Shown here: positions 1 through 64,000 of the stretch, one piece after another
Layout of the letters: every line of letters starts with the position of its first letter
Numbering within the stretch: the stretch's first letter is position 1
Source: Thermodesulfobacteriaceae bacterium
GTDB lineage: Bacteria > Desulfobacterota > Thermodesulfobacteria > Thermodesulfobacteriales > Thermodesulfobacteriaceae
NCBI GenBank assembly: GCA_025062245.1
Contig: JANXAD010000002.1
Location: 1-64,000, forward strand
Length of the DNA stretch: 64,000 bases
Reading direction: 5' to 3'
Program-made: the position numbers and the translations under genes
Notes under the pieces: generated by a model
What the model was told of the DNA's origin: nothing
Database searches by the model: none
Seen by the model: only the letters and a program-made list of their open reading frames with translations

Positions 1-2
1 CT

Positions 3-830
3 AAAAAGGAGGGAAAATCTCACATTTTTTACAATATCTTTTTTGAGGAGGAAGAAAAAAAGGAATCTCAGGCTTTAAAACTTATTTCCTATGCCTTAGA
101 AAGTAATCGCTTTTTTTTTCATTTTCAACCCTATTTTAATACTCAAACTAAAAAAATAGCAGGTTTTGAAGCTTTAGTTCGTATTTTAGACGAAAAAAAT
201 GATATCATTTATCCCTCTCAGTTTATAGATGTCTTAGAAAAGAGTTTCTACTTAAGGGATTTTGAAAAGTGGTGTTTTCAAAGAATAAAAGATATCTTAG
301 AAACCTTTTTGTCTTTTAAGTCTGATTTTGAACTTTTTATTTCTTTAAATCTTACTCCAATTTCCTTTTTGCGATTTCATTTTATAAACGAACTCGTTGA
401 TTTCGTATTAAAAGGATATGATCAATATTTAATATTTGAAGTTACGGAACGAATTTTTTTAGAAAACTTAGACCAACTTTCCAATCATTTTAAACTTTTT
501 AAAAAAACTCTTCCCAGATTAAAAATAGCCATTGATGACTTTGGAACAGGAGCTACCTTCTTGAAAAGTTTTTTAGACTATCCTATAGATTTTTTAAAAA
601 TAGATCGTTATTATATCAGTAGAATTCTTGAAGAGCCCAAGGCTTTAAAGATGGTTAAAACTATCATAGACATAGCTAAGGAATTTGGCTTACAAACCGT
701 AGCAGAGGGAGTAGAAACTGAAGAACAGTTTGTTTTATTGAAAAACATAGGATGCGATTTTATTCAGGGTTTTTATCTTTCACCACCCCTTCCTGAAGAA
801 GAAGTTCTTAAAAAATTCTTTAAAAAATAA
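3..830 (+). CDS. EAL-domain protein (cyclic-di-GMP phosphodiesterase-like), 5' truncated by the window edge
   Basis: Frame is open from base 3, upstream of the listed ATG at 309. Translation contains GFEALVRI, DDFGTGATFLKSFLDYPIDFLKID and TVAEGVETEEQ, typical EAL motifs. Confidence 0.9.
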   Translation, partial: KKEGKSHIFYNIFFEEEEKKESQALKLISYALESNRFFFHFQPYFNTQTKKIAGFEALVRILDEKNDIIYPSQFIDVLEKSFYLRDFEKWCFQRIKDILETFLSFKSDFELFISLNLTPISFLRFHFINELVDFVLKGYDQYLIFEVTERIFLENLDQLSNHFKLFKKTLPRLKIAIDDFGTGATFLKSFLDYPIDFLKIDRYYISRILEEPKALKMVKTIIDIAKEFGLQTVAEGVETEEQFVLLKNIGCDFIQGFYLSPPLPEEEVLKKFFKK

Positions 831-911
831 AAAAATGTGAAATAATAAAATAATATGGGGTACAGCTGGCTTCCTCCTTCTAAAAATTATGTACCCCTTT
901 GGGAGGGTAAA

Positions 912-1343
912 ATGCTTGAAAAAATTGCTTTAGAAAATGGTTTAGTCTTAGAAATCTGGAATTACTCTCGTAAATTAGCAGGGGATCGTTGGTTGATAGG
1001 CTTTTTAGCTCAAATAGGAGTAAAACCCTCTAAAAACGATTTTACTAACGAAAAATATTATGATATGTTCTTAGAAAAGACTGACGGAAGGGTATATTAT
1101 CGCTATCGAAAAGAAAGAACCTTTATTTCTGAGGAGTTAGTTGAAGAAATTTTTAAGAATATAAAAGAAAATTTCTTAAAAGCCGCCCTTCCCTATCTTT
1201 CTCACCCCGAATTTAAAGAGAAACTTATTAAACACGAAGTTAAACTTTTTGAACAGAAGATGGATTGGGAAATTTCAGTCAAAAAGACAGAAGAGGAGGA
1301 AGAAGAATTAGAAAAACTTTTGAAAGATAGAGAATTCATTTAA
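912..1343 (+). CDS. Conserved hypothetical protein (listed ORF starts at 855; ATG at 912 has the better ribosome-binding site)
   Basis: ORF; GGGAGGGTAAAATG precedes the internal ATG at 912. Confidence 0.6.
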   Translation: MLEKIALENGLVLEIWNYSRKLAGDRWLIGFLAQIGVKPSKNDFTNEKYYDMFLEKTDGRVYYRYRKERTFISEELVEEIFKNIKENFLKAALPYLSHPEFKEKLIKHEVKLFEQKMDWEISVKKTEEEEEELEKLLKDREFI

Positions 1344-1482
1344 TTTCTTCCCCTAATCTTCTTTATATATAAAAATTTTTCATAAAAACTTTTATTTTCA
1401 TAAAAAAAATAAATTTGTTTTTAAATAAAAATTTTATAAAATTTTTTATCAAAATTTATAGTTCTTAAAAAGGGAGGGAGAG

Positions 1483-2778
1483 ATGAAGGGTTTGACTAAA
1501 ACTTTTATAAGTTTTTTAGGAGTTTCCTCTTTACTTTTCAGTGGAGAAGTTTATTCGGCTCAAATTAAAGTAAATGAAGAAACCTTTGCTAACTTAGGAG
1601 CTAACTTAAAACTCTTTTATAGAAATCTAGATGAAAGATCAATTAAAGGAGGTTGGAAACAAAATAGATTTGAAATTCAACAACTCCGTTATTATATTAA
1701 CGGACAGGTCAGCAAATTGGTTCAGTTTTATGGAGAAATTGATACCAGCCCTTCCCAGAATGGAGAAGTCATTTTAAATGAAGCTGCTGTAAATTTAGCC
1801 TTTTTACCTGAACTGCAAGTGAGAATAGGTCAAATAAGAGTTCCCTTTGAAAGATATCAGATGACAGCTATTTATGCAGAGATTGTTCCCACAGCTACTG
1901 GAGGTGCTATTTTAGACCCTCAGGGAGTTTTTAGTAGACCTGCTAATCCTTATTTTTATTCTTGTTATTCTGGGAAAAATCTTCCCAGGTCTGACCGAGG
2001 AGTCATTTTACATGGAACTATTTCTCAAGGACTTATCTATTATAACTTAGGCTTGTTCAATGAAGACAAAACCGGAGAAAACAAAGTTTTTAATAATGGA
2101 TGGAAGAATCTCTCAACAGCGAAACCTTTGAAAAATAATAAAAATTTAGAATACGATTTCAGAATAGAATTTACTCCTACTTGGTTAGGAGTTAAGGCTC
2201 CAGCTTTGCTTGTATCCAGAGCAGACGGAAGAGTAAGGGAAACTGAACTCGGCAAACAAAATCTTCTAACCATAGGAATGGGATATCACTATGAAAAACA
2301 TTTAGATGAATTAGATAAAAGTATTTACGGATTTAGCTCTCTTTCCAGAAAAGGATGGACTATAGATGCCATTTTTGAAAAAAAGTTGAACCTATGGGTT
2401 CCTAATTTTCTATTAGGATATATTAATCTAAGAGATACCCATCTTTATAATAAGAAAGGGATTTGGAAAAAGGGAGATTCCCAAGTTTGGTTCCTTCAGG
2501 GACAACTTCTTTATGATCAAGTTTTAGGATTTGGTAAACCTGCTATCGGTTTTAAGTGGGAAAGTGTTAAGGCCAAAGGATACTATAATGGACAAGATGA
2601 CTTTAAGCTTAATCGTATGGTAGGAGTAATTAATTACTACATCAAAGGTCAAGCAGCCCGTGTGGCCTTAGAAATAGATCATTACAAGTATGGGAAGGCT
2701 GCTAAAAACTTTTTGAAATCTCAAAATAAAGAGGATAGATTAACCGATTGGCACATTTATATTCAAACTATGTTTTAG
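1483..2778 (+). CDS. Outer-membrane porin-like protein (phosphate-selective porin O/P-like)
   Basis: Signal peptide; FEIQQLRYYINGQVSKLVQFYGEIDTS and VRIGQIRVPFERYQM beta-barrel pattern; AAGGGAGGGAGAG RBS. Confidence 0.7.
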   Translation: MKGLTKTFISFLGVSSLLFSGEVYSAQIKVNEETFANLGANLKLFYRNLDERSIKGGWKQNRFEIQQLRYYINGQVSKLVQFYGEIDTSPSQNGEVILNEAAVNLAFLPELQVRIGQIRVPFERYQMTAIYAEIVPTATGGAILDPQGVFSRPANPYFYSCYSGKNLPRSDRGVILHGTISQGLIYYNLGLFNEDKTGENKVFNNGWKNLSTAKPLKNNKNLEYDFRIEFTPTWLGVKAPALLVSRADGRVRETELGKQNLLTIGMGYHYEKHLDELDKSIYGFSSLSRKGWTIDAIFEKKLNLWVPNFLLGYINLRDTHLYNKKGIWKKGDSQVWFLQGQLLYDQVLGFGKPAIGFKWESVKAKGYYNGQDDFKLNRMVGVINYYIKGQAARVALEIDHYKYGKAAKNFLKSQNKEDRLTDWHIYIQTMF

Positions 2779-3099
2779 GTTAATTTCCTTTTCAACTTTT
2801 TAATGGCGAAATATCAGAAATCTATAGAAATTTAAAAAAGTTCTCCCTTTAATTCTAATGGGAAAGGATCTTGGGGTTCAGGCTTACAGATTGACAGATA
2901 AAAACAGAAATTTTTGAAATACCTATCCTTAAGAAGCTAAATCTCTTTAACATCTATCCTCACAAATGCATTAATTCTTCAAATAGGTTAAAAAAATTAA
3001 AAATTTTATGAAGAAAGTCCTATGGATAAACAAATTAATTTATAACAAATAAAAATAAAAACTATTTTTAGTGGAAATTTCAGATAGGTTTAAAAAATT

Positions 3100-3963
3100 T
3101 TAAAATGGTTTTTTATTCTTCTCAGGAATTCTAATTTCTTCTTTTATCACTTCTCCTTTTTCTCCAAAGTAGGTTACTTTTTCTCCTATTTCTACCTTAG
3201 TTGGGGTTTCGGTTTTTAAAGATTCTACTATTAAAGTTACAGCTCTTGCAAGAAGGTCTCTGGTAGCCTCTTCAAGAGGTGTATTTTTTACAGCGTTAAA
3301 GTAGGCTCCTCCGATAGTAGTTCCGAAAAGACCTCCTCCTACCAGCCCAAAAGCCCATCTCTCAGATTTTCCTTCAACTGTCTTAGCTGTAAGAACTTCA
3401 CCAGTTTTAACTTTAACTATTCTCATATCCAAAGCGATATGAGCTGAACTCTTTCCTATTTTAGCACCAAGCCCCCACGGAAGAGGTACCACTAAACCTC
3501 CTCCTCCGATTCCGCTTGCTTTAAGTTCCAGAGCAGTTACCGCTCCAGTAATAATAAAGTCTGCAGCTTTTAAGGTAGTTTGTGGTTGAATTCCCATAAG
3601 TTCCAGTTCTTCTCTTATTTCCTCTAACACTATTCTTTCTACTACCCTAAAACAATTAGTATTAACCAAGGCTGTAATAAGCATATCTGCAAGACCGTCT
3701 CCTAAGGCTTTAGTAGAAAATTCTATACCAAAGCCTGGTCCAAAAATAACTCTATCTCCTTGACACACTGCGGCCTTACATTTAAAACTCTTAGCAGTTA
3801 TTATTCCCATAGGTTGAGAACAGTAAGGAAGTTTAAGAACTCTTTCTTTGACATCCTTAGCATACTCATCTTGTGAAAAGGTAGAAGGGGCAAATAGCAA
3901 TATGGTCCATAAAGAAAGGGCTATAAAACTTTTAAAAATTTGTAAGCCTTTCATACCTTTCAC
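3100..3963 (-). CDS. CsgG-like / curli-assembly-type secreted protein
   Basis: Signal peptide; GLADMLITALVNTNCFRVVER and the GAVTALE...VALDMRIVKVKTGEVL pattern of the CsgG family. Confidence 0.65.
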   Translation of the reverse strand: MKGMKGLQIFKSFIALSLWTILLFAPSTFSQDEYAKDVKERVLKLPYCSQPMGIITAKSFKCKAAVCQGDRVIFGPGFGIEFSTKALGDGLADMLITALVNTNCFRVVERIVLEEIREELELMGIQPQTTLKAADFIITGAVTALELKASGIGGGGLVVPLPWGLGAKIGKSSAHIALDMRIVKVKTGEVLTAKTVEGKSERWAFGLVGGGLFGTTIGGAYFNAVKNTPLEEATRDLLARAVTLIVESLKTETPTKVEIGEKVTYFGEKGEVIKEEIRIPEKNKKPF

Positions 3964-4159
3964 CTCCTCATCTATAGGGCATTTCTTGTTTTTAAATTAT
4001 AAGCTCAGGTAAAAATTGTGTCAATTTTAGTTTAATTTTTCTAATCTTGAATACACTCACCTTTATACATCTCCTATATATAAATTTTTTATAATTCCTA
4101 TTTACTTTTTTCTTTGCAGAAAATCTTTTTCCATTCATTAATAGTTTTTAAATCCCTTT

Positions 4160-5377
4160 TTATGCATATTTTCTTAATCTTAAAAGTCTAAAAATAAAAA
4201 ATTGAAAAATAATTAAAAGAAAGGTATAAGCAATCAAAACTATTTTTAAGGGTAGGATATCTCCTAAAATTCCGATGATAAAGTTGCCTAAGGGGGACAC
4301 TCCTAAAAAGGAAATACTAAAAAGGCTCATAATTCTGCCTTTCAAGTGAGAAGGAGTATGTTCTTGCAGATAACTATTAGCTATGGGGAAAAAATTAGTA
4401 AAGGAAAAACCTATTAGAGTAGAAAGAAAAAGGGTTAAAAACCAAAAGGGACTAAAAGTAATTCCTCCTATGGATAGTCCTAATAATAAAGAGGCTTTTA
4501 AAAGATGTTCCAGTTTTTGAGATATTTCTTTTTTTAAAAAGATATAAAGTGAACCTAAAATAGCTCCTATCCCTATAGTGGAAGATAGAATTCCAAACTC
4601 CTTAGCTTGTCCTCCGTAAAGTTTGTGAACTATCACTGGAAGTAAAATCAAAGTCGAAATTCCAAAAAAGGTAAAATTACTTATGGAAAGAAGAGTAGCT
4701 AAAATAGAGGGATGATTTTTTAAAAAGAGAAAAATTTCTTTGAGGTCCTTTTTGAAATTAAAAGTTTCCGAGGGTTTATTTTTGAAGTCAAGATCTTGAA
4801 GATGAATGAAAAAAAGCAAAAAAAGGAGGAGAGGAACAAAACTTAGAGCATTTAGATAAAAACAGAGGTAAATACTATAGTAAGAAATTATAAAACCAGC
4901 TAAGGCAGGTCCTATCATACGGGCTAAATTAAAGGAAAAAGCTTGAATAGAGAGAGCTTGAGTTAATAACCCAGAAGGAACAATTTCACCTATAAAAACT
5001 TGTCTTAACGGTAAGTCTATGGCTGTGAGAGAATTTAGAAGAAAGGCTAAAAGAGCTATTTGCCAAAAAGATACTGAATAGGTTTGAACCAAAAGACCCA
5101 AAATTAAGGGAGGAAAAACAGAGAGAAAGGTTATTAAAGTTAAAAGTTTTTTCCGATTAAATTTGTCAATAAGAACTCCGCCTAATAATCCTAAAAGTAT
5201 TATAGGAGTAGAGGAAAAGAAAGAAAGAAGCCCCAAGTAAAAGGATGAACCCGTAAGTTCGTAAACTAACCAATTTTGAGCTACAGTATGCATCCAGCTT
5301 CCTGTAAAGGAAAGAAAGTGCCCTAAGATAAAAAATTGAAAGGGTTTGAAACTTAAAGGAGTTTTAGATAGCTCCAT
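4160..5377 (-). CDS. MFS transporter (EntS-like)
   Basis: About 12 hydrophobic segments; GGVLIDKFNRKKLL and HLKGRIMSLFSI motifs. Confidence 0.8.
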   Translation of the reverse strand: MELSKTPLSFKPFQFFILGHFLSFTGSWMHTVAQNWLVYELTGSSFYLGLLSFFSSTPIILLGLLGGVLIDKFNRKKLLTLITFLSVFPPLILGLLVQTYSVSFWQIALLAFLLNSLTAIDLPLRQVFIGEIVPSGLLTQALSIQAFSFNLARMIGPALAGFIISYYSIYLCFYLNALSFVPLLLFLLFFIHLQDLDFKNKPSETFNFKKDLKEIFLFLKNHPSILATLLSISNFTFFGISTLILLPVIVHKLYGGQAKEFGILSSTIGIGAILGSLYIFLKKEISQKLEHLLKASLLLGLSIGGITFSPFWFLTLFLSTLIGFSFTNFFPIANSYLQEHTPSHLKGRIMSLFSISFLGVSPLGNFIIGILGDILPLKIVLIAYTFLLIIFQFFIFRLLRLRKYA

Positions 5378-5850
5378 TTAAAAGAAAGAAGTATAAGGTT
5401 AGTAAGAATTCCGGCTACCAAATCGTCAGCTAAAACTCCTACCCCCTCAGGGATTTCCTCTAAGTCTTTTATAAAAAAGGGCTTAGTTATATCTAATAGT
5501 CTGAATAAAAGAAAGGCTCCTGCCAATTCCCACCATTCTTTTTTTCCAATTAAACTTATAAACATTCCTGCTATTTCATCTATAACTACAAACTCAGGAT
5601 CCCTTTCCTTAAATATTTTAATTATCCTTCTACTACCTATGATTCCAATTAAAATTAAGGGAATTAGTATTAAACTCTGAGTAAGAATAGAGGTGTTTTT
5701 AAAAATTAAGAAAATAAAAAGACCTTCTAAGGCACCTAAGGTTCCAGGAAAAGGAGGAATAAATCCTATAAATCCTCCTGAAACTATAAAAATCCAAAAA
5801 ATATTTTTTTTAAAAGGGTCTTTTTTCCAGTTCTCTCTTAAATTCTTCAT
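5353..5850 (-). CDS. pgpA: Phosphatidylglycerophosphatase A family
   Basis: FPGTLGAL, FVVIDEIAGMFISL, FRLLDITKPFFIKDLEEIPEGVGVLADDLVAG are PgpA signatures. Confidence 0.85.
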   Translation of the reverse strand: MKNLRENWKKDPFKKNIFWIFIVSGGFIGFIPPFPGTLGALEGLFIFLIFKNTSILTQSLILIPLILIGIIGSRRIIKIFKERDPEFVVIDEIAGMFISLIGKKEWWELAGAFLLFRLLDITKPFFIKDLEEIPEGVGVLADDLVAGILTNLILLSFKWSYLKLL

Positions 5851-6394
5851 ATTTTTCTAAAGTAATTAAGTTTTTTAATTTCCACAAATAAAGCTGAACC
5901 TTTAGCCTCTCTTCAGGCGAACCTTTCTTAATTTTTCCTTGGGCTAATCCCTCTACCTCCTTATATTTATCCCAAGCTGATTTTTTCAAATCAGAATAAT
6001 ATTTTCTAACTTTTTCAAGAAGAGCTTTGGCAGAAGGTAAGGTCTTTTTTAAAAGTTTTTGGGCTTTTAAATAGTATCTTTCTTGATAAAGCTTTTGAAT
6101 TTCCTTCCAATCGTCAGCTATTTTACCATATTCCTCTGGATACAATTCATTGGCTTTATAAGCTTCAAGTTGAGATAAAGTAAGTTGCATTTCTTCATAT
6201 AATTCCTTAGGAGGGGGAGAAAGCTTGATATAATTTTTTATTACTGGAAAATTAGTTAAGAAAACCCTAAAATTTTCTGAAAAAGTTTCTTTAGTATCTT
6301 GCCATTTTTGTTTAAGATTTTCTCTTTGAGCTCCACAGGAAAAAAGAATAAAAACTAATAAAAGGAAAAAACAACTTTTTTTGGAAACCTCCAT
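5810..6394 (-). CDS. Putative lipoprotein, helical
   Basis: Lipobox-like LFSCGAQ; charged helical remainder. Confidence 0.6.
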   Translation of the reverse strand: MEVSKKSCFFLLLVFILFSCGAQRENLKQKWQDTKETFSENFRVFLTNFPVIKNYIKLSPPPKELYEEMQLTLSQLEAYKANELYPEEYGKIADDWKEIQKLYQERYYLKAQKLLKKTLPSAKALLEKVRKYYSDLKKSAWDKYKEVEGLAQGKIKKGSPEERLKVQLYLWKLKNLITLEKYEEFKRELEKRPF

Positions 6395-6455
6395 TCTAAG
6401 TTAAATTATACCTTAACTACAAAGGTTTTTCAAATCTTTTTCTTTTTCTAAAGAC

Positions 6456-6483
6456 TTGACAATACTTGATTATTGAGTAATTT
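6456..6483 (+). promoter_or_regulatory. Candidate sigma70-type promoter for ppsA
   Basis: TTGACA, 16-nt spacer, TAATTT, located just upstream of the ppsA RBS (GGGAGG). Confidence 0.4.
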
Positions 6484-6514
6484 TTGATTTAAAAGGTGTA
6501 GGGAGGTTAAAATT

Positions 6515-8947
6515 ATGGAGGATAGTAAAAAGTTTATATTATGGTTTGACCAAATTTCTTATAAAGATGTTCCCTTAGTAGGAGGAAAAAATGCTTCCTT
6601 AGGCGAGATGTATTCAAAGTTATTTCCCAAGGGTATTAACATTCCCTATGGATTTGCGGTAACTGCTGAAGCTTATAAATTTTTTATTAAAGAAAATAGG
6701 TTAGATAATATAATAAAGGATACCTTAGTTGGGCTTAATACCCATGATATTGTTGATTTACAAAGAAGGGGAAAAAGGATAAGGAGTTTGATTTTAAATG
6801 CTAAAATGCCTAAGGAATTGGAGGAAGAAATTAGAAAGGCCTATGAAAGATTAGAGGAAGTGTATAAAAGAGAAGGAGTAGATGTAGCAGTTCGTTCCTC
6901 TGCTACAGCCGAAGATTTACCTGATGCTTCTTTTGCTGGTCAACAGGAAACCTATTTAAATGTTATGGGAACTAAAAAGGTTATTATGGCTGTTCAGAGG
7001 TGTTTTGCCTCTCTTTTTACGGATCGTGCCATTTCCTACAGAGAAGATAAAGGATTTGATCACTTCTCAGTATATCTTTCTGTAGCGGTGCAAAAAATGG
7101 TAAGAAGTGATATGGCCTCCTCAGGTGTTATATTTACCTTAGATACCGAAAGTGGTTTTAGAGATGTGGTTTACATCACTGGTTCTTGGGGATTAGGAGA
7201 GTATGTAGTCCAAGGAAAGGTCAATCCTGATGAATTTTATGTTTTTAAGCCTACCTTAAAATTAGGATATAGACCCATAGTTACTAAAAGATTAGGAAGT
7301 AAGGATATAAAGTTAGTTTATGGAGCTTCTCCTAACCAACCTTTAAGAGAAGTGAAAACTTCAAAAGATGAAAGGATGAGATTTGTCTTATCAGATGACG
7401 AAATACTTACTTTAGCTAAATGGGCTATTCTTATAGAAGAACACTATGGAAGGCCGATGGATATTGAATGGGCTAAGGATGGAGATGGAGTAAGAGTAGG
7501 TAGTGGACAGCTCTTTATTGTTCAAGCTCGTCCAGAAACGGTTCATGCAGTTAAAACTCAAAAATATTACGAAATTTATAAACTTAAGGGAGAAGGTAAA
7601 GTTATTTGTACAGGAAAATCGGTAGGAAGTAAAATTGGACAAGGAAAAGGTCGGGTTATTTTAGATGTAAGTGGTATAGGGGAATTTCAAGAAGGAGAAG
7701 TTTTGGTTACAGAAATGACCGATCCGGATTGGGAACCTATTATGAAAAAGGCTTCAGCTATAGTAACTGATAGAGGAGGTAGAACCTGTCATGCTGCCAT
7801 TGTGTCCCGCGAGTTAGGTATTCCCTGTATTGTAGGAACAGAGGTAGCCACTGAACTCATAAGAACAGGGCAGGATCTTACCATAGATTGTTCTCAAGGA
7901 GAGGAAGGAAGGGTATTAGAGGGGTTAATTCCTTATGAAGTAGAAAGGATTGACTTTGAAAATCTTCCTGAGACCCAAACTCAGATTATGATGAATATAG
8001 GAATTCCTGAGCAAGCCTTTGCTCAAGCTCAAATTCCTAATGATGGAGTAGGATTGGCGAGAATAGAATTTATTATAGGTTCTCATATTGGAATTCATCC
8101 CTTAGCTTTAATTTATTTTGAAGATTTAAAGAAAAAGGCTGAAAAGGATAAAAAATTAAAGAGAATAGTTAACCTTATTGAAGAAAAGACCTACGGTTAT
8201 GAAAATAAAGCAGACTTCTTTGTAGATAAATTAGCTCAGGGAATAGGAACTATTGGAGCAGCTTTTTATCCTAAGGATGTGATTGTTAGACTTTCTGATT
8301 TTAAGTCTAATGAATATGCTAATTTATTAGGAGGTTATTTATTTGAACCCATGGAGAACAATCCCATGATTGGTTGGAGAGGAGCTTCTCGTTATTATGA
8401 TCCAAGATTTGAACCAGCTTTTGCTTTAGAATGTAAGGCCCTTAAAAAAGTAAGAGACGAAATGGGTTTGACCAATGTAAAAGTGATGATTCCTTTTTGT
8501 AGAACCGTAGAAGAGGGGAAAAAGGTAATTGAAGTAATGGAAAAGTACGGGCTTAAACAAGGAGAAAACGGACTTGAGATTTATGTTATGTGCGAAATTC
8601 CCAGTAATGTAATTTTAGCTGAGGAATTTGCTGAAATTTTTGATGGTTTTTCCATAGGATCTAATGACTTAACGCAATTAGCCTTAGGATTAGATAGAGA
8701 CTCTGAGTTGGTGGCCCATATTTATGATGAAAGAAATCTGGCGGTTAAAAAATTAGTTAAAGAAGTGATAGAAGTAGCCAAGAGAAAGGGCAAAAAAATT
8801 GGTATTTGTGGACAAGCTCCCAGCGACTTTCCAGATTTTGCCGAATTCTTAGTAGAATGTGGGATAGACTCTATAAGTTTAACCCCTGATACAGTCGTTA
8901 AAACAAAATTATTAGTAGCTGAGAAGGAAAAAGCTTTAAAGAGATAA
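6515..8947 (+). CDS. ppsA: Phosphoenolpyruvate synthase
   Basis: VRSSATAEDLPDASFAGQQETYLN, DRGGRTCHAAIVSRELGIPCIVG and GSNDLTQLALGLDRDS. Confidence 0.95.
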   Translation: MEDSKKFILWFDQISYKDVPLVGGKNASLGEMYSKLFPKGINIPYGFAVTAEAYKFFIKENRLDNIIKDTLVGLNTHDIVDLQRRGKRIRSLILNAKMPKELEEEIRKAYERLEEVYKREGVDVAVRSSATAEDLPDASFAGQQETYLNVMGTKKVIMAVQRCFASLFTDRAISYREDKGFDHFSVYLSVAVQKMVRSDMASSGVIFTLDTESGFRDVVYITGSWGLGEYVVQGKVNPDEFYVFKPTLKLGYRPIVTKRLGSKDIKLVYGASPNQPLREVKTSKDERMRFVLSDDEILTLAKWAILIEEHYGRPMDIEWAKDGDGVRVGSGQLFIVQARPETVHAVKTQKYYEIYKLKGEGKVICTGKSVGSKIGQGKGRVILDVSGIGEFQEGEVLVTEMTDPDWEPIMKKASAIVTDRGGRTCHAAIVSRELGIPCIVGTEVATELIRTGQDLTIDCSQGEEGRVLEGLIPYEVERIDFENLPETQTQIMMNIGIPEQAFAQAQIPNDGVGLARIEFIIGSHIGIHPLALIYFEDLKKKAEKDKKLKRIVNLIEEKTYGYENKADFFVDKLAQGIGTIGAAFYPKDVIVRLSDFKSNEYANLLGGYLFEPMENNPMIGWRGASRYYDPRFEPAFALECKALKKVRDEMGLTNVKVMIPFCRTVEEGKKVIEVMEKYGLKQGENGLEIYVMCEIPSNVILAEEFAEIFDGFSIGSNDLTQLALGLDRDSELVAHIYDERNLAVKKLVKEVIEVAKRKGKKIGICGQAPSDFPDFAEFLVECGIDSISLTPDTVVKTKLLVAEKEKALKR

Positions 8948-8952
8948 AAAAA

Positions 8953-9585
8953 GTGAAAATATTTTTAAAAACTTTAGTTTTTACCCTTATACTTTTTAAT
9001 CTCGCTTTTGCTAAGGTAAAAGTTGGAGTATATCCCGTAGAGGTTAAAGCTTCTTCTAATTTTAGTGCCTTAGCTGATTCTCTCACTAAAATTATCTTAG
9101 CTAAATTGTTTTTACCCCCTCAAATTGAAGTATTTCCTATTTTTGAGCCAGCAATCAAAAAAAGGGTAGATTATTTTCTTCTTCTATCAGTTTGGATAGA
9201 GGAAAAAAAGACCTACCTCGATTATAGACTTTTCAAAGACTCTCCCTCGAAACCCCTGATTTTTTTTAAAGAAGAAGTTGAAATTTCAGAGTTAGAGTCT
9301 AAGGTAGCTCTTTTATCCGAGAAGATTAGAGAAAGATTATATGAAGAGAGTAAACCTCTTTGGTCTAAAATAAATCTTTTTAAAAATTGGCCTAAATTAT
9401 CTTTACCTTCCTTTATTAAAGAAAAGGAAAAATATAGAATTGAAATTTCAATTCCTTCTCCTCCCCCACCACCTTCTGGATATTTTATACCAGCGTCCCT
9501 CCCTGATTCTTTTAAAAAGTCTGAAATTCCCTCCTCTGTTTCAGAAAAACCTACCGTTTTAAATTCTCCCTGGCAGTGGTTTTAA
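8953..9585 (+). CDS. Secreted hypothetical protein (GTG start)
   Basis: Signal peptide; proline-rich C-terminal segment; no recognised family. Confidence 0.6.
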   Translation: MKIFLKTLVFTLILFNLAFAKVKVGVYPVEVKASSNFSALADSLTKIILAKLFLPPQIEVFPIFEPAIKKRVDYFLLLSVWIEEKKTYLDYRLFKDSPSKPLIFFKEEVEISELESKVALLSEKIRERLYEESKPLWSKINLFKNWPKLSLPSFIKEKEKYRIEISIPSPPPPPSGYFIPASLPDSFKKSEIPSSVSEKPTVLNSPWQWF

Positions 9586-9893
9586 AGATGAAAAAGGTTC
9601 TTCAACCTCAAATTATAGTTAAACCTTACAAAAAAAAGACTAAAAGAAAGAGAAAAAGATTGCTTATAGGGATTTTGTTTATCTGTTTAGTGCTTAGTAT
9701 AAGTATTTACTTATTTTTGAGTTGGATGGTAAAAAAGGAACAAAAAGAAATGGAAAAAATAAAAAGGGAAAATAGCTTTTTAAGAAAGGAGATAAAGGAA
9801 CTGGTTAGTTCAAATTCTAATTATGAAAAAATTTTAAGAACCCAATATGGTTTTATAAAAGAAGGAGAGAGAATTCTAATATATTCAGAGTAA
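9576..9893 (+). CDS. FtsB/DivIC-like septum formation initiator
   Basis: Short basic N-terminus, one TM segment, coiled coil, then YEKILRTQYGFIKEGERIL. Confidence 0.65.
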   Translation: MVLKMKKVLQPQIIVKPYKKKTKRKRKRLLIGILFICLVLSISIYLFLSWMVKKEQKEMEKIKRENSFLRKEIKELVSSNSNYEKILRTQYGFIKEGERILIYSE

Positions 9894-9912
9894 AAAATAA
9901 TTTCGGAAATTA

Positions 9913-10009
9913 AAGGAGGACCAAATACCGCCTGCTGGGGTTGGTCCTTCCTTATTAAAAGGCGGAATATAAATACCCCAGCCTGAACTGTGTGAAAAGC
10001 ATAGTTCAG
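9913..10009 (+). ncRNA. Candidate structured RNA / 5' leader element upstream of ribH
   Basis: Near-perfect helix AAGGAGGACCAA/TTGGTCCTTCCTT; loop segments CCGCCT and CTGGGG complementary to downstream AGGCGG and CCCCAG; 10-bp hairpin CTGAACTGTG/CATAGTTCAG. Confidence 0.55.
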
Positions 10010-10029
10010 TAAGGGAATAAAAAGGTTCT

Positions 10030-10500
10030 ATGAAATATTTAATATTAGAAGGTTTTTATGAAGGAGAGGGATTTAGATTTGGAATAGTGGTAAGTAGATT
10101 TAATGTTTTCATAACTCAGAGACTTTTAGAGGGTGCTTTAGATGTATTGAAGAGGCATAGGGTTTCTGAAGAGAATATTTGCATTGTGTGGGTGCCAGGG
10201 GCCTTTGAAATACCTTTGGTAGCTAAGAAACTGGCTGAAACTAAAAATTTTGATGCGATTTTATGTTTAGGAGCTATCATAAGAGGGGCTACTCCTCATT
10301 TTGAATATGTAGCTTCTGAGGCTTCTAAAGGAATTGCTCAAGTTATGTTAGAAACAGGAGTCCCTGTGATTTTTGGTATTCTTACCACCGATACTATTGA
10401 ACAGGCTATTGAAAGAGCAGGAACTAAGGCAGGAAATAAAGGAGCAGAAGCAGCTTTGGCTGCCTTAGAAATGGTAAATCTTTTGAAAAAATTGGTTTAA
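10030..10500 (+). CDS. ribH: 6,7-dimethyl-8-ribityllumazine synthase
   Basis: [51 protein letters not shown]. Confidence 0.96.
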
Positions 10501-10536
10501 TTTAAATTTTTTAAAAGATATTATGGGGAGGGATAG

Positions 10537-11700
10537 ATGAAATCCATCAAGGATATAGATCTTAAAGGAAAAAAAGTTTTTATAAGGGTGGACTTTAATG
10601 TTCCCATAGAGAGAGGGCAAATCTTAGATGATACAAGGATTTTAAAGACTATCCCTACTCTTGAATATGCTTTAAAAGCAGGAGCTAAGGTTATTCTCTG
10701 TTCCCATTTAGGAAGACCCAAGGGAAAAAGAATTCCCGAACTTTCTTTAAAACCAGTTTATGAGTATTTAAAAAAAGTTTTAAAGGTTTCAGTCAAATTT
10801 TTAGAAGAACTTGAAGGAGAGAAGGCTGAAAAAGAACTTGAAAATTTAAGGGAAGGAGAGATTTTACTCTTAGAAAACATAAGATTTTATGAAGGGGAAA
10901 CCAAAAATGATCCTGAGTTAGTAAAAAAATTAGCTCCCTTTGCGGAGGTTTTTATCAATGAAGCCTTTCCAGTTTCTCACAGAGCTCACGCCTCTGTGGT
11001 AGGTTTGGCTGAAATAATTAAAGAAAAGGGAGTAGGTTTTCAAACACAAAAAGAGCTAAATTATTTGAGTAAGGTGGTAGATACTCCAGAAAAACCACTT
11101 TTTGCAGTAATAGGAGGAAGTAAGATTTCAACTAAAATAGAGGTTTTAAAAAATTTGTTGACCAAAGTAGATAAACTTATTATCGGCGGAGCTATGGCTA
11201 ATACCTTCTTATTAGCTAAAAATTTTTCTGTGGGAAGTTCTTTAGTGGAAAGGGATTATTTAAAGCTCGCTTTAGAGATTTTAGATTTAGCTGAGGATAG
11301 TGGAGTTAAAGTTTACTTACCAATTGATTTAGTGGTTAAAAGGGAAGAAGAGATCAGGGAGGTTTTTTTAGATGAGGTAAAAGAGGAGGATCAAATTTTA
11401 GATATAGGTTTAGAAACTGTAAAATTATTTAGTTCAGCTTTAGAAGGGGCAAAGACAGTAGTTTGGAATGGGCCCTTAGGATATTTTGAAGAAAAACCCT
11501 TTGATAGAGGAACCTGTCTTATAGCTCGTAAAATAGCTACTCTTTCTTCTATTACCATAGCGGGAGGAGGAGATACTCTCTTAGCTATTAAAAGAGCTGG
11601 AGTTGAACATGCCTTCTCCTTTCTTTCTATAGCAGGAGGAGCTTTCTTAGAATATTTGGAAGGAAAAGAACTTCCTGGAATAGCTGTCCTTAAAAAATAA
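10537..11700 (+). CDS. pgk: Phosphoglycerate kinase
   Basis: KKVFIRVDFNVP, CSHLGRPKG, VIGGSKISTKIEVL, IAGGGDTLLAI. Confidence 0.97.
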   Translation: MKSIKDIDLKGKKVFIRVDFNVPIERGQILDDTRILKTIPTLEYALKAGAKVILCSHLGRPKGKRIPELSLKPVYEYLKKVLKVSVKFLEELEGEKAEKELENLREGEILLLENIRFYEGETKNDPELVKKLAPFAEVFINEAFPVSHRAHASVVGLAEIIKEKGVGFQTQKELNYLSKVVDTPEKPLFAVIGGSKISTKIEVLKNLLTKVDKLIIGGAMANTFLLAKNFSVGSSLVERDYLKLALEILDLAEDSGVKVYLPIDLVVKREEEIREVFLDEVKEEDQILDIGLETVKLFSSALEGAKTVVWNGPLGYFEEKPFDRGTCLIARKIATLSSITIAGGGDTLLAIKRAGVEHAFSFLSIAGGAFLEYLEGKELPGIAVLKK

Positions 11701-11720
11701 CCTTTTAAGGAGTATTAAAA

Positions 11721-12947
11721 ATGAAAAAATATCTATTTATTGGAAATTGGAAGATGCATAAAACTTTAAAAGAAACTGAAAGTTATTTAGTAAATTTTCT
11801 TGAAAAATTAATAGATTTAGAACTTTTAGATAGAGAAATAGCGATAGCTCCCCCTTTTACGGCTTTATTTTTAGCCAAGGAATTGGTAAAAAATCAACCT
11901 TTAAAGCTTGTAGCTCAAAACTCTTGTTGGGAAGAGAAGGGAGCTTTTACAGGTGAAATTTCTCCCTTTATGCTCAAAGAGCTTGGAGTAAGTTTAGTAA
12001 TTTTAGGACACTCTGAAAGAAGGCATATTTTTGGTGAAACAGATGAAATAATTGCTAAAAGAGTTTGGGGTGTTTATAAATTTGGACTTATTCCCATTTT
12101 GTGTATAGGAGAAACCTTAGAGGAAAGACAAGCTGAAAAAACTTTGGAAGTTATAGAAAGTCAACTTAAAGAGGGATTAAAGTACCTAAAAGAAGTTAGA
12201 GGAGATGATTTAGTTATAGCCTATGAGCCTGTATGGGCTATAGGAACAGGAATCAATGCCACCCCTTCTCAAGCAGAGGAAGTGCAAAGTTTTATAAGAA
12301 AAAAATTAGCTGAAATTTTTTCCTCTGAGGTGGCAGAAAGGATTAGAATTCTTTACGGAGGAAGTGTAACTCCTGAAAATATTGAAGATCTCATGAAAGA
12401 ACCTAATATAGATGGGGTTTTAGTAGGAGGAGCTTCTTTAGAAGTTGAAAAATTTTTTAAAATTTGTAGCATTAAGATTAATAAAAGAACCCAAGTTAAT
12501 ACTCAAATTAGTTTGCCGAACTATTCTAATCTTCCTCAAGAAATTTTGGAAATTCCTAAGAAATATAGAAGGTTAGTTATAGTAGGGGCTAGTCCTAAAT
12601 CTGATAGACCAAGCTATATAGTTATGGATTATCTTTTGAAGCAGGGGTTTGAGGTTCTTCCGGTTAATCCTGCTTATAAGGAAATTTTAGGTCAAAAGAC
12701 CTATCCGTCCTTAGAAGAAATTCCCCCTGAATTTAAGCCTGAGGTAATTATTATTTTTAGGAAGTCTGAAGAGGTTTTACCTGTGGTAGAAAGAGCTATA
12801 AAAGTTAATCCCAAAGTAATCTGGCTTCAAGAGGGAATTTATAATAAAGAAGCCCAAAGTCTGGCAGAAAAGGAGGGTATAAAAATAATTATGAATCTTT
12901 GTTTCAAAAAGGTTCATATGATGGGTAAGAAGGATAAAAACTTTTAG
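11721..12947 (+). CDS. tpiA: Triosephosphate isomerase fused to a C-terminal CoA-binding (COG1832/YccU-like) domain
   Basis: TPI motifs FIGNWKMHK, LGHSERR, YEPVWAIGTG, YGGSVTPENI; then RLVIVGASPKSDRPSYIVMDYLLKQGFEVLPVNPAYKEILGQKTYPSLEEIP in the same frame. Confidence 0.92.
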   Translation: MKKYLFIGNWKMHKTLKETESYLVNFLEKLIDLELLDREIAIAPPFTALFLAKELVKNQPLKLVAQNSCWEEKGAFTGEISPFMLKELGVSLVILGHSERRHIFGETDEIIAKRVWGVYKFGLIPILCIGETLEERQAEKTLEVIESQLKEGLKYLKEVRGDDLVIAYEPVWAIGTGINATPSQAEEVQSFIRKKLAEIFSSEVAERIRILYGGSVTPENIEDLMKEPNIDGVLVGGASLEVEKFFKICSIKINKRTQVNTQISLPNYSNLPQEILEIPKKYRRLVIVGASPKSDRPSYIVMDYLLKQGFEVLPVNPAYKEILGQKTYPSLEEIPPEFKPEVIIIFRKSEEVLPVVERAIKVNPKVIWLQEGIYNKEAQSLAEKEGIKIIMNLCFKKVHMMGKKDKNF

Positions 12948-13088
12948 TTCTAAATTGTCAGAAAAAAAATGCTAAAAAATAAAAAAATGAAAAAATTTTT
13001 TAAATTATTGAAAAAAATTATTATAAGTGGTAAAAACCTAAATTATTTGAACTTGACAAAATTTTAAAAAATCATAAGATTTCAAGTT

Positions 13089-13511
13089 ATGATGAGCTAT
13101 AGTATAATTCACTTAGTAGAGAAGTGTAAGGGTTGTGGTAAATGTGTTCTTGCTTGTAGAAAGACCCATGAAGGGGTAGCTAACTGTAGGGTTTCTAAAA
13201 TAGGGAATCAGTTTGCCTATTTTGCCTGTTTACACTGTAAAAAGCCTCAATGTGCTATAGCTTGTCCAGTAGGAGCTATTAGAAGGATAGGTGATGTAGT
13301 GACCCTTTCTTTAGAGGAGTGTATTGGTTGTCAGAATTGTGTGGAAGCCTGTCCCTGGGGTGTTCCCAGATTTAACCCAAAAACGGGAGCTATTAACAAA
13401 TGTGATTTGTGTCATTTAAGGGTAGCTAAAGGAGATATGCCCTATTGTGTAGCTGCCTGTCCAGAACAAGCCTTAGAATTAAAAGTAGCTTCTACTAAGG
13501 GGAAGGAGTAA
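13089..13511 (+). CDS. 4x[4Fe-4S] ferredoxin-type electron-transfer subunit (DmsB/HycB-like)
   Basis: Four cysteine clusters: CKGCGKCVLAC, CLHCKKPQCAIAC, CIGCQNCVEAC, CDLC...CVAAC. Confidence 0.85.
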   Translation: MMSYSIIHLVEKCKGCGKCVLACRKTHEGVANCRVSKIGNQFAYFACLHCKKPQCAIACPVGAIRRIGDVVTLSLEECIGCQNCVEACPWGVPRFNPKTGAINKCDLCHLRVAKGDMPYCVAACPEQALELKVASTKGKE

Positions 13512-13513
13512 AA

Positions 13514-13867
13514 ATGGGAACCTATTTACCTTTTTTTATCTTTGCTTTTATTCTGTTTGCATTAGGTGTAGGTTTAATTATTGTTAATAATTTTTTAGGT
13601 CCCAGACGGTATAATCCTGAGAAGTATATTCCTTACGAATGTGGACTTGACCCTACGGGAGATGCTCGTATTCCCTTTAGAATTAGATTTTATTTAATTG
13701 CTGTTTTGTTCTTAGTCTTTGATGTAGAAATAATTTTTCTTTATCCGTGGGCCGTAGTTTTTGAAAATTTAGGTTGGTTTGGTTTTGTAGAAATATTTAT
13801 TTTTGTAGCCTTACTGTTAGCAGCTTATATATATGCTTGGAGTGAGGGAGCTTTACAATGGGAATAG
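13514..13867 (+). CDS. nuoA: NADH-quinone oxidoreductase subunit A
   Basis: [41 protein letters not shown]. Confidence 0.95.
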
Positions 13868-14376
13868 AAAAGGAGACCATAGAAGTAGCCCCTGGTATTC
13901 GTCAAATTCCAAATACTCCAGTTTTTATTACCGTTATAGATAAGGTGATTAACTGGGCCCGAGCAGGTTCTATGTGGCCTGTTACTTTTGGATTAGCCTG
14001 TTGTGCTATTGAGATGATGGCTACAGGTGCCAGCCATTATGATTTAGATCGCTTTGGAATAATTTTTAGAGCTTCGCCAAGGCAATCGGATGTTTTAATA
14101 GTAGCGGGAACGGTAACTAAGAAGATGGCTCCTGTGGTTAGAAGGGTATATGATCAGATGCCCGAGCCTAAATATGTGATAGCTATGGGAAGTTGTGCCT
14201 GTTCAGGAGGAGTTTTTAGAACCTATTCTACAGTTCAAGGTTGTGATCAGTTTTTACCTGTAGATGTCTATGTGCCTGGATGTCCTCCTCGTCCTGAAGC
14301 TTTGCTTTATGGCCTTTTAACTTTGCAGCAAAAAATAAAGAGTGAATCTAAAAGATGGGGTTTTTGGAGGAGGTAA
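13858..14376 (+). CDS. nuoB: NADH-quinone oxidoreductase subunit B
   Basis: [47 protein letters not shown]. Confidence 0.96.
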
Positions 14377-14379
14377 GGA

Positions 14380-14907
14380 GTGGAAGAACTGTTACAGGAA
14401 TTACAAGAAAAGTTTTCTACTGTAATATTAACTGTAGAGACAGCTAAAAAAGATCTACCCACTCTTATCTGTAAAAGAGAAGGTTTTTTAGAATTTATTA
14501 AATATTTAAAAGAAGAAAAGGGTTTTGATTATTTGATAGATCTTTGTGGAGTGGATTATTTAAATTATAAATATAAAAATTTTGAAGAACGTTTTGAGGT
14601 AGTCTATCATCTTTATAGTATTCCTAATAAGCATTTTTTAAGAATTAAGGTAAGGATTTCTGAGTCAGACTGTTGGCAGTATTCAGTAACTCCTCTTTAT
14701 AAAACAGCCAACTGGTTTGAAAGAGAGTGCTATGACATGTTTGGTATTAGATTTAAAGGACATCCAGATTTGAGAAGGGTACTTATGCCTCCTGACTGGG
14801 AGGGATACCCTTTAAGAAAGGACTATCCCTTATTTTTAGAACCAGAGAAAGATTGGGAACCCTATAAGGAATTGGTAGAAAAATACCAAAAAGAGAGAGG
14901 AAGTTAA
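14380..14907 (+). CDS. nuoC: NADH-quinone oxidoreductase subunit C (GTG start)
   Basis: ANWFERECYDMFGIRFKGHPDLRRVLMPPDWEGYPLRKDYPL. Confidence 0.95.
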   Translation: MEELLQELQEKFSTVILTVETAKKDLPTLICKREGFLEFIKYLKEEKGFDYLIDLCGVDYLNYKYKNFEERFEVVYHLYSIPNKHFLRIKVRISESDCWQYSVTPLYKTANWFERECYDMFGIRFKGHPDLRRVLMPPDWEGYPLRKDYPLFLEPEKDWEPYKELVEKYQKERGS

Positions 14908-14909
14908 AT

Positions 14910-16139
14910 ATGTCACCTTTAATAGAGGTAACCAAAAAGGATGTGGTTAGTGAGACTTGGGAAGAACCTTTTTATCTTAATATGGGTCCTCAACATCCTT
15001 CTACTCATGGAGTTTTGAGAATAGTTCTTCATTTAGAGGGAGAAACTATAGTAGATTGTGATCCTATAGTAGGTTATCTTCATAGGGGAGTTGAAAAGTT
15101 AGGGGAAAATCTTAATTATAATCAGGCTATTATTTTAAGTGATCGGTTAGACTATATTGCTTCTGTAGCTAATAATACGGCCTTTGCTTTAGCTTTTGAA
15201 AAGATTTTCAATTTAAAGGTTCCCAGAAGGGCTCAACTTTTAAGAACTATTGTTTGTGAGATGGCTAGGATCTGTAATCATCTCCTTTGGTTAGCTACCC
15301 ATGCTTTAGATATTGGAGCTATGACTGTTTTTCTTTATTGTTTTAGAGATAGAGAGTGGCTTCTTAATGTTTTTGAAAAGATTTGTGGAGCCCGTCTTAC
15401 TCACAGTTATGTAAGAGTAGGGGGGGTAAGACTTGATTTCACTTCTGAAATTATAGATGAACTTTATAAATTTACGGAGGAGTTTCCTAATAGGATTTTA
15501 GATTATGAAACTTTAATTGATGTTAACAGAATTTGGCTTAAAAGAACTAAGGGAATTGCGGTAGTCTCAGCTGAGGAGGCTATTAATTTAGGTTTAACGG
15601 GTCCTTGTTTGAGAGGTTCAGGGGTTCCTTACGATGTTAGAAAATTTAGACCCTATGATGCTTATGAAGAGGTTAGTTTTATTGTTCCTACGGGGAAAAA
15701 TGGAGATACCTATGACAGATATCGAGTAAGGATGGAAGAACTTAGGCAAGCTAATTCAATTATTCGTCAATGTTTAGATAAACTTCCTGAAACTGAAGGT
15801 CAACCTGTGGTAGCTGATAATGCTCCTGATCTCTTAATTCCTGAAAAAAGAAAAAGTGCTGTGGCTCTCCCTCATCCTAAGAAGGGTTATTTCTTTAAGG
15901 CTAAAGAAGAGGATGTGGTACCTCCTGGAGAAGCCTTTGCTTCTATAGAGTCTCCTAAGGGAGAATTAGCAGTTTATGTGGTAAGTGATGGAAGCAATAA
16001 ACCTTGGAGATTAAGAATTAGAACACCATCTTTTGTTCACATTTCAGCCATACCAGATTTAACCAGAGGTCATCTAATTGCAGATTTAGTAGCTATAATA
16101 GGAACCTTGGATGTAGTATTAGGAGATTCTGACAGATAG
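14910..16139 (+). CDS. nuoD: NADH-quinone oxidoreductase subunit D
   Basis: MGPQHPSTHGVLR, GYLHRGVEKLGE, PSFVHISAIPDLTRGHLIADLVAIIGTLDVVLGDSDR. Confidence 0.96.
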   Translation: MSPLIEVTKKDVVSETWEEPFYLNMGPQHPSTHGVLRIVLHLEGETIVDCDPIVGYLHRGVEKLGENLNYNQAIILSDRLDYIASVANNTAFALAFEKIFNLKVPRRAQLLRTIVCEMARICNHLLWLATHALDIGAMTVFLYCFRDREWLLNVFEKICGARLTHSYVRVGGVRLDFTSEIIDELYKFTEEFPNRILDYETLIDVNRIWLKRTKGIAVVSAEEAINLGLTGPCLRGSGVPYDVRKFRPYDAYEEVSFIVPTGKNGDTYDRYRVRMEELRQANSIIRQCLDKLPETEGQPVVADNAPDLLIPEKRKSAVALPHPKKGYFFKAKEEDVVPPGEAFASIESPKGELAVYVVSDGSNKPWRLRIRTPSFVHISAIPDLTRGHLIADLVAIIGTLDVVLGDSDR

Positions 16140-16147
16140 GAGGGTTT

Positions 16148-17143
16148 ATGGAATGGTCCTCTTGGTATAGCATTATTTTTAATTTTATTCTTATGGTCAT
16201 AGCTTGTCTTGTAGTAGCAGGTATTGGACTACTTCATGTAGCCTATTTAACCTATGCAGAAAGAAAGATTATAGCCAGAATGCAGCAAAGACTTGGTCCT
16301 AATAGGGTTGGGCCAAGGGGACTTTTACAGCCCTTTGCCGATATGATTAAACTTTTAGGTAAGGAAGATCTTACTCCTTCAGGAGTAGATAAACCTATTT
16401 TTTGGACAGCTCCCTTAATTTCTTTAGTTTGTGCTGGAACAGGCTTAGCTCTAATTCCTCTTTGGAGTAAATTTGTTTTGAGTAATATCAATGTGGGGCT
16501 TCTTTTCATCTTAGCTTTGAGTGCTCTTAGTTCTTATGGAGTTATTTTATCGGGTTGGGGTTCTAATTCAAGATATGCTTTCTTAGGAGGTTTGAGAGCC
16601 AGTGCTCAAGTGATAAGCTATGAAATAGCGATGAGCTTATCTCTTTTAAGTGTAGTTCTAATGGCAGGTTCTTTAAACCTTCAAGATATAGTAAAAGCCC
16701 AGTTAAACACTCCCTATAAAATTTATATTATACCTCAAATTGTTGCTTTTGTAGTTTTTATTATTTCTGCCATAGCTGAGTGTAATAGAACCCCCTTTGA
16801 CCTTCCTGAGTGTGAAAATGAGTTAGTAGCTGGATATTTTGTAGAATATGCTGCTATGAAGTTTTCTATTTTTTACTTAGCTGAGTATTTTGGTATGATT
16901 GTGATGAGTGCTTTAGCAGTTACTTGTTTTTTAGGTGGCTGGGCTGGTCCCTTTGAAATTCCTTATGTTCCCTTTTTCTGGTTCTTAGTAAAGTTATACC
17001 TTCTTTTATTCTTCTATATTTGGGTAAGAGCCACTCTTCCTCGTTATCGATATGACCAATTGATGGGACTTGGTTGGAAGGTGTTAATTCCCGTAGCCTT
17101 AGCTAATTTATTTGTGACTGCGGTTTTTAAGTTAATCTTATAG
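16148..17143 (+). CDS. nuoH: NADH-quinone oxidoreductase subunit H
   Basis: AYLTYAERKIIARMQQRLGPNRVGPRGLLQPFADMIKLL. Confidence 0.96.
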   Translation: MEWSSWYSIIFNFILMVIACLVVAGIGLLHVAYLTYAERKIIARMQQRLGPNRVGPRGLLQPFADMIKLLGKEDLTPSGVDKPIFWTAPLISLVCAGTGLALIPLWSKFVLSNINVGLLFILALSALSSYGVILSGWGSNSRYAFLGGLRASAQVISYEIAMSLSLLSVVLMAGSLNLQDIVKAQLNTPYKIYIIPQIVAFVVFIISAIAECNRTPFDLPECENELVAGYFVEYAAMKFSIFYLAEYFGMIVMSALAVTCFLGGWAGPFEIPYVPFFWFLVKLYLLLFFYIWVRATLPRYRYDQLMGLGWKVLIPVALANLFVTAVFKLIL

Positions 17144-17159
17144 AGAGGTAAGGTGAAAG

Positions 17160-17705
17160 ATGGCAGGGTTAATTCAGAAGATTTTATTTTTAGAAATTTT
17201 AAAAGGTTTAGCCTTAACTTTAAAAAAGATGCTTTTTGCTCGTCCAGTAACTATTCAGTATCCTGAAAAAGATCGTTTAATACCTGCTCCAGGTTTTAGG
17301 GGACGTCATGCTTTAGTAAGAGATGAAAATACAGGGGATACTATATGTGTAGCCTGTTTAAGATGTGTTAAGGTTTGTCCATCTTTATGTATAAATGTAG
17401 AATATGAAGTAGATAAAGAGGTAGGTAAAAGAAAGGTGACTAAGTATGAAATAGATGTTTTAAGATGTGTATTTTGTGGATATTGTGAAGAAGTTTGCCC
17501 TGTAAATGCTTTAGTACTTACTGAATTTTATGATTATGGTGGTACTACCCGTGAGGACCTCTTTTTTGATAAGGAGAAATTACTTAAAAATTGGGATGAA
17601 TTTATTGTTACTCAGAAAAGACCTTATCTAAATCCCTTCTGGAAACCCAGAGGAGTTCCTGACAAATTACTACCTGCAAGAAAAAGACAATTTACAGGAG
17701 TATAA
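17160..17705 (+). CDS. nuoI: NADH-quinone oxidoreductase subunit I
   Basis: CVACLRCVKVCP and CVFCGYCEEVCPVNAL ferredoxin motifs, in operon position. Confidence 0.93.
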   Translation: MAGLIQKILFLEILKGLALTLKKMLFARPVTIQYPEKDRLIPAPGFRGRHALVRDENTGDTICVACLRCVKVCPSLCINVEYEVDKEVGKRKVTKYEIDVLRCVFCGYCEEVCPVNALVLTEFYDYGGTTREDLFFDKEKLLKNWDEFIVTQKRPYLNPFWKPRGVPDKLLPARKRQFTGV

Positions 17706-17707
17706 AA

Positions 17708-18232
17708 ATGAGTTGGGATTTGTTAATATTTTACTATTTAGCCATAGTTATGATTGTTTCTACAGTATTAGCTGTATTTTCAAGAAATCCCGTTTATACA
17801 GTTTTATTAGTTTTAATAATGATAGTTCATCAAGCTTTTGTTCTTTTAACCTTAGGTTCTGACTTTTTAACTGCAGTTCAGCTTATTGTTTATGCTGGTG
17901 CAGTTTTAGTTTTATTTTTATTTGTAGTGTACTTAATAAATTTAAGGAAAGAAACCCAATTAAACATCTTTATTAAAAGATTTTCTTTAAGTTTTATTAT
18001 ATTTTTAGTGAGTATGTTTTTTTTACTTAAAAATTTAGGAGTTTTAGTAGCTTTAAAACCTACTTTTCCAGCTTATTTACCTTTTGATTTAGAAAAAAAT
18101 AGCAATACTTGGTGGATAGCAACTTATTTATTTACTAATTATTTACTTCAGTTTGAAATTTTAGGTGTAATTTTGTTAGTAGCTATTTTTGGAGTAGTAT
18201 TCTTAATTAGAAAAGTAAGGGAGGTAGGATAA
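17708..18232 (+). CDS. nuoJ: NADH-quinone oxidoreductase subunit J
   Basis: NPVYTVLLVLIMIVHQAFVLLTLGSDFLTAVQLIVYAGAVLVLFLFVVYL. Confidence 0.93.
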   Translation: MSWDLLIFYYLAIVMIVSTVLAVFSRNPVYTVLLVLIMIVHQAFVLLTLGSDFLTAVQLIVYAGAVLVLFLFVVYLINLRKETQLNIFIKRFSLSFIIFLVSMFFLLKNLGVLVALKPTFPAYLPFDLEKNSNTWWIATYLFTNYLLQFEILGVILLVAIFGVVFLIRKVREVG

Positions 18233-18535
18233 GTGTTAACTCAAGGTCATTACTTGGCTCTTTCTTCTATTTTATTTTTAATAGGTCTTTTTGGTCTTCT
18301 TTTTAGAAGAAATTTAATTGTCATTTTAGTATCTATTGAGATAATGTTAAATGCTATAATTATTCTTTTTGCTTCCATATCTTATTACACTAAGGATACG
18401 AGTGGATACATTGTAGTTTTTTTTATAATAGCAATGGCTGCAGCTGAAGCTGCTATAGGATTAAGTTTAGTAGTTCTGATTTATAGAAAACTTAGAAGAA
18501 TTTATTCTGATGAAATTACCTTTTTTAAGGGGTAA
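18233..18535 (+). CDS. nuoK: NADH-quinone oxidoreductase subunit K (GTG start)
   Basis: LFGLLFRRNLIVILVSIEIMLNAI and AMAAAEAAIGLSLVVLIYR. Confidence 0.95.
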   Translation: MLTQGHYLALSSILFLIGLFGLLFRRNLIVILVSIEIMLNAIIILFASISYYTKDTSGYIVVFFIIAMAAAEAAIGLSLVVLIYRKLRRIYSDEITFFKG

Positions 18536-18538
18536 AAT

Positions 18539-20518
18539 ATGGTAGAAAAGTCTTTTGAAATAATAAGAGAGTTTAATCTTTGTACGGTCTTAATACCTTT
18601 TCTTCCTTTCATAGCCAGTATAATTGTTTTGCTTTTTGGCAAGGTAAGTTCCTTCTTTAGAGAAAAACCTTATGTTTTACCTGTAATAGCTCTTTTTATA
18701 AGTTTTTGTTTAAGTTTGAAGTTGTTATTTGATGTAATAGGAGGAAAGATTTACGATTTTGACTTATACAGTTGGATGATAGCTGGTGATTTTAAAGTAG
18801 GTGTGGGATTTTTAGTGGATCCCCTTTCTGTAATGATGGCTTGTATGGTCACCTGTTTATCTTTCTTAATCCATGTTTATTCTATTGGTTATATGGCAGG
18901 AGATCCAGGATATTATAGATTTTTCTCTTATATCTCTTTATTTACCTTTAGTATGTTAATGTTAGTTCTTGGGAATAATTTGGTTTTATTATATTTAGGT
19001 TGGGAAGCAGTAGGGCTTTGTTCGTATTTTCTTATTGGTTTTTGGTATGAAAAGAAAAGTGCTTCAGATGCAGCTAAGAAGGCTTTTATTGTAAATAGAA
19101 TAGGAGACTTTGGATTTGCCTTAGGAATCTTTATGGTTTTTTATTTTACAGGAACGGTTTACTATCATGAAGTTTTTTCTAAGCTTCCTCTTTTAGCAGA
19201 TCTTTATTTGAAATTTGGAGACTGGGGTATTCATGTGCCCTTCTTAGCCAGCTTTTTACTTTTCTGTGGTGCTATGGGTAAGAGTGCTCAGTTTCCGCTT
19301 CATGTTTGGCTTCCCGATGCTATGGAAGGCCCTACTCCTGTTTCTGCTTTAATTCATGCTGCTACCATGGTTACGGCAGGAATTTTTATGGTTTCAAGGC
19401 TTCATAGTTTATTTGAAATGTCTATTTATGCTATGGCTATGGTAGCTTTTATTGGGGCTATTACTTGCTTTTTAGCAGCAACTATTGCTCCAACCCAATT
19501 TGACATTAAAAGAGTAGTAGCCTATTCTACCCTTTCTCAATTAGGCTATATGTTTATGGCCTGTGGAGTAGGAGCCTTTGCAGTGGGAATGTTTCATTTA
19601 TTTACCCATGCTTACTTTAAAGCTCTCCTCTTTCTCGGGTCTGGGAGTATAATTCATGCTCTTCATCATGCACCAGATCCCAACGATATAAGAATTATGG
19701 GTGGTTTAAAAAGATATATGCCTATTACCTATATAACCTTTCTTATAGCTAGTCTTTCTATTGCTGGCGTGCCTGGTTTGGCAGGATTTTTTAGTAAAGA
19801 TGAAATTTTAGCCCATGCTTATTTTTCAGCCTATCCTTGGGGTAAAATTATTTGGTTCATTGGATTAGTAGTTGCCGGTTTTACAGCCTTTTATTCCTTT
19901 AGAATCTTTTTTAGAGCCTTCTTTGGAGAATTTAAAGGAAGAGAGGCTCTTCACGGCAAAGAGCCTCACGAATCTCCTAAGGTTATGACCATACCTTTAA
20001 TTATCCTTGCTATAGGAGCTATAGTTTCAGGATGGTTTAGTATTCCCCATAGCTTAGGAGGAGGAGCCCATTTTGTAGAATTTTTAGCCCCTTCGGTAGG
20101 TCACGCTAAATTGGTAGACGTGGATCATACGGTAGAGTATATATTAATGGCTCTTTCCGTGTTAGTAGGCCTTTTAGGAATCTTTTTAGCTTGGATAGTG
20201 TATGTTAAAAGTCCTACTTTAGAAACAGCTTTTTCTTCCAGATTTAGAAGAATTTATACCTTTATCTTTAGAAAATGGCTTTTTGATGAACTTTATCACT
20301 ACACTATAGTTAAACCTACTTTATGGGTTTCAAATTTTGTAGTGCGTCTTATTGTAGATACTTTTGTAATTGATGGTACAGTTGATGGTTCTGCCTACAG
20401 TATTAATAATATTGGCTCGGGTTTAAGAAGGTTACATTCAGGTATTATAAATTATTATAATGTTTTTATACTTTTAGGTATAATAATTTATTTTATAATC
20501 TTTTATATTTTAAGATAA
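18539..20518 (+). CDS. nuoL: NADH-quinone oxidoreductase subunit L
   Basis: GWEAVGLCSYFLIGFWYEK, KSAQFPLHVWLPDAMEGPTPVSALIHAATMVTAG. Confidence 0.96.
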   Translation: MVEKSFEIIREFNLCTVLIPFLPFIASIIVLLFGKVSSFFREKPYVLPVIALFISFCLSLKLLFDVIGGKIYDFDLYSWMIAGDFKVGVGFLVDPLSVMMACMVTCLSFLIHVYSIGYMAGDPGYYRFFSYISLFTFSMLMLVLGNNLVLLYLGWEAVGLCSYFLIGFWYEKKSASDAAKKAFIVNRIGDFGFALGIFMVFYFTGTVYYHEVFSKLPLLADLYLKFGDWGIHVPFLASFLLFCGAMGKSAQFPLHVWLPDAMEGPTPVSALIHAATMVTAGIFMVSRLHSLFEMSIYAMAMVAFIGAITCFLAATIAPTQFDIKRVVAYSTLSQLGYMFMACGVGAFAVGMFHLFTHAYFKALLFLGSGSIIHALHHAPDPNDIRIMGGLKRYMPITYITFLIASLSIAGVPGLAGFFSKDEILAHAYFSAYPWGKIIWFIGLVVAGFTAFYSFRIFFRAFFGEFKGREALHGKEPHESPKVMTIPLIILAIGAIVSGWFSIPHSLGGGAHFVEFLAPSVGHAKLVDVDHTVEYILMALSVLVGLLGIFLAWIVYVKSPTLETAFSSRFRRIYTFIFRKWLFDELYHYTIVKPTLWVSNFVVRLIVDTFVIDGTVDGSAYSINNIGSGLRRLHSGIINYYNVFILLGIIIYFIIFYILR

Positions 20519-20535
20519 GGTGAGCGGAGGCTGTT

Positions 20536-22002
20536 ATGACATCTACTCTTCCTAATATTCTTTCTTGGATTCTTTGGTTACCCCTTATTGCTATAGTAAT
20601 TTTATTCTTTCTTCCAAGAAGAAATGAAACAGCTATAAAATGGGTATCCCTTATTGTAATTTTAGTCGATTTTATCTTAAGTTTAATTCTTTTAGGCTAT
20701 TTTGATTTTTCTAATCCTAATTTTCAATTTGTCGAAAAAAGAAAGTGGATAGATTTTATTAATTCTTACTATTATTTAGGAGTTGATGGAATAAGCATTC
20801 TATTTGTTCCTCTTTCTGTTTTAGTAACTTTACTTTGCATTTTAATTTCATGGGATTCAATTAAGGATAAAGTTAAGGAGTTTTATTTATCTCTGTTAGT
20901 GACTAATATTGCCATGGTTGGAGTTTTTTGTGCTTTGGACCTACTTCTTTTTTATCTCTTTTGGGAAGCCATTTTAATTCCTATGTATTTGATTATTGGA
21001 GTTTGGGGAGGTCCCAGAAGAATATACTCTACCTTTAAGTTCTTTCTCTATACCTTTATAGGTTCTGTTTTTATGTTAATTGCCATAATCTATATGTATA
21101 TTAAATTTGGAACCTTTGAGTATACGGCTCTGGTAGGAAAGGATTACCCTTTACATATAGAAAAACTACTCTTTTTAGCCTTTGCTGTGGCTTTTGCCAT
21201 TAAAGTTCCTATGTGGCCTGTTCATACTTGGTTACCAGATGCTCATACCGAGGCTCCTACGGCTGGGTCTGTAATTTTAGCTGGAATTTTAATTAAAATG
21301 GGAGGATACGGATTTGTTAGATTTTGTTTACCTCTTTTTCCAGAGGCCACTTTATTTTTTGCTAAAGCTATTTTAGTTTTATCGGTGGTAGCTATAATTT
21401 ATGCAGGATTTGCTTGCCTTGCTCAAGATGATTTAAAGAGACTTATTGCTTATAGTTCTGTAAGTCACATGGGCTTTGTGACCTTAGGTATTTTTTCTTT
21501 AAATCCTATAGGGGTTCAAGGAGCTATTTTACAGATGATTAATCATGGTATTGTAACAGGGGCGCTCTTTATGTGTGTGGGAGTAGTATACGATAGAACT
21601 CACAGTCGTGCCATAAGTTACTATGGGGGACTTGCAACTACCATGCCTCTTTATGCAGCCTTTTTTATGGTTTTTACCTTAGCTTCCATAGGACTTCCTG
21701 GTACTAATGGTTTTATTGGAGAATTTTTAATCCTTTTAGGTAGTTTCTTAAATAATAAAGTTATTACAGCTTTTGCAGCCACTGGTGTAATTATCGGAGC
21801 AGCTTATATGTTGTGGCTTTATCAAAGGGTATTTTTCCAGCAAGTTAACCCCAATGTAGTAGGTTTAGAACCTCTTAAAGTTAATGAGTTGGCAGCCCTT
21901 ATTCCTATGGTGGTTTTAGTCTTTTTAATTGGGTTTTTCCCTAATTTATGTTTGGATTTTATGAGAAGTTCTGTAGATGCCTTAATAATGAATTTTAAAT
22001 AG
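20536..22002 (+). CDS. nuoM: NADH-quinone oxidoreductase subunit M
   Basis: FWEAILIPMYLIIGVWGGPRRIYS, VPMWPVHTWLPDAHTEAPTAGSVILAG. Confidence 0.96.
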   Translation: MTSTLPNILSWILWLPLIAIVILFFLPRRNETAIKWVSLIVILVDFILSLILLGYFDFSNPNFQFVEKRKWIDFINSYYYLGVDGISILFVPLSVLVTLLCILISWDSIKDKVKEFYLSLLVTNIAMVGVFCALDLLLFYLFWEAILIPMYLIIGVWGGPRRIYSTFKFFLYTFIGSVFMLIAIIYMYIKFGTFEYTALVGKDYPLHIEKLLFLAFAVAFAIKVPMWPVHTWLPDAHTEAPTAGSVILAGILIKMGGYGFVRFCLPLFPEATLFFAKAILVLSVVAIIYAGFACLAQDDLKRLIAYSSVSHMGFVTLGIFSLNPIGVQGAILQMINHGIVTGALFMCVGVVYDRTHSRAISYYGGLATTMPLYAAFFMVFTLASIGLPGTNGFIGEFLILLGSFLNNKVITAFAATGVIIGAAYMLWLYQRVFFQQVNPNVVGLEPLKVNELAALIPMVVLVFLIGFFPNLCLDFMRSSVDALIMNFK

Positions 22003-22019
22003 AGGTATGGAGGAAGTTT

Positions 22020-23477
22020 ATGATGATGCTACCACAATTGAATTTTTCTGTTATTGGAGTTGAGATCTTACTTCTTTTGGTAGCTTCTATTATTTTTTTA
22101 ATAGATAAATTTATTGCTAATAAAAATTATGCCTTTTTTCTTTCTTTAATTACCGTAATTATCTGTGCTATTTTAGTTCTTTTTACTCCCTTTGGAGACT
22201 TTACTCAAGCCTACAAAACCGATTTTTATTCTTCTACTGTAAAGCTTTTTTTAATATTTGGAACTTTATTAGTTCTCCTAATTTCCTATAATTATTTAAA
22301 CTCTTACACTTTTATAAATCTTGGGGAGTATTATGCTTTAATTTTATTTTCTTTAATGGGTGCCTTTTTAATGCTTTCTGCTATGGATTTAGTTACTATC
22401 TATTTAAGTATAGAATTAATGAGCTTTCCTGTTTACTTTTTAATTGCTATTAATTATGCTTATAATAAACCTTCTTTAGAAGGTTCTTTAAAATATTTTA
22501 TAGTAGGAAGTTTATCTTCTATCTTTCTTTTGTTAAGTTTAGGAGTAATTTATTACTTTACAGGAACTTTTTATTTAAAGGAAATTTTTGTTAAATTAAG
22601 TGAGAGTCCCTACAAAAAGGAGCTTCTTTTAGCAGGAATGCTCTTATTAATTAGTTTTTCCATCAAATTATCTATGGTTCCTTTTCATATGTGGGCTCCA
22701 GATGCCTATGAAAGTGCACCTCTTCCTATAACCAGTTTTATTGCCTCCTTAGTAAAATTTGCCGCTATGGCAGTCTTAATTAAAATTATCCTTATTGCCT
22801 TTAGTCCTTTAAAAGTTCAGTTAGGTCAACTTCTCATTCCTATTATTTTACTAAGTATTTTAATAGGAAACATTATGGCTATTAAACAAGATAACATTAT
22901 AAGAATGTTAGCCTATTCTTCTATAGCTCACGCAGGCTATGCAGGTTTAGGTTTAATTAGTGCAGATTTTGTAGGCTATTCCTTTATTATCTTTTATATG
23001 TTAATTTATCTTATAATGACTTTGGGAATTTTTTCTATTTTAGTAGTTTTTGCTAATTCTCAAAGAGAACTTCTATATATTCCTAATATGGCAGGTCTTA
23101 GTAAAACTATACCTTTTATAAGCTTTTTAATTCTAATTTTTATGTTTTCCTTAGCAGGAGTTCCTCCTACTGCAGGTTTTATGGCTAAATTTTATATCTT
23201 TTTATCCTTAGTGAAAAGTCATTATGTATGGGTAGCTGTTTTAGGTATTGCCTTTTCTGTAATAGGAGCCTATCCCTATTTAAGAGTCTTAAAAGTAATT
23301 TATATGGATGAGGAAAAATTAACAGGAATTAATTATCGCTATGATTGGTCCTTTTTTATTCCCGTAGGTATTACCTCTATTTTAGTTCTTTTGATAGGAG
23401 TTTATCCTAAACCTCTCGTAGAATTTGTTCAAAGGACTCTATTTTTATATCTTTCTACCCTATATTTTCCTCATTAA
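22020..23477 (+). CDS. nuoN: NADH-quinone oxidoreductase subunit N
   Basis: KLSMVPFHMWAPDAYESAPLPITSFIASLVKFA; last gene of the nuo operon. Confidence 0.95.
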   Translation: MMMLPQLNFSVIGVEILLLLVASIIFLIDKFIANKNYAFFLSLITVIICAILVLFTPFGDFTQAYKTDFYSSTVKLFLIFGTLLVLLISYNYLNSYTFINLGEYYALILFSLMGAFLMLSAMDLVTIYLSIELMSFPVYFLIAINYAYNKPSLEGSLKYFIVGSLSSIFLLLSLGVIYYFTGTFYLKEIFVKLSESPYKKELLLAGMLLLISFSIKLSMVPFHMWAPDAYESAPLPITSFIASLVKFAAMAVLIKIILIAFSPLKVQLGQLLIPIILLSILIGNIMAIKQDNIIRMLAYSSIAHAGYAGLGLISADFVGYSFIIFYMLIYLIMTLGIFSILVVFANSQRELLYIPNMAGLSKTIPFISFLILIFMFSLAGVPPTAGFMAKFYIFLSLVKSHYVWVAVLGIAFSVIGAYPYLRVLKVIYMDEEKLTGINYRYDWSFFIPVGITSILVLLIGVYPKPLVEFVQRTLFLYLSTLYFPH

Positions 23478-23513
23478 ATTCTTAAAGCCTATCTCTATTT
23501 AAAAAATCAACTT

Positions 23514-23536
23514 CCCGGTTTTAAAACCGGGTTTTA
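23514..23536 (+). terminator. Rho-independent terminator after nuoN
   Basis: Perfect palindrome CCCGGTTTTAAAACCGGG followed by TTTTATT. Confidence 0.75.
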
Positions 23537-23598
23537 TTCTATTTAGGCACTAATTTTGCAAAAAAATATAAGAGAATTTTTAACCCTAAGGGGGCTAT

Positions 23599-25131
23599 AT
23601 GAATATTAATATCCTTTTTGGGGAACTTTTAAGATTAACAAATATAGAAGGTTCAGATCTTCCTTTTAATCAGGAAAAAAATTCCCTATGGAAATTTTTA
23701 CATGATTCTCAGTTCTTAAGTGTCTTACTTAATGCTTTAAATTTAAATCAAAATTTAGAAGAACCATCTGTGAAAGATTTAAATTTAGATTTAGATAATT
23801 TAGATTTAGATAATTTAGATTTAGAAGATTTGAATTTAGATAATTTAGATTTAGAAAAATTGTCTGAAATTTCTGTTTTATATGGTTATTCTTGGTTTAG
23901 TGAAGTTTTAAATAAGCTTAGCGAAAATGATGGCAATATGCCTCATAGCATAAATCAAGAAAAAAAAATAGAAAAAATTTGGAGTTGGTTTGAAAGGAAT
24001 GGATTAATAAATAACATAAAACAGGAAGAAACTTCAAAGGATATTGAATTAAGAGATTTAAATAAAGATGTTTATGAATTAGTTGAAGTTAAAACAAAGG
24101 AAAAAGAAAATGGGTTTATTGAAGTTAAGGAGAGGATGTTTAATCAAGTAGAAAATAGTTTTAATGAAGAAGGACAAATAAGTAGGAGTATAGAAAACAA
24201 GATAGATAATAAGATAAAACCAATTGAAAAAATAGAGAACTTTAAAGCTTTTTTATACGAAAATGAAAAAAATTTTGGATTAGAAGATTTTGAATTGGAA
24301 GATTTAAACATTAAGTTAGTTAAAATAGTTGATAGAAAGGAAGCTTTAATAGAGAGTAATAAACCAATGTGGAAAAATTTAGACAAAGAAGAGATTAAGG
24401 GAGTAAATCTTAAAGAGATTCAAAGTGAGATAAGAGAGATATCTAAAAAGTTTGACATAGAAAATGAAATAATGAACCATAAGGAAGATAAAGGTAATCA
24501 AAGATTTGATTTAGAAACTTATTTAGGAGAAGAGGTGCAGAGTATAGGAAAGGAATATAAGGAGAGTGAGAAAGATGATATAAAGATGGGAAAAGATTTT
24601 GATAGGGGTTTTAAGGTTGAAGTGAAGGAAGTGGAATGGGATAGGGTAGAATTCTTGAAATTAGGAGAAGGAATTAAGGAGACGGAGGTAAAAGAGGTAA
24701 GTAATTTAAAAGTTCGTGGATTAATTGAGATGCTTAAGAATGAGGTATTAAAGACTAAGGAGAGGGTAGAGGGTAAAGGGGTAATTGAAATTAGGGATGA
24801 AGTATTAGGGAATATGGAAATAGAAGTAGAAGTTGATAATGGAGAGGTAAGGATAATAAGTAAGGTAGATAAACCAGAAATAGTTCAAGAGTTTAGAAGT
24901 TATAGTTTAGAAATAAAGCAAAGTTTAGAGGAGGTAGGATTAAAACTTAAGGACTTTCAGATATTTTTAGGCACAAGTTTTGATAATATTTCTTCAGAGA
25001 GATATTTTAACTCCTATAGAAGAGGTAAAGAAAAGATGAATAGAGGGATTGATAATTTAGACCCAAGAGAATATGAAGAAATTTCTGAGGGAAGAGAAAA
25101 TTTGAAAGGTAACTTTTACTTTATAGTATAG
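23599..25131 (+). CDS. fliK: FliK-like flagellar hook-length control protein with an N-terminal DLDNL repeat
   Basis: C-terminal GNMEIEVEVDNGEVRIISKVDKPEIVQEFRSYSLEIKQSLEEVGLKLKDFQI resembles the Flg_hook domain; located directly before flgD. Confidence 0.7.
   Translation: MNINILFGELLRLTNIEGSDLPFNQEKNSLWKFLHDSQFLSVLLNALNLNQNLEEPSVKDLNLDLDNLDLDNLDLEDLNLDNLDLEKLSEISVLYGYSWFSEVLNKLSENDGNMPHSINQEKKIEKIWSWFERNGLINNIKQEETSKDIELRDLNKDVYELVEVKTKEKENGFIEVKERMFNQVENSFNEEGQISRSIENKIDNKIKPIEKIENFKAFLYENEKNFGLEDFELEDLNIKLVKIVDRKEALIESNKPMWKNLDKEEIKGVNLKEIQSEIREISKKFDIENEIMNHKEDKGNQRFDLETYLGEEVQSIGKEYKESEKDDIKMGKDFDRGFKVEVKEVEWDRVEFLKLGEGIKETEVKEVSNLKVRGLIEMLKNEVLKTKERVEGKGVIEIRDEVLGNMEIEVEVDNGEVRIISKVDKPEIVQEFRSYSLEIKQSLEEVGLKLKDFQIFLGTSFDNISSERYFNSYRRGKEKMNRGIDNLDPREYEEISEGRENLKGNFYFIV
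23779..23859 (+). repeat. Short tandem repeat, about 15-nt unit TTAGATTTAGATAAT, coding DLDNL/DLEDL/NLDNL
   Basis: Direct reading: ttagatttagataatttagatttagataatttagatttagaagatttgaatttagataatttagatttag. Confidence 0.85.
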
Positions 25132-25141
25132 GGGGAAAAAA

Positions 25142-25798
25142 ATGGTAAACCAGGTTGAGGAAAAAATTTCCCAGGTAGCTAACTTAAGTAGAGTTCCTAA
25201 AAAGGTTTTAGAAAAGGAAGATTTTATAAAACTTTTTATTACTCAACTTCAGTATCAGGATCCCATGAAACCTATTGAAAATCACGAAATGGCTACCCAA
25301 TTAGCTCTTTTTAATCAGGTGGATCAACTTTTTAATCTAAATGATTCTCTTAATCAGATAAAGGATGTTATGCAGACCCTTAGTTTAAATACAGTTAGTT
25401 CTTTGGTGGGAAAAAAAGTTAGAATAGAATCTGATCTTGGAAGGGTAGAAGGTGGAAAATTTTTGGGAGGTGAATTTTATTTAGAAGAACCAGCCAATAA
25501 GGTTCAAATTGTTATTAAGGATGAAACTGGAAAATTAGTTAAGAATATAGAGATGAAGGGATTAAGTAAGGGTGTTCACCAAATTGAGTGGGATGCTACA
25601 GACCAAAATGGAAATAGGGTTTCCGATGGGAATTATTACTTTTCAGTTCAAATTGAAGAAGGAAAAAACAAAAAACTTCTTACTCCTATCATGGTTGGAA
25701 GGATTACAAGTGCTAAGTTAGGGAAAGATTTGAAACTTGTGTTTAATGAGAAGTTTTTAATAACCTTAGATCAAGTGCAAGAACTTTTAGGAGGTTAG
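25142..25798 (+). CDS. flgD: Flagellar hook assembly protein FlgD
   Basis: FIKLFITQLQYQDPMKPIENHEMATQLALFNQVDQL and IEWDATDQNGNRVSDGNYYF. Confidence 0.95.
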   Translation: MVNQVEEKISQVANLSRVPKKVLEKEDFIKLFITQLQYQDPMKPIENHEMATQLALFNQVDQLFNLNDSLNQIKDVMQTLSLNTVSSLVGKKVRIESDLGRVEGGKFLGGEFYLEEPANKVQIVIKDETGKLVKNIEMKGLSKGVHQIEWDATDQNGNRVSDGNYYFSVQIEEGKNKKLLTPIMVGRITSAKLGKDLKLVFNEKFLITLDQVQELLGG

Positions 25799-25802
25799 TT
25801 AA

Positions 25803-27194
25803 ATGAGTCTTATAGGAAGTTTATTTATAAGTTATTCAGGTCTTTATACTAATACTATAGCTACCAAGGTTACTGCAGATAACCTTTCTAATTTAAATAC
25901 TACGGGATTTAAGGGTAGTAGGTGCGAGTTTTTAAATGAAGTGGTAGGAAGTAATCAAGAGGTTATGAGGTGTGAGGGATACGGAAGTTTTGTTAAGAGT
26001 ATAAGCACTATTTATACGCAAGGTGGTCTTCAAACTACCGATATACCTACGGATTTGGCTATTTTAGGTAAGGGTTTTTTTATAGTAAAGGACACTAAAG
26101 GGAACATCTTTTATACTCGGGATGGGCAGTTTTATGTCAATGAGGTAGATGAAAACAATTTTGCCTTACAAAATAGCTTAGGAATGTATTTACTTGGAGC
26201 AGAACCGGATGCCAAAACTATGGATTTAAATGTTCTTAAACCCTATTTAATTCCCAAGTTAATGCCTCCTAAGGGGAGTTCTAAAATTTCTGCCCAACTT
26301 ATTTTTGATAGCCGAATAACTGCTAATACCAGAAATCTTTTAGAAAATTATAGCTTTGATAAGGATAATCCTTTGGTGCCCCTAAAGGACGGAGAATATG
26401 ATTATGTTTGGGAATTTACCATTTATGATACTTATGGAACTAAGGTTAATTTGAGGCTTTATGCAGATAGAGGAGAAAATATAAACGAATATGAAGTGCT
26501 TCTTTCTTTATCGGATCCCACTTTGGATAAAAGAGGAGAGGGTCCTTATAAGGGAGCCTTTCTTTATGGCAAGCTAACTTTTGGGGCTGCAGGAGATGTA
26601 ATTTCTGCAGAATTTTCACAGATCTCAGATACGGAAGGAACGCTCACTCCCATAGACTTAATTCAAACAGGATATCCTGAGTTTATACTTAACCTAGAGG
26701 GTAATAACCAAAAGATTACTTTAGATCTTGGTTTTAAAGTGAGAGAGGATGGAACCATAGAAAGAAAGATAAATGCCAGTGCTCTTATGGCTAATGCCTT
26801 TTCTCAACTTTTTTACGATCAGGATGGGTATCCTTTAGGAGTTTTTGATAGAATTGAAATCATAACGGAAGAAGGGCTTATAATAGCCTGGTATACTAAT
26901 CAACAGCAAGCAGATGTTTCTCGTATTTTTTTAGCAGACTTTACAGGATACGAAGGAAGTCTTGAAAAGGTAGGTAATAACTTATTCAGAACTAAAGTAG
27001 GAATAAAACCCTTTATTTTTGCTCCCAGTTCTTCTGAAAGGGGAAGAATTATGTCAGGAGCTCTTGAAACTTCAAATGTGGATATAGCTAACGAAATGCT
27101 CAATCTCATAGTATTACAAAGGGCTTTTCAGAGTAATGCTCGGGTTATGACTACGGCAGACCAAATGATGGAGGACTTTATAAGGCAGGTATAA
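25803..27194 (+). CDS. FlgE-like flagellar hook protein (paralogue 1)
   Basis: TADNLSNLNTTGFKGSRCEF N-terminus and GALETSNVDIANEMLNLIVLQRAFQSNARVMTTADQMM C-terminus. Confidence 0.88.
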   Translation: MSLIGSLFISYSGLYTNTIATKVTADNLSNLNTTGFKGSRCEFLNEVVGSNQEVMRCEGYGSFVKSISTIYTQGGLQTTDIPTDLAILGKGFFIVKDTKGNIFYTRDGQFYVNEVDENNFALQNSLGMYLLGAEPDAKTMDLNVLKPYLIPKLMPPKGSSKISAQLIFDSRITANTRNLLENYSFDKDNPLVPLKDGEYDYVWEFTIYDTYGTKVNLRLYADRGENINEYEVLLSLSDPTLDKRGEGPYKGAFLYGKLTFGAAGDVISAEFSQISDTEGTLTPIDLIQTGYPEFILNLEGNNQKITLDLGFKVREDGTIERKINASALMANAFSQLFYDQDGYPLGVFDRIEIITEEGLIIAWYTNQQQADVSRIFLADFTGYEGSLEKVGNNLFRTKVGIKPFIFAPSSSERGRIMSGALETSNVDIANEMLNLIVLQRAFQSNARVMTTADQMMEDFIRQV

Positions 27195-27248
27195 TTAAAG
27201 AAAAAAGTTTTATAACCGATATAAAAAATTATAAAGGAGGTTGAGGCT

Positions 27249-28817
27249 ATGGGTTTAACAGATGCCCTATATACTGGAACAAGTGGACTTAGGGCTCTTG
27301 GACACGGGATGAGCGTAATAGGAGATAATGTTTCCAATTTAAATACTACAGGATTTAAGGGTGCAAGAATCACTTTTAGCGATGTAATGGCTCAAAGTAT
27401 TAATACAGCTGCGGGTTCAGGTCAATTAGGAAGGGGAGCTAATATTCAAGCTCTCTATGCTCAGTTTACTCAAGGAGCCTTTGAAACCACTGCTAATCCC
27501 ACAGATATGGCTATAGCAGGGGCTGGATTTTTTATTTTAAGAAATCCTCAAGCAGTAGGTGGAGTTTTCTACAGCCGAGATGGACAATTTATAGTGGATA
27601 AGGAAGGCTTTTTAGTTAATCCACAGGGTTTAAGGGTTCAAGGTTGGAGGATTGATGAAGTAACTAATGACATTGTAGGAACCTTAACAGATATAAGAAT
27701 TGATAGAACCTCCCCTCCAGTTAAGAGCACTAAAATTGATGTAATTACCAATTTAGATGCCAGAGAAGAAAGAATAGATATAGGAGCTTTCGATATTAAT
27801 AATAATACTCTTTATGCCCTTTGGGATGCAACCCAAGGAGATGAGCCTATTTCTTCTACAGTTTATACCTATAGAACCTCTCTTTTAATTTATGATTCTC
27901 TGGGAACCCCCCATGAAATCACTATTTATTATCGTCCTGTAAAGGTTACCATTGGAAATGAAACTAAAAGTGTGTATGAATTTTTAGTAACCTGTAATCC
28001 TAATGAGGACATGAGACAGTTTGCAAGAGAAGACTTAAATCAGGGAAAAGAAGGAGTTTTAATGTATGGGATGCTTGAGTTTGATACTCAAGGAAATGTG
28101 ATAAGATTTTTAAATACCTATAGACTAAATCCTGAAACCGGAGATTTGGTGCGATTAGTGGATGAAACCGGACTTCCTGATGATGACACTTCAGATGAAG
28201 ATGTAGAATTTAGTGATGGTTCCTTTGGTGCTCTTGGGCCCACTGGCTATCCCTTAATGATTGCAGACTTTTTAGGAATAAATATAGATACTAACATACC
28301 TAAATCTCAGGCTCGGGAACAACTTCAACTAATAGAGCTAAATTTTGGATACTATTATAAAACTCTTACAGATAACCAGGTAAGGCAAGAAGCTATAAGA
28401 ACTACCCAATATGCAGCTCCTTCTGCTACTATTTTTTATGATCAAAATGGTTTTGGACCAGGTGCCTTAGAAAATATTGCAGTAGATAACGAAGGAAGAA
28501 TAAGTGGAGTTTATTCTAATGGCAGAATAGTTCCTCTTTGGATGGTAGGTTTAGCTAATTTTAATGCTCCTGAAAGGCTTCAAAAGGTAGGAAGTAATCT
28601 CTTTAGAGAAACTACCCATTCTGGTCCTCCTTTAACTGGAAAACCTGGAACTACTGGTTTGGGAACCATTGCTCCCAACTCTCTTGAACAATCAAATGTT
28701 GATTTGGGAGAACAATTTGTAAAAATGATTATCTTCCAAAGAGGCTTTCAAGCTGATGCAAGAATTATTACGGTTTCAGATAGCATGCTTGAGGAGCTTA
28801 TCAACCTTAAAAGGTAA
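27249..28817 (+). CDS. flgE: Flagellar hook protein FlgE (paralogue 2)
   Basis: GLRALGHGMSVIGDNVSNLNTTGFKGARITFSDV and NSLEQSNVDLGEQFVKMIIFQRGFQADARIITVSDSMLEELINLKR. Confidence 0.92.
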   Translation: MGLTDALYTGTSGLRALGHGMSVIGDNVSNLNTTGFKGARITFSDVMAQSINTAAGSGQLGRGANIQALYAQFTQGAFETTANPTDMAIAGAGFFILRNPQAVGGVFYSRDGQFIVDKEGFLVNPQGLRVQGWRIDEVTNDIVGTLTDIRIDRTSPPVKSTKIDVITNLDAREERIDIGAFDINNNTLYALWDATQGDEPISSTVYTYRTSLLIYDSLGTPHEITIYYRPVKVTIGNETKSVYEFLVTCNPNEDMRQFAREDLNQGKEGVLMYGMLEFDTQGNVIRFLNTYRLNPETGDLVRLVDETGLPDDDTSDEDVEFSDGSFGALGPTGYPLMIADFLGINIDTNIPKSQAREQLQLIELNFGYYYKTLTDNQVRQEAIRTTQYAAPSATIFYDQNGFGPGALENIAVDNEGRISGVYSNGRIVPLWMVGLANFNAPERLQKVGSNLFRETTHSGPPLTGKPGTTGLGTIAPNSLEQSNVDLGEQFVKMIIFQRGFQADARIITVSDSMLEELINLKR

Positions 28818-28894
28818 AACCTTGAAGTTTGACTAATTTTGTGCTAAGCTTTTCCGAGGCTGAGAAAAAATTGGGTTAAGGGAGGATAGGGGTC

Positions 28895-30178
28895 ATGGGA
28901 TTGCGTTCTAAGGTTTTTTATGAAAGAGCCCTTAAAGTTATTCCTGGAGGAGTAAATAGTCCAGTTAGAGCTTGTAGGGCTGTAAAAGGTGAGCCTATTT
29001 TTTTTGAAAAAGGAGAGGGTGCCTATCTAATAGATGTAGATGGAAATCGTTATTTGGATTATGTTTGTTCCTGGGGACCTTTAATTTTGGGACATGCCCA
29101 TCCTGAAGTTATAGCAGGAATTTATTTTGCAAGCAAAAAAGGAACCAGCTTCGGAGCTCCAACTTGGTTGGAAGTTGAACTGGCAGAATTAATAAAAAGC
29201 TGTATCCCTTCTATAGAAAAGTTGCGCTTAGTTAATTCTGGAACTGAAGCTACTATGAGTGCTATAAGACTTGCCAGAGCCTATACAGGAAGAAAAAAAA
29301 TTATTAAATTTGAAGGGTGTTATCATGGACATGTAGATTCTCTTTTAGTTAAAGCTGGTTCAGGACTGGCGACTTTTGGGATTCCTGCTAGCCCCGGCAT
29401 ACCAGAAGAGCTTACTGCTCATACCTTAAACCTTCCTTTTAATGATTTTGAAGCTGTTAAAAAGGCTTTTGAAACTTATGGAAGAGAAGTAGCAGGGGTA
29501 ATTGTAGAGCCTGTTCCAGGAAATATGGGTGTAGTTTTACCTAAGGAGAGTTTCTTAGAATTTTTAAGAGAAATAACTCAAAAATACGAAGCCCTTCTTA
29601 TTTTTGATGAGGTGATTACAGGATTTAGACTGGGTCTTTCTGGAGCTCAAGGAAGATACAATATTTCTCCAGACTTAACTTGTCTTGGGAAAATTATAGG
29701 AGGGGGGTTACCTGTAGGAGCCTATGGGGGAAAGGAAGAAATTATGAATCTCGTAGCCCCAGAAGGGCCAGTTTATCAAGCAGGAACTCTTTCTGGAAAT
29801 CCTATAGCAGTTTCTGCAGGACTTGCAACTCTTAAGGAACTTTTAAAACCAGGGACCTATGAAAAATTAGAGAAAGTTTCCCATTTTCTTGAAGAGGAAT
29901 TAAAGGAAGTTTTAAAAAGTTTAGGACTTTCCTATAGGATTTCTCGTGCTGGGTCTATGTTAACCCTGTTTTTTACCGAAAAAGAAGTGATTAATTTTGA
30001 AACAGCTCTAAGCTGTGATACAGAAAAGTTTGCTCTCTTTTGGCAAGGGATGCTTAAAGAGGGTATATATCTTCCGCCTTCTCAGTTTGAAGCTTGGTTT
30101 ATATCCTTAGCTCATAAGGAAGAAGATATTAATCAAACGATTAAAGCTGTTTATAAGGTTTTAAAAGAAATAGGCTAA
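28895..30178 (+). CDS. hemL: Glutamate-1-semialdehyde 2,1-aminomutase
   Basis: VIPGGVNSPVRA, NSGTEATMSAIRLARAYTGR, CYHGHVDSLLVKAGSG, LIFDEVITGFR. Confidence 0.97.
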   Translation: MGLRSKVFYERALKVIPGGVNSPVRACRAVKGEPIFFEKGEGAYLIDVDGNRYLDYVCSWGPLILGHAHPEVIAGIYFASKKGTSFGAPTWLEVELAELIKSCIPSIEKLRLVNSGTEATMSAIRLARAYTGRKKIIKFEGCYHGHVDSLLVKAGSGLATFGIPASPGIPEELTAHTLNLPFNDFEAVKKAFETYGREVAGVIVEPVPGNMGVVLPKESFLEFLREITQKYEALLIFDEVITGFRLGLSGAQGRYNISPDLTCLGKIIGGGLPVGAYGGKEEIMNLVAPEGPVYQAGTLSGNPIAVSAGLATLKELLKPGTYEKLEKVSHFLEEELKEVLKSLGLSYRISRAGSMLTLFFTEKEVINFETALSCDTEKFALFWQGMLKEGIYLPPSQFEAWFISLAHKEEDINQTIKAVYKVLKEIG

Positions 30179-30183
30179 AAAAT

Positions 30184-31182
30184 TTATTCTTCAGGTTTTT
30201 TAATCCAAGGCATAAGGGCTCTTAGTTTTTTTCCTATTTCTTCTATAGGATGTTCAGCCTCCTTTCTTCTTAAAGCATTTAAAACTGGTCTTCCAGCTTG
30301 ATTTTCAAGAATCCACTCTCTGGCAAACTCTCCGCTTTGAATTTCCTTTAAAATCTTTTTCATCTCAGCTCTTACAGCTTCATTTATAACCCTTGGGCCT
30401 CTGGTTAAGTCTCCATATTCAGCAGTATCACTTATGGAATATCTCATAAAAGAAAGGCCTCCTTCATAGATTAAATCTACGATAAGTTTAAGCTCATGTA
30501 GACATTCAAAGTAAGCTATTTCAGGTTGATATCCTGCTTCTACCAGGGTTTCAAATCCAGCTTTAATTAGGGCTGAAACTCCTCCACAAAGAACTACTTG
30601 TTCGCCAAAAAGATCGGTTTCAGTTTCTTCTTTAAAGGTAGTTTTTATTACTCCTGCTCTGGTTCCACCAATTCCTTTGGCGTAGGCTAAGGCTTTAGTG
30701 AAAGCTTCCCCTGTGGCATCTTGATAGATAGCTAACAAACAGGGCACTCCTGCTCCCTTTTCAAATTCTCTTCTCACTAAATGTCCAGGTCCCTTGGGGG
30801 CAACCATAGCTACATCTATCTCCTTAGGAGGCACAATTTGATTATAGTGAATGTTAAAACCATGAGCAAAAAGAAGCATCTTTCCTGGTTTTAAAACCGG
30901 TTCAATTTCCTCTTTGTATATCAAAGGTTGAGCTTGATCTGGAAGAAGAAACATGATAAGGTCTGCCTTTTCACAGGCTTCTCTTATAGGAAGAGGCTCA
31001 AATCCTTGAGATTGAGCTCTTTTCCAACTCTTACTTTCTGGTTTTAAACCAACCACTACTTTAAGTCCAGAGTCTCTTAAATTTAAGGCATGAGCATGTC
31101 CCTGACTTCCATATCCCAAAACAGCTATCATTTTGTCCTTTAAGACCGAAAGGTCAGCATCTTTGTCTGTATAAATCTCCAT
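30184..31182 (-). CDS. ilvC: Ketol-acid reductoisomerase
   Basis: [63 protein letters not shown]. Confidence 0.97.
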
Positions 31183-31252
31183 TTTTAAACCTCCTCTTTT
31201 TTAAAATTGGAAATTTTCCAAAATATAACACCTAAATAGGAAGTTTACAAGA

Positions 31253-31510
31253 AAATGTATGAGTCCACAGGTTTTGGGATTGAGGATTTGGGACTGTGCC
31301 CTGTTAAAGTTCTCTAAATCTTAAAACAACTTTTCCCCCCTATACTCTATAAAATCCTTCTTTAAGGTCTTTTTCTAAATCTTTACCTAACTTTAAGCCT
31401 AAAGAGAAGCCGGAAATCTCATACTTAACCTTTTAATCTTTTTAAGGAATAGATTCTTTTTAAGGACTTTTTATTTTTCCGAAGGAGATGGAACTTATGC
31501 AGAGGGCTTG
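31253..31510. mobile_element. IS relic A: internally deleted remnant of the transposase family seen at 47.7 and 59.3 kb
   Basis: ATGTATGAGTCCACAGG...GGGACTGTGCCCTGTTAAAGTTCTCTAAATCTTAAAACAACTTTTCCCCCCTATACTC matches relic B (reverse complement); the other end TTTTTCCGAAGGAGATGGAACTTATGCAG matches the end of relic C. Confidence 0.7.
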
Positions 31511-31526
31511 GAGGAAAAAAAGAATT

Positions 31527-33857
31527 TTATTTTAATTTTGAAATTCTGATTACTTCTAAAGGGTTAGCTAACTGAGTTTTATTTTTTAAAAACTTTAAAA
31601 TAGAAAAATTTTCTGAATTAGAAATTTTTAGAAGATAAACCTTAGAGTCTAATTTTTTAAACGAGAACTCTTGGTTAGAAAGCTCTTTAAAATTTAAAAT
31701 TTGTAAAGGATCAAAGATTTTATAAATTTCTTCTTTTTTTAGGGGTAATTGAGGCCTATTTGTGCTTACGGTAACCTTTTTTATTTTAAGTCCCGGATAA
31801 AGTTCTAATCCCATTAAGGTATTTTCTAAATCCTTCTTTCCTATAGCCAAAGCTATATACTCCCTTTCTGATTCTATCCCTACAGGGAGAGCCTTATCTA
31901 CTAAAATTTTAGGCTGGGGATGGAAACCTAAGGTATACACTAAAGGAAACTGCAAACGTTTTAAAATCAAAATAAAAAGTCTAATCACCTCTAATTGAGA
32001 AAGAAAGATAGCTTTATCCTTTTTGGTATAAAAAATTTCGTACCAAAATTCCTTTTCTTCTGTGGGAGGGTGAACCTTTAAAATAAAGGGTGTTTCCTTG
32101 GCAGAAGGGGCTAAAAGAGTTTTAATTTCCCTATTGCAGACTCCACAGTGATTACATTCTACTTTACAATCCTTAGTGATTTTTTCTTGATAGGCCTTTT
32201 CTCTTTCTTGAAGTAAAAACTCCTTAGAGACTCTTAAGTTTATATGGTCCCAGGGAAGAACCTCCTCAAGTTTTCTTTCCCTTAGGTAAGCTTCAAGATC
32301 TATTTTAAGTTCCCAGGCAACCTCTCTCCATACCATCAGGTTAAAAAAATCCTTCCAACTATTAAGTCTGGCTCCCCTTTGATAGGCCTTTTCAATAGAC
32401 ATCCTTAGACTTCTATCTCCTCTGGCTATAACTCCTTCTAAAAAACTTTGCTCTGGAGAATGATATTTAAAGACTTTTGAAGGAAGAAATTTTTTTAGAA
32501 AGGAAATTTTTTCATAGGTTTCTTTTAAAGAAATTTGTCTTTCCCATTGAAAGGGAGTTTGAGGTTTAGGAACAAAAGTAGAAACTGAAATTTTGATTTC
32601 AAGTTTGGGAAAGGTTTTTTTAAGTTCTTTATAAATATGAGCTATGCCTTTTAGGTCTTCCTCAGTTTCAGTAGGAAGGCCTATCATAAAATAAAGTTTA
32701 ACCCTTCTCCAACCCAATTTATAAGCTAATTCCAGGTCCTTCCAAAGATCTTCTACTTTTATATCTTTGTTAATCACTCTTCTTAATCTTTCTGTTCCGG
32801 CTTCAGGAGCGAGGGTTAAACCAGTTTTTCTACCAAGCTTTATAAACTCAAGAAGTTCTTCACTTAGACTTCCTACCCTTAAAGAAGGAAGAGAGAAGAA
32901 AAAGGTCCTCTGGTTTTCAGAATAAAAAGTTAATTTTAAAAGATTGATTAATTCCGTTAAACAGGAATAATCACAGGTAGAAAGGGACATAAGGGAGGCT
33001 TCAAAATATCCTGTTTCTTTAAAGTTTTGATAGAGTTCTTTTAAAATCATTTTAGGAGTCTTTTCTCTTAAGGGACGATAATAAATAGAGGCTTCACAAA
33101 ATCTACATCCTCTGGTGCATCCTCGCGAAATTTCCAAGGGAATCCGATCATGTGAAAGAGGAATAATAGGAATTCCAAAAAGATAAAAGTAATTTTTAGG
33201 GTTTAAGTTTGAAACTACCCTTTTTTTAACTGAATTTCTTATGGGGGGAACATAAACTCCTTCTATCTGAGTTAAGGCTTCCCATAGTTTTACTCTCTTT
33301 TGGCCTGAATTTTTCCACTCCTTTATCAGTTCCAAAACTTCAAAAATTACTTCTTCTCCATCTCCAATTATCATGGCATCAAAAAATTCAGCTACGGGTT
33401 CAGGATTTCCACAGCAAGGTCCACCTCCTAACACTATAGGGTCAAATTCCGTTCTTTGTTCAGCCCTCCAAGGAATTCCGCTTAAATCTAAAATATTTAA
33501 AATTTCTGTTGCTAAAAGTTCATAGGCATAACTTATTCCTAGGAGATCAAATTCTCTTAAAGGTTTTCTATAGTTAAGGCTTAAAAGAGGAATTTTTGAA
33601 GTTTTTAGTTCTTTTTCAAAGTCAGGAGCTACTGCAAAACAGAGGTCTGCAAGGTAATCGGAAGATTGGTTAACTAAGGAACTTAAAATAATTATCCCTA
33701 AGTGGGAACGCCCTATTTCATAAAGATCTGGATAGCAAAAACAAACTTTTAACTTAGTTTTTTCCCAGTCCTTTTTTAGAAAAAAGGGTTCTTCTCCTAA
33801 ATATCTTGAAGGCTTACGAACCTTTATTAAAATGTCATAGGGATAATCCTTTTCCAT
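31527..33857 (-). CDS. Radical SAM protein (TIGR03960-like) fused to a DUF2344 domain
   Basis: ISRGCTRGCRFCEASIYYRPLREK with CxxxCxxC; TLAPEAGTERLRRVINKDI; C-terminal YTKKDKAIFLSQLEVIRLFILILKRLQFPLVYTLGFHPQPKI. Confidence 0.9.
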   Translation of the reverse strand: MEKDYPYDILIKVRKPSRYLGEEPFFLKKDWEKTKLKVCFCYPDLYEIGRSHLGIIILSSLVNQSSDYLADLCFAVAPDFEKELKTSKIPLLSLNYRKPLREFDLLGISYAYELLATEILNILDLSGIPWRAEQRTEFDPIVLGGGPCCGNPEPVAEFFDAMIIGDGEEVIFEVLELIKEWKNSGQKRVKLWEALTQIEGVYVPPIRNSVKKRVVSNLNPKNYFYLFGIPIIPLSHDRIPLEISRGCTRGCRFCEASIYYRPLREKTPKMILKELYQNFKETGYFEASLMSLSTCDYSCLTELINLLKLTFYSENQRTFFFSLPSLRVGSLSEELLEFIKLGRKTGLTLAPEAGTERLRRVINKDIKVEDLWKDLELAYKLGWRRVKLYFMIGLPTETEEDLKGIAHIYKELKKTFPKLEIKISVSTFVPKPQTPFQWERQISLKETYEKISFLKKFLPSKVFKYHSPEQSFLEGVIARGDRSLRMSIEKAYQRGARLNSWKDFFNLMVWREVAWELKIDLEAYLRERKLEEVLPWDHINLRVSKEFLLQEREKAYQEKITKDCKVECNHCGVCNREIKTLLAPSAKETPFILKVHPPTEEKEFWYEIFYTKKDKAIFLSQLEVIRLFILILKRLQFPLVYTLGFHPQPKILVDKALPVGIESEREYIALAIGKKDLENTLMGLELYPGLKIKKVTVSTNRPQLPLKKEEIYKIFDPLQILNFKELSNQEFSFKKLDSKVYLLKISNSENFSILKFLKNKTQLANPLEVIRISKLK

Positions 33858-33874
33858 GTTTTAAAATTTAATAC

Positions 33875-34543
33875 ATGTTTTACTTTTTAGGAATAGACTT
33901 AGCTGGGAGTAAAAATACTTGGGCAGTAAGTTTGGAGAAAGGAGAAAAGGGCTTAGCTCTTACACCAGTATTATCTTTAAAAAATTCTTCTTCTCCCAGT
34001 GTTATAACAGATTTGTTTGAAATTCTCTCTTTTTGTATGAAAAATAAAGTATTATCTGTAGCTATAGATGCACCTTTAAGTTTTTCCCTTTCTAATTCAA
34101 CTGGTTTTAGGCTTTCAGATAGAAAGCTTAAGGAGCTTCTTCCTAAGAAAGCTAAAAATTGGGTAGTATCCTATCATGCTCTTATGGGTGTTCCTATTAG
34201 AGCGCTTCTTTTAGCTCAAGAAATTTCTCCTTACTGTGGAGCTATTCTTGAGACCCATCCTCGAGCATGTTTTTACTTGGCCTTGCCTGAAGATAAAAAA
34301 TATTTAGCCTTCGAGTACAAGAAAAGAAATTTAAATGAGGAAGAAGAAAAATTTTTACTTAAGTTTTTTTTAGAAAAGTTTAAACTTAAAATTTCTTTCC
34401 CTTTTTCCTTTAAGGAGGGTATAATAGATGCTATTTTTTGTGCTTTAGTAGCTAATTTCTATTTTTCTTCTCCAGAAAGATTACTCTTTTTACCTTCCGA
34501 AGAGGGATTGAAAGGATTTGGACCTTTTGTTTTACTCTTTTAA
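33875..34543 (+). CDS. DUF429-family protein
   Basis: FLGIDLAGSKNTWAVSLEKG and AIDAPLSF; ETHPRACF. Confidence 0.65.
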   Translation: MFYFLGIDLAGSKNTWAVSLEKGEKGLALTPVLSLKNSSSPSVITDLFEILSFCMKNKVLSVAIDAPLSFSLSNSTGFRLSDRKLKELLPKKAKNWVVSYHALMGVPIRALLLAQEISPYCGAILETHPRACFYLALPEDKKYLAFEYKKRNLNEEEEKFLLKFFLEKFKLKISFPFSFKEGIIDAIFCALVANFYFSSPERLLFLPSEEGLKGFGPFVLLF

Positions 34544-34567
34544 TTTTTAAAAGCTGTTTTAAAATGA

Positions 34568-36271
<1,704 letters not shown>

Positions 36272-36291
<20 letters not shown>

Positions 36292-36778
36292 AGAGATGTA
36301 TTTTTTGCAATTTTAAGAAATTTTGATAATTTTGGTAAAGTTCTCTTAGAGAAAGCTTAAATAAAGGGTGGATCCAATTTTCTGCAATTTCCAAAGAGGG
36401 CATCATCACAAAGGCTCTCAAATGGGCTTTAGGATGGGGGATTTTTAGAAAATTTTCATGGATAACATTTTTTTCATAAAGAATAATATCTATATCGATA
36501 AAACGATCTTCGTAGAGGTGATTAGTTCTTTTCTGTCTTCCCAGAAGGAATTCAATTTTTTTAATTTCTAAAAGAAGAGCCCAGGGAGAAAGGGAGGTTT
36601 TTATGATAAGTGAAAAATTGAGAAAATAATTAGAACTTTTGTATTCCATAGGTGGGCTTTCATAGAGATGGGAGATTTTTTCTATTTTTAAGGGAAGTTT
36701 ATTTAGTAAAAAAAGAGCCCTCTTTAAAAAGGCTTCTCTTTCTCCTAAATTACTACCTAAATTTAATAAGGCTTTTTT
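36272..36778 (-). CDS. folK: 2-amino-4-hydroxy-6-hydroxymethyldihydropteridine pyrophosphokinase; N-terminus extends beyond the listed ATG at 36649, start codon unclear
   Basis: In-frame upstream translation KKALLNLGSNLGEREAFLKRALFLLNKLPLKIEKISHLYESPP joins MEYKSSNYFLNFSLIIKT...DRFIDIDIILY...IPHPKAHLRAFVMMPS. Confidence 0.85.
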
Positions 36779-37935
36779 TAAAGTTTCAGGGTAGAAATTC
36801 TCTGGAGAGCCTTTTTTAATTTTTCCTCCTCAACAGTTAAGGCTATTCTAAAATAGCCCTCTCCATACTTACCAAATCCTACCCCAGGGGTTACTACTAT
36901 TCCCGTTTCATTTAAAAGCTTTTTGCAAAATTCTTGAGAAGAATAATTTTCAGGTGTTTTTACCCATAAATAAAAGGTGGCTGAAGGAATCTTAAATTTA
37001 AAGCCTAATTTCTTAAGTTCTTCAGTTAAAAAGTCTCTTCTTTTTTTAAAAGTCATTCTTATAGATGGGGTTAGGCTTTCTAAATTTTCTAAGGCAAAGG
37101 CTCCAGCTTCTTGAAGGGCTGTAAAGACTCCAGAGTCTACATTATTTTTAACCTTAGCTAAAGCAGAAATTAGAAAGCTATTTCCTATAGCAAAGCCAAT
37201 TCTCCAACCAGTCATACAAAAAGTTTTAGATAGGCTGTGAAATTCTATAGCTCTCTCTTTAGCTTCATCTATTTCAAGAATACTTGGGGGAGGAGTTTCA
37301 AAGTATATTTCCACATAAGCAGCGTCATGAGCTACAATAAAATTATATTTTTTAGCTAATTTTATAACTTCTTTAAAAAATTCCTTAGAAGCTGAGGAGG
37401 TAGTAGGATTGTTAGGATAATTGAGCCATAAAATTTTAGTTTTTTGCAAAATATTGGAAGGAATACTTCCTAAATCAGGTAAAAATTCCCTTTCCCAAGT
37501 AAGGGGTAAATAATAGGGTATTCCATCTGTAAGAAGCGTTCCAAGATGATAAACAGGATAGGCTGGATCAGGGCATAAAACTATATCTTCAGGATTGACA
37601 AAAGCTATAGGAAAGTGGGCTATACCCTCTTTAGAACCTATAAGAGCTAAAACCTCAGTTTCTGGATCTAAGGTAATTCCAAACCTTTTTTTTATATAGT
37701 TAGCACAGGCTTTTCTATAAAAAAGACTTCCTGCATTTGAAGGATAACGATGGTGGGAGGGCTTTTCTAAAGCCTTTTTAGCAACTTCTACAATTTCTAA
37801 AGGAGTTGGCAAATCTGGATCTCCGATACCTAAATCAATAACTTCTACTCCTTCTTGAATTTTTTCTTGTTTAAGTTTGTCTAATTCTACGAATAGATAG
37901 GGAGGAATTTTTTTTAATCTTTCAGAGAGCTCCAT
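36778..37935 (-). CDS. dapL: LL-diaminopimelate aminotransferase-like class I aminotransferase
   Basis: RLKKIPPYLFVELDKLKQEKIQEGVEVIDLGIGDPDLPTP; SLSKTFCMTGWRIGFAIGN. Confidence 0.85.
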   Translation of the reverse strand: MELSERLKKIPPYLFVELDKLKQEKIQEGVEVIDLGIGDPDLPTPLEIVEVAKKALEKPSHHRYPSNAGSLFYRKACANYIKKRFGITLDPETEVLALIGSKEGIAHFPIAFVNPEDIVLCPDPAYPVYHLGTLLTDGIPYYLPLTWEREFLPDLGSIPSNILQKTKILWLNYPNNPTTSSASKEFFKEVIKLAKKYNFIVAHDAAYVEIYFETPPPSILEIDEAKERAIEFHSLSKTFCMTGWRIGFAIGNSFLISALAKVKNNVDSGVFTALQEAGAFALENLESLTPSIRMTFKKRRDFLTEELKKLGFKFKIPSATFYLWVKTPENYSSQEFCKKLLNETGIVVTPGVGFGKYGEGYFRIALTVEEEKLKKALQRISTLKL

Positions 37936-37947
37936 ATTTTTTCTCCT

Positions 37948-39057
37948 TTATCTTTCTCTTTTTCCTTCTATGAATTCTTGAACCATCTTTTTAGCTATAT
38001 AATCGGGAAATTGTTGGGGGGGGTGTTTCATAGTATAGGCTGAAATAGAAATAAGAGGTCCTCCTATGCCACGATCTTTAGCAAGTTTTACACATCTTAT
38101 GGCATCAATAGCTGAACCAGCTGAGTTAGGAGAATCTTCAACTTCCAGTCTTACTTCTAAAGAAAAAGGTACTCCACCAAAATGCTCCCCTTCTAATCTT
38201 ATATAGGCTACCTTACGGTCCTTTAACCAAGGCACCCAATCCGAAGGTCCTATGTGAATATTTTCCCCTCCTATATCATAGGGAAGTAAACTGGTTACAG
38301 CTTCGGTTTTAGAAATTTTTTTAGTTTTTAAGCGATTTCTTTCTAACATATTTAGAAAATCGGTATTTCCTCCAAAATTAAGCTGATAGCTTCTTTTTAA
38401 AGGGATACCTCTATCTACAAATAATTGAACTAAAGCTCTGTGTAGTATAGTGGCTCCTAATTGAGATTTGATATCATCTCCCACTACAGGGATATGGTTC
38501 TTTTCAAATTTTTGAGCCCATTCTGGATCAGACACAATGAAAGTAGGCATAGCATTGACAAATCCAACTCCTGCTCTTAAACAAGCTTCAGCATAAAAAC
38601 GTGCAGCTTCCTCAGCTCCTACTGGAACATAATTAATCAAAACATCAGCTTGGGTTTCCTTTAAAACAGCAATCACATCCTCTAATTCATCTTCTTTCTC
38701 CGGAGAGATAACAAAGGTTTTATCCTCTGGAAATCGAGTCATATGAGAAGCTACCCCATCTAAAACCTTTCCCTTTCTAACTTTTACTCCTAAATAGGGT
38801 ACTTCTTTATAAAAAATAGTTGTGCAATTAGGGGGATTGAAAATAGCTTCCGAAAGATCCTTTCCCACCTTTCGAACATCAATATCCCAAGCAGCAACTA
38901 ATTCAATGTCATAGGGCTTATACCCTCCCACCTCAGGTAACATGATTCCTTCTATATTTTGAAGGTCCCCTTTTTCCTTATAGTAAAAGATTCCCTGGAC
39001 TAAAGAGCTGGCACAATTTCCTACTCCCACTATAGCTAACCGGACCCTTTTAGACAT
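37948..39057 (-). CDS. ino1: Myo-inositol-1-phosphate synthase
   Basis: RLAIVGVGNCASSLVQGI, NYVPVGAEEAARFYAEACL, GDDIKSQLGATILHRALVQLF, NFGGNTDFLNM. Confidence 0.93.
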   Translation of the reverse strand: MSKRVRLAIVGVGNCASSLVQGIFYYKEKGDLQNIEGIMLPEVGGYKPYDIELVAAWDIDVRKVGKDLSEAIFNPPNCTTIFYKEVPYLGVKVRKGKVLDGVASHMTRFPEDKTFVISPEKEDELEDVIAVLKETQADVLINYVPVGAEEAARFYAEACLRAGVGFVNAMPTFIVSDPEWAQKFEKNHIPVVGDDIKSQLGATILHRALVQLFVDRGIPLKRSYQLNFGGNTDFLNMLERNRLKTKKISKTEAVTSLLPYDIGGENIHIGPSDWVPWLKDRKVAYIRLEGEHFGGVPFSLEVRLEVEDSPNSAGSAIDAIRCVKLAKDRGIGGPLISISAYTMKHPPQQFPDYIAKKMVQEFIEGKRER

Positions 39058-39116
39058 ATCTACCCCCTTTAAAATATCCCTTTAAACTTACCATAAAACT
39101 TTTTATTATCAATTAA

Positions 39117-41555
39117 TTAAGATTGGAAAATTATTTTAGGTTCCTTAAATTTTATTACCAGAGCCCCTGTTACATACTCCTCAGGTAAAAGACTAATAAT
39201 TCTTACTCCTTTAGTAGCTCTTCCTTGAGAGGGAATTTCCTCCTCCTTCATTCTTATAACCTTACCTGAGCTTGCAAAAATAATAACTTCATCCTCAGGA
39301 AGTAAAATTAAACTACCTGCTAAAACTCCTGTCTTTTCATTTAGTTGATGAGCTATTAAACCTTTGCCTGCTCTTCCCTGAATTCTAAATTCTGTAAGAG
39401 GCGTTTTTTTACCATATCCCTTAGTGGTAATAGTAAATAGATTTCCTTCCTCTTCAGTTTTTAATAAATTTAAAACCCTATCTTCATGGTCTAATTTTAT
39501 TCCCATAACTCCTTCTGAGGTTCTTTTCGTGCTTTTTAAGGCTTCCTCTTTAAGATGAAGAGCTAAACCCTTTTTAGTTACAATAATCAAAGAGTCTTTA
39601 CCTGAAGTAAGAACTCCTCCCTTTAGATAGTCTTCTTTCCTCAGAGTAATTACTAAAAGTCCGTTCCTTTTCAAATTTTTAAATTCTTCCACTTCCATTT
39701 TTTTGATTACACCCTGAGCAGTAATTAGAATAAGAAATCCCTTTTCAGCAACTGGAAGTAAAAAGGCTAAATTTTCTTCTATGTAGGGAACTATATTTTT
39801 AATATGGGTCCCTTTAGAACTTTTACTAAAGTAGGGTATTTTTTGTAAATCTAAGGGATAAACCTTTCCCTTTTCAGTAAAAATCCATAAATTCTGGTTG
39901 GAGCTAACTTGAATAGCTGTTTTTAGTCTTTCTTCTAAGGTGAAAGCTAAACTTCCTTTGCCTCCTCGTTTTTGAGGAGAAAATAGGCTTAGTGAAAGCT
40001 TTCTTATGTAGTTCTCTTCACTTACTAAAATTAAAACTTCCTGATAAGGAAGTTTTTCTTCTGAGATAACAATTTCATCATCCTTTTCAAGAATTTGAGT
40101 TTTTCTTTTATCTCCAAATTTTTCTTTGATTTCCTTAAGTTCTTCTTCTATAACTGTAATTAAGGTTGGCTCGTGGGAAAGAATTTTTTCATAATAACTA
40201 ATAGCTCTTTTTAATTCTTCATATTCTAAAAAGATTTTTTCTCTCTCTAAAGCTGTAAGTCTTTGAAGTCTTAAATTGAGAATTTCTTGAGCTTGAATTT
40301 CGGTAAAGTTAAATTTTTTAATTAATTTTTCTTGAGCATCCTTAGGACTTTGAGCTTTTTTAATAAGTTCAATGATTTCATCTATGTGAGACAGGGCTTT
40401 AAGGAAACCTTCTAAAATATGGACTCTTTCTTTAGCTTTTTTTAGTTCATAATGGGTTCTTCTTAAGATAACCGTTTTTCTCCAGTTTAAAAAATGTTGC
40501 AGAAGGTCTTTTAAAGTTAGAATTTCTGGTTTTCCGTGAACCAAAGCTAACATAATAATACCAAAGGTAGTTTCTAAAGGAGTTAATTGATAGATTTTTT
40601 GAACTAAACTATGAGGAGCAGAAGTCCACTCTTTTTTAACTTCTACTACTATTCTAATTCCTTCTTTATCTGATTCATCTCTTACTTCAGAAAGACCCTC
40701 TATTTTTTTATTTTTTATTAGTTCAGCTATCTTTTCTACTATTTTGGCTTTACTCACTTGATAGGGAAGTTCAGTAAAAACAATTTTTAACCTATCTCGT
40801 TCTTTCTCCAACTTATATTTAGCTCTAAGTTTTATTAAACCTTTGCCTGAGGTGTAAGCTTTTTTAATTCCATCTATGCCTATTATATAAGCACCGGTAG
40901 GGAAATCTGGTCCTTTTATAAAGTTCATTAAATCTTCGTTAGATAAATTTGGGTCTTTTAAAAGAGCTAAAAGAGCTTCTATTACCTCTGAAAGGTTATG
41001 AGGAGGAATATTAGTTGCCATTCCCACTGCAATGCCTGAAGAACCATTGATAATAAGGTTAGGAATTTTGGAAGGTAATACTATAGGTTCTTTTAAAGTG
41101 TTGTCGTAGTTAGGCATAAACTCTACGGTTTCCTTTTCTATATCAGCTAAGAGTTCGTGAGCTATACGAGCCAGTCTTACTTCCGTATACCTCATAGCCG
41201 CAGGAGCATCCCCATCTACAGAACCAAAATTTCCTTGTCCATCAATGAGGGGATATCTCATAGTAAAATCTTGAGCCAGTCTTACTATAGCTTCATATAC
41301 CGGAAGATCTCCATGGGGATGATATTTTCCGATTACTTCTCCTACAATTCTGGCACTCTTTTTATAAGGTTTATTCCAATCATTTCCCATTTCATACATG
41401 GCATAAAGAATTCTCCTTTGAACTGGCTTTAGCCCATCCCTTACATCAGGTAAAGCCCTTCCTACAATCACACTCATAGCATAATTGAGATAGGACTCCT
41501 TAAGTTCTTCCTCTAAGGGAACTACAATGAGTTCACCCATAAATTTAAAGGGCAC
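39117..41555 (-). CDS. gyrA: DNA gyrase subunit A
   Basis: [73 protein letters not shown]. Confidence 0.97.
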
Positions 41556-42285
41556 CTCCTCTTTTAAACTCTGTCTTTAAAAGTTCTAATCCTTCGGTAA
41601 TTTGCTCCCTTACTATTAAGGAAAGTTTGTCCTTTTCTTTAAAAGTAAAAGAGGAAGTTTCTATAGGTTCACCTATAAAAACCTTAACTTCCTTTTGAGA
41701 AGTTTTAAACCAAATCTTACCCTTGGGTAAAATTTTAATAGTTCCCCAAATAGCTAAAGGAACCACCTTAGATTTTGTCTTTAAAGGAATTAAAAATCCT
41801 CCCAATTTAAAGGGTAAAAGTTCTCCGGTTTTAGAACGGGTTCCCTCTGGAAAAATAATAAGGGAATAGCCTTTCTTAAAGGTTTCTATGCAGGCTAAAA
41901 TACTTTTTAAACCATCCTTAGGGTCCTTTCTTTCTACAGGAAGATATCCTAAAGCTTTTATAGCCCACCCAAAAAAGGGAATGTTAAATAAACTTCTCTT
42001 GGCTAAGAACCTAATTTGATAGGGTTTTAGCACCTTTTCTAAAACGGGTATATCAAGTTGACTCTGATGATTGACCATGAAAATATACCTTTCTTTATCT
42101 GAAAGTTGAGTTTTAGAAAACACCTTTATTTTTACTCCTAAGAGAAAGAGTAAAACCTCACACCAAAAAGTGGCTATAAAATGCCTACGGGTTATGATAG
42201 CTAATAGGCTAAGAGGAGGAACAGTAATAATTACAAAGAGGTAAACTAAGAGATTTCTTATAATTTCCTCTATTTTTAAAAACAT
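41545..42285 (-). CDS. plsC: 1-acylglycerol-3-phosphate acyltransferase
   Basis: [12 protein letters not shown] and [22 protein letters not shown]. Confidence 0.9.
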
Positions 42286-42289
42286 CCTT

Positions 42290-42952
42290 TCAATAAAGGG
42301 TTAAAAAGTTTCTAAGAATTAAGATTCCCTCTGGCAAATCATCTCTTTTAAAATCCCACTCTAAAGGGGGTTTATTCCATTTTTTCCAGGCAGAAAGAGA
42401 AGTTCCTATAGATTCAGGATGAAACTGTACTCCTTCTAAGGGATGGTATTTATGTTTTATAGCCATAATCTCTCCGTCTTCTGCTAAAGCCGTGATTTCA
42501 AATTCCGAAGATAAAGTTTTTATATCTATAGCTAAGGAATGGTAACGCATTCCATAAAAGGGATTGGGAAGATTAGTGAAAACCCCTTTACCTGTATGGG
42601 AGATAAGAGAAACCTTTCCGTGCATAAGCCTTTTAGCTCTTACTATTTCTGCAGAAAAAGCTTGCCCGATACATTGATGTCCTAAACAAACTCCTAAGAT
42701 AGGAATTTTTCCTGAGAAATATTTAATAACTTCTACAGAGATACCAGCTTCCTTAGGAGTACAAGGACCGGGAGAAATAATGATATGGGTTGGATGAAGG
42801 TTTTCTATATGTTTTACACTTAGAGCATCGTTTCTAAAAACTAAGATCTCTCCTTCCCACAATTTTTGAATCATAACTCCTACTAACTGAACCAAATTAT
42901 AAGTAAAAGAGTCATAATTATCTATAACTAAGACCTTTTTTGTTTTTTTCAT
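42290..42952 (-). CDS. trpG: Anthranilate/aminodeoxychorismate synthase glutamine amidotransferase
   Basis: VIDNYDSFTYNLVQ, ISPGPCTPKEAG, ILGVCLGHQCIGQAF, VQFHPESIGT. Confidence 0.93.
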   Translation of the reverse strand: MKKTKKVLVIDNYDSFTYNLVQLVGVMIQKLWEGEILVFRNDALSVKHIENLHPTHIIISPGPCTPKEAGISVEVIKYFSGKIPILGVCLGHQCIGQAFSAEIVRAKRLMHGKVSLISHTGKGVFTNLPNPFYGMRYHSLAIDIKTLSSEFEITALAEDGEIMAIKHKYHPLEGVQFHPESIGTSLSAWKKWNKPPLEWDFKRDDLPEGILILRNFLTLY

Positions 42953-44415
42953 AAAAAATACCCCTTTCCAAAAAGCTCTAAGGCTCTTTTCATTCCTTGA
43001 GCTTTGCTTACAGTTTCTTGATACTCCCTTTCTGGGACAGAATCAGCTACAATTCCTGCTCCGGCTTGTAAATAAAGAGTTTTTCCTTTTTGAAAAAGGG
43101 TTCTAATGGTAATACAAAAATCCATATTTTGAGAAAAACCAAAATATCCTACAGCTCCCGCATAGGGACCTCGGTTAGTTTTTTCAAGTTCGGCAATAAT
43201 TTCCATAGCTCTTATTTTGGGAGCTCCAGAGACAGTTCCTGCAGGAAAGGTAGCAGCAAAAACTTCAAACATATCTTTTCCTGCCCTTAAACTTCCTCTT
43301 ACTCCAGAAACTAAATGCATTACATGGGAATATTTTTCAATAACCATCAATTCATAAACTTCTACACTTCCATATTTACAAATTCTTCCCAAATCATTTC
43401 TTCCTAAGTCAACTAACATTATATGCTCTGCTAATTCTTTTTCATCTTTTTTAAGTTCTTCTTCTAAAGCTTTATCCTCTTCTTCTGTTTTTCCACGAGG
43501 ACGAGTGCCTGCAATAGGGCGAGTTTCTACTAAATTATTTTCTAATCTTACTAAGATTTCAGGGGAAGAACCAATTAAAATTTCATCTTCCAATTTTAAA
43601 AAAAACATATAAGGAGAAGGATTAACCTTCCTTAAAGCTCTATAAAGAAGAAAGGAAACCTGAGGATTTTCTAAAATTTCGTCTTCCAATCGAAATCTTT
43701 GAGAGAGAACTACTTGAATTACGTCTCCTTGAGAAATATACTCTTTAGCTCTTTTAACCATCTCTAAAAAGGTTTCTTTCTCTATTTCAGGTTCAAAAAA
43801 AAGTTCCTTTTTTATAGGTTCTATGGTAAAGTTTGTTTTTTTAAGATGATTTAAGAGATTTAAAAGTTTTTCCTTTTTATTTAAATAAAGCTCTTTAGAA
43901 AAACCTTCCTCTTTACGGGCTAAACATACTAACTTGATAGTATGAAGAAGGCGGTCATAAATTATTAAAACTTCTGGAAAAAGAAAATGAAAGAAATGGA
44001 ATTCTAAGAAGTTTTCAGAAATAGGAATACGAGGTTCAAAAAAATGAACCATTTCATAGCCTACAAATCCAACCGCTCCTCCCCAAAACCTTGGTAATTC
44101 CTTTATAAAAGGAATAGTATATTGATAGATAAACTCTTTTAAATATTTCCAGTTAGATAGAGCTTTATCTTTAGAACTTTTAAGGATAAAAAAGGGATCT
44201 AAACCTAAAAAACTGTAGCGAGCCCATTTTTCAGTTCCTTCTAAGCTTTCTAAAAGAAAAATATAGTCTTGATTTTTAAATATCTTATAAAAAAGTGAAA
44301 TAGGGGTTTCTAAATCCGCAGGTATTTCAACATATACAGGGATCAGCGTATAACTTTCTGCCAAGTTTAAAAATTCTTTTAAAGAAGGTTTTACTTCTAC
44401 AAAGTAGGAACTCAT
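42949..44415 (-). CDS. trpE: Anthranilate synthase component I
   Basis: SPEILVRLENNLVETRPIAGTRPRG, VDLGRNDLGRICKYGSVEV, AGTVSGAPKIRAMEII. Confidence 0.92.
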   Translation of the reverse strand: MSSYFVEVKPSLKEFLNLAESYTLIPVYVEIPADLETPISLFYKIFKNQDYIFLLESLEGTEKWARYSFLGLDPFFILKSSKDKALSNWKYLKEFIYQYTIPFIKELPRFWGGAVGFVGYEMVHFFEPRIPISENFLEFHFFHFLFPEVLIIYDRLLHTIKLVCLARKEEGFSKELYLNKKEKLLNLLNHLKKTNFTIEPIKKELFFEPEIEKETFLEMVKRAKEYISQGDVIQVVLSQRFRLEDEILENPQVSFLLYRALRKVNPSPYMFFLKLEDEILIGSSPEILVRLENNLVETRPIAGTRPRGKTEEEDKALEEELKKDEKELAEHIMLVDLGRNDLGRICKYGSVEVYELMVIEKYSHVMHLVSGVRGSLRAGKDMFEVFAATFPAGTVSGAPKIRAMEIIAELEKTNRGPYAGAVGYFGFSQNMDFCITIRTLFQKGKTLYLQAGAGIVADSVPEREYQETVSKAQGMKRALELFGKGYFL

Positions 44416-45713
44416 GGGTAAATAAATTCTTCCTTTAATTTAGGAATTAATTTTTCCAAGGAAATTTTTTCTTGCGTTCCTTGAAGCATGTCCTTAAGCA
44501 AGACTTTTCCTTCTTTAATTTCTTCTTCTCCCAGAATGAGAACCTTCTTACTTGAAAGTTTATCAGCCTCTCTTAATAGGGCTTTTAAACTTTTTTCTTC
44601 ATAAAGTACCTCTACCTTTAAATCCGCTTCTCTTAAAGCCTCAGCCAGTTTTAATCCTTCATTAAATTGTTCTCTTCCTAAAAGAGCTATAAAAACTTGA
44701 GGAGAAAGCCTTTCTAAAAAGGTTTGGGGGTTCAAATACTGAGATATACATAGTTCCCATCTCTCAATTCCTATGGCAAATCCAATAGCTGGTAAAAAAG
44801 GCCCTCCTAATTCCTCTAATAATTTATCGTATCTGCCCCCTGCGCAAACCGTATCTTGAGCCCCCAGCCCTTTTCCTTTAATTTCAAAAATAGTGCGAGT
44901 GTAATAATCAAGACCTCTAACTAAATAGGGGTTTAAAACATACTTAAGATCTAAAAATTCTAAAAGTTCCTTTAATTCCTTAAAATGAAGTTCACAATCT
45001 TCACACCAAAACTTATGAATAGGCTCAAGTTTTTGAATTTCCGTTTGGCAGTTTGGATTTTTACAGTCTAAAATTCTAAAAGGATTGCGTTCTAATCTTT
45101 GCTGACAGGTATTACAAAGAAGATTTTGACTATCCTTCAAAGAGGATAAAAGATAGTTCTTATAATTAGGACGACACTTTTCACAACCCAAGGAATTTAT
45201 CTCTAAGGTAAAAAGATTTTTAATTTCTTCATCTTCAGAAAGATCTTTCAGTGGAGAGTACAAAATTTTTAAACCCATTTTAATTAATTCTACCTCATAC
45301 CAAGGGGTTAGATTTCCAAAAAGTTCTACATCTATTTGATAGAACTCTCTAAGTCTTCCCTTTTGTGGTCTTTCATGTCTAAACATAGGGCCAATAGTAA
45401 AAAACTTCAAAGGTTTAGGTCTCATAAAAAGACCGTTTTCAATAACCATTCTACAAATTCCTGCTGTAGCTTCAGGGCGTAAGGTTAGAAATTCTTGATT
45501 ACGATCCTGAAAGGTGTAAGTTTCTTTTTGAACAATATCGGTAACCTCTCCAATAGATCTTATAAATAACTCAGTTTTTTCTAAAATAGGAATTTTTACT
45601 TCTTGATAGTTATATTTTTTTAAAATCGCTTTAGCTAAGTCTATGAGATGCTCATACCTTATAAATTCTTCAGGTACCCAGTCTTTGAATCCTCTTACAG
45701 ATTGAAATTTCAT
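44412..45713 (-). CDS. hisS: Histidyl-tRNA synthetase
   Basis: RGFKDWVPEE, LRPEATAGICRMV, PMFRHERPQKGRLREFYQIDVELFG, RGLDYYTRTIFEI. Confidence 0.97.
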   Translation of the reverse strand: MKFQSVRGFKDWVPEEFIRYEHLIDLAKAILKKYNYQEVKIPILEKTELFIRSIGEVTDIVQKETYTFQDRNQEFLTLRPEATAGICRMVIENGLFMRPKPLKFFTIGPMFRHERPQKGRLREFYQIDVELFGNLTPWYEVELIKMGLKILYSPLKDLSEDEEIKNLFTLEINSLGCEKCRPNYKNYLLSSLKDSQNLLCNTCQQRLERNPFRILDCKNPNCQTEIQKLEPIHKFWCEDCELHFKELKELLEFLDLKYVLNPYLVRGLDYYTRTIFEIKGKGLGAQDTVCAGGRYDKLLEELGGPFLPAIGFAIGIERWELCISQYLNPQTFLERLSPQVFIALLGREQFNEGLKLAEALREADLKVEVLYEEKSLKALLREADKLSSKKVLILGEEEIKEGKVLLKDMLQGTQEKISLEKLIPKLKEEFIYP

Positions 45714-45752
45714 GAAGCATATTTTATCACGAAAGAAAAAAAATTTAAGCTT

Positions 45753-46010
45753 TTAAAAGTTTTTTATGGTAATACTCCATTCTCCATCATTTATTAAGAC
45801 TACTTTTTCTACTCTAAATCCTTTTTTTCTTACTACTTCAGGGACATCTTGAGTGGCTGCTGGGCAGTCCACTAATAAATCCATATAACTTTGAGGAGGA
45901 AGTTTCTCGAGGAGGTTTTCTATAGCATACTTTGGATAGGGGCACATCCATCCCCTCATATCTATTTGATAATAATTCTCCTTAATTTTGCCTATTTTAA
46001 TTTCCTTCAT
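45753..46010 (-). CDS. TusA/SirA/YedF-like sulfur carrier protein
   Basis: DMRGWMCPYPKYAIENLLEKL (CPxP motif). Confidence 0.88.
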   Translation of the reverse strand: MKEIKIGKIKENYYQIDMRGWMCPYPKYAIENLLEKLPPQSYMDLLVDCPAATQDVPEVVRKKGFRVEKVVLINDGEWSITIKNF

Positions 46011-47164
46011 TTTTTACCCTCCATCCAAAGGATAAATAGATAAAAAAGAAAGAGAAAACTGTAGATTAATAAGAAACTTCCTAACCAACCAATGGTATCA
46101 GGTAAAAATATAGAGGGTCCATAAATCCAACCCTGTCCAACTTTATAGCCATAAATCCCTGTCCAAGCTCCAGAGGTTAAACATCCCACGATAAGGGCCA
46201 TCCAAGAACGGGTATAACCTTCACCACTTCTTACCAAAATACCTACCCCACAACCTCCAGCCAAAACCATTCCAATTCCAAAGATAATTCCTCCTATTAG
46301 ATTGTGCCATCCTGCAGGAAAAACCATGTGGTAAGGTTGATATCCTTTACTTTTAAGGAAAGCAAAACCAATGGCACTTATGGCTATACTTATTATAATA
46401 TATTTCATTAACTTTCCATTATAGGAGGCGGTAATTTCTCTGAAAGCAGCTACAAAACAAATTCTTGAACGTTGAAAGATAACTCCAAAAATAACTCCAA
46501 AAAGAAAAAGTCCCGTATGTAAGGCTAAATTGTAATAATAATAGGTTAGAGCTATAAGGAAAATAAGAGCTAATAAAATTATTCCCCAAATAGGCTGGGT
46601 TGAATTCTTAGGTTTTAAAGGTTCCACCTCGGAAGCTGAATGGAAGTCAACTTTTTCTAAAGCTTTATTTAATTCTATTCTTAGAAATTTAGTTCCTATA
46701 TAGGCACCGAACAAAAGTCCTATACCTGACAAAGGACCACTCAAAGAAAAAGCCATGGTAGCTACCCAAAATCCACCTACATTACAAGGAGGCATTAAAA
46801 CAGTTCCCAGGCCCATTAAAAAACCTCCCAGGATTGCCCAAAAGTAACCTTCTAAATTCTCCTTTCTAAACTTAAATTCTCGGTTTAAAAGAGCTACCCC
46901 CAGAGCACCTAAAATAATTCCAAAGTCTAAAAGACTATGGGGATCTAAATAGGGTAACTTTACGGGAATAGCTGGGAAAGGAGCTTCTATGTTCCAGCCA
47001 AGTAGATTATAAAGCCAAGTTCCCCACATAGCCATCTGAGGAAAAACACCTAAAGCTCTGGCATAAATAAACATATAAAGATTAGTAAGGCTTAAAAATA
47101 AAATCCCTATCCATACTGGCCAAGGTTCTAAGAGAATTTTAGATACCCATCCCCAAAATCTCAT
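46007..47164 (-). CDS. YeeE/YedE-family (thio)sulfur/selenium transport membrane protein (listed ORF begins 47209; MRFWGWV at 47164 has an SD GGAGGAGG)
   Basis: MPPCNVGGFWVATMAFSLSGP and GGIIFGIGMVLAGGCGVGILVRSGEGYTRSWMALIVG repeats of the family. Confidence 0.88.
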   Translation of the reverse strand: MRFWGWVSKILLEPWPVWIGILFLSLTNLYMFIYARALGVFPQMAMWGTWLYNLLGWNIEAPFPAIPVKLPYLDPHSLLDFGIILGALGVALLNREFKFRKENLEGYFWAILGGFLMGLGTVLMPPCNVGGFWVATMAFSLSGPLSGIGLLFGAYIGTKFLRIELNKALEKVDFHSASEVEPLKPKNSTQPIWGIILLALIFLIALTYYYYNLALHTGLFLFGVIFGVIFQRSRICFVAAFREITASYNGKLMKYIIISIAISAIGFAFLKSKGYQPYHMVFPAGWHNLIGGIIFGIGMVLAGGCGVGILVRSGEGYTRSWMALIVGCLTSGAWTGIYGYKVGQGWIYGPSIFLPDTIGWLGSFLLIYSFLFLFYLFILWMEGKK

Positions 47165-47380
47165 TTTTAGAATCCTCCTCCTGCAATTTTTAGTTTTTAA
47201 CTTCTGCAATTTTTTAGTTTTTAACTTTTAAATTCCTTTTTTACAAATAAAAAATTTAAATAAATAGGAAATTTTTTATAAAGGAATTAAAAAAATTAAA
47301 AACCTGAGCTTTTTGTTGATCTAGTTTTAGTTTTTGGATAAAATAAAGAGGAAGTTTAAAAATTCTTCGGGGGTTAATTT

Positions 47381-47689
47381 ATGGCCCAAATAGGGGTAGT
47401 TTTAACCAGTTCTGATGAAGAAAGTTTTTATAATGCTTTGAGATTCTCTGTAGTAGCTTTAGAAGAAGGGCATAAAGTAGAGATTTTTGCTATGGGAAAG
47501 GGTGTAGAAGCCTTAAATAGTGAAAATATAAAGATTTTAACCCTTATGCGGGAAGTTTTAGAAAGGGGAGGAAAAATCGTAGCTTGAGGGGCTTGTGCAA
47601 GAGCCAGGGGGCTCTCCTTATCTACTGAAGCCAGCATGTTTGATTTTTATGAACTGATTATAAAAAGTGAAAAATTGGTTTTTTTCTAA
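47381..47689 (+). CDS. DsrE-family protein with in-frame UGA at 47585-47587, candidate selenoprotein (102 aa)
   Basis: MAQIGVVLTSSDEESFYNALRFSVVALEEGHKVEIFAMGKGVEAL...RGGKIVA-U-GACARARGLSLSTEASMFDFYELIIKSEKLVFF*. The sequence after the UGA continues the DsrE pattern; the UGA sits where Cys is expected. Confidence 0.82.
47600..47615 (+). promoter_or_regulatory. Candidate bacterial SECIS hairpin
   Basis: AGAGCC-AGGG-GGCTCT, a 6-bp perfect stem with a G-rich loop; the loop starts 19 nt after the UGA. Confidence 0.7.
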
Positions 47690-47734
47690 TTAGAAAAAAT
47701 TTATTTTCTCTTAACCCTGTCTCAAAGATTAAAA

Positions 47735-48155
47735 GTGTAAAATGTATAAGCTTCGTCTCCTTAGGCTTAAGGTTATAGAGTTTTACGATAAATATGGCAC
47801 TGAAGCTACTAAAGCTGCCTTGAGAGTTTCAAAAACCCCTATATATAAGGAAAGACCTTTAGAGATAGTGGTAAGCTTGAATCACTTATATCTGAGTTAA
47901 GAGCACCAAAAAGGAAAAAACAAAGATGTGAAGAGCTAAAGTAGTGGAATTTATTTTGCGGTTTAGGAAAGAGAGCCCTCGGTTAGAGTAGGTAAAGTTA
48001 AAAAAGTATTTCGAGGGAATAGTTATATTAAGAATTAAAGAGGAACCTTGGAGTAGGGTTTTATAGAGTATAGAGGGGAAAAGTTGTTTTAAGATTTAGA
48101 GAACTTTAACAGGGCACAATCCCAATCCTATGGTCTCATACATGTAAAATGCTAA
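47735..48155 (+). mobile_element. IS relic B: decayed DDE (IS481-like) transposase
   Basis: MYKLRLLRLKVIEFYDKYGTEATKAALRVSKTPIY resembles a transposase helix-turn-helix; later frames are broken by stops; matches relics A and C. Confidence 0.75.
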
Positions 48156-48195
48156 CTTCTCTAAAGTATGATATAATGTAAAAAAAGGTTTAAAA

Positions 48196-49683
48196 ATGAA
48201 AATAGTTAAATTTTCTTTGGAAAAATTTTCTGATAATTTACTGATTTTAATTCTTTTATTTTTTTGTATTTTTTTTCGTATCATTATGCTAAATCATACT
48301 TTTAGTATTAATCAAGACGGAATTATTTATATCTATATGGCTCAAAAATTATGGGAAATAAATTTAAAAGAAATTTTTTCCTGTGAAATTTTTACCTTGG
48401 GTTTTCTTTATTCTTTAAGTATTGCAATTTTATATACATTATTACATAATTGGGAACTTAGTGGTAATTTAACTTCTATTTTTTATTCATCTTTTTCTGC
48501 CTATCCTTTATTTAAAATCTTAAGGTTTAATTTATCTAAAGATTATTCTTTTTTATTATGTTTTTTTACTTTAAATTTATCCTATATTATTAAACAAAGT
48601 GTTGATGTAATAAGAGATCCAGCTTATTGGTTTTTCTTTCTTTTTGGTATTTATTTTTTATTAAAAAGTTTACAAAATTTTAAACATTTAGGATTTTATT
48701 TTTTCTTAAGTGTTTTGTTTTTTTTGTTAGCTTCTATTAATCGAATTGAAGGATTATTATTACTATCTCTTTCTTCTATTTTTTATTTATATTATTTTCA
48801 TAATAATAAATTGAAAATATTTTATTTTTTGGTAATTCTTATTCTTTTTTCTTTACAAATTTTATTAATGTTTCTTTTTTTTCCTTCCTTTTTTGTTTAT
48901 TTGAAACACAAAATTAATTTAGAAGTTTTATTTAGAAATTATAAATATTTTTACGATGAATTAACTAATTTATATTTATCTACTAATAATTTTTTTTGGA
49001 TATACTTAAGAATTTTATTACCTTTTTTACCTATTTTATTTTTTATTTCTTTTACTATTAAAACTTATAATTTATTATTCCCTTTTTTAATTGTTGGAAT
49101 TAAAAATTTTTTTGAAAAAGAAAATAAAAATTTAATTATAAAATACTTTTTCTTTCTTTTTATAGGTTATTCTTTATTATTATTGTTTTGGTCGTTTACT
49201 TATAATTATTTATCTAAAAGATATTTTATTCCCTTACTTTTTATAGGATTACCTTTTATAGGATTAGGAATTAAGAATTATATTGAAAATAAAAAGTTAT
49301 TTCTTTTTAAGTATCTTATTTTTTTAATATTTTCTATTTTATTTCTTTCTATTATTTTAACTATTTTTTCTAATAGAAGAAAAGATGAATTAGTTTATAA
49401 AAAAATTGCTTATACTATTAATCAAATAGAAAATAATCATTTAAATCCAATTATAATTGCTACAAATAATAAAAAAATTAACTTTTATATAAACTTAGAA
49501 AGAAAACCTCACATATGTCCCACCCAATTGATCAGTCCTGAAAGATTTTTCCAAGAATGTAAGGCTAAATATTTAATACTTTCTGAAAAGGAACAGAGTT
49601 TACTGGCCAGTAACTTAGGTTTTTCAAAAATAAAAAAAATTTTAGAAGTTGAAGGTTGGGGAATTTTTATATGTCAGAAATAA
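48196..49683 (+). CDS. GT39/ArnT-like multi-pass membrane glycosyltransferase
   Basis: Hydrophobic multi-TM; INQDGIIYIYMAQKLWE near the N-terminus; SINRIEGLLLLSLSSI. Confidence 0.65.
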   Translation: MKIVKFSLEKFSDNLLILILLFFCIFFRIIMLNHTFSINQDGIIYIYMAQKLWEINLKEIFSCEIFTLGFLYSLSIAILYTLLHNWELSGNLTSIFYSSFSAYPLFKILRFNLSKDYSFLLCFFTLNLSYIIKQSVDVIRDPAYWFFFLFGIYFLLKSLQNFKHLGFYFFLSVLFFLLASINRIEGLLLLSLSSIFYLYYFHNNKLKIFYFLVILILFSLQILLMFLFFPSFFVYLKHKINLEVLFRNYKYFYDELTNLYLSTNNFFWIYLRILLPFLPILFFISFTIKTYNLLFPFLIVGIKNFFEKENKNLIIKYFFFLFIGYSLLLLFWSFTYNYLSKRYFIPLLFIGLPFIGLGIKNYIENKKLFLFKYLIFLIFSILFLSIILTIFSNRRKDELVYKKIAYTINQIENNHLNPIIIATNNKKINFYINLERKPHICPTQLISPERFFQECKAKYLILSEKEQSLLASNLGFSKIKKILEVEGWGIFICQK

Positions 49684-50573
49684 AGTTTTCTATAATAATT
49701 CCTACCTATAATAGAATAAATCAGGTAGTTGAAGCAATTGACTCAGCTTTAAATCAAATTTGTAATTCTTCTTACGAAGTTATAGTGATAGACGATGGTT
49801 CCACCGATGGAACAGAAAAATTTTTGAGTGAATATCAAAAAAAGGTTTCAAATTTTAGATTTTTAAAACACGAAAAAAATAGGGGAGTAGCTGTAGCCAG
49901 AAATACCGGAATTAAAATTGCTCAAGGGAAATATCTTTTATTTTTAGATTCCGATGATCTCTTGCTTCCTGATGCTTTGAAAACCTTTGAAAAAGGAATA
50001 GAGCTTTTTCCAGATGGAGAGGTATTTATAGGAAAAATAATTAAAGAGAGTTTAGATAAAAAAAGAAAGATAGGAATTTTGCCTAAATTATCTAATAATA
50101 GTAAAAAGAATTTAAAACTCTTCTTAAAGAAAAAAATTCCCATAGTAGCAGGAAGTTTTATAGTAAAAAAGGATATTATAGAAAAAAATCTCTTTCCTGA
50201 AAAATTGAGGTTAAGAGAAGATTTTCCTATTTATGGATATTTAATTTGCCTATGTAAGTGTTATGTTTTAGATAAACCTGTGGTAATTATAAGAGAACAT
50301 CTTCATCGTTTAAGGAATGATACTGAACTTTTAATTCAAAGAAACCTTCTTCCTTTACAAATATTATATGAAAAACTTCCTTCAGAATTTCAAGCTTTAT
50401 ATTCTTTGGCTTTATCAAGAGAATATCTATCTATTTTTAGATCCTTTTATCTTCTTAAAGAATACAAAAAAGCAATTGCATATTATCATAAAGCTATTAA
50501 AATCTATCCTTTCAATCTTTTTTGTTTATCTTATCTTAAAAAATATTTAAAAAGTTTAATAAAATCTTTATGA
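49656..50573 (+). CDS. Family 2 glycosyltransferase
   Basis: FSIIIPTYNRINQVVEAIDSALNQ, VIDDGSTDGTE, NTGIKIAQGKYLLFLDSDD. Confidence 0.92.
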   Translation: MGNFYMSEIKFSIIIPTYNRINQVVEAIDSALNQICNSSYEVIVIDDGSTDGTEKFLSEYQKKVSNFRFLKHEKNRGVAVARNTGIKIAQGKYLLFLDSDDLLLPDALKTFEKGIELFPDGEVFIGKIIKESLDKKRKIGILPKLSNNSKKNLKLFLKKKIPIVAGSFIVKKDIIEKNLFPEKLRLREDFPIYGYLICLCKCYVLDKPVVIIREHLHRLRNDTELLIQRNLLPLQILYEKLPSEFQALYSLALSREYLSIFRSFYLLKEYKKAIAYYHKAIKIYPFNLFCLSYLKKYLKSLIKSL

Positions 50574-51682
50574 AATTAGCTCTTATAGCTCAGAGTTTTG
50601 AAGAATTTAAAGGAGGAGCTGAGAGATTTTCCTCGGAGCTTGCCCGTTATTTAATTAAAAAAGGAGTTGAAATTAAACTTTTGGCTAGGAAAATTGAACC
50701 CTTAGATCTAAAACCTTATGGTATAGAAATTAAAATTCCTAAAAAACCTCCCAGCTTTAGAATTTTAACTTTAAGTTATCTTGGGGTTTATTTAGCCAAG
50801 AAATGGAAAGCCGATAGAATTTTTGCCATGATGCCTTTACCAGAAGCAGATTTTTACTGGCTTGCTGGAGGTGTTTATAAGTATTGGTTAAAAATAAATT
50901 TTCCTCAAACTATAAAAAGAATAACAGGATGTCTTTTAAGACCACATTTTTTAATAAATGTTTTTCTTCAAAATAAATGCTTTACTTCTCCCCATCTTAA
51001 AAAAATTATTACTATTTCTGAGCTTGAAAAAGAAATAGCTATGAAGATTTTTAACCTTCCTGCTGACAAGTTTATAGTTATACCTAATGGTGTAGATTTT
51101 ACTCGTTTTAATCCTTTAGTTAAAACCCAAAATGAAATTTTTCGAAAAAAGTTTGGAATACCCGAAAAGGCTAAAATTGTTTTTTTTAGTGGAAACAATT
51201 TTAAAAGAAAGGGACTTGAAACTCTTATGAAAGCTTTAGCCAGAATTAAAGATTCTGAAGAGTTATATCTATTAATTGCAGGAAAGGATAAGACTGAATA
51301 CTTTCTTGAACTTTCTAAAAAATTGAAAATAAATAATAAAGTAAAATTCTTAGGATATGTAAGGGAGATAGAAAAACTTTATGGCCTAGCAGATGTTTTT
51401 GTTTTTCCTTCAAAATATGATTCCTTTGCCAGCGTGGTTATAGAAGCCATGGCTTGTGGAGTTCCGGTTATTACTACTAAAACTACCGGAGCAAGTATGT
51501 TAATAGAACATGGGAAAGAGGGTTTTATCTTAGAAAAATGGGATGACGAAGAAAATTTAGCTAAGTATATTTTAGAAGTTTTAAAGTACTCTAAGGAAAT
51601 AGGGTTTAAAGCCTATCAAAAAGTTTTAAATTATTCCATAGAAAGCTGTTTTGAAAGATATTATCAAGTTTTAACAAGTTGA
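50570..51682 (+). CDS. Family 4 glycosyltransferase (WaaG-like)
   Basis: FKGGAERFSSELARYL; VFPSKYDSFASVVIEAMACGVPVITTKTTGASMLIEHGKEGF. Confidence 0.88.
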   Translation: MKLALIAQSFEEFKGGAERFSSELARYLIKKGVEIKLLARKIEPLDLKPYGIEIKIPKKPPSFRILTLSYLGVYLAKKWKADRIFAMMPLPEADFYWLAGGVYKYWLKINFPQTIKRITGCLLRPHFLINVFLQNKCFTSPHLKKIITISELEKEIAMKIFNLPADKFIVIPNGVDFTRFNPLVKTQNEIFRKKFGIPEKAKIVFFSGNNFKRKGLETLMKALARIKDSEELYLLIAGKDKTEYFLELSKKLKINNKVKFLGYVREIEKLYGLADVFVFPSKYDSFASVVIEAMACGVPVITTKTTGASMLIEHGKEGFILEKWDDEENLAKYILEVLKYSKEIGFKAYQKVLNYSIESCFERYYQVLTS

Positions 51683-52464
51683 TGAAAAAAAATTATCAAT
51701 TTGTAGAAATTGAAAATCTTAAAATTAATTTAAATTCCTTAGAATTTTTTAAAGTAAATAATCTTTTAAGTTTTGAGAAATTGTGGAGTTTACCCAATAG
51801 TTATTTTTACTACAACAAAAGATATAGAACCATAGAAGCTTATCAATTAGATAATCTAAGATTTTATATTAAAAAATACGAAGACCATTTAAAAGAAGCA
51901 GAAACAGAATGGAAAAATCTTATTTTTTTATGGAAAATGGGATTTCCTACCCTTGAACCTTGGATTTTTGGAAAAACTAAAAATAAAGCTCTTATAGTTA
52001 CCGAAGAACTTCCTTATCCTTCCCTTTTAAAACTTTTAAAGGAAAAGTCTATCCAAACTGAAATAATTTTTTTGAAATTTTCTAAATTTTTAGCTTGTTT
52101 TCATGAACATAATCTTTTTCACCAAGATTGTTATTTAGGACATTTTTATTATGATATAAAACAAGATGTTTTTTATATTATGGATGTAGCTCGCGTAAAG
52201 CATAATCCCATGCTAAAAATAAAATATTTAATAAAAGACTTAGCCCAAATACAATATTCTTTTATAGAATTATTTCAAGAAAAAACTTTATATTGGTGGA
52301 AATTTTTTTGGAAAGAATATAATAAAAACAGAAAAAAAAAGTTAAATAATTTGATTCAATTTTTAATAAATAAAAAATCTCTTTTAATTCAAAAACATAC
52401 TCAAAAAGTAATAAAAAGAGGTGGAGAAAAAGTTATAACTTATTACTCTGACAATCATTTATAA
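51679..52464 (+). CDS. LPS core heptose/Kdo kinase family protein (WaaP/RfaP-like)
   Basis: ETEWKNLIFLWKMGFPTLEP and NLFHQDCYLGHFYYD. Confidence 0.82.
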   Translation: MMKKNYQFVEIENLKINLNSLEFFKVNNLLSFEKLWSLPNSYFYYNKRYRTIEAYQLDNLRFYIKKYEDHLKEAETEWKNLIFLWKMGFPTLEPWIFGKTKNKALIVTEELPYPSLLKLLKEKSIQTEIIFLKFSKFLACFHEHNLFHQDCYLGHFYYDIKQDVFYIMDVARVKHNPMLKIKYLIKDLAQIQYSFIELFQEKTLYWWKFFWKEYNKNRKKKLNNLIQFLINKKSLLIQKHTQKVIKRGGEKVITYYSDNHL

Positions 52465-52468
52465 TAAT

Positions 52469-53737
52469 ATGAGAACAATTGAAGTTTTAAAAGAAGGAAA
52501 AGGAAGAAAAATAGAAGTAGAAAGAAATAGTCAATTTTTATATAAATCTGGTTCTATTTTTAAAATTTTAAAAGAATGGTATAATTTGAAAAAGGCTTTT
52601 CAATTAAAATTAAAAGTTCCCCATCCTATCAAATTTGTTAGACTTTCTCTTTTTAAAGCCCAAATAGTAATGTCTTACATAGAAGGTAAAACCTTAGAAG
52701 AGTTAATTCCAAATTTAAAATATATAGAAAAATTAAGAATAGCTAATGAATTGGGTAAAATGCTTAGGATTTTAAATAATCAAAAATTATGTCATCAAGA
52801 TTTACACAAAGGAAATATAATTGTTAGCAAGGACAATGAAATTTTTTTATTAGATTGGTATAAACTAAAGAAATATTTAACTAAAAATAAAGCTCAAATT
52901 AATCAAATGATAACTCTTTATGGATCATTCATAAAGGAATTGAATTTAAAATTGATTTTGTCCTTTTTAAAAGGATATTTTGGTAATTATAAACAAGCAA
53001 AAAAATTTATTGAATGTTTTGGTACATATATACAGCAACAAGGAATTAAAAAAATAATAAAAATTTTAAAAAAAGAAGTGACTAATTTAGAAAATGAAAG
53101 AAGATTTAAAAAAATATATTTTAAAAATTGGAAAGGATATATTTCCATTAGAACAAATGGAATAAATTATGAAAAAGAAATTTTACATTGGTTAAAACAC
53201 TATCAAGAAGATAATATAATTTTAGGTGAGATTTTAAAAAACGGTAGATCTTCTTTATTAGTTAAATATAACGATCTTTGTTTTAAGTTATTTAAAAGAA
53301 GAATTCATAAATTAAAAGGATTGAAAGATGTCTTTTTGTATATAATAAAAAGTAACAGAGTTAGAAAATCCTTTTTTAATTCTTATTTATTTTTTTTTAT
53401 TACTCATTTTACTCCCGCTCCCCTTGCTTTTTTTGAAAATAAAAAAGGTGAAGGATTACTTGTTACCTATTATATAAAAAATTCTTTAAATTTTGCTAAA
53501 TTGTTAGATAACCTTTCTAATCAAGAAAGAAAAAGATATATCAATAAACTTTTAAAATGGTATAAAAAAGTTTTAAATTATAATTTTATAACTAAAGATC
53601 CTAATCTAAGAAATTTTTTAATTGACTCTAATAATATATGGTTAGTTGATACTTTAGATATTATTTATACCGATAATCCTCAAAAAAAAGAAAAAAGTTT
53701 AAATAAGTTGTTTCAAAATTTAAAGTATTATATTTAA
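52469..53737 (+). CDS. Putative double LPS-kinase-like protein
   Basis: First half HQDLHKGNIIVSKDNEIFLLDWYKLKKY; second half FITKDPNLRNFLIDSNNIWLVDTLDIIY. Confidence 0.65.
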   Translation: MRTIEVLKEGKGRKIEVERNSQFLYKSGSIFKILKEWYNLKKAFQLKLKVPHPIKFVRLSLFKAQIVMSYIEGKTLEELIPNLKYIEKLRIANELGKMLRILNNQKLCHQDLHKGNIIVSKDNEIFLLDWYKLKKYLTKNKAQINQMITLYGSFIKELNLKLILSFLKGYFGNYKQAKKFIECFGTYIQQQGIKKIIKILKKEVTNLENERRFKKIYFKNWKGYISIRTNGINYEKEILHWLKHYQEDNIILGEILKNGRSSLLVKYNDLCFKLFKRRIHKLKGLKDVFLYIIKSNRVRKSFFNSYLFFFITHFTPAPLAFFENKKGEGLLVTYYIKNSLNFAKLLDNLSNQERKRYINKLLKWYKKVLNYNFITKDPNLRNFLIDSNNIWLVDTLDIIYTDNPQKKEKSLNKLFQNLKYYI

Positions 53738-53748
53738 AGTATTATATT
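53721..53748 (+). repeat. 14-nt tandem duplication (TAAAGTATTATATT x2) over the stop codon
   Basis: taaagtattatatttaaagtattatatttaaa. Confidence 0.85.
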
Positions 53749-53769
53749 TAAAAATTAGTTTTTTAAAAA

Positions 53770-54567
53770 ATGAGAATATCTTTGATTATAACAACCTATA
53801 ATAATCCTATATTTTTGAAAAAGGTTTTACAAGGGGTCTTAAATCAAACTTTATTACCTTATGAAGTAATAGTGGCAGATGATGGTTCTACTGAAGAAAC
53901 TTTTAAAGTTATTAGAGAATACCAAGAAGTTTTTCCTATACCTCTATTGCACGTATGGCATGAAGATTTAGGCTTTAGAGCCGCCAAAATAAGAAATGAA
54001 GCTATTAAATTAGCTTCAGGAGAATATATGGTTTTTTTAGATGGTGATTGTATACCTGATAAAAACTTTATTCTGGATCATTTAATTTTATCTGAAAAAG
54101 GATATTTTGTTCAAGGAAAACGAATCCTCTTAGACTCTAAAATTTCTCAAAAATTTGATTTTGAAAGTATAAAATCCTTTTATAAAAAGTTAATACTTTT
54201 TTTCTCACCCCATATATCTAATAGACATCACCTAATTAGACTATCCATTTTTCCTTCCTTTAAAAATCAGAAAATTAAAGGTATAAAAGGTTGTAACTTA
54301 GGAATATTTAAAAAAGACCTCATAGCGGTAAATGGATTTAATGAAGATTTTATGGGATGGGGAAGGGAAGATACGGAATTAATAATAAGATTATATAAGT
54401 ATGGATTAAAGAGGAAAGAGCATCCCTTTAAAGCCATATGTTTTCATCTTTGGCATCCACCTCAGTCTAAGGAAAATTTATATAAAAATGAACTTTTACT
54501 TAAAAAAACCTTACAAAGTAGGGAATATTTTTGTTCTAATGGAATAATTAAAAAACCATTCTTTTAA
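53770..54567 (+). CDS. Family 2 glycosyltransferase (galactosyltransferase-type C-terminus)
   Basis: SLIITTYNNPIFLKKVLQGVLNQT, VADDGSTEET, FNEDFMGWGREDTELIIRLYKYG. Confidence 0.92.
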   Translation: MRISLIITTYNNPIFLKKVLQGVLNQTLLPYEVIVADDGSTEETFKVIREYQEVFPIPLLHVWHEDLGFRAAKIRNEAIKLASGEYMVFLDGDCIPDKNFILDHLILSEKGYFVQGKRILLDSKISQKFDFESIKSFYKKLILFFSPHISNRHHLIRLSIFPSFKNQKIKGIKGCNLGIFKKDLIAVNGFNEDFMGWGREDTELIIRLYKYGLKRKEHPFKAICFHLWHPPQSKENLYKNELLLKKTLQSREYFCSNGIIKKPFF

Positions 54568-54682
54568 AAATCTTCCTAACTAAAACTTAGAGCCCTTTTA
54601 TTTTTTACTTCAGTTATTTCTATCCTATCCTCAGAGTTAATCACAAAAATTTTAAATTTTGAAATTTTGAGAGGCCCTAAAA

Positions 54683-55373
54683 TTTGGACACTTAAAATAT
54701 TAGGGTGTGAGAATTTTTTTCAGGTACTCTATATCCTAACGAAAAAGGTATCCTATCTCTGTTATAGCTTCTTATCCATTCGTTTATTCTACACCTTGCT
54801 GAAATTAGATCAATAAAAAGCTCTCTATCCAAACACTCTCTCCTTAAAACCCTGTGAAAACTCTCTAAAATCCAGAAGCCTTCTCCTACTTTCAAGATGC
54901 TCATGAATAAAATCTAAAGCCCCAAGAGTTTTCCTGCCAAATTTGCCCCTACCCCTCTAAAAAGTTCCCCTCTCCTCTTATTACGATGTCTCTTCTTTTA
55001 AAATATTTATACCTGTTAAAATTCTCTTTTCGCCATATCCTCAAAACCTTCTTGTGGTTAAACTCTTGCCCCTCCTATTTTAAAAGAAGGGTTATCTTCT
55101 TATATCCATAAGAGGGATAACTTAAAAAACTTTTCTTCAGGTTTTTTGATCTTTTTGAGACTATAATAAAAAGTTGAAGATGCAAGAGAGAATCTCTTAA
55201 GGATAGCTCTAAGAGATAAACTTTGAGGTATAACTATAGTAATAGCTTTTGGGGTTAAAAGAAGGTTTTAAGTTTTTATGCTTCTTTGGAGGATAGGCCT
55301 CTATATGTTTCCAACGGTAGATCCTTTATTCTGAGAGGCCACATTTTACCCTAACCTTCAAGGTGTCCAAAAA
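54683..55373 (-). mobile_element. IS relic D: decayed IS3-like element with terminal TTTGGACAC inverted repeats
   Basis: TTTGGACACTT at 54683 and AAGGTGTCCAAAA at 55359; WILESFHRVLRRECLDRELFIDLISARCRINEWIRSYNRDRIPFSLGYRVPEKN is an integrase/transposase C-terminus; upstream frames are broken. Confidence 0.8.
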
Positions 55374-55599
55374 ATGGGGAGCAATCCACCCTACAGTAAA
55401 TTTTAAGTTTAAAAGTTTACCGAGTTATTTATCTTCTAAGGAGTGTGAGTTAAAATACTATGAAGATTATAAAAAAAACTACTAATTGGAAGGCTAAAAG
55501 GTTTTCACAAAAGGGAGGCCAAACAGTTTTTAAATAAAATATGAAAAAAATAAGGAGTTTGAGAAAGATGGGGAAATTAGGTTAATTCTTATTAGTTCT

Positions 55600-56112
55600 T
55601 TGAGTTTAATTCGGGTGCCTTTGGCTTTTATGTTTTTTCATGCCCTTTATCATCAGAATTTGGAAGAAGCTCTTCTTTGTTTAGTTGTTGCTGGAATTAG
55701 CGATAAGCTTGACGGAACCTTAGCCAGAAGATTAGGAATGGGAGATAATCTTTGGGGAAAGATTCTGGATCCCTTTGCAGATAGAATATTTATGATAGTA
55801 TCCTTCTCTTCTCTTTATCTGGTTAAACTTGAAATAACTTTAAATCCTTGGGTTATTTTTTTAACCGTTGGGCAAGACCTACTTCTTGCTCCCTTAGGAA
55901 TCTATGTTCTCCTTAAAAAAAAGAAATTCCTTGGTTCTCCTTTGGGAAAACCGGTTACTTTTTACCAGTATGTTTTTTTAATAATGCTCCTATCTATTAA
56001 TTTATGGAAACTTAAGCTTGATATCCTAATTTTTGAGATCCTTCTTATCCTTCTTAATCTTCTCTCTGCAATTCATCATATATACCTTTGGCTACTTGAT
56101 AGGCAGAGTTAG
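55600..56112 (+). CDS. CDP-alcohol phosphatidyltransferase (TTG start; true start uncertain)
   Basis: DKLDGTLARRLGMGDNLWGKILDPFADR fits DGxxAR...GxxxDxxxD. Confidence 0.85.
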   Translation: MSLIRVPLAFMFFHALYHQNLEEALLCLVVAGISDKLDGTLARRLGMGDNLWGKILDPFADRIFMIVSFSSLYLVKLEITLNPWVIFLTVGQDLLLAPLGIYVLLKKKKFLGSPLGKPVTFYQYVFLIMLLSINLWKLKLDILIFEILLILLNLLSAIHHIYLWLLDRQS

Positions 56113-57142
56113 GTTTCTTTATTCTTTTTATGTTTTGGATAAGTTTTTCCCGAAGTTCTCTTTTTTCAAAAATAACCTTAATAAGTCTTTTTAATTCTTC
56201 TTTATTATTAGCTACAAGGCCTGCTTCATTTTTTTCAAGATAAAGGGCATTGAAGTATTCCTGTCCCGGTAAGGGTTTGTATACTATCATAGGGGTTTCA
56301 GAAGCCAGGGCTTCTGAGGTGGTAAGGCCACCGGCCTTTGAAATTAAAAGATAGGATTTACCTATTAGTTCTGCTATTTGAGTTTGTGAAAGAATCCCAC
56401 TTAAGGGCTTTATTCTTTTAAAAACCTCTTTAGCTTTTTGGTAAAGTCTTCTATCTTCCCCACAGAGTAAAATTATTTCCAAACCCTCAGGTGTTGTCTC
56501 CTCTACCACCTTTCCTATCTCAAAAATAGAAGGAGTCATACCATAAAGACCTGCACTAATAAGAATCAGATTTCTTTCAAGGCTTTTAAATTGGTCAAAT
56601 TCTGGTTGTATGGGTATTCCAGAAACTTCAACCTTTTTACAAATAATACCCTTTTTATAAAGATGGATTTTCATTTCTAAGGTAGGAACAAAATAAAGAT
56701 CAATATAATCATATAACCACTGAACATGGGCTATAAAATCCGTTATAACTACAAAAGTTTTAGGGATAGAAAAGCCCCTTTTTTTAAGATAATAAAACAT
56801 ACCTCCATAAGTGGGATAGACTGCCACTACTCCTGCTGGATCCTCCTTTTTTAAAAGTTCTTTTAGGGTATTTAAACCTGGTTTGATAATAAGCATATTA
56901 AGAGAATTAGCCTTTTCTAAATTATGAGTTTTGTTATAAAAAAATCCGTAAAGATGGGGAAAATATTTCATCATATAAACATAACCTTTAGAAGTTAAAC
57001 GATTAAGAAATGAATTATAAACTTCATATAGATTGATTATCTTAGCGTTAATATTAAAGTGCTCCTCTAAGGATCTTCCAATAGCTTTCGCAACACTATT
57101 GTGACCGCCTCCAAAGGAGGTGGTAAGAATAAGAACTTTCAT
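56054..57142 (-). CDS. MGDG-synthase-like glycosyltransferase (processive diacylglycerol glycosyltransferase family)
   Basis: ILTTSFGGGHNSVAKAIGRSLEEHF; SKAGGLTTSEALASETPMIVYKPLPGQEYFNALYLEKNEAG. Confidence 0.88.
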   Translation of the reverse strand: MKVLILTTSFGGGHNSVAKAIGRSLEEHFNINAKIINLYEVYNSFLNRLTSKGYVYMMKYFPHLYGFFYNKTHNLEKANSLNMLIIKPGLNTLKELLKKEDPAGVVAVYPTYGGMFYYLKKRGFSIPKTFVVITDFIAHVQWLYDYIDLYFVPTLEMKIHLYKKGIICKKVEVSGIPIQPEFDQFKSLERNLILISAGLYGMTPSIFEIGKVVEETTPEGLEIILLCGEDRRLYQKAKEVFKRIKPLSGILSQTQIAELIGKSYLLISKAGGLTTSEALASETPMIVYKPLPGQEYFNALYLEKNEAGLVANNKEELKRLIKVIFEKRELREKLIQNIKRIKKPNSAYQVAKGIYDELQRED

Positions 57143-57622
57143 AGTTAGAAATTTTAAGTGTTTAATTAATTTTTATACCCAAAGCTTTAAAAGTCAAGTT
57201 AAGAAGATACAAAACTTATCACGTAAGAAGAAGACTCTCTTTATAAAAACTTATAAACCGAAGGGTCTAAAAGAACTGCGTATCCTTTAGTTTTATTATT
57301 TCTTTCTAATTCTAAGAATCCAAGTAGAAAAAAATTGGCAGAAATAAGTTAAGGTTTTTTAAGAGGAGAATATAATTAAAGTTTAAAGATTCCACATAAA
57401 AACTCAATTCCATGTCCTCAATCATAGGATAACCACTCTTTTCTATTCACCTAAAAACTAAATCTAATTTCAAATCTTATTCTTTTTAACTATTAACTTA
57501 TATAACTTAGTTAGGTTTAGACGAATTTTTAGTTTAAGTTTACCGTTTTGATAGAAAATAATTTACTTCCAAAATTAAGTTTTAATGAAGAAATTTAGGT
57601 ATAACTTATATAATAGTTTCAA

Positions 57623-58195
57623 TCAGTAAAAAAAATTTTGTGCAGCTTTTAAAAAAATTATTCCGAGAATCACATCTCCTATTACATCTGCAACTACTCC
57701 TATGGGAATTAAAATATTTGTTGGAATTAAAATAATTGTAGAATAACATAATCCAATAATAATAGATGTATAAGAAAATGGCTTTAGTAAACCAAATAAA
57801 TCATGAGAAAGCTGTAAAATTCTTAATCCAAATATGATAAAAACAACTCCTAAAGAGATAATAATGCTTATAAAAAGAATATCAAATATTTTATTTTGGA
57901 AATCAATTAATAATGATAAAATATTAAGAATAGATAAAGTAATATTACCAAAAATCAATATAGAAATGCAGTTATCAACATGGTGAAATCGGAATTTTAA
58001 ATTCAACAACTTTTTAAAAGATAGGTATATGTATATAAATAGTCCAACACTTATAAAAATTAATAACATTTGAAAAAACTTCACTTCAAGTTTATCTACA
58101 GAATGTAAAAACATTAATAATTTAGTAACTGGAATCGTGATAATGGCACTTATAATCGAAAGCCACCCAGCAAATTTAAGTTGAGTTTTTTTCAT
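57623..58195 (-). CDS. Multi-pass membrane protein, unknown function
   Basis: Hydrophobic ORF; MKKTQLKFAGWLSIISAII is the likelier start than the listed 58231. Confidence 0.6.
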   Translation of the reverse strand: MKKTQLKFAGWLSIISAIITIPVTKLLMFLHSVDKLEVKFFQMLLIFISVGLFIYIYLSFKKLLNLKFRFHHVDNCISILIFGNITLSILNILSLLIDFQNKIFDILFISIIISLGVVFIIFGLRILQLSHDLFGLLKPFSYTSIIIGLCYSTIILIPTNILIPIGVVADVIGDVILGIIFLKAAQNFFY

Positions 58196-58409
58196 AATTT
58201 TTTGACTCTTCGGGCCTCGAAACTTTTTCAATTGCCAAATGCCAGGCTATTTTCGTTACCATACAGGTGTCAATAAAAGTCATAAAACTAATTCCAAGAT
58301 AATCCTTAAGAATTTCTTCAAATTTCTTTTTAAATTCCTGAAACTCCTCTTTAGAAAGTTTGGATAACTCTTCTGTTCCTACAAAAGGAAAAGAAATTAC
58401 CTTTTCCAT
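58176..58409 (-). CDS. Small hypothetical protein
   Basis: 77 aa ORF with an RBS-like AAGGAGG upstream; overlaps the start of the next gene. Confidence 0.5.
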   Translation of the reverse strand: MEKVISFPFVGTEELSKLSKEEFQEFKKKFEEILKDYLGISFMTFIDTCMVTKIAWHLAIEKVSRPEESKNYEKNST

Positions 58410-58820
58410 TAATTTTACCTCCTTCTAAGGTTTTTAATTTTTAACTTTAACTACATAATTTCAATTTTGCAAAGGTTTATAATGAGGTAGTATTAGTAGA
58501 AATTGTTTATAAAACCGTGAAGCTAAAGGAAAAATAAAGGAAAGGGAGTTTTTTTTGTTAGAGATTTGAAAGTTGTCAAAAAAATGTGTCTGTTTAAAAA
58601 ATTTTGTCTTTGTCACATATATCGTAACCTCTGCTTTCCTCATAGACTGAAAATAGTCCTCTCCCTCCCTCCTCAAAAGCTTTAACCTACTATTTTATGT
58701 TCTTTACTATATTTGTCGTATATATAGCTTTTCTCACTTTTTAAGGATACTTCAAATACTCAAAATACCTCTTGGGAGTGTTGAGATGAGTGTCTAAGGG
58801 AGGCCGGAGAGAAGATATGG

Positions 58821-58982
58821 AGTGTAGCAAAGAGGTGTGATTATAGAAGGGAGGAGAGGATATTAAGTGGTGGGGAGGTATGAGATAAGTTAATGGAATT
58901 TAGAGAGGTTTGATTAAGATTAGAGTTTTTAAATGACATTTAGAGATATCAAAAGGATTTTTAGATTCGATTTTTCAAGGAT
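58821..58982. repeat. Dispersed repeat copy 1
   Basis: GTTAATGGAATTTAGAGAGGTTTGATTAAGATTAGAGTTTTTAAATGACATTTAGAGATATCAAAAGGATTTTTAGATTCGATTTTTCAAGG, similar to 61922-62085. Confidence 0.6.
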
Positions 58983-59162
58983 ATCATTAAATTTTACTTC
59001 GAGAACAGAGATTTTGTCATTAAATACATTAGTTAAATCGGAATAACTTTGAGCTTTTGCCAAATATTCCTCAAAACCATTTTAAACTTTATAGTATTAT
59101 CTTAGACTAATTTTATCTTTTAAGAGCTTGATTATCTTGTATCACTGAATATTAGGTAAGAG

Positions 59163-59254
59163 CGGAGGAGGAGGGATTTGAACCCCCGGAAGGAGCTTAA
59201 CACTCCTTCAGCCGATTTCGAGTCGGCCCCCTTCGACCACTCGGGCACTCCTCC
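59163..59254 (-). tRNA. tRNA-Ser (anticodon CGA)
   Basis: Reverse complement GGAGGAGTGCCCGAGTGGTCGAAGGGGGCCGACTCGAAATCGGC...GGGGGTTCAAATCCCTCCTCCTCCG: 7-bp acceptor, anticodon loop CTCGAAA, long variable arm, T-arm. CCA not encoded. Confidence 0.95.
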
Positions 59255-59335
59255 TTTTTAATCTCAATTAAAACTCTTTTAAAAAGAGTTCTCCTTTTTA
59301 AATAATTTTAAAAATTCTCTTACCTTCGTCAAGGG

Positions 59336-59945
59336 TATGTATGAGTCCATATGATTTGGGACTGCATGTTATTTTTTATATATTCTTAACCATACCATCT
59401 TAACAGTGGCTTATTATCTAAGTCATGGACCTTCTTTCCCATGATACCATATCAAATAATCCACATCAATTCCCTGTTAAAGGCCTCTAAATCTCCAAAA
59501 AACTTCCCCTTCCTTATACTTTATAAAATACTCCTCCAAGGTCCCTCTTTAATTCTTTACCTAACTATTCCCCTTGGGATGCTTTTTTGACTTTACCTTC
59601 CCTAACCGAGGTTTCTTATTTTCTAAATTTCAAAATAAATTCCCCTACTTAAGCTCTTAACGGCTCTAACTCTTCCTCTTTGGTGCTCTTGGCTTAAATA
59701 AATATAGGTGACTTAAAATTTACCACCACTCTTTCTAAAGGTCTTTTCTTCTAGATATATAGTGGTCTTTGAAACTCTCAAGGTAGCTTTAGTAGCTTAA
59801 GGCTTCTTTTATAGAGTTTAACCTTTTAACTTTTTAGCCTCTTTGATAAGATTAAATCCTTCCTTAAGGATAATTTTTTTGCTTTTTAATTTTACTACTT
59901 TTTTATTTTCTCGAAAGAGACTGAACTTATGCAGTGATGGCAGGG
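59336..59945 (-). mobile_element. IS relic C: decayed DDE (IS481-like) transposase
   Basis: Reverse complement encodes fragments such as GDLEAFNRELMWIIWYHGKKVHDLDNKPLLRWYG and MQSQIIWTHTY, interrupted by stops; colinear with relic B. Confidence 0.78.
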
Positions 59946-60026
59946 AGGGGGAGGGTAAAATTAATTATAAAAGAAATTCATAAATTTTATTGAAAATTTT
60001 AATAAATAAGTTATTTTAAAAAACTA

Positions 60027-60914
60027 ATGATAGATTTAAAAAAATTGGAAGTTTTTATTAAAGTTTATGAGATAGGTAACTTTTCTAAGGTTTCCCAACT
60101 TCTTTATCTTTCTCAACCTACTATCACTATTCATATTAAAGACTTAGAGGAAACTTTTGGGGTTAAGCTTTTAGATCGTCATACCAGAAAGGTTATTCCT
60201 ACCAAGGCAGGAAAGCTGGTTTATGAGTATGGTAAAGAAATTCTTAATCTTTTTAAAAAGATGGAGAAAGATCTTTTACCTTTTAAAGAAGAGGAGGGAG
60301 GACTTATAGAATTAGGAGGAAGCACTATCCCTGGACACTATCTTTTACCTAAAATCATAAGAGAATTTAAAAAGCTTTATCCCAAGATTATGATATTTTT
60401 AAAGGTGGGAGATACAGAAGAAATTATAGAAAAGGTCTGGTCTGGGTTCTTAGAATTTGGTGTGGTAGGGGCCATGATAAAAAATAAAGATTTAATTTTT
60501 AAACCCTGTTTTCAAGATCAAATTGTTCTAATTTCTCCCCTTTCTTTTAAAGGGACAGAAATAGAGCTTAAAGAAATTTATGAAATTCCTCTTATTAAAA
60601 GAGAGGAGGGTTCGGGTACTTGGAAAACGGTGGTAGAAGCTTTGGAGAAAGAAGGGATAGAGGTCTTTCGGTTAAATCTGGTAGGTGAGATGGGTTCAAC
60701 AGAAGCCGTAAAAGAAGCAGTAAAATCTGAATTAGGCTGGGGTTTTGTTTCCCTTAGAGCCGTAGAACTTGAAACTAAACTAAATCTTTTAAAAGTCGTT
60801 TCTATTAAAAATTTTAAAATTTTTCGCAACTTTTACTTAATCTATCCTAAATTTAAAAATTTTACTCCTTCAGCTAAACTCTTTTTAGAGTTCTTTCAAA
60901 AAAACACCCTTTAA
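60027..60914 (+). CDS. LysR-family transcriptional regulator
   Basis: LEVFIKVYEIGNFSKVSQLLYLSQPTITIHIKDLEETFGVKLLDRHTRKVIPTKAG. Confidence 0.93.
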   Translation: MIDLKKLEVFIKVYEIGNFSKVSQLLYLSQPTITIHIKDLEETFGVKLLDRHTRKVIPTKAGKLVYEYGKEILNLFKKMEKDLLPFKEEEGGLIELGGSTIPGHYLLPKIIREFKKLYPKIMIFLKVGDTEEIIEKVWSGFLEFGVVGAMIKNKDLIFKPCFQDQIVLISPLSFKGTEIELKEIYEIPLIKREEGSGTWKTVVEALEKEGIEVFRLNLVGEMGSTEAVKEAVKSELGWGFVSLRAVELETKLNLLKVVSIKNFKIFRNFYLIYPKFKNFTPSAKLFLEFFQKNTL

Positions 60915-61723
60915 AAGGGTTTAATCTTTTTGACCGAGGGAGCTTCTTTTTTCTTTTTTATTAAATTTTCTCCAAAAAGTACAGTCTTTAACCACTTAAA
61001 GCCAAACTGTAAAAGCTTTAGATCATCATCTTTTATTTCTTCAAGCTCCTTTTCTGAAACCTCAAAAATTTCTAAAAATTTACTCTCTAAGATAAAAGTT
61101 CTAAATCTTTCAGGATTACTACTTACCATAAAAAAGAGCTGCAGACTTTTTTCTGGAACCTCTATGGGGCCGAGGGATTCTTTTTTCATAATAATTTCTG
61201 CCCATTCTTTAATGGGTTCCTCTGTTTCGGGAATACCTTGAGAAATTCTATATTCTTCCACTGTCATTTCAGTTCCTGAGTCTAAACCTTGACAAAATCC
61301 TTCTTTAACTAAATAGTAAACTTCTTCGTTTTTTCTTTCATCCTTGTTTCTGAAAATTCCAAGACCAAGAGGATAATATCTGCAAGCTAAAGGACGAACT
61401 TCATATATGGAACAACCTCCCTCAATTAAGAAAGGACAGGTTTTATCCTCGTTATCTTGCATTTTAACCCGCACAATAGGAAGTTTTGAGCGAGGAAGAA
61501 TAAAAGGTTCGGTATAGAGAAGTAAAAATTCATCGGTGCTAAGTTTGAGATAGTCGCGAATTCTAAGAATGTCATAGGGAGTAAGAGGTAGAAATAAGTC
61601 TGAACAACAAAGTTTGAAACAAGGAACCCCTGGATAACATTGAAAAACAAACTTAGACTGAGGAGTAAGTCTTATAGGAACAATAATTTTGTCAAGCCCT
61701 CTTAAACCAGTTAAGGTTTCCAT
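60911..61723 (-). CDS. YkgJ-family cysteine-cluster protein (metal chelating)
   Basis: CYPGVPCFKLCCSDLFLPLTPYDILRIRDYL and CPFLIEGGCSIYEVRPLACRYYPLG. Confidence 0.85.
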   Translation of the reverse strand: METLTGLRGLDKIIVPIRLTPQSKFVFQCYPGVPCFKLCCSDLFLPLTPYDILRIRDYLKLSTDEFLLLYTEPFILPRSKLPIVRVKMQDNEDKTCPFLIEGGCSIYEVRPLACRYYPLGLGIFRNKDERKNEEVYYLVKEGFCQGLDSGTEMTVEEYRISQGIPETEEPIKEWAEIIMKKESLGPIEVPEKSLQLFFMVSSNPERFRTFILESKFLEIFEVSEKELEEIKDDDLKLLQFGFKWLKTVLFGENLIKKKKEAPSVKKIKPF

Positions 61724-61921
61724 AGTTTAAACCTCTTTCAAATTTCTTATATTTTATTATAATTTAGCCCTTGGCAAAATTCAATGGTTTAATAGAGATT
61801 TAAGATAAAATTACAGAAAAAAACAAGGATTTTCTTTTAAGGGTATATAAAAAAGATTTCTTAAGTTTTCAAGAGGATAAAATCTTCTCTATCAGGAGCT
61901 TCCTGTTAAGCTTCATTTAGG

Positions 61922-62085
61922 AATATAGCAAAGAGAAAGGTTTAGGGAGTAAAAGAGGCTCTCAAGTTAGTTAGGGAGTGAAGAGGAAGTTAAAGGAATT
62001 TTAAGAGGTTTGATTAATATTTAAGAATTTTTTAGTGAAATTTAGATATACCAAAAAATTTGTAGGCTGAATTTTTCAAAGGTCT
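61922..62085. repeat. Dispersed repeat copy 2
   Basis: GTTAAAGGAATTTTAAGAGGTTTGATTAATATTTAAGAATTTTTTAGTGAAATTTAGATATACCAAAAAATTTGTAGGCTGAATTTTTCAAAGG, similar to 58821-58982. Confidence 0.6.
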
Positions 62086-62106
62086 CTATAATCTTTTTTA
62101 AAAACT

Positions 62107-62952
62107 TTAAGGAGAAATTATTTTATTATCAATAAGTCTCGTTTTTCCTACCCATACCGCTAAGGCACAAAGGATGGGTTTTTCAACTTTTTCTACAGGT
62201 TCTAAAGTTTCAGGGTCAACTAATTCAATATATTGAACTTGAGTATAGGGAAAGGAAGAAATTAATTCTTTCAATTTTTTCTTTATTTCTTTACTTTCTT
62301 TTTCTCCTCTTTTTATAAGTTCTTCAGCTAAGTTTAAAGCTTTATAAAGAGAAAGAGCCGAGATTCTTTCCTCAGAGGAAAGATAGGTATTTCTTGAACT
62401 CATAGCTAGTCCGTCTTTTTCTCTAACGGTTGGGCATCCTATAATTTTTACTTCCAAGTTTAAGTCTTTAACCATTTGTTGGATTACTTTTAGTTGCTGA
62501 TAATCCTTTTCTCCAAAGATAGCCCAATCAGGTTCTATGATATTAAAAAGTTTTAAAACTACCGTGGTGACTCCTTTAAAGTGTCCAGGCCTAAAAGCTC
62601 CACAAAGACCTTGAGTAAGCTGGGTAACTTCTACATAGGTTTGAAAATTGGAGGGGTACATTTCTTCTGCTAAGGGAACAAAAACCGTATCTACTCCTTC
62701 TTTTTCAAGAAGTGCTTTATCTCTTTCTAAATCCCGTGGATATTCTCTAAAATCCTCCTTAGGACCAAATTGTAGGGGATTTACAAAAATACTTACCACC
62801 GTTTTATCTCCCAAGGCTTTAGCCTTTCTTACCAGACTTAGGTGTCCTTCGTGCAAATAGCCCATAGTGGGAACCAAAGCAATCCTTAGTTTTTTTTCCT
62901 TCCAGCTTCTTATCAAGTTTTTCATTTCAGAAATTTTTTCAATTATTTTCAT
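62107..62952 (-). CDS. panC: Pantothenate synthetase
   Basis: LVPTMGYLHEGHLSLV, VSIFVNPLQFGPKEDF, FRPGHFKGVTTVVLKLFNI, MSSRNTYLS. Confidence 0.96.
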   Translation of the reverse strand: MKIIEKISEMKNLIRSWKEKKLRIALVPTMGYLHEGHLSLVRKAKALGDKTVVSIFVNPLQFGPKEDFREYPRDLERDKALLEKEGVDTVFVPLAEEMYPSNFQTYVEVTQLTQGLCGAFRPGHFKGVTTVVLKLFNIIEPDWAIFGEKDYQQLKVIQQMVKDLNLEVKIIGCPTVREKDGLAMSSRNTYLSSEERISALSLYKALNLAEELIKRGEKESKEIKKKLKELISSFPYTQVQYIELVDPETLEPVEKVEKPILCALAVWVGKTRLIDNKIISP

Positions 62953-63809
62953 TTCTGAGTTTCCATAAGATAAATTTTTGAGATAACTAAATTTTTAAGG
63001 AATTCTTCTTCAGAGGCTCCAAAGGTTCCATCTGCCTTACTATTTAATTCCTTAACCAATTTATTTTCTTTCCATTCTTGAAAGGTTAAATATTTTAAAC
63101 CTCTAAAGTATTTTTTTAAAATGAATTTATAATAGGTAGAATTATCTATTTTAAAGGAAACCTCCCCTTCAAAAAATTCTAAGGGCTTTACTTCCTTAGG
63201 ATAAACCAGCTTTTCTAAAATGCCGTATAAACTCTTGGAAGAGTTAAGGATAAAAACTTTCTGATTAAAACTTATTAAATTCAAAAGTTTAAGAAGATCT
63301 TCGTTAGAAAGGGCAATACAACCCTTAGTCCAGTTATAATTTTTATAGGTTCGTCCCTTCTTTTTTTCTTCTTTAAAAGCTCCTCCTCCGTGAATACCGA
63401 TTTCAGTCCCCAAAGGGCTAAGAACCCTTCTTTTTTGAGAAAAGAGATTGGAAAATTTTTCAAATTGATAGGTAGTTAATAAGCCCTGATAATATGCCCA
63501 AGCTAAATCATTAAGATTAGGATAATTAAGCTCAACGAAGTATAAATATTGAGAAGAGGTTCTCCAATTTAAGATTTCATAGACCCCTTCAGGGGTTAGG
63601 AAATCTCCTTTTTTTTGTTTAGGAAGTTCACTTTTTAACCCCCAACCTATCTCAAAGGTGGTCACAATTTTTTCTTGATCCATTACCTTAAGTAAATTAG
63701 TAGTTTTGTCTATAAGGATATAATAAGAGGAAGAATTTTTAGAAAGAGCCGGAACATTTTTAAAAATGCAGAGCCATAGAAAAACTATTGAATAAAAAAT
63801 CTTTTTCAT
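62949..63809 (-). CDS. L,D-transpeptidase (YkuD)
   Basis: GTEIGIHGGGAFKEEKKKGRTYKNYNWTKGCIALSNEDL. Confidence 0.85.
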   Translation of the reverse strand: MKKIFYSIVFLWLCIFKNVPALSKNSSSYYILIDKTTNLLKVMDQEKIVTTFEIGWGLKSELPKQKKGDFLTPEGVYEILNWRTSSQYLYFVELNYPNLNDLAWAYYQGLLTTYQFEKFSNLFSQKRRVLSPLGTEIGIHGGGAFKEEKKKGRTYKNYNWTKGCIALSNEDLLKLLNLISFNQKVFILNSSKSLYGILEKLVYPKEVKPLEFFEGEVSFKIDNSTYYKFILKKYFRGLKYLTFQEWKENKLVKELNSKADGTFGASEEEFLKNLVISKIYLMETQK

Positions 63810-63820
63810 TTTTTGAAAAC

Positions 63821-64000
63821 TTAATAGGCATATAATTTTCCGTATGGTCTGTGAGTGTAGGGAATAATCTTAATGAAATCAGCTTTAAAAATTTCAGAAA
63901 GATTGAGGTTAAAATCTTCACAGTATTCTTTAAGGTGAGTTTCTAAGAGTTTTTCATCTTCAGAAGTAAGAGGATAGGGTTTAAGGCCTGCTCCTAAGAA
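63821..64000 (-). CDS. C-terminal part of an unidentified protein, truncated by the window edge
   Basis: Open minus-strand frame: FLGAGLKPYPLTSEDEKLLETHLKEYCEDFNLNLSEIFKADFIKIIPYTHRPYGKLYAY*. Confidence 0.55.
   Translation of the reverse strand, partial: FLGAGLKPYPLTSEDEKLLETHLKEYCEDFNLNLSEIFKADFIKIIPYTHRPYGKLYAY

Follow-up and report, generated by a model that had tools for sequence, protein, structure and literature searches.

Organization of the ribH leader

The window, that is the whole 64,000-nucleotide stretch of DNA analysed, carries a structured RNA element between an ORF for a small coiled-coil-like protein and ribH. A preliminary description had indicated a hairpin whose loop is complementary to two downstream segments, and a sequence check of the window copy located each of these segments in place. 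The parts of the locus are the following.

9914..9922, + strand: P1, 5' strand (AGGAGGACC), pairing with 9943..9952; two-sided changes at 9/9 pairs, 97.4% paired (n = 84)
9928..9932, + strand: helix b, 5' strand (CCGCC), within the P1 loop; 100% paired, two pairs with two-sided changes
9934..9940, + strand: helix c, 5' strand (GCTGGGG), within the P1 loop; 97.9% paired, two-sided changes at 6/7 pairs
9943..9952, + strand: P1, 3' strand (GGTCC-T-TCCT, one bulged T); from folding, the alignment and a compensatory change in the sister species
9961..9965, + strand: helix b, 3' strand (GGCGG); from the covariation alignment
9968..9975, + strand: A-rich linker (TATAAATA) with near-invariant A.AAATA bases; from invariant columns in 38 solo copies
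9976..9982, + strand: helix c, 3' strand (CCCCAGC); from the covariation alignment
9983..10009, + strand: P4 hairpin with a 10-bp stem and a 7-nt loop; from folding, no gap after helix c
10010..10029, + strand: spacer with AAGG (10022-10025), a probable Shine-Dalgarno sequence; by inspection
10030..10500, + strand: ribH, 6,7-dimethyl-8-ribityllumazine synthase, the downstream gene; TIGR00114, E = 7.8e-59

P1 closes a loop of 20 nt and its base might be extended by a further 1-3 bp. At the P4 position the homologues, read by eye, show a hairpin of other sequence. P4 is not followed by a T-run, and the element lies in sense orientation directly before the start region; the standalone sRNA that had been among the first proposals is therefore unlikely. 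At 9914-9919 the P1 5' strand reads AGGAGG, resembling a Shine-Dalgarno sequence or the IS607 target motif and buried in the helix; this may be due to chance, as other solo copies do not have it.

Fold and covariation

When the window stretch was compared with dinucleotide shuffles, folding returned a z value of -4.8 and none of 200 shuffles was as good. Covariation was evaluated on an alignment (A4) of 84 related elements, which had been aligned to a model containing P1 but neither helix b nor helix c. Within this alignment 98.2% of the pair cells were paired, 17 of the 21 pairs showed two-sided changes, and the covariation score was 0.581; shuffles gave 0.151, and slid partners did not exceed 0.136. 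The RNA is thus a real, compact and pseudoknotted structure, and the covariation in relatives that had been suggested as a check is present.

Helix b is nearly invariant, yet the changes it does show are compensatory (C-G to G-C in seven sequences and C-G to U-A in one). Of the CCGCCT/AGGCGG pairing originally described, the CCGCC/GGCGG part therefore stands, whereas the U9933-A9960 pair is not general, because many homologues have an A at the first position. The CTGGGG/CCCCAG helix was confirmed and is lengthened to 7 bp by the additional pair G9934-C9982; UA, CG, GC and AU types all occur at one pair of this helix c. The order of the strands, a b c a' b' c', implies three mutually crossing helices. 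As all three co-vary in the same molecules, P1, b and c coexist, so that of the two readings initially offered the compact pseudoknot holds and mutually exclusive states are not needed. P1 and helix c make up an H-type pseudoknot, both loops of which are tied together by helix b.

The window was also searched with cmscan against the 4227 families of Rfam 15, FMN riboswitch and known ribozymes included, and no family matched this RNA at its gathering score, in agreement with the previous statement that it is not an FMN (RFN) riboswitch. Homologues and copies linked to insertion sequences (see below) gave no Rfam match either, the best sub-threshold hits of all these searches appearing chance-like. 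The sole Rfam match within the window was a tRNA gene (59163-59254, - strand).

Distribution among thermophiles and placement before genes

The genome under study holds a single copy of the element. In the sister species a copy 87% identical occurs at the same place, with a compensatory A-T to C-G change in P1. With R1, a covariance model of the core, clear copies were detected in 9 of the order's 43 genomes (own genome and weak noise-like matches not counted); across the phylum, 18 of 396 genomes had matches at E < 0.001, the four weakest being doubtful. When 85,462 species genomes were scanned with a pattern, at least 119 stretches were obtained; of the 80 stretches listed, about 74 reach at least 39 bits with R1, and nearly all of them apparently come from thermophiles. 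The element recurs in Thermodesulfobacteriota, Aquificota, Thermoanaerobacter and relatives, with a scattered, lineage-specific spread and 14-19 copies in each of several genomes. Viral carriers were considered and discarded, the three pattern matches in IMG/VR appearing chance-like by eye. The open-access literature yielded no paper on this RNA or its placement, and the accessible text of a published Aquificales ncRNA list (PMC4227106) names no such motif.

The element usually lies just upstream of a start codon; the genes concerned are unrelated and for the most part have housekeeping functions. In half of the solo copies the start codon follows 27-39 nt past the model end. These genes include rpoA, atpA, fusA, infC, ftsZ, hfq, rpmF, rpsT, tatA, lysA, hisI, metG, pgm and ribH, named by sequence reading or mechanical ORF choice except for ribH, which was identified by profile match, and they share no common pathway. 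Because the same RNA precedes such unrelated genes, a metabolite riboswitch tied to ribH, as had been envisaged at first, is unlikely. Regulation specific to ribH was likewise rejected, as the other readable ribH loci of the genus contain no element and unrelated genes follow it elsewhere.

In 26 of 83 solo copies a -10-like box begins 10-19 nt upstream of P1, compared with 9-16 of 83 in three windows further upstream and 0 of 42 in IS-linked copies. Since these boxes peak just before P1, some of the solo copies probably stand right at the beginning of the mRNA. At the window copy there is no clear -10 box.

Association with IS607 TnpB guide RNAs

Inspection of the homologous loci revealed tnpB upstream of 42 of 151 copies. 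The TnpB-family identity was assigned by TIGR01765 (2.6e-25 for one copy) and also by TIGR01766, the general TnpB model remaining below its cut-off. At several loci tnpB is preceded by a serine-recombinase ORF corresponding to the IS607 transposase (NF033518, 7.6e-37); an assignment to IS605-type elements was therefore dropped in favour of IS607.

In the IS-linked copies the motif belongs to the guide RNA of the right end, where it is located between a hairpin with a CYUGG loop (P0) and the guide-adjacent CCAGG, to which the P0 loop is complementary. The complete order of the right end is P0 hairpin, module, P4 and UAACCAGG. Of 49 IS-linked copies, 41 have P0 with its CYUGG loop and 39 have both P0 and CCAGG, while P0 occurs in none of 83 solos. 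R1 detects both the window copy and the IS-linked copies at E < 1e-9 or better, and the module is thus shared between them. The preliminary description was right about a pseudoknotted RNA outside Rfam; the link to IS607 TnpB guide RNAs is not visible from a single window.

The insertion sites were examined by joining the flanks of 14 insertions, which mostly reconstituted GGAGG-spacer-ATG. This is in line with the IS607 crossover at GG described in the accessible text of PMC10711439 and with the IS607 TnpB TAM, AGGAG, given in that of PMC11061315. IS607/TnpB elements are therefore inserted within Shine-Dalgarno sequences (loci L303, L309, L312, L121, L148, L150, L151 and L153 among others), and their right end brings a new AGG.

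Two TIGR01765 TnpB right ends (L234 and L236, in genomes G020 and G078) possess P0 and UAACCAGG without the P1-b-c module. The module is therefore separable from the guide RNA, and it may be a later insert rather than part of an old core. The Aquificaceae genome G435 contains 21 TIGR01765 matches and only 3 module copies.

Solo copies and selection in the absence of TnpB

The window copy shares with the reRNAs the scaffold module (P1, b, c, P4). It has neither P0 hairpin nor CCAGG, and hence no guide-adjacent pairing with a hairpin loop; there is no tnpB directly upstream and no transposon remnant, and the spacer 10010..10029 stands where IS-linked copies have the GGUAACCAGG transposon end. 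The genome (G000) returned no TIGR01765 and no TIGR01766 match, although, being 93% complete, it may hold a missed tnpB. Taken together, these findings make a working guide RNA at this locus unlikely. Within the order TIGR01765 was detected in G001 and G020 and in no other genome, and TIGR01766 was absent from most solo genomes tested, with two partial matches in G006; as genomes are partly incomplete, this absence is not absolute. About 18 solos (L283-L299) occur in the Aquificaceae genome G436, in which neither TIGR01765 nor TIGR01766 gave a match.

Selection was assessed on 38 solos from genomes without detected TIGR01765. P1 identity has fallen to 39%, yet 305 of 317 P1 cells (96%) pair. 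Helix b is 95% identical, columns 13, 14, 85, 87, 88, 90 and 91 are invariant and column 89 varies once, columns 85 and 87-91 belonging to the A-rich linker. The drift of P1 with retained pairing, together with the fixed loop bases, demonstrates that the solos have been under selection after, or independently of, TnpB.

Comparison with known RNA families

The closest published counterpart is the ISXfa1-type IS607 reRNA (omegaRNA). According to the accessible text of PMC10711439, it too lies at the tnpB 3' end adjoining the IS607 transposase, ends at a GG boundary followed by host flank, and forms a pseudoknot between a hairpin loop and a guide-adjacent segment, which the IS-linked copies are able to form as well. 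Unlike this reRNA, the IS-linked copies contain the extra module of three crossing helices, and the window copy consists of the module alone, with neither tnpB nor guide-adjacent pseudoknot. RAGATH-18, associated with IS607 TnpB as in ISFba1, is described in the accessible part of PMC11061315 as a conserved RNA occurring near TnpB and also without the gene nearby, as here, and its AGGAG TAM resembles the Shine-Dalgarno flanks of the present IS-linked copies. These, however, differ from it in sequence and have no RAGATH-18 cmscan match. The accessible text of the two papers (PMC10711439, PMC11061315) does not describe IS607 reRNAs as gene leaders.

Among leader RNAs of known function, our element shares several features with the H-type pseudoknots. 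The preQ1 and SAM-II riboswitches are leaders of this type, in which a hairpin loop pairs downstream, with an A-rich loop and a location near the Shine-Dalgarno sequence. The present element has the same kind of knot, A-rich loop and closeness to the Shine-Dalgarno sequence, but differs in the extra loop-loop helix b, in its lack of a coherent gene set and in having no Rfam match.

Origin and possible role of the element

On balance, we favour the view that the window element is a solo copy of the P1-b-c-P4 module, which otherwise forms a segment of the guide RNA (reRNA/omegaRNA) at the right end of thermophile IS607 TnpB elements, and that it has been retained as a structured cis-acting 5' leader. 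IS607 elements of this kind insert at the GG of the Shine-Dalgarno sequence of a gene, and the right end therefore becomes the leader of that gene. At ribH, where transposase, tnpB and the guide-specific half (CYUGG-loop hairpin and CCAGG) are missing, the segment from P1 to P4 would serve as leader. The most likely mode of action is in cis: located at the mRNA 5' end or close to it, the rigid knot may keep the ribosome-binding site open and/or shield that end from decay. Given the placement before genes, an effect on translation initiation or on the stability of the 5' end seems likelier than the sensing of a metabolite. A more specific proposal, which we regard as possible though clearly less probable, is that the element represents a new leader class of thermophiles with three crossing helices, present in IS607 TnpB guide RNAs and also functioning by itself as a structured 5' end on up to about 18 unrelated mRNAs per genome, whose near-invariant loops are bound by a specific trans factor or ligand.

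The most serious alternative, to which we assign roughly one chance in a few, is an independent host leader RNA of thermophiles, a broad protein- or ligand-binding regulator captured by IS607 right ends so that insertion into a Shine-Dalgarno sequence does little harm. In Aquificota and in the order of the window genome, solos are indeed more numerous than IS-linked copies; the many copies of G436 coexist with no TnpB match, selection persists without TnpB and the module is missing from some TnpB right ends. Evidence pointing in the opposite direction, from transposon to solo, comes from three intermediates (L114, L327 and L330) in which tnpB is gone and P0 decayed or decaying around an intact module, and from Caldicoprobacter solos, which resemble the co-resident IS copies in P1; the genes served, moreover, have no pathway in common. 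Of the two directions, a passage from transposon to host leader appears the more likely.

A new self-cleaving ribozyme or metabolite riboswitch appears improbable. The compact multi-pseudoknot fold and near-invariant loop bases would suit either, and a conserved, covarying, aptamer-like fold in a 5' leader is indeed what a riboswitch displays; the missing Rfam match, extending to the known ribozymes, and the incoherent set of downstream genes argue against them. The helix order of HDV also differs from that of the element.

Even less credit is due to the solo as an active trans guide RNA for TnpB or a Cas12-like protein, with the ribH start region as its guide. The solo does hold the position of the guide-RNA scaffold relative to the downstream sequence, and 36% of RAGATH-18 RNAs are reported, in the accessible text of PMC11061315, not to lie next to TnpB. 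Against this, the window genome has no detected TIGR01765/TIGR01766 protein, and the known reRNAs, as presented in the accessible text of PMC10711439 and PMC11061315, need the guide-adjacent pseudoknot whose P0 partner is present in none of the 83 solos. A functionless dead transposon scar would fit the scattered, lineage-specific occurrence and is equally implausible, since without TnpB the P1 pairing survives near-complete sequence drift and the loop bases stay fixed.

If the module does derive from IS607 guide RNAs, a transposon guide-RNA module has outlasted its nuclease and is maintained by selection in the leaders of housekeeping genes, and the evolution of TnpB guide RNAs is tied to host gene expression. 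Such an origin would also explain why these elements sit at Shine-Dalgarno sites, where the GGAGG flank is similar to the AGGAG TAM in the accessible text of PMC11061315. The element would represent a compact, heat-stable RNA knot outside Rfam, the function of which is open to reporter tests. G436, whose solos precede genes such as era, rpsT, tatA, rpmF, ftsZ, hfq and rseP, offers a good place to study it.
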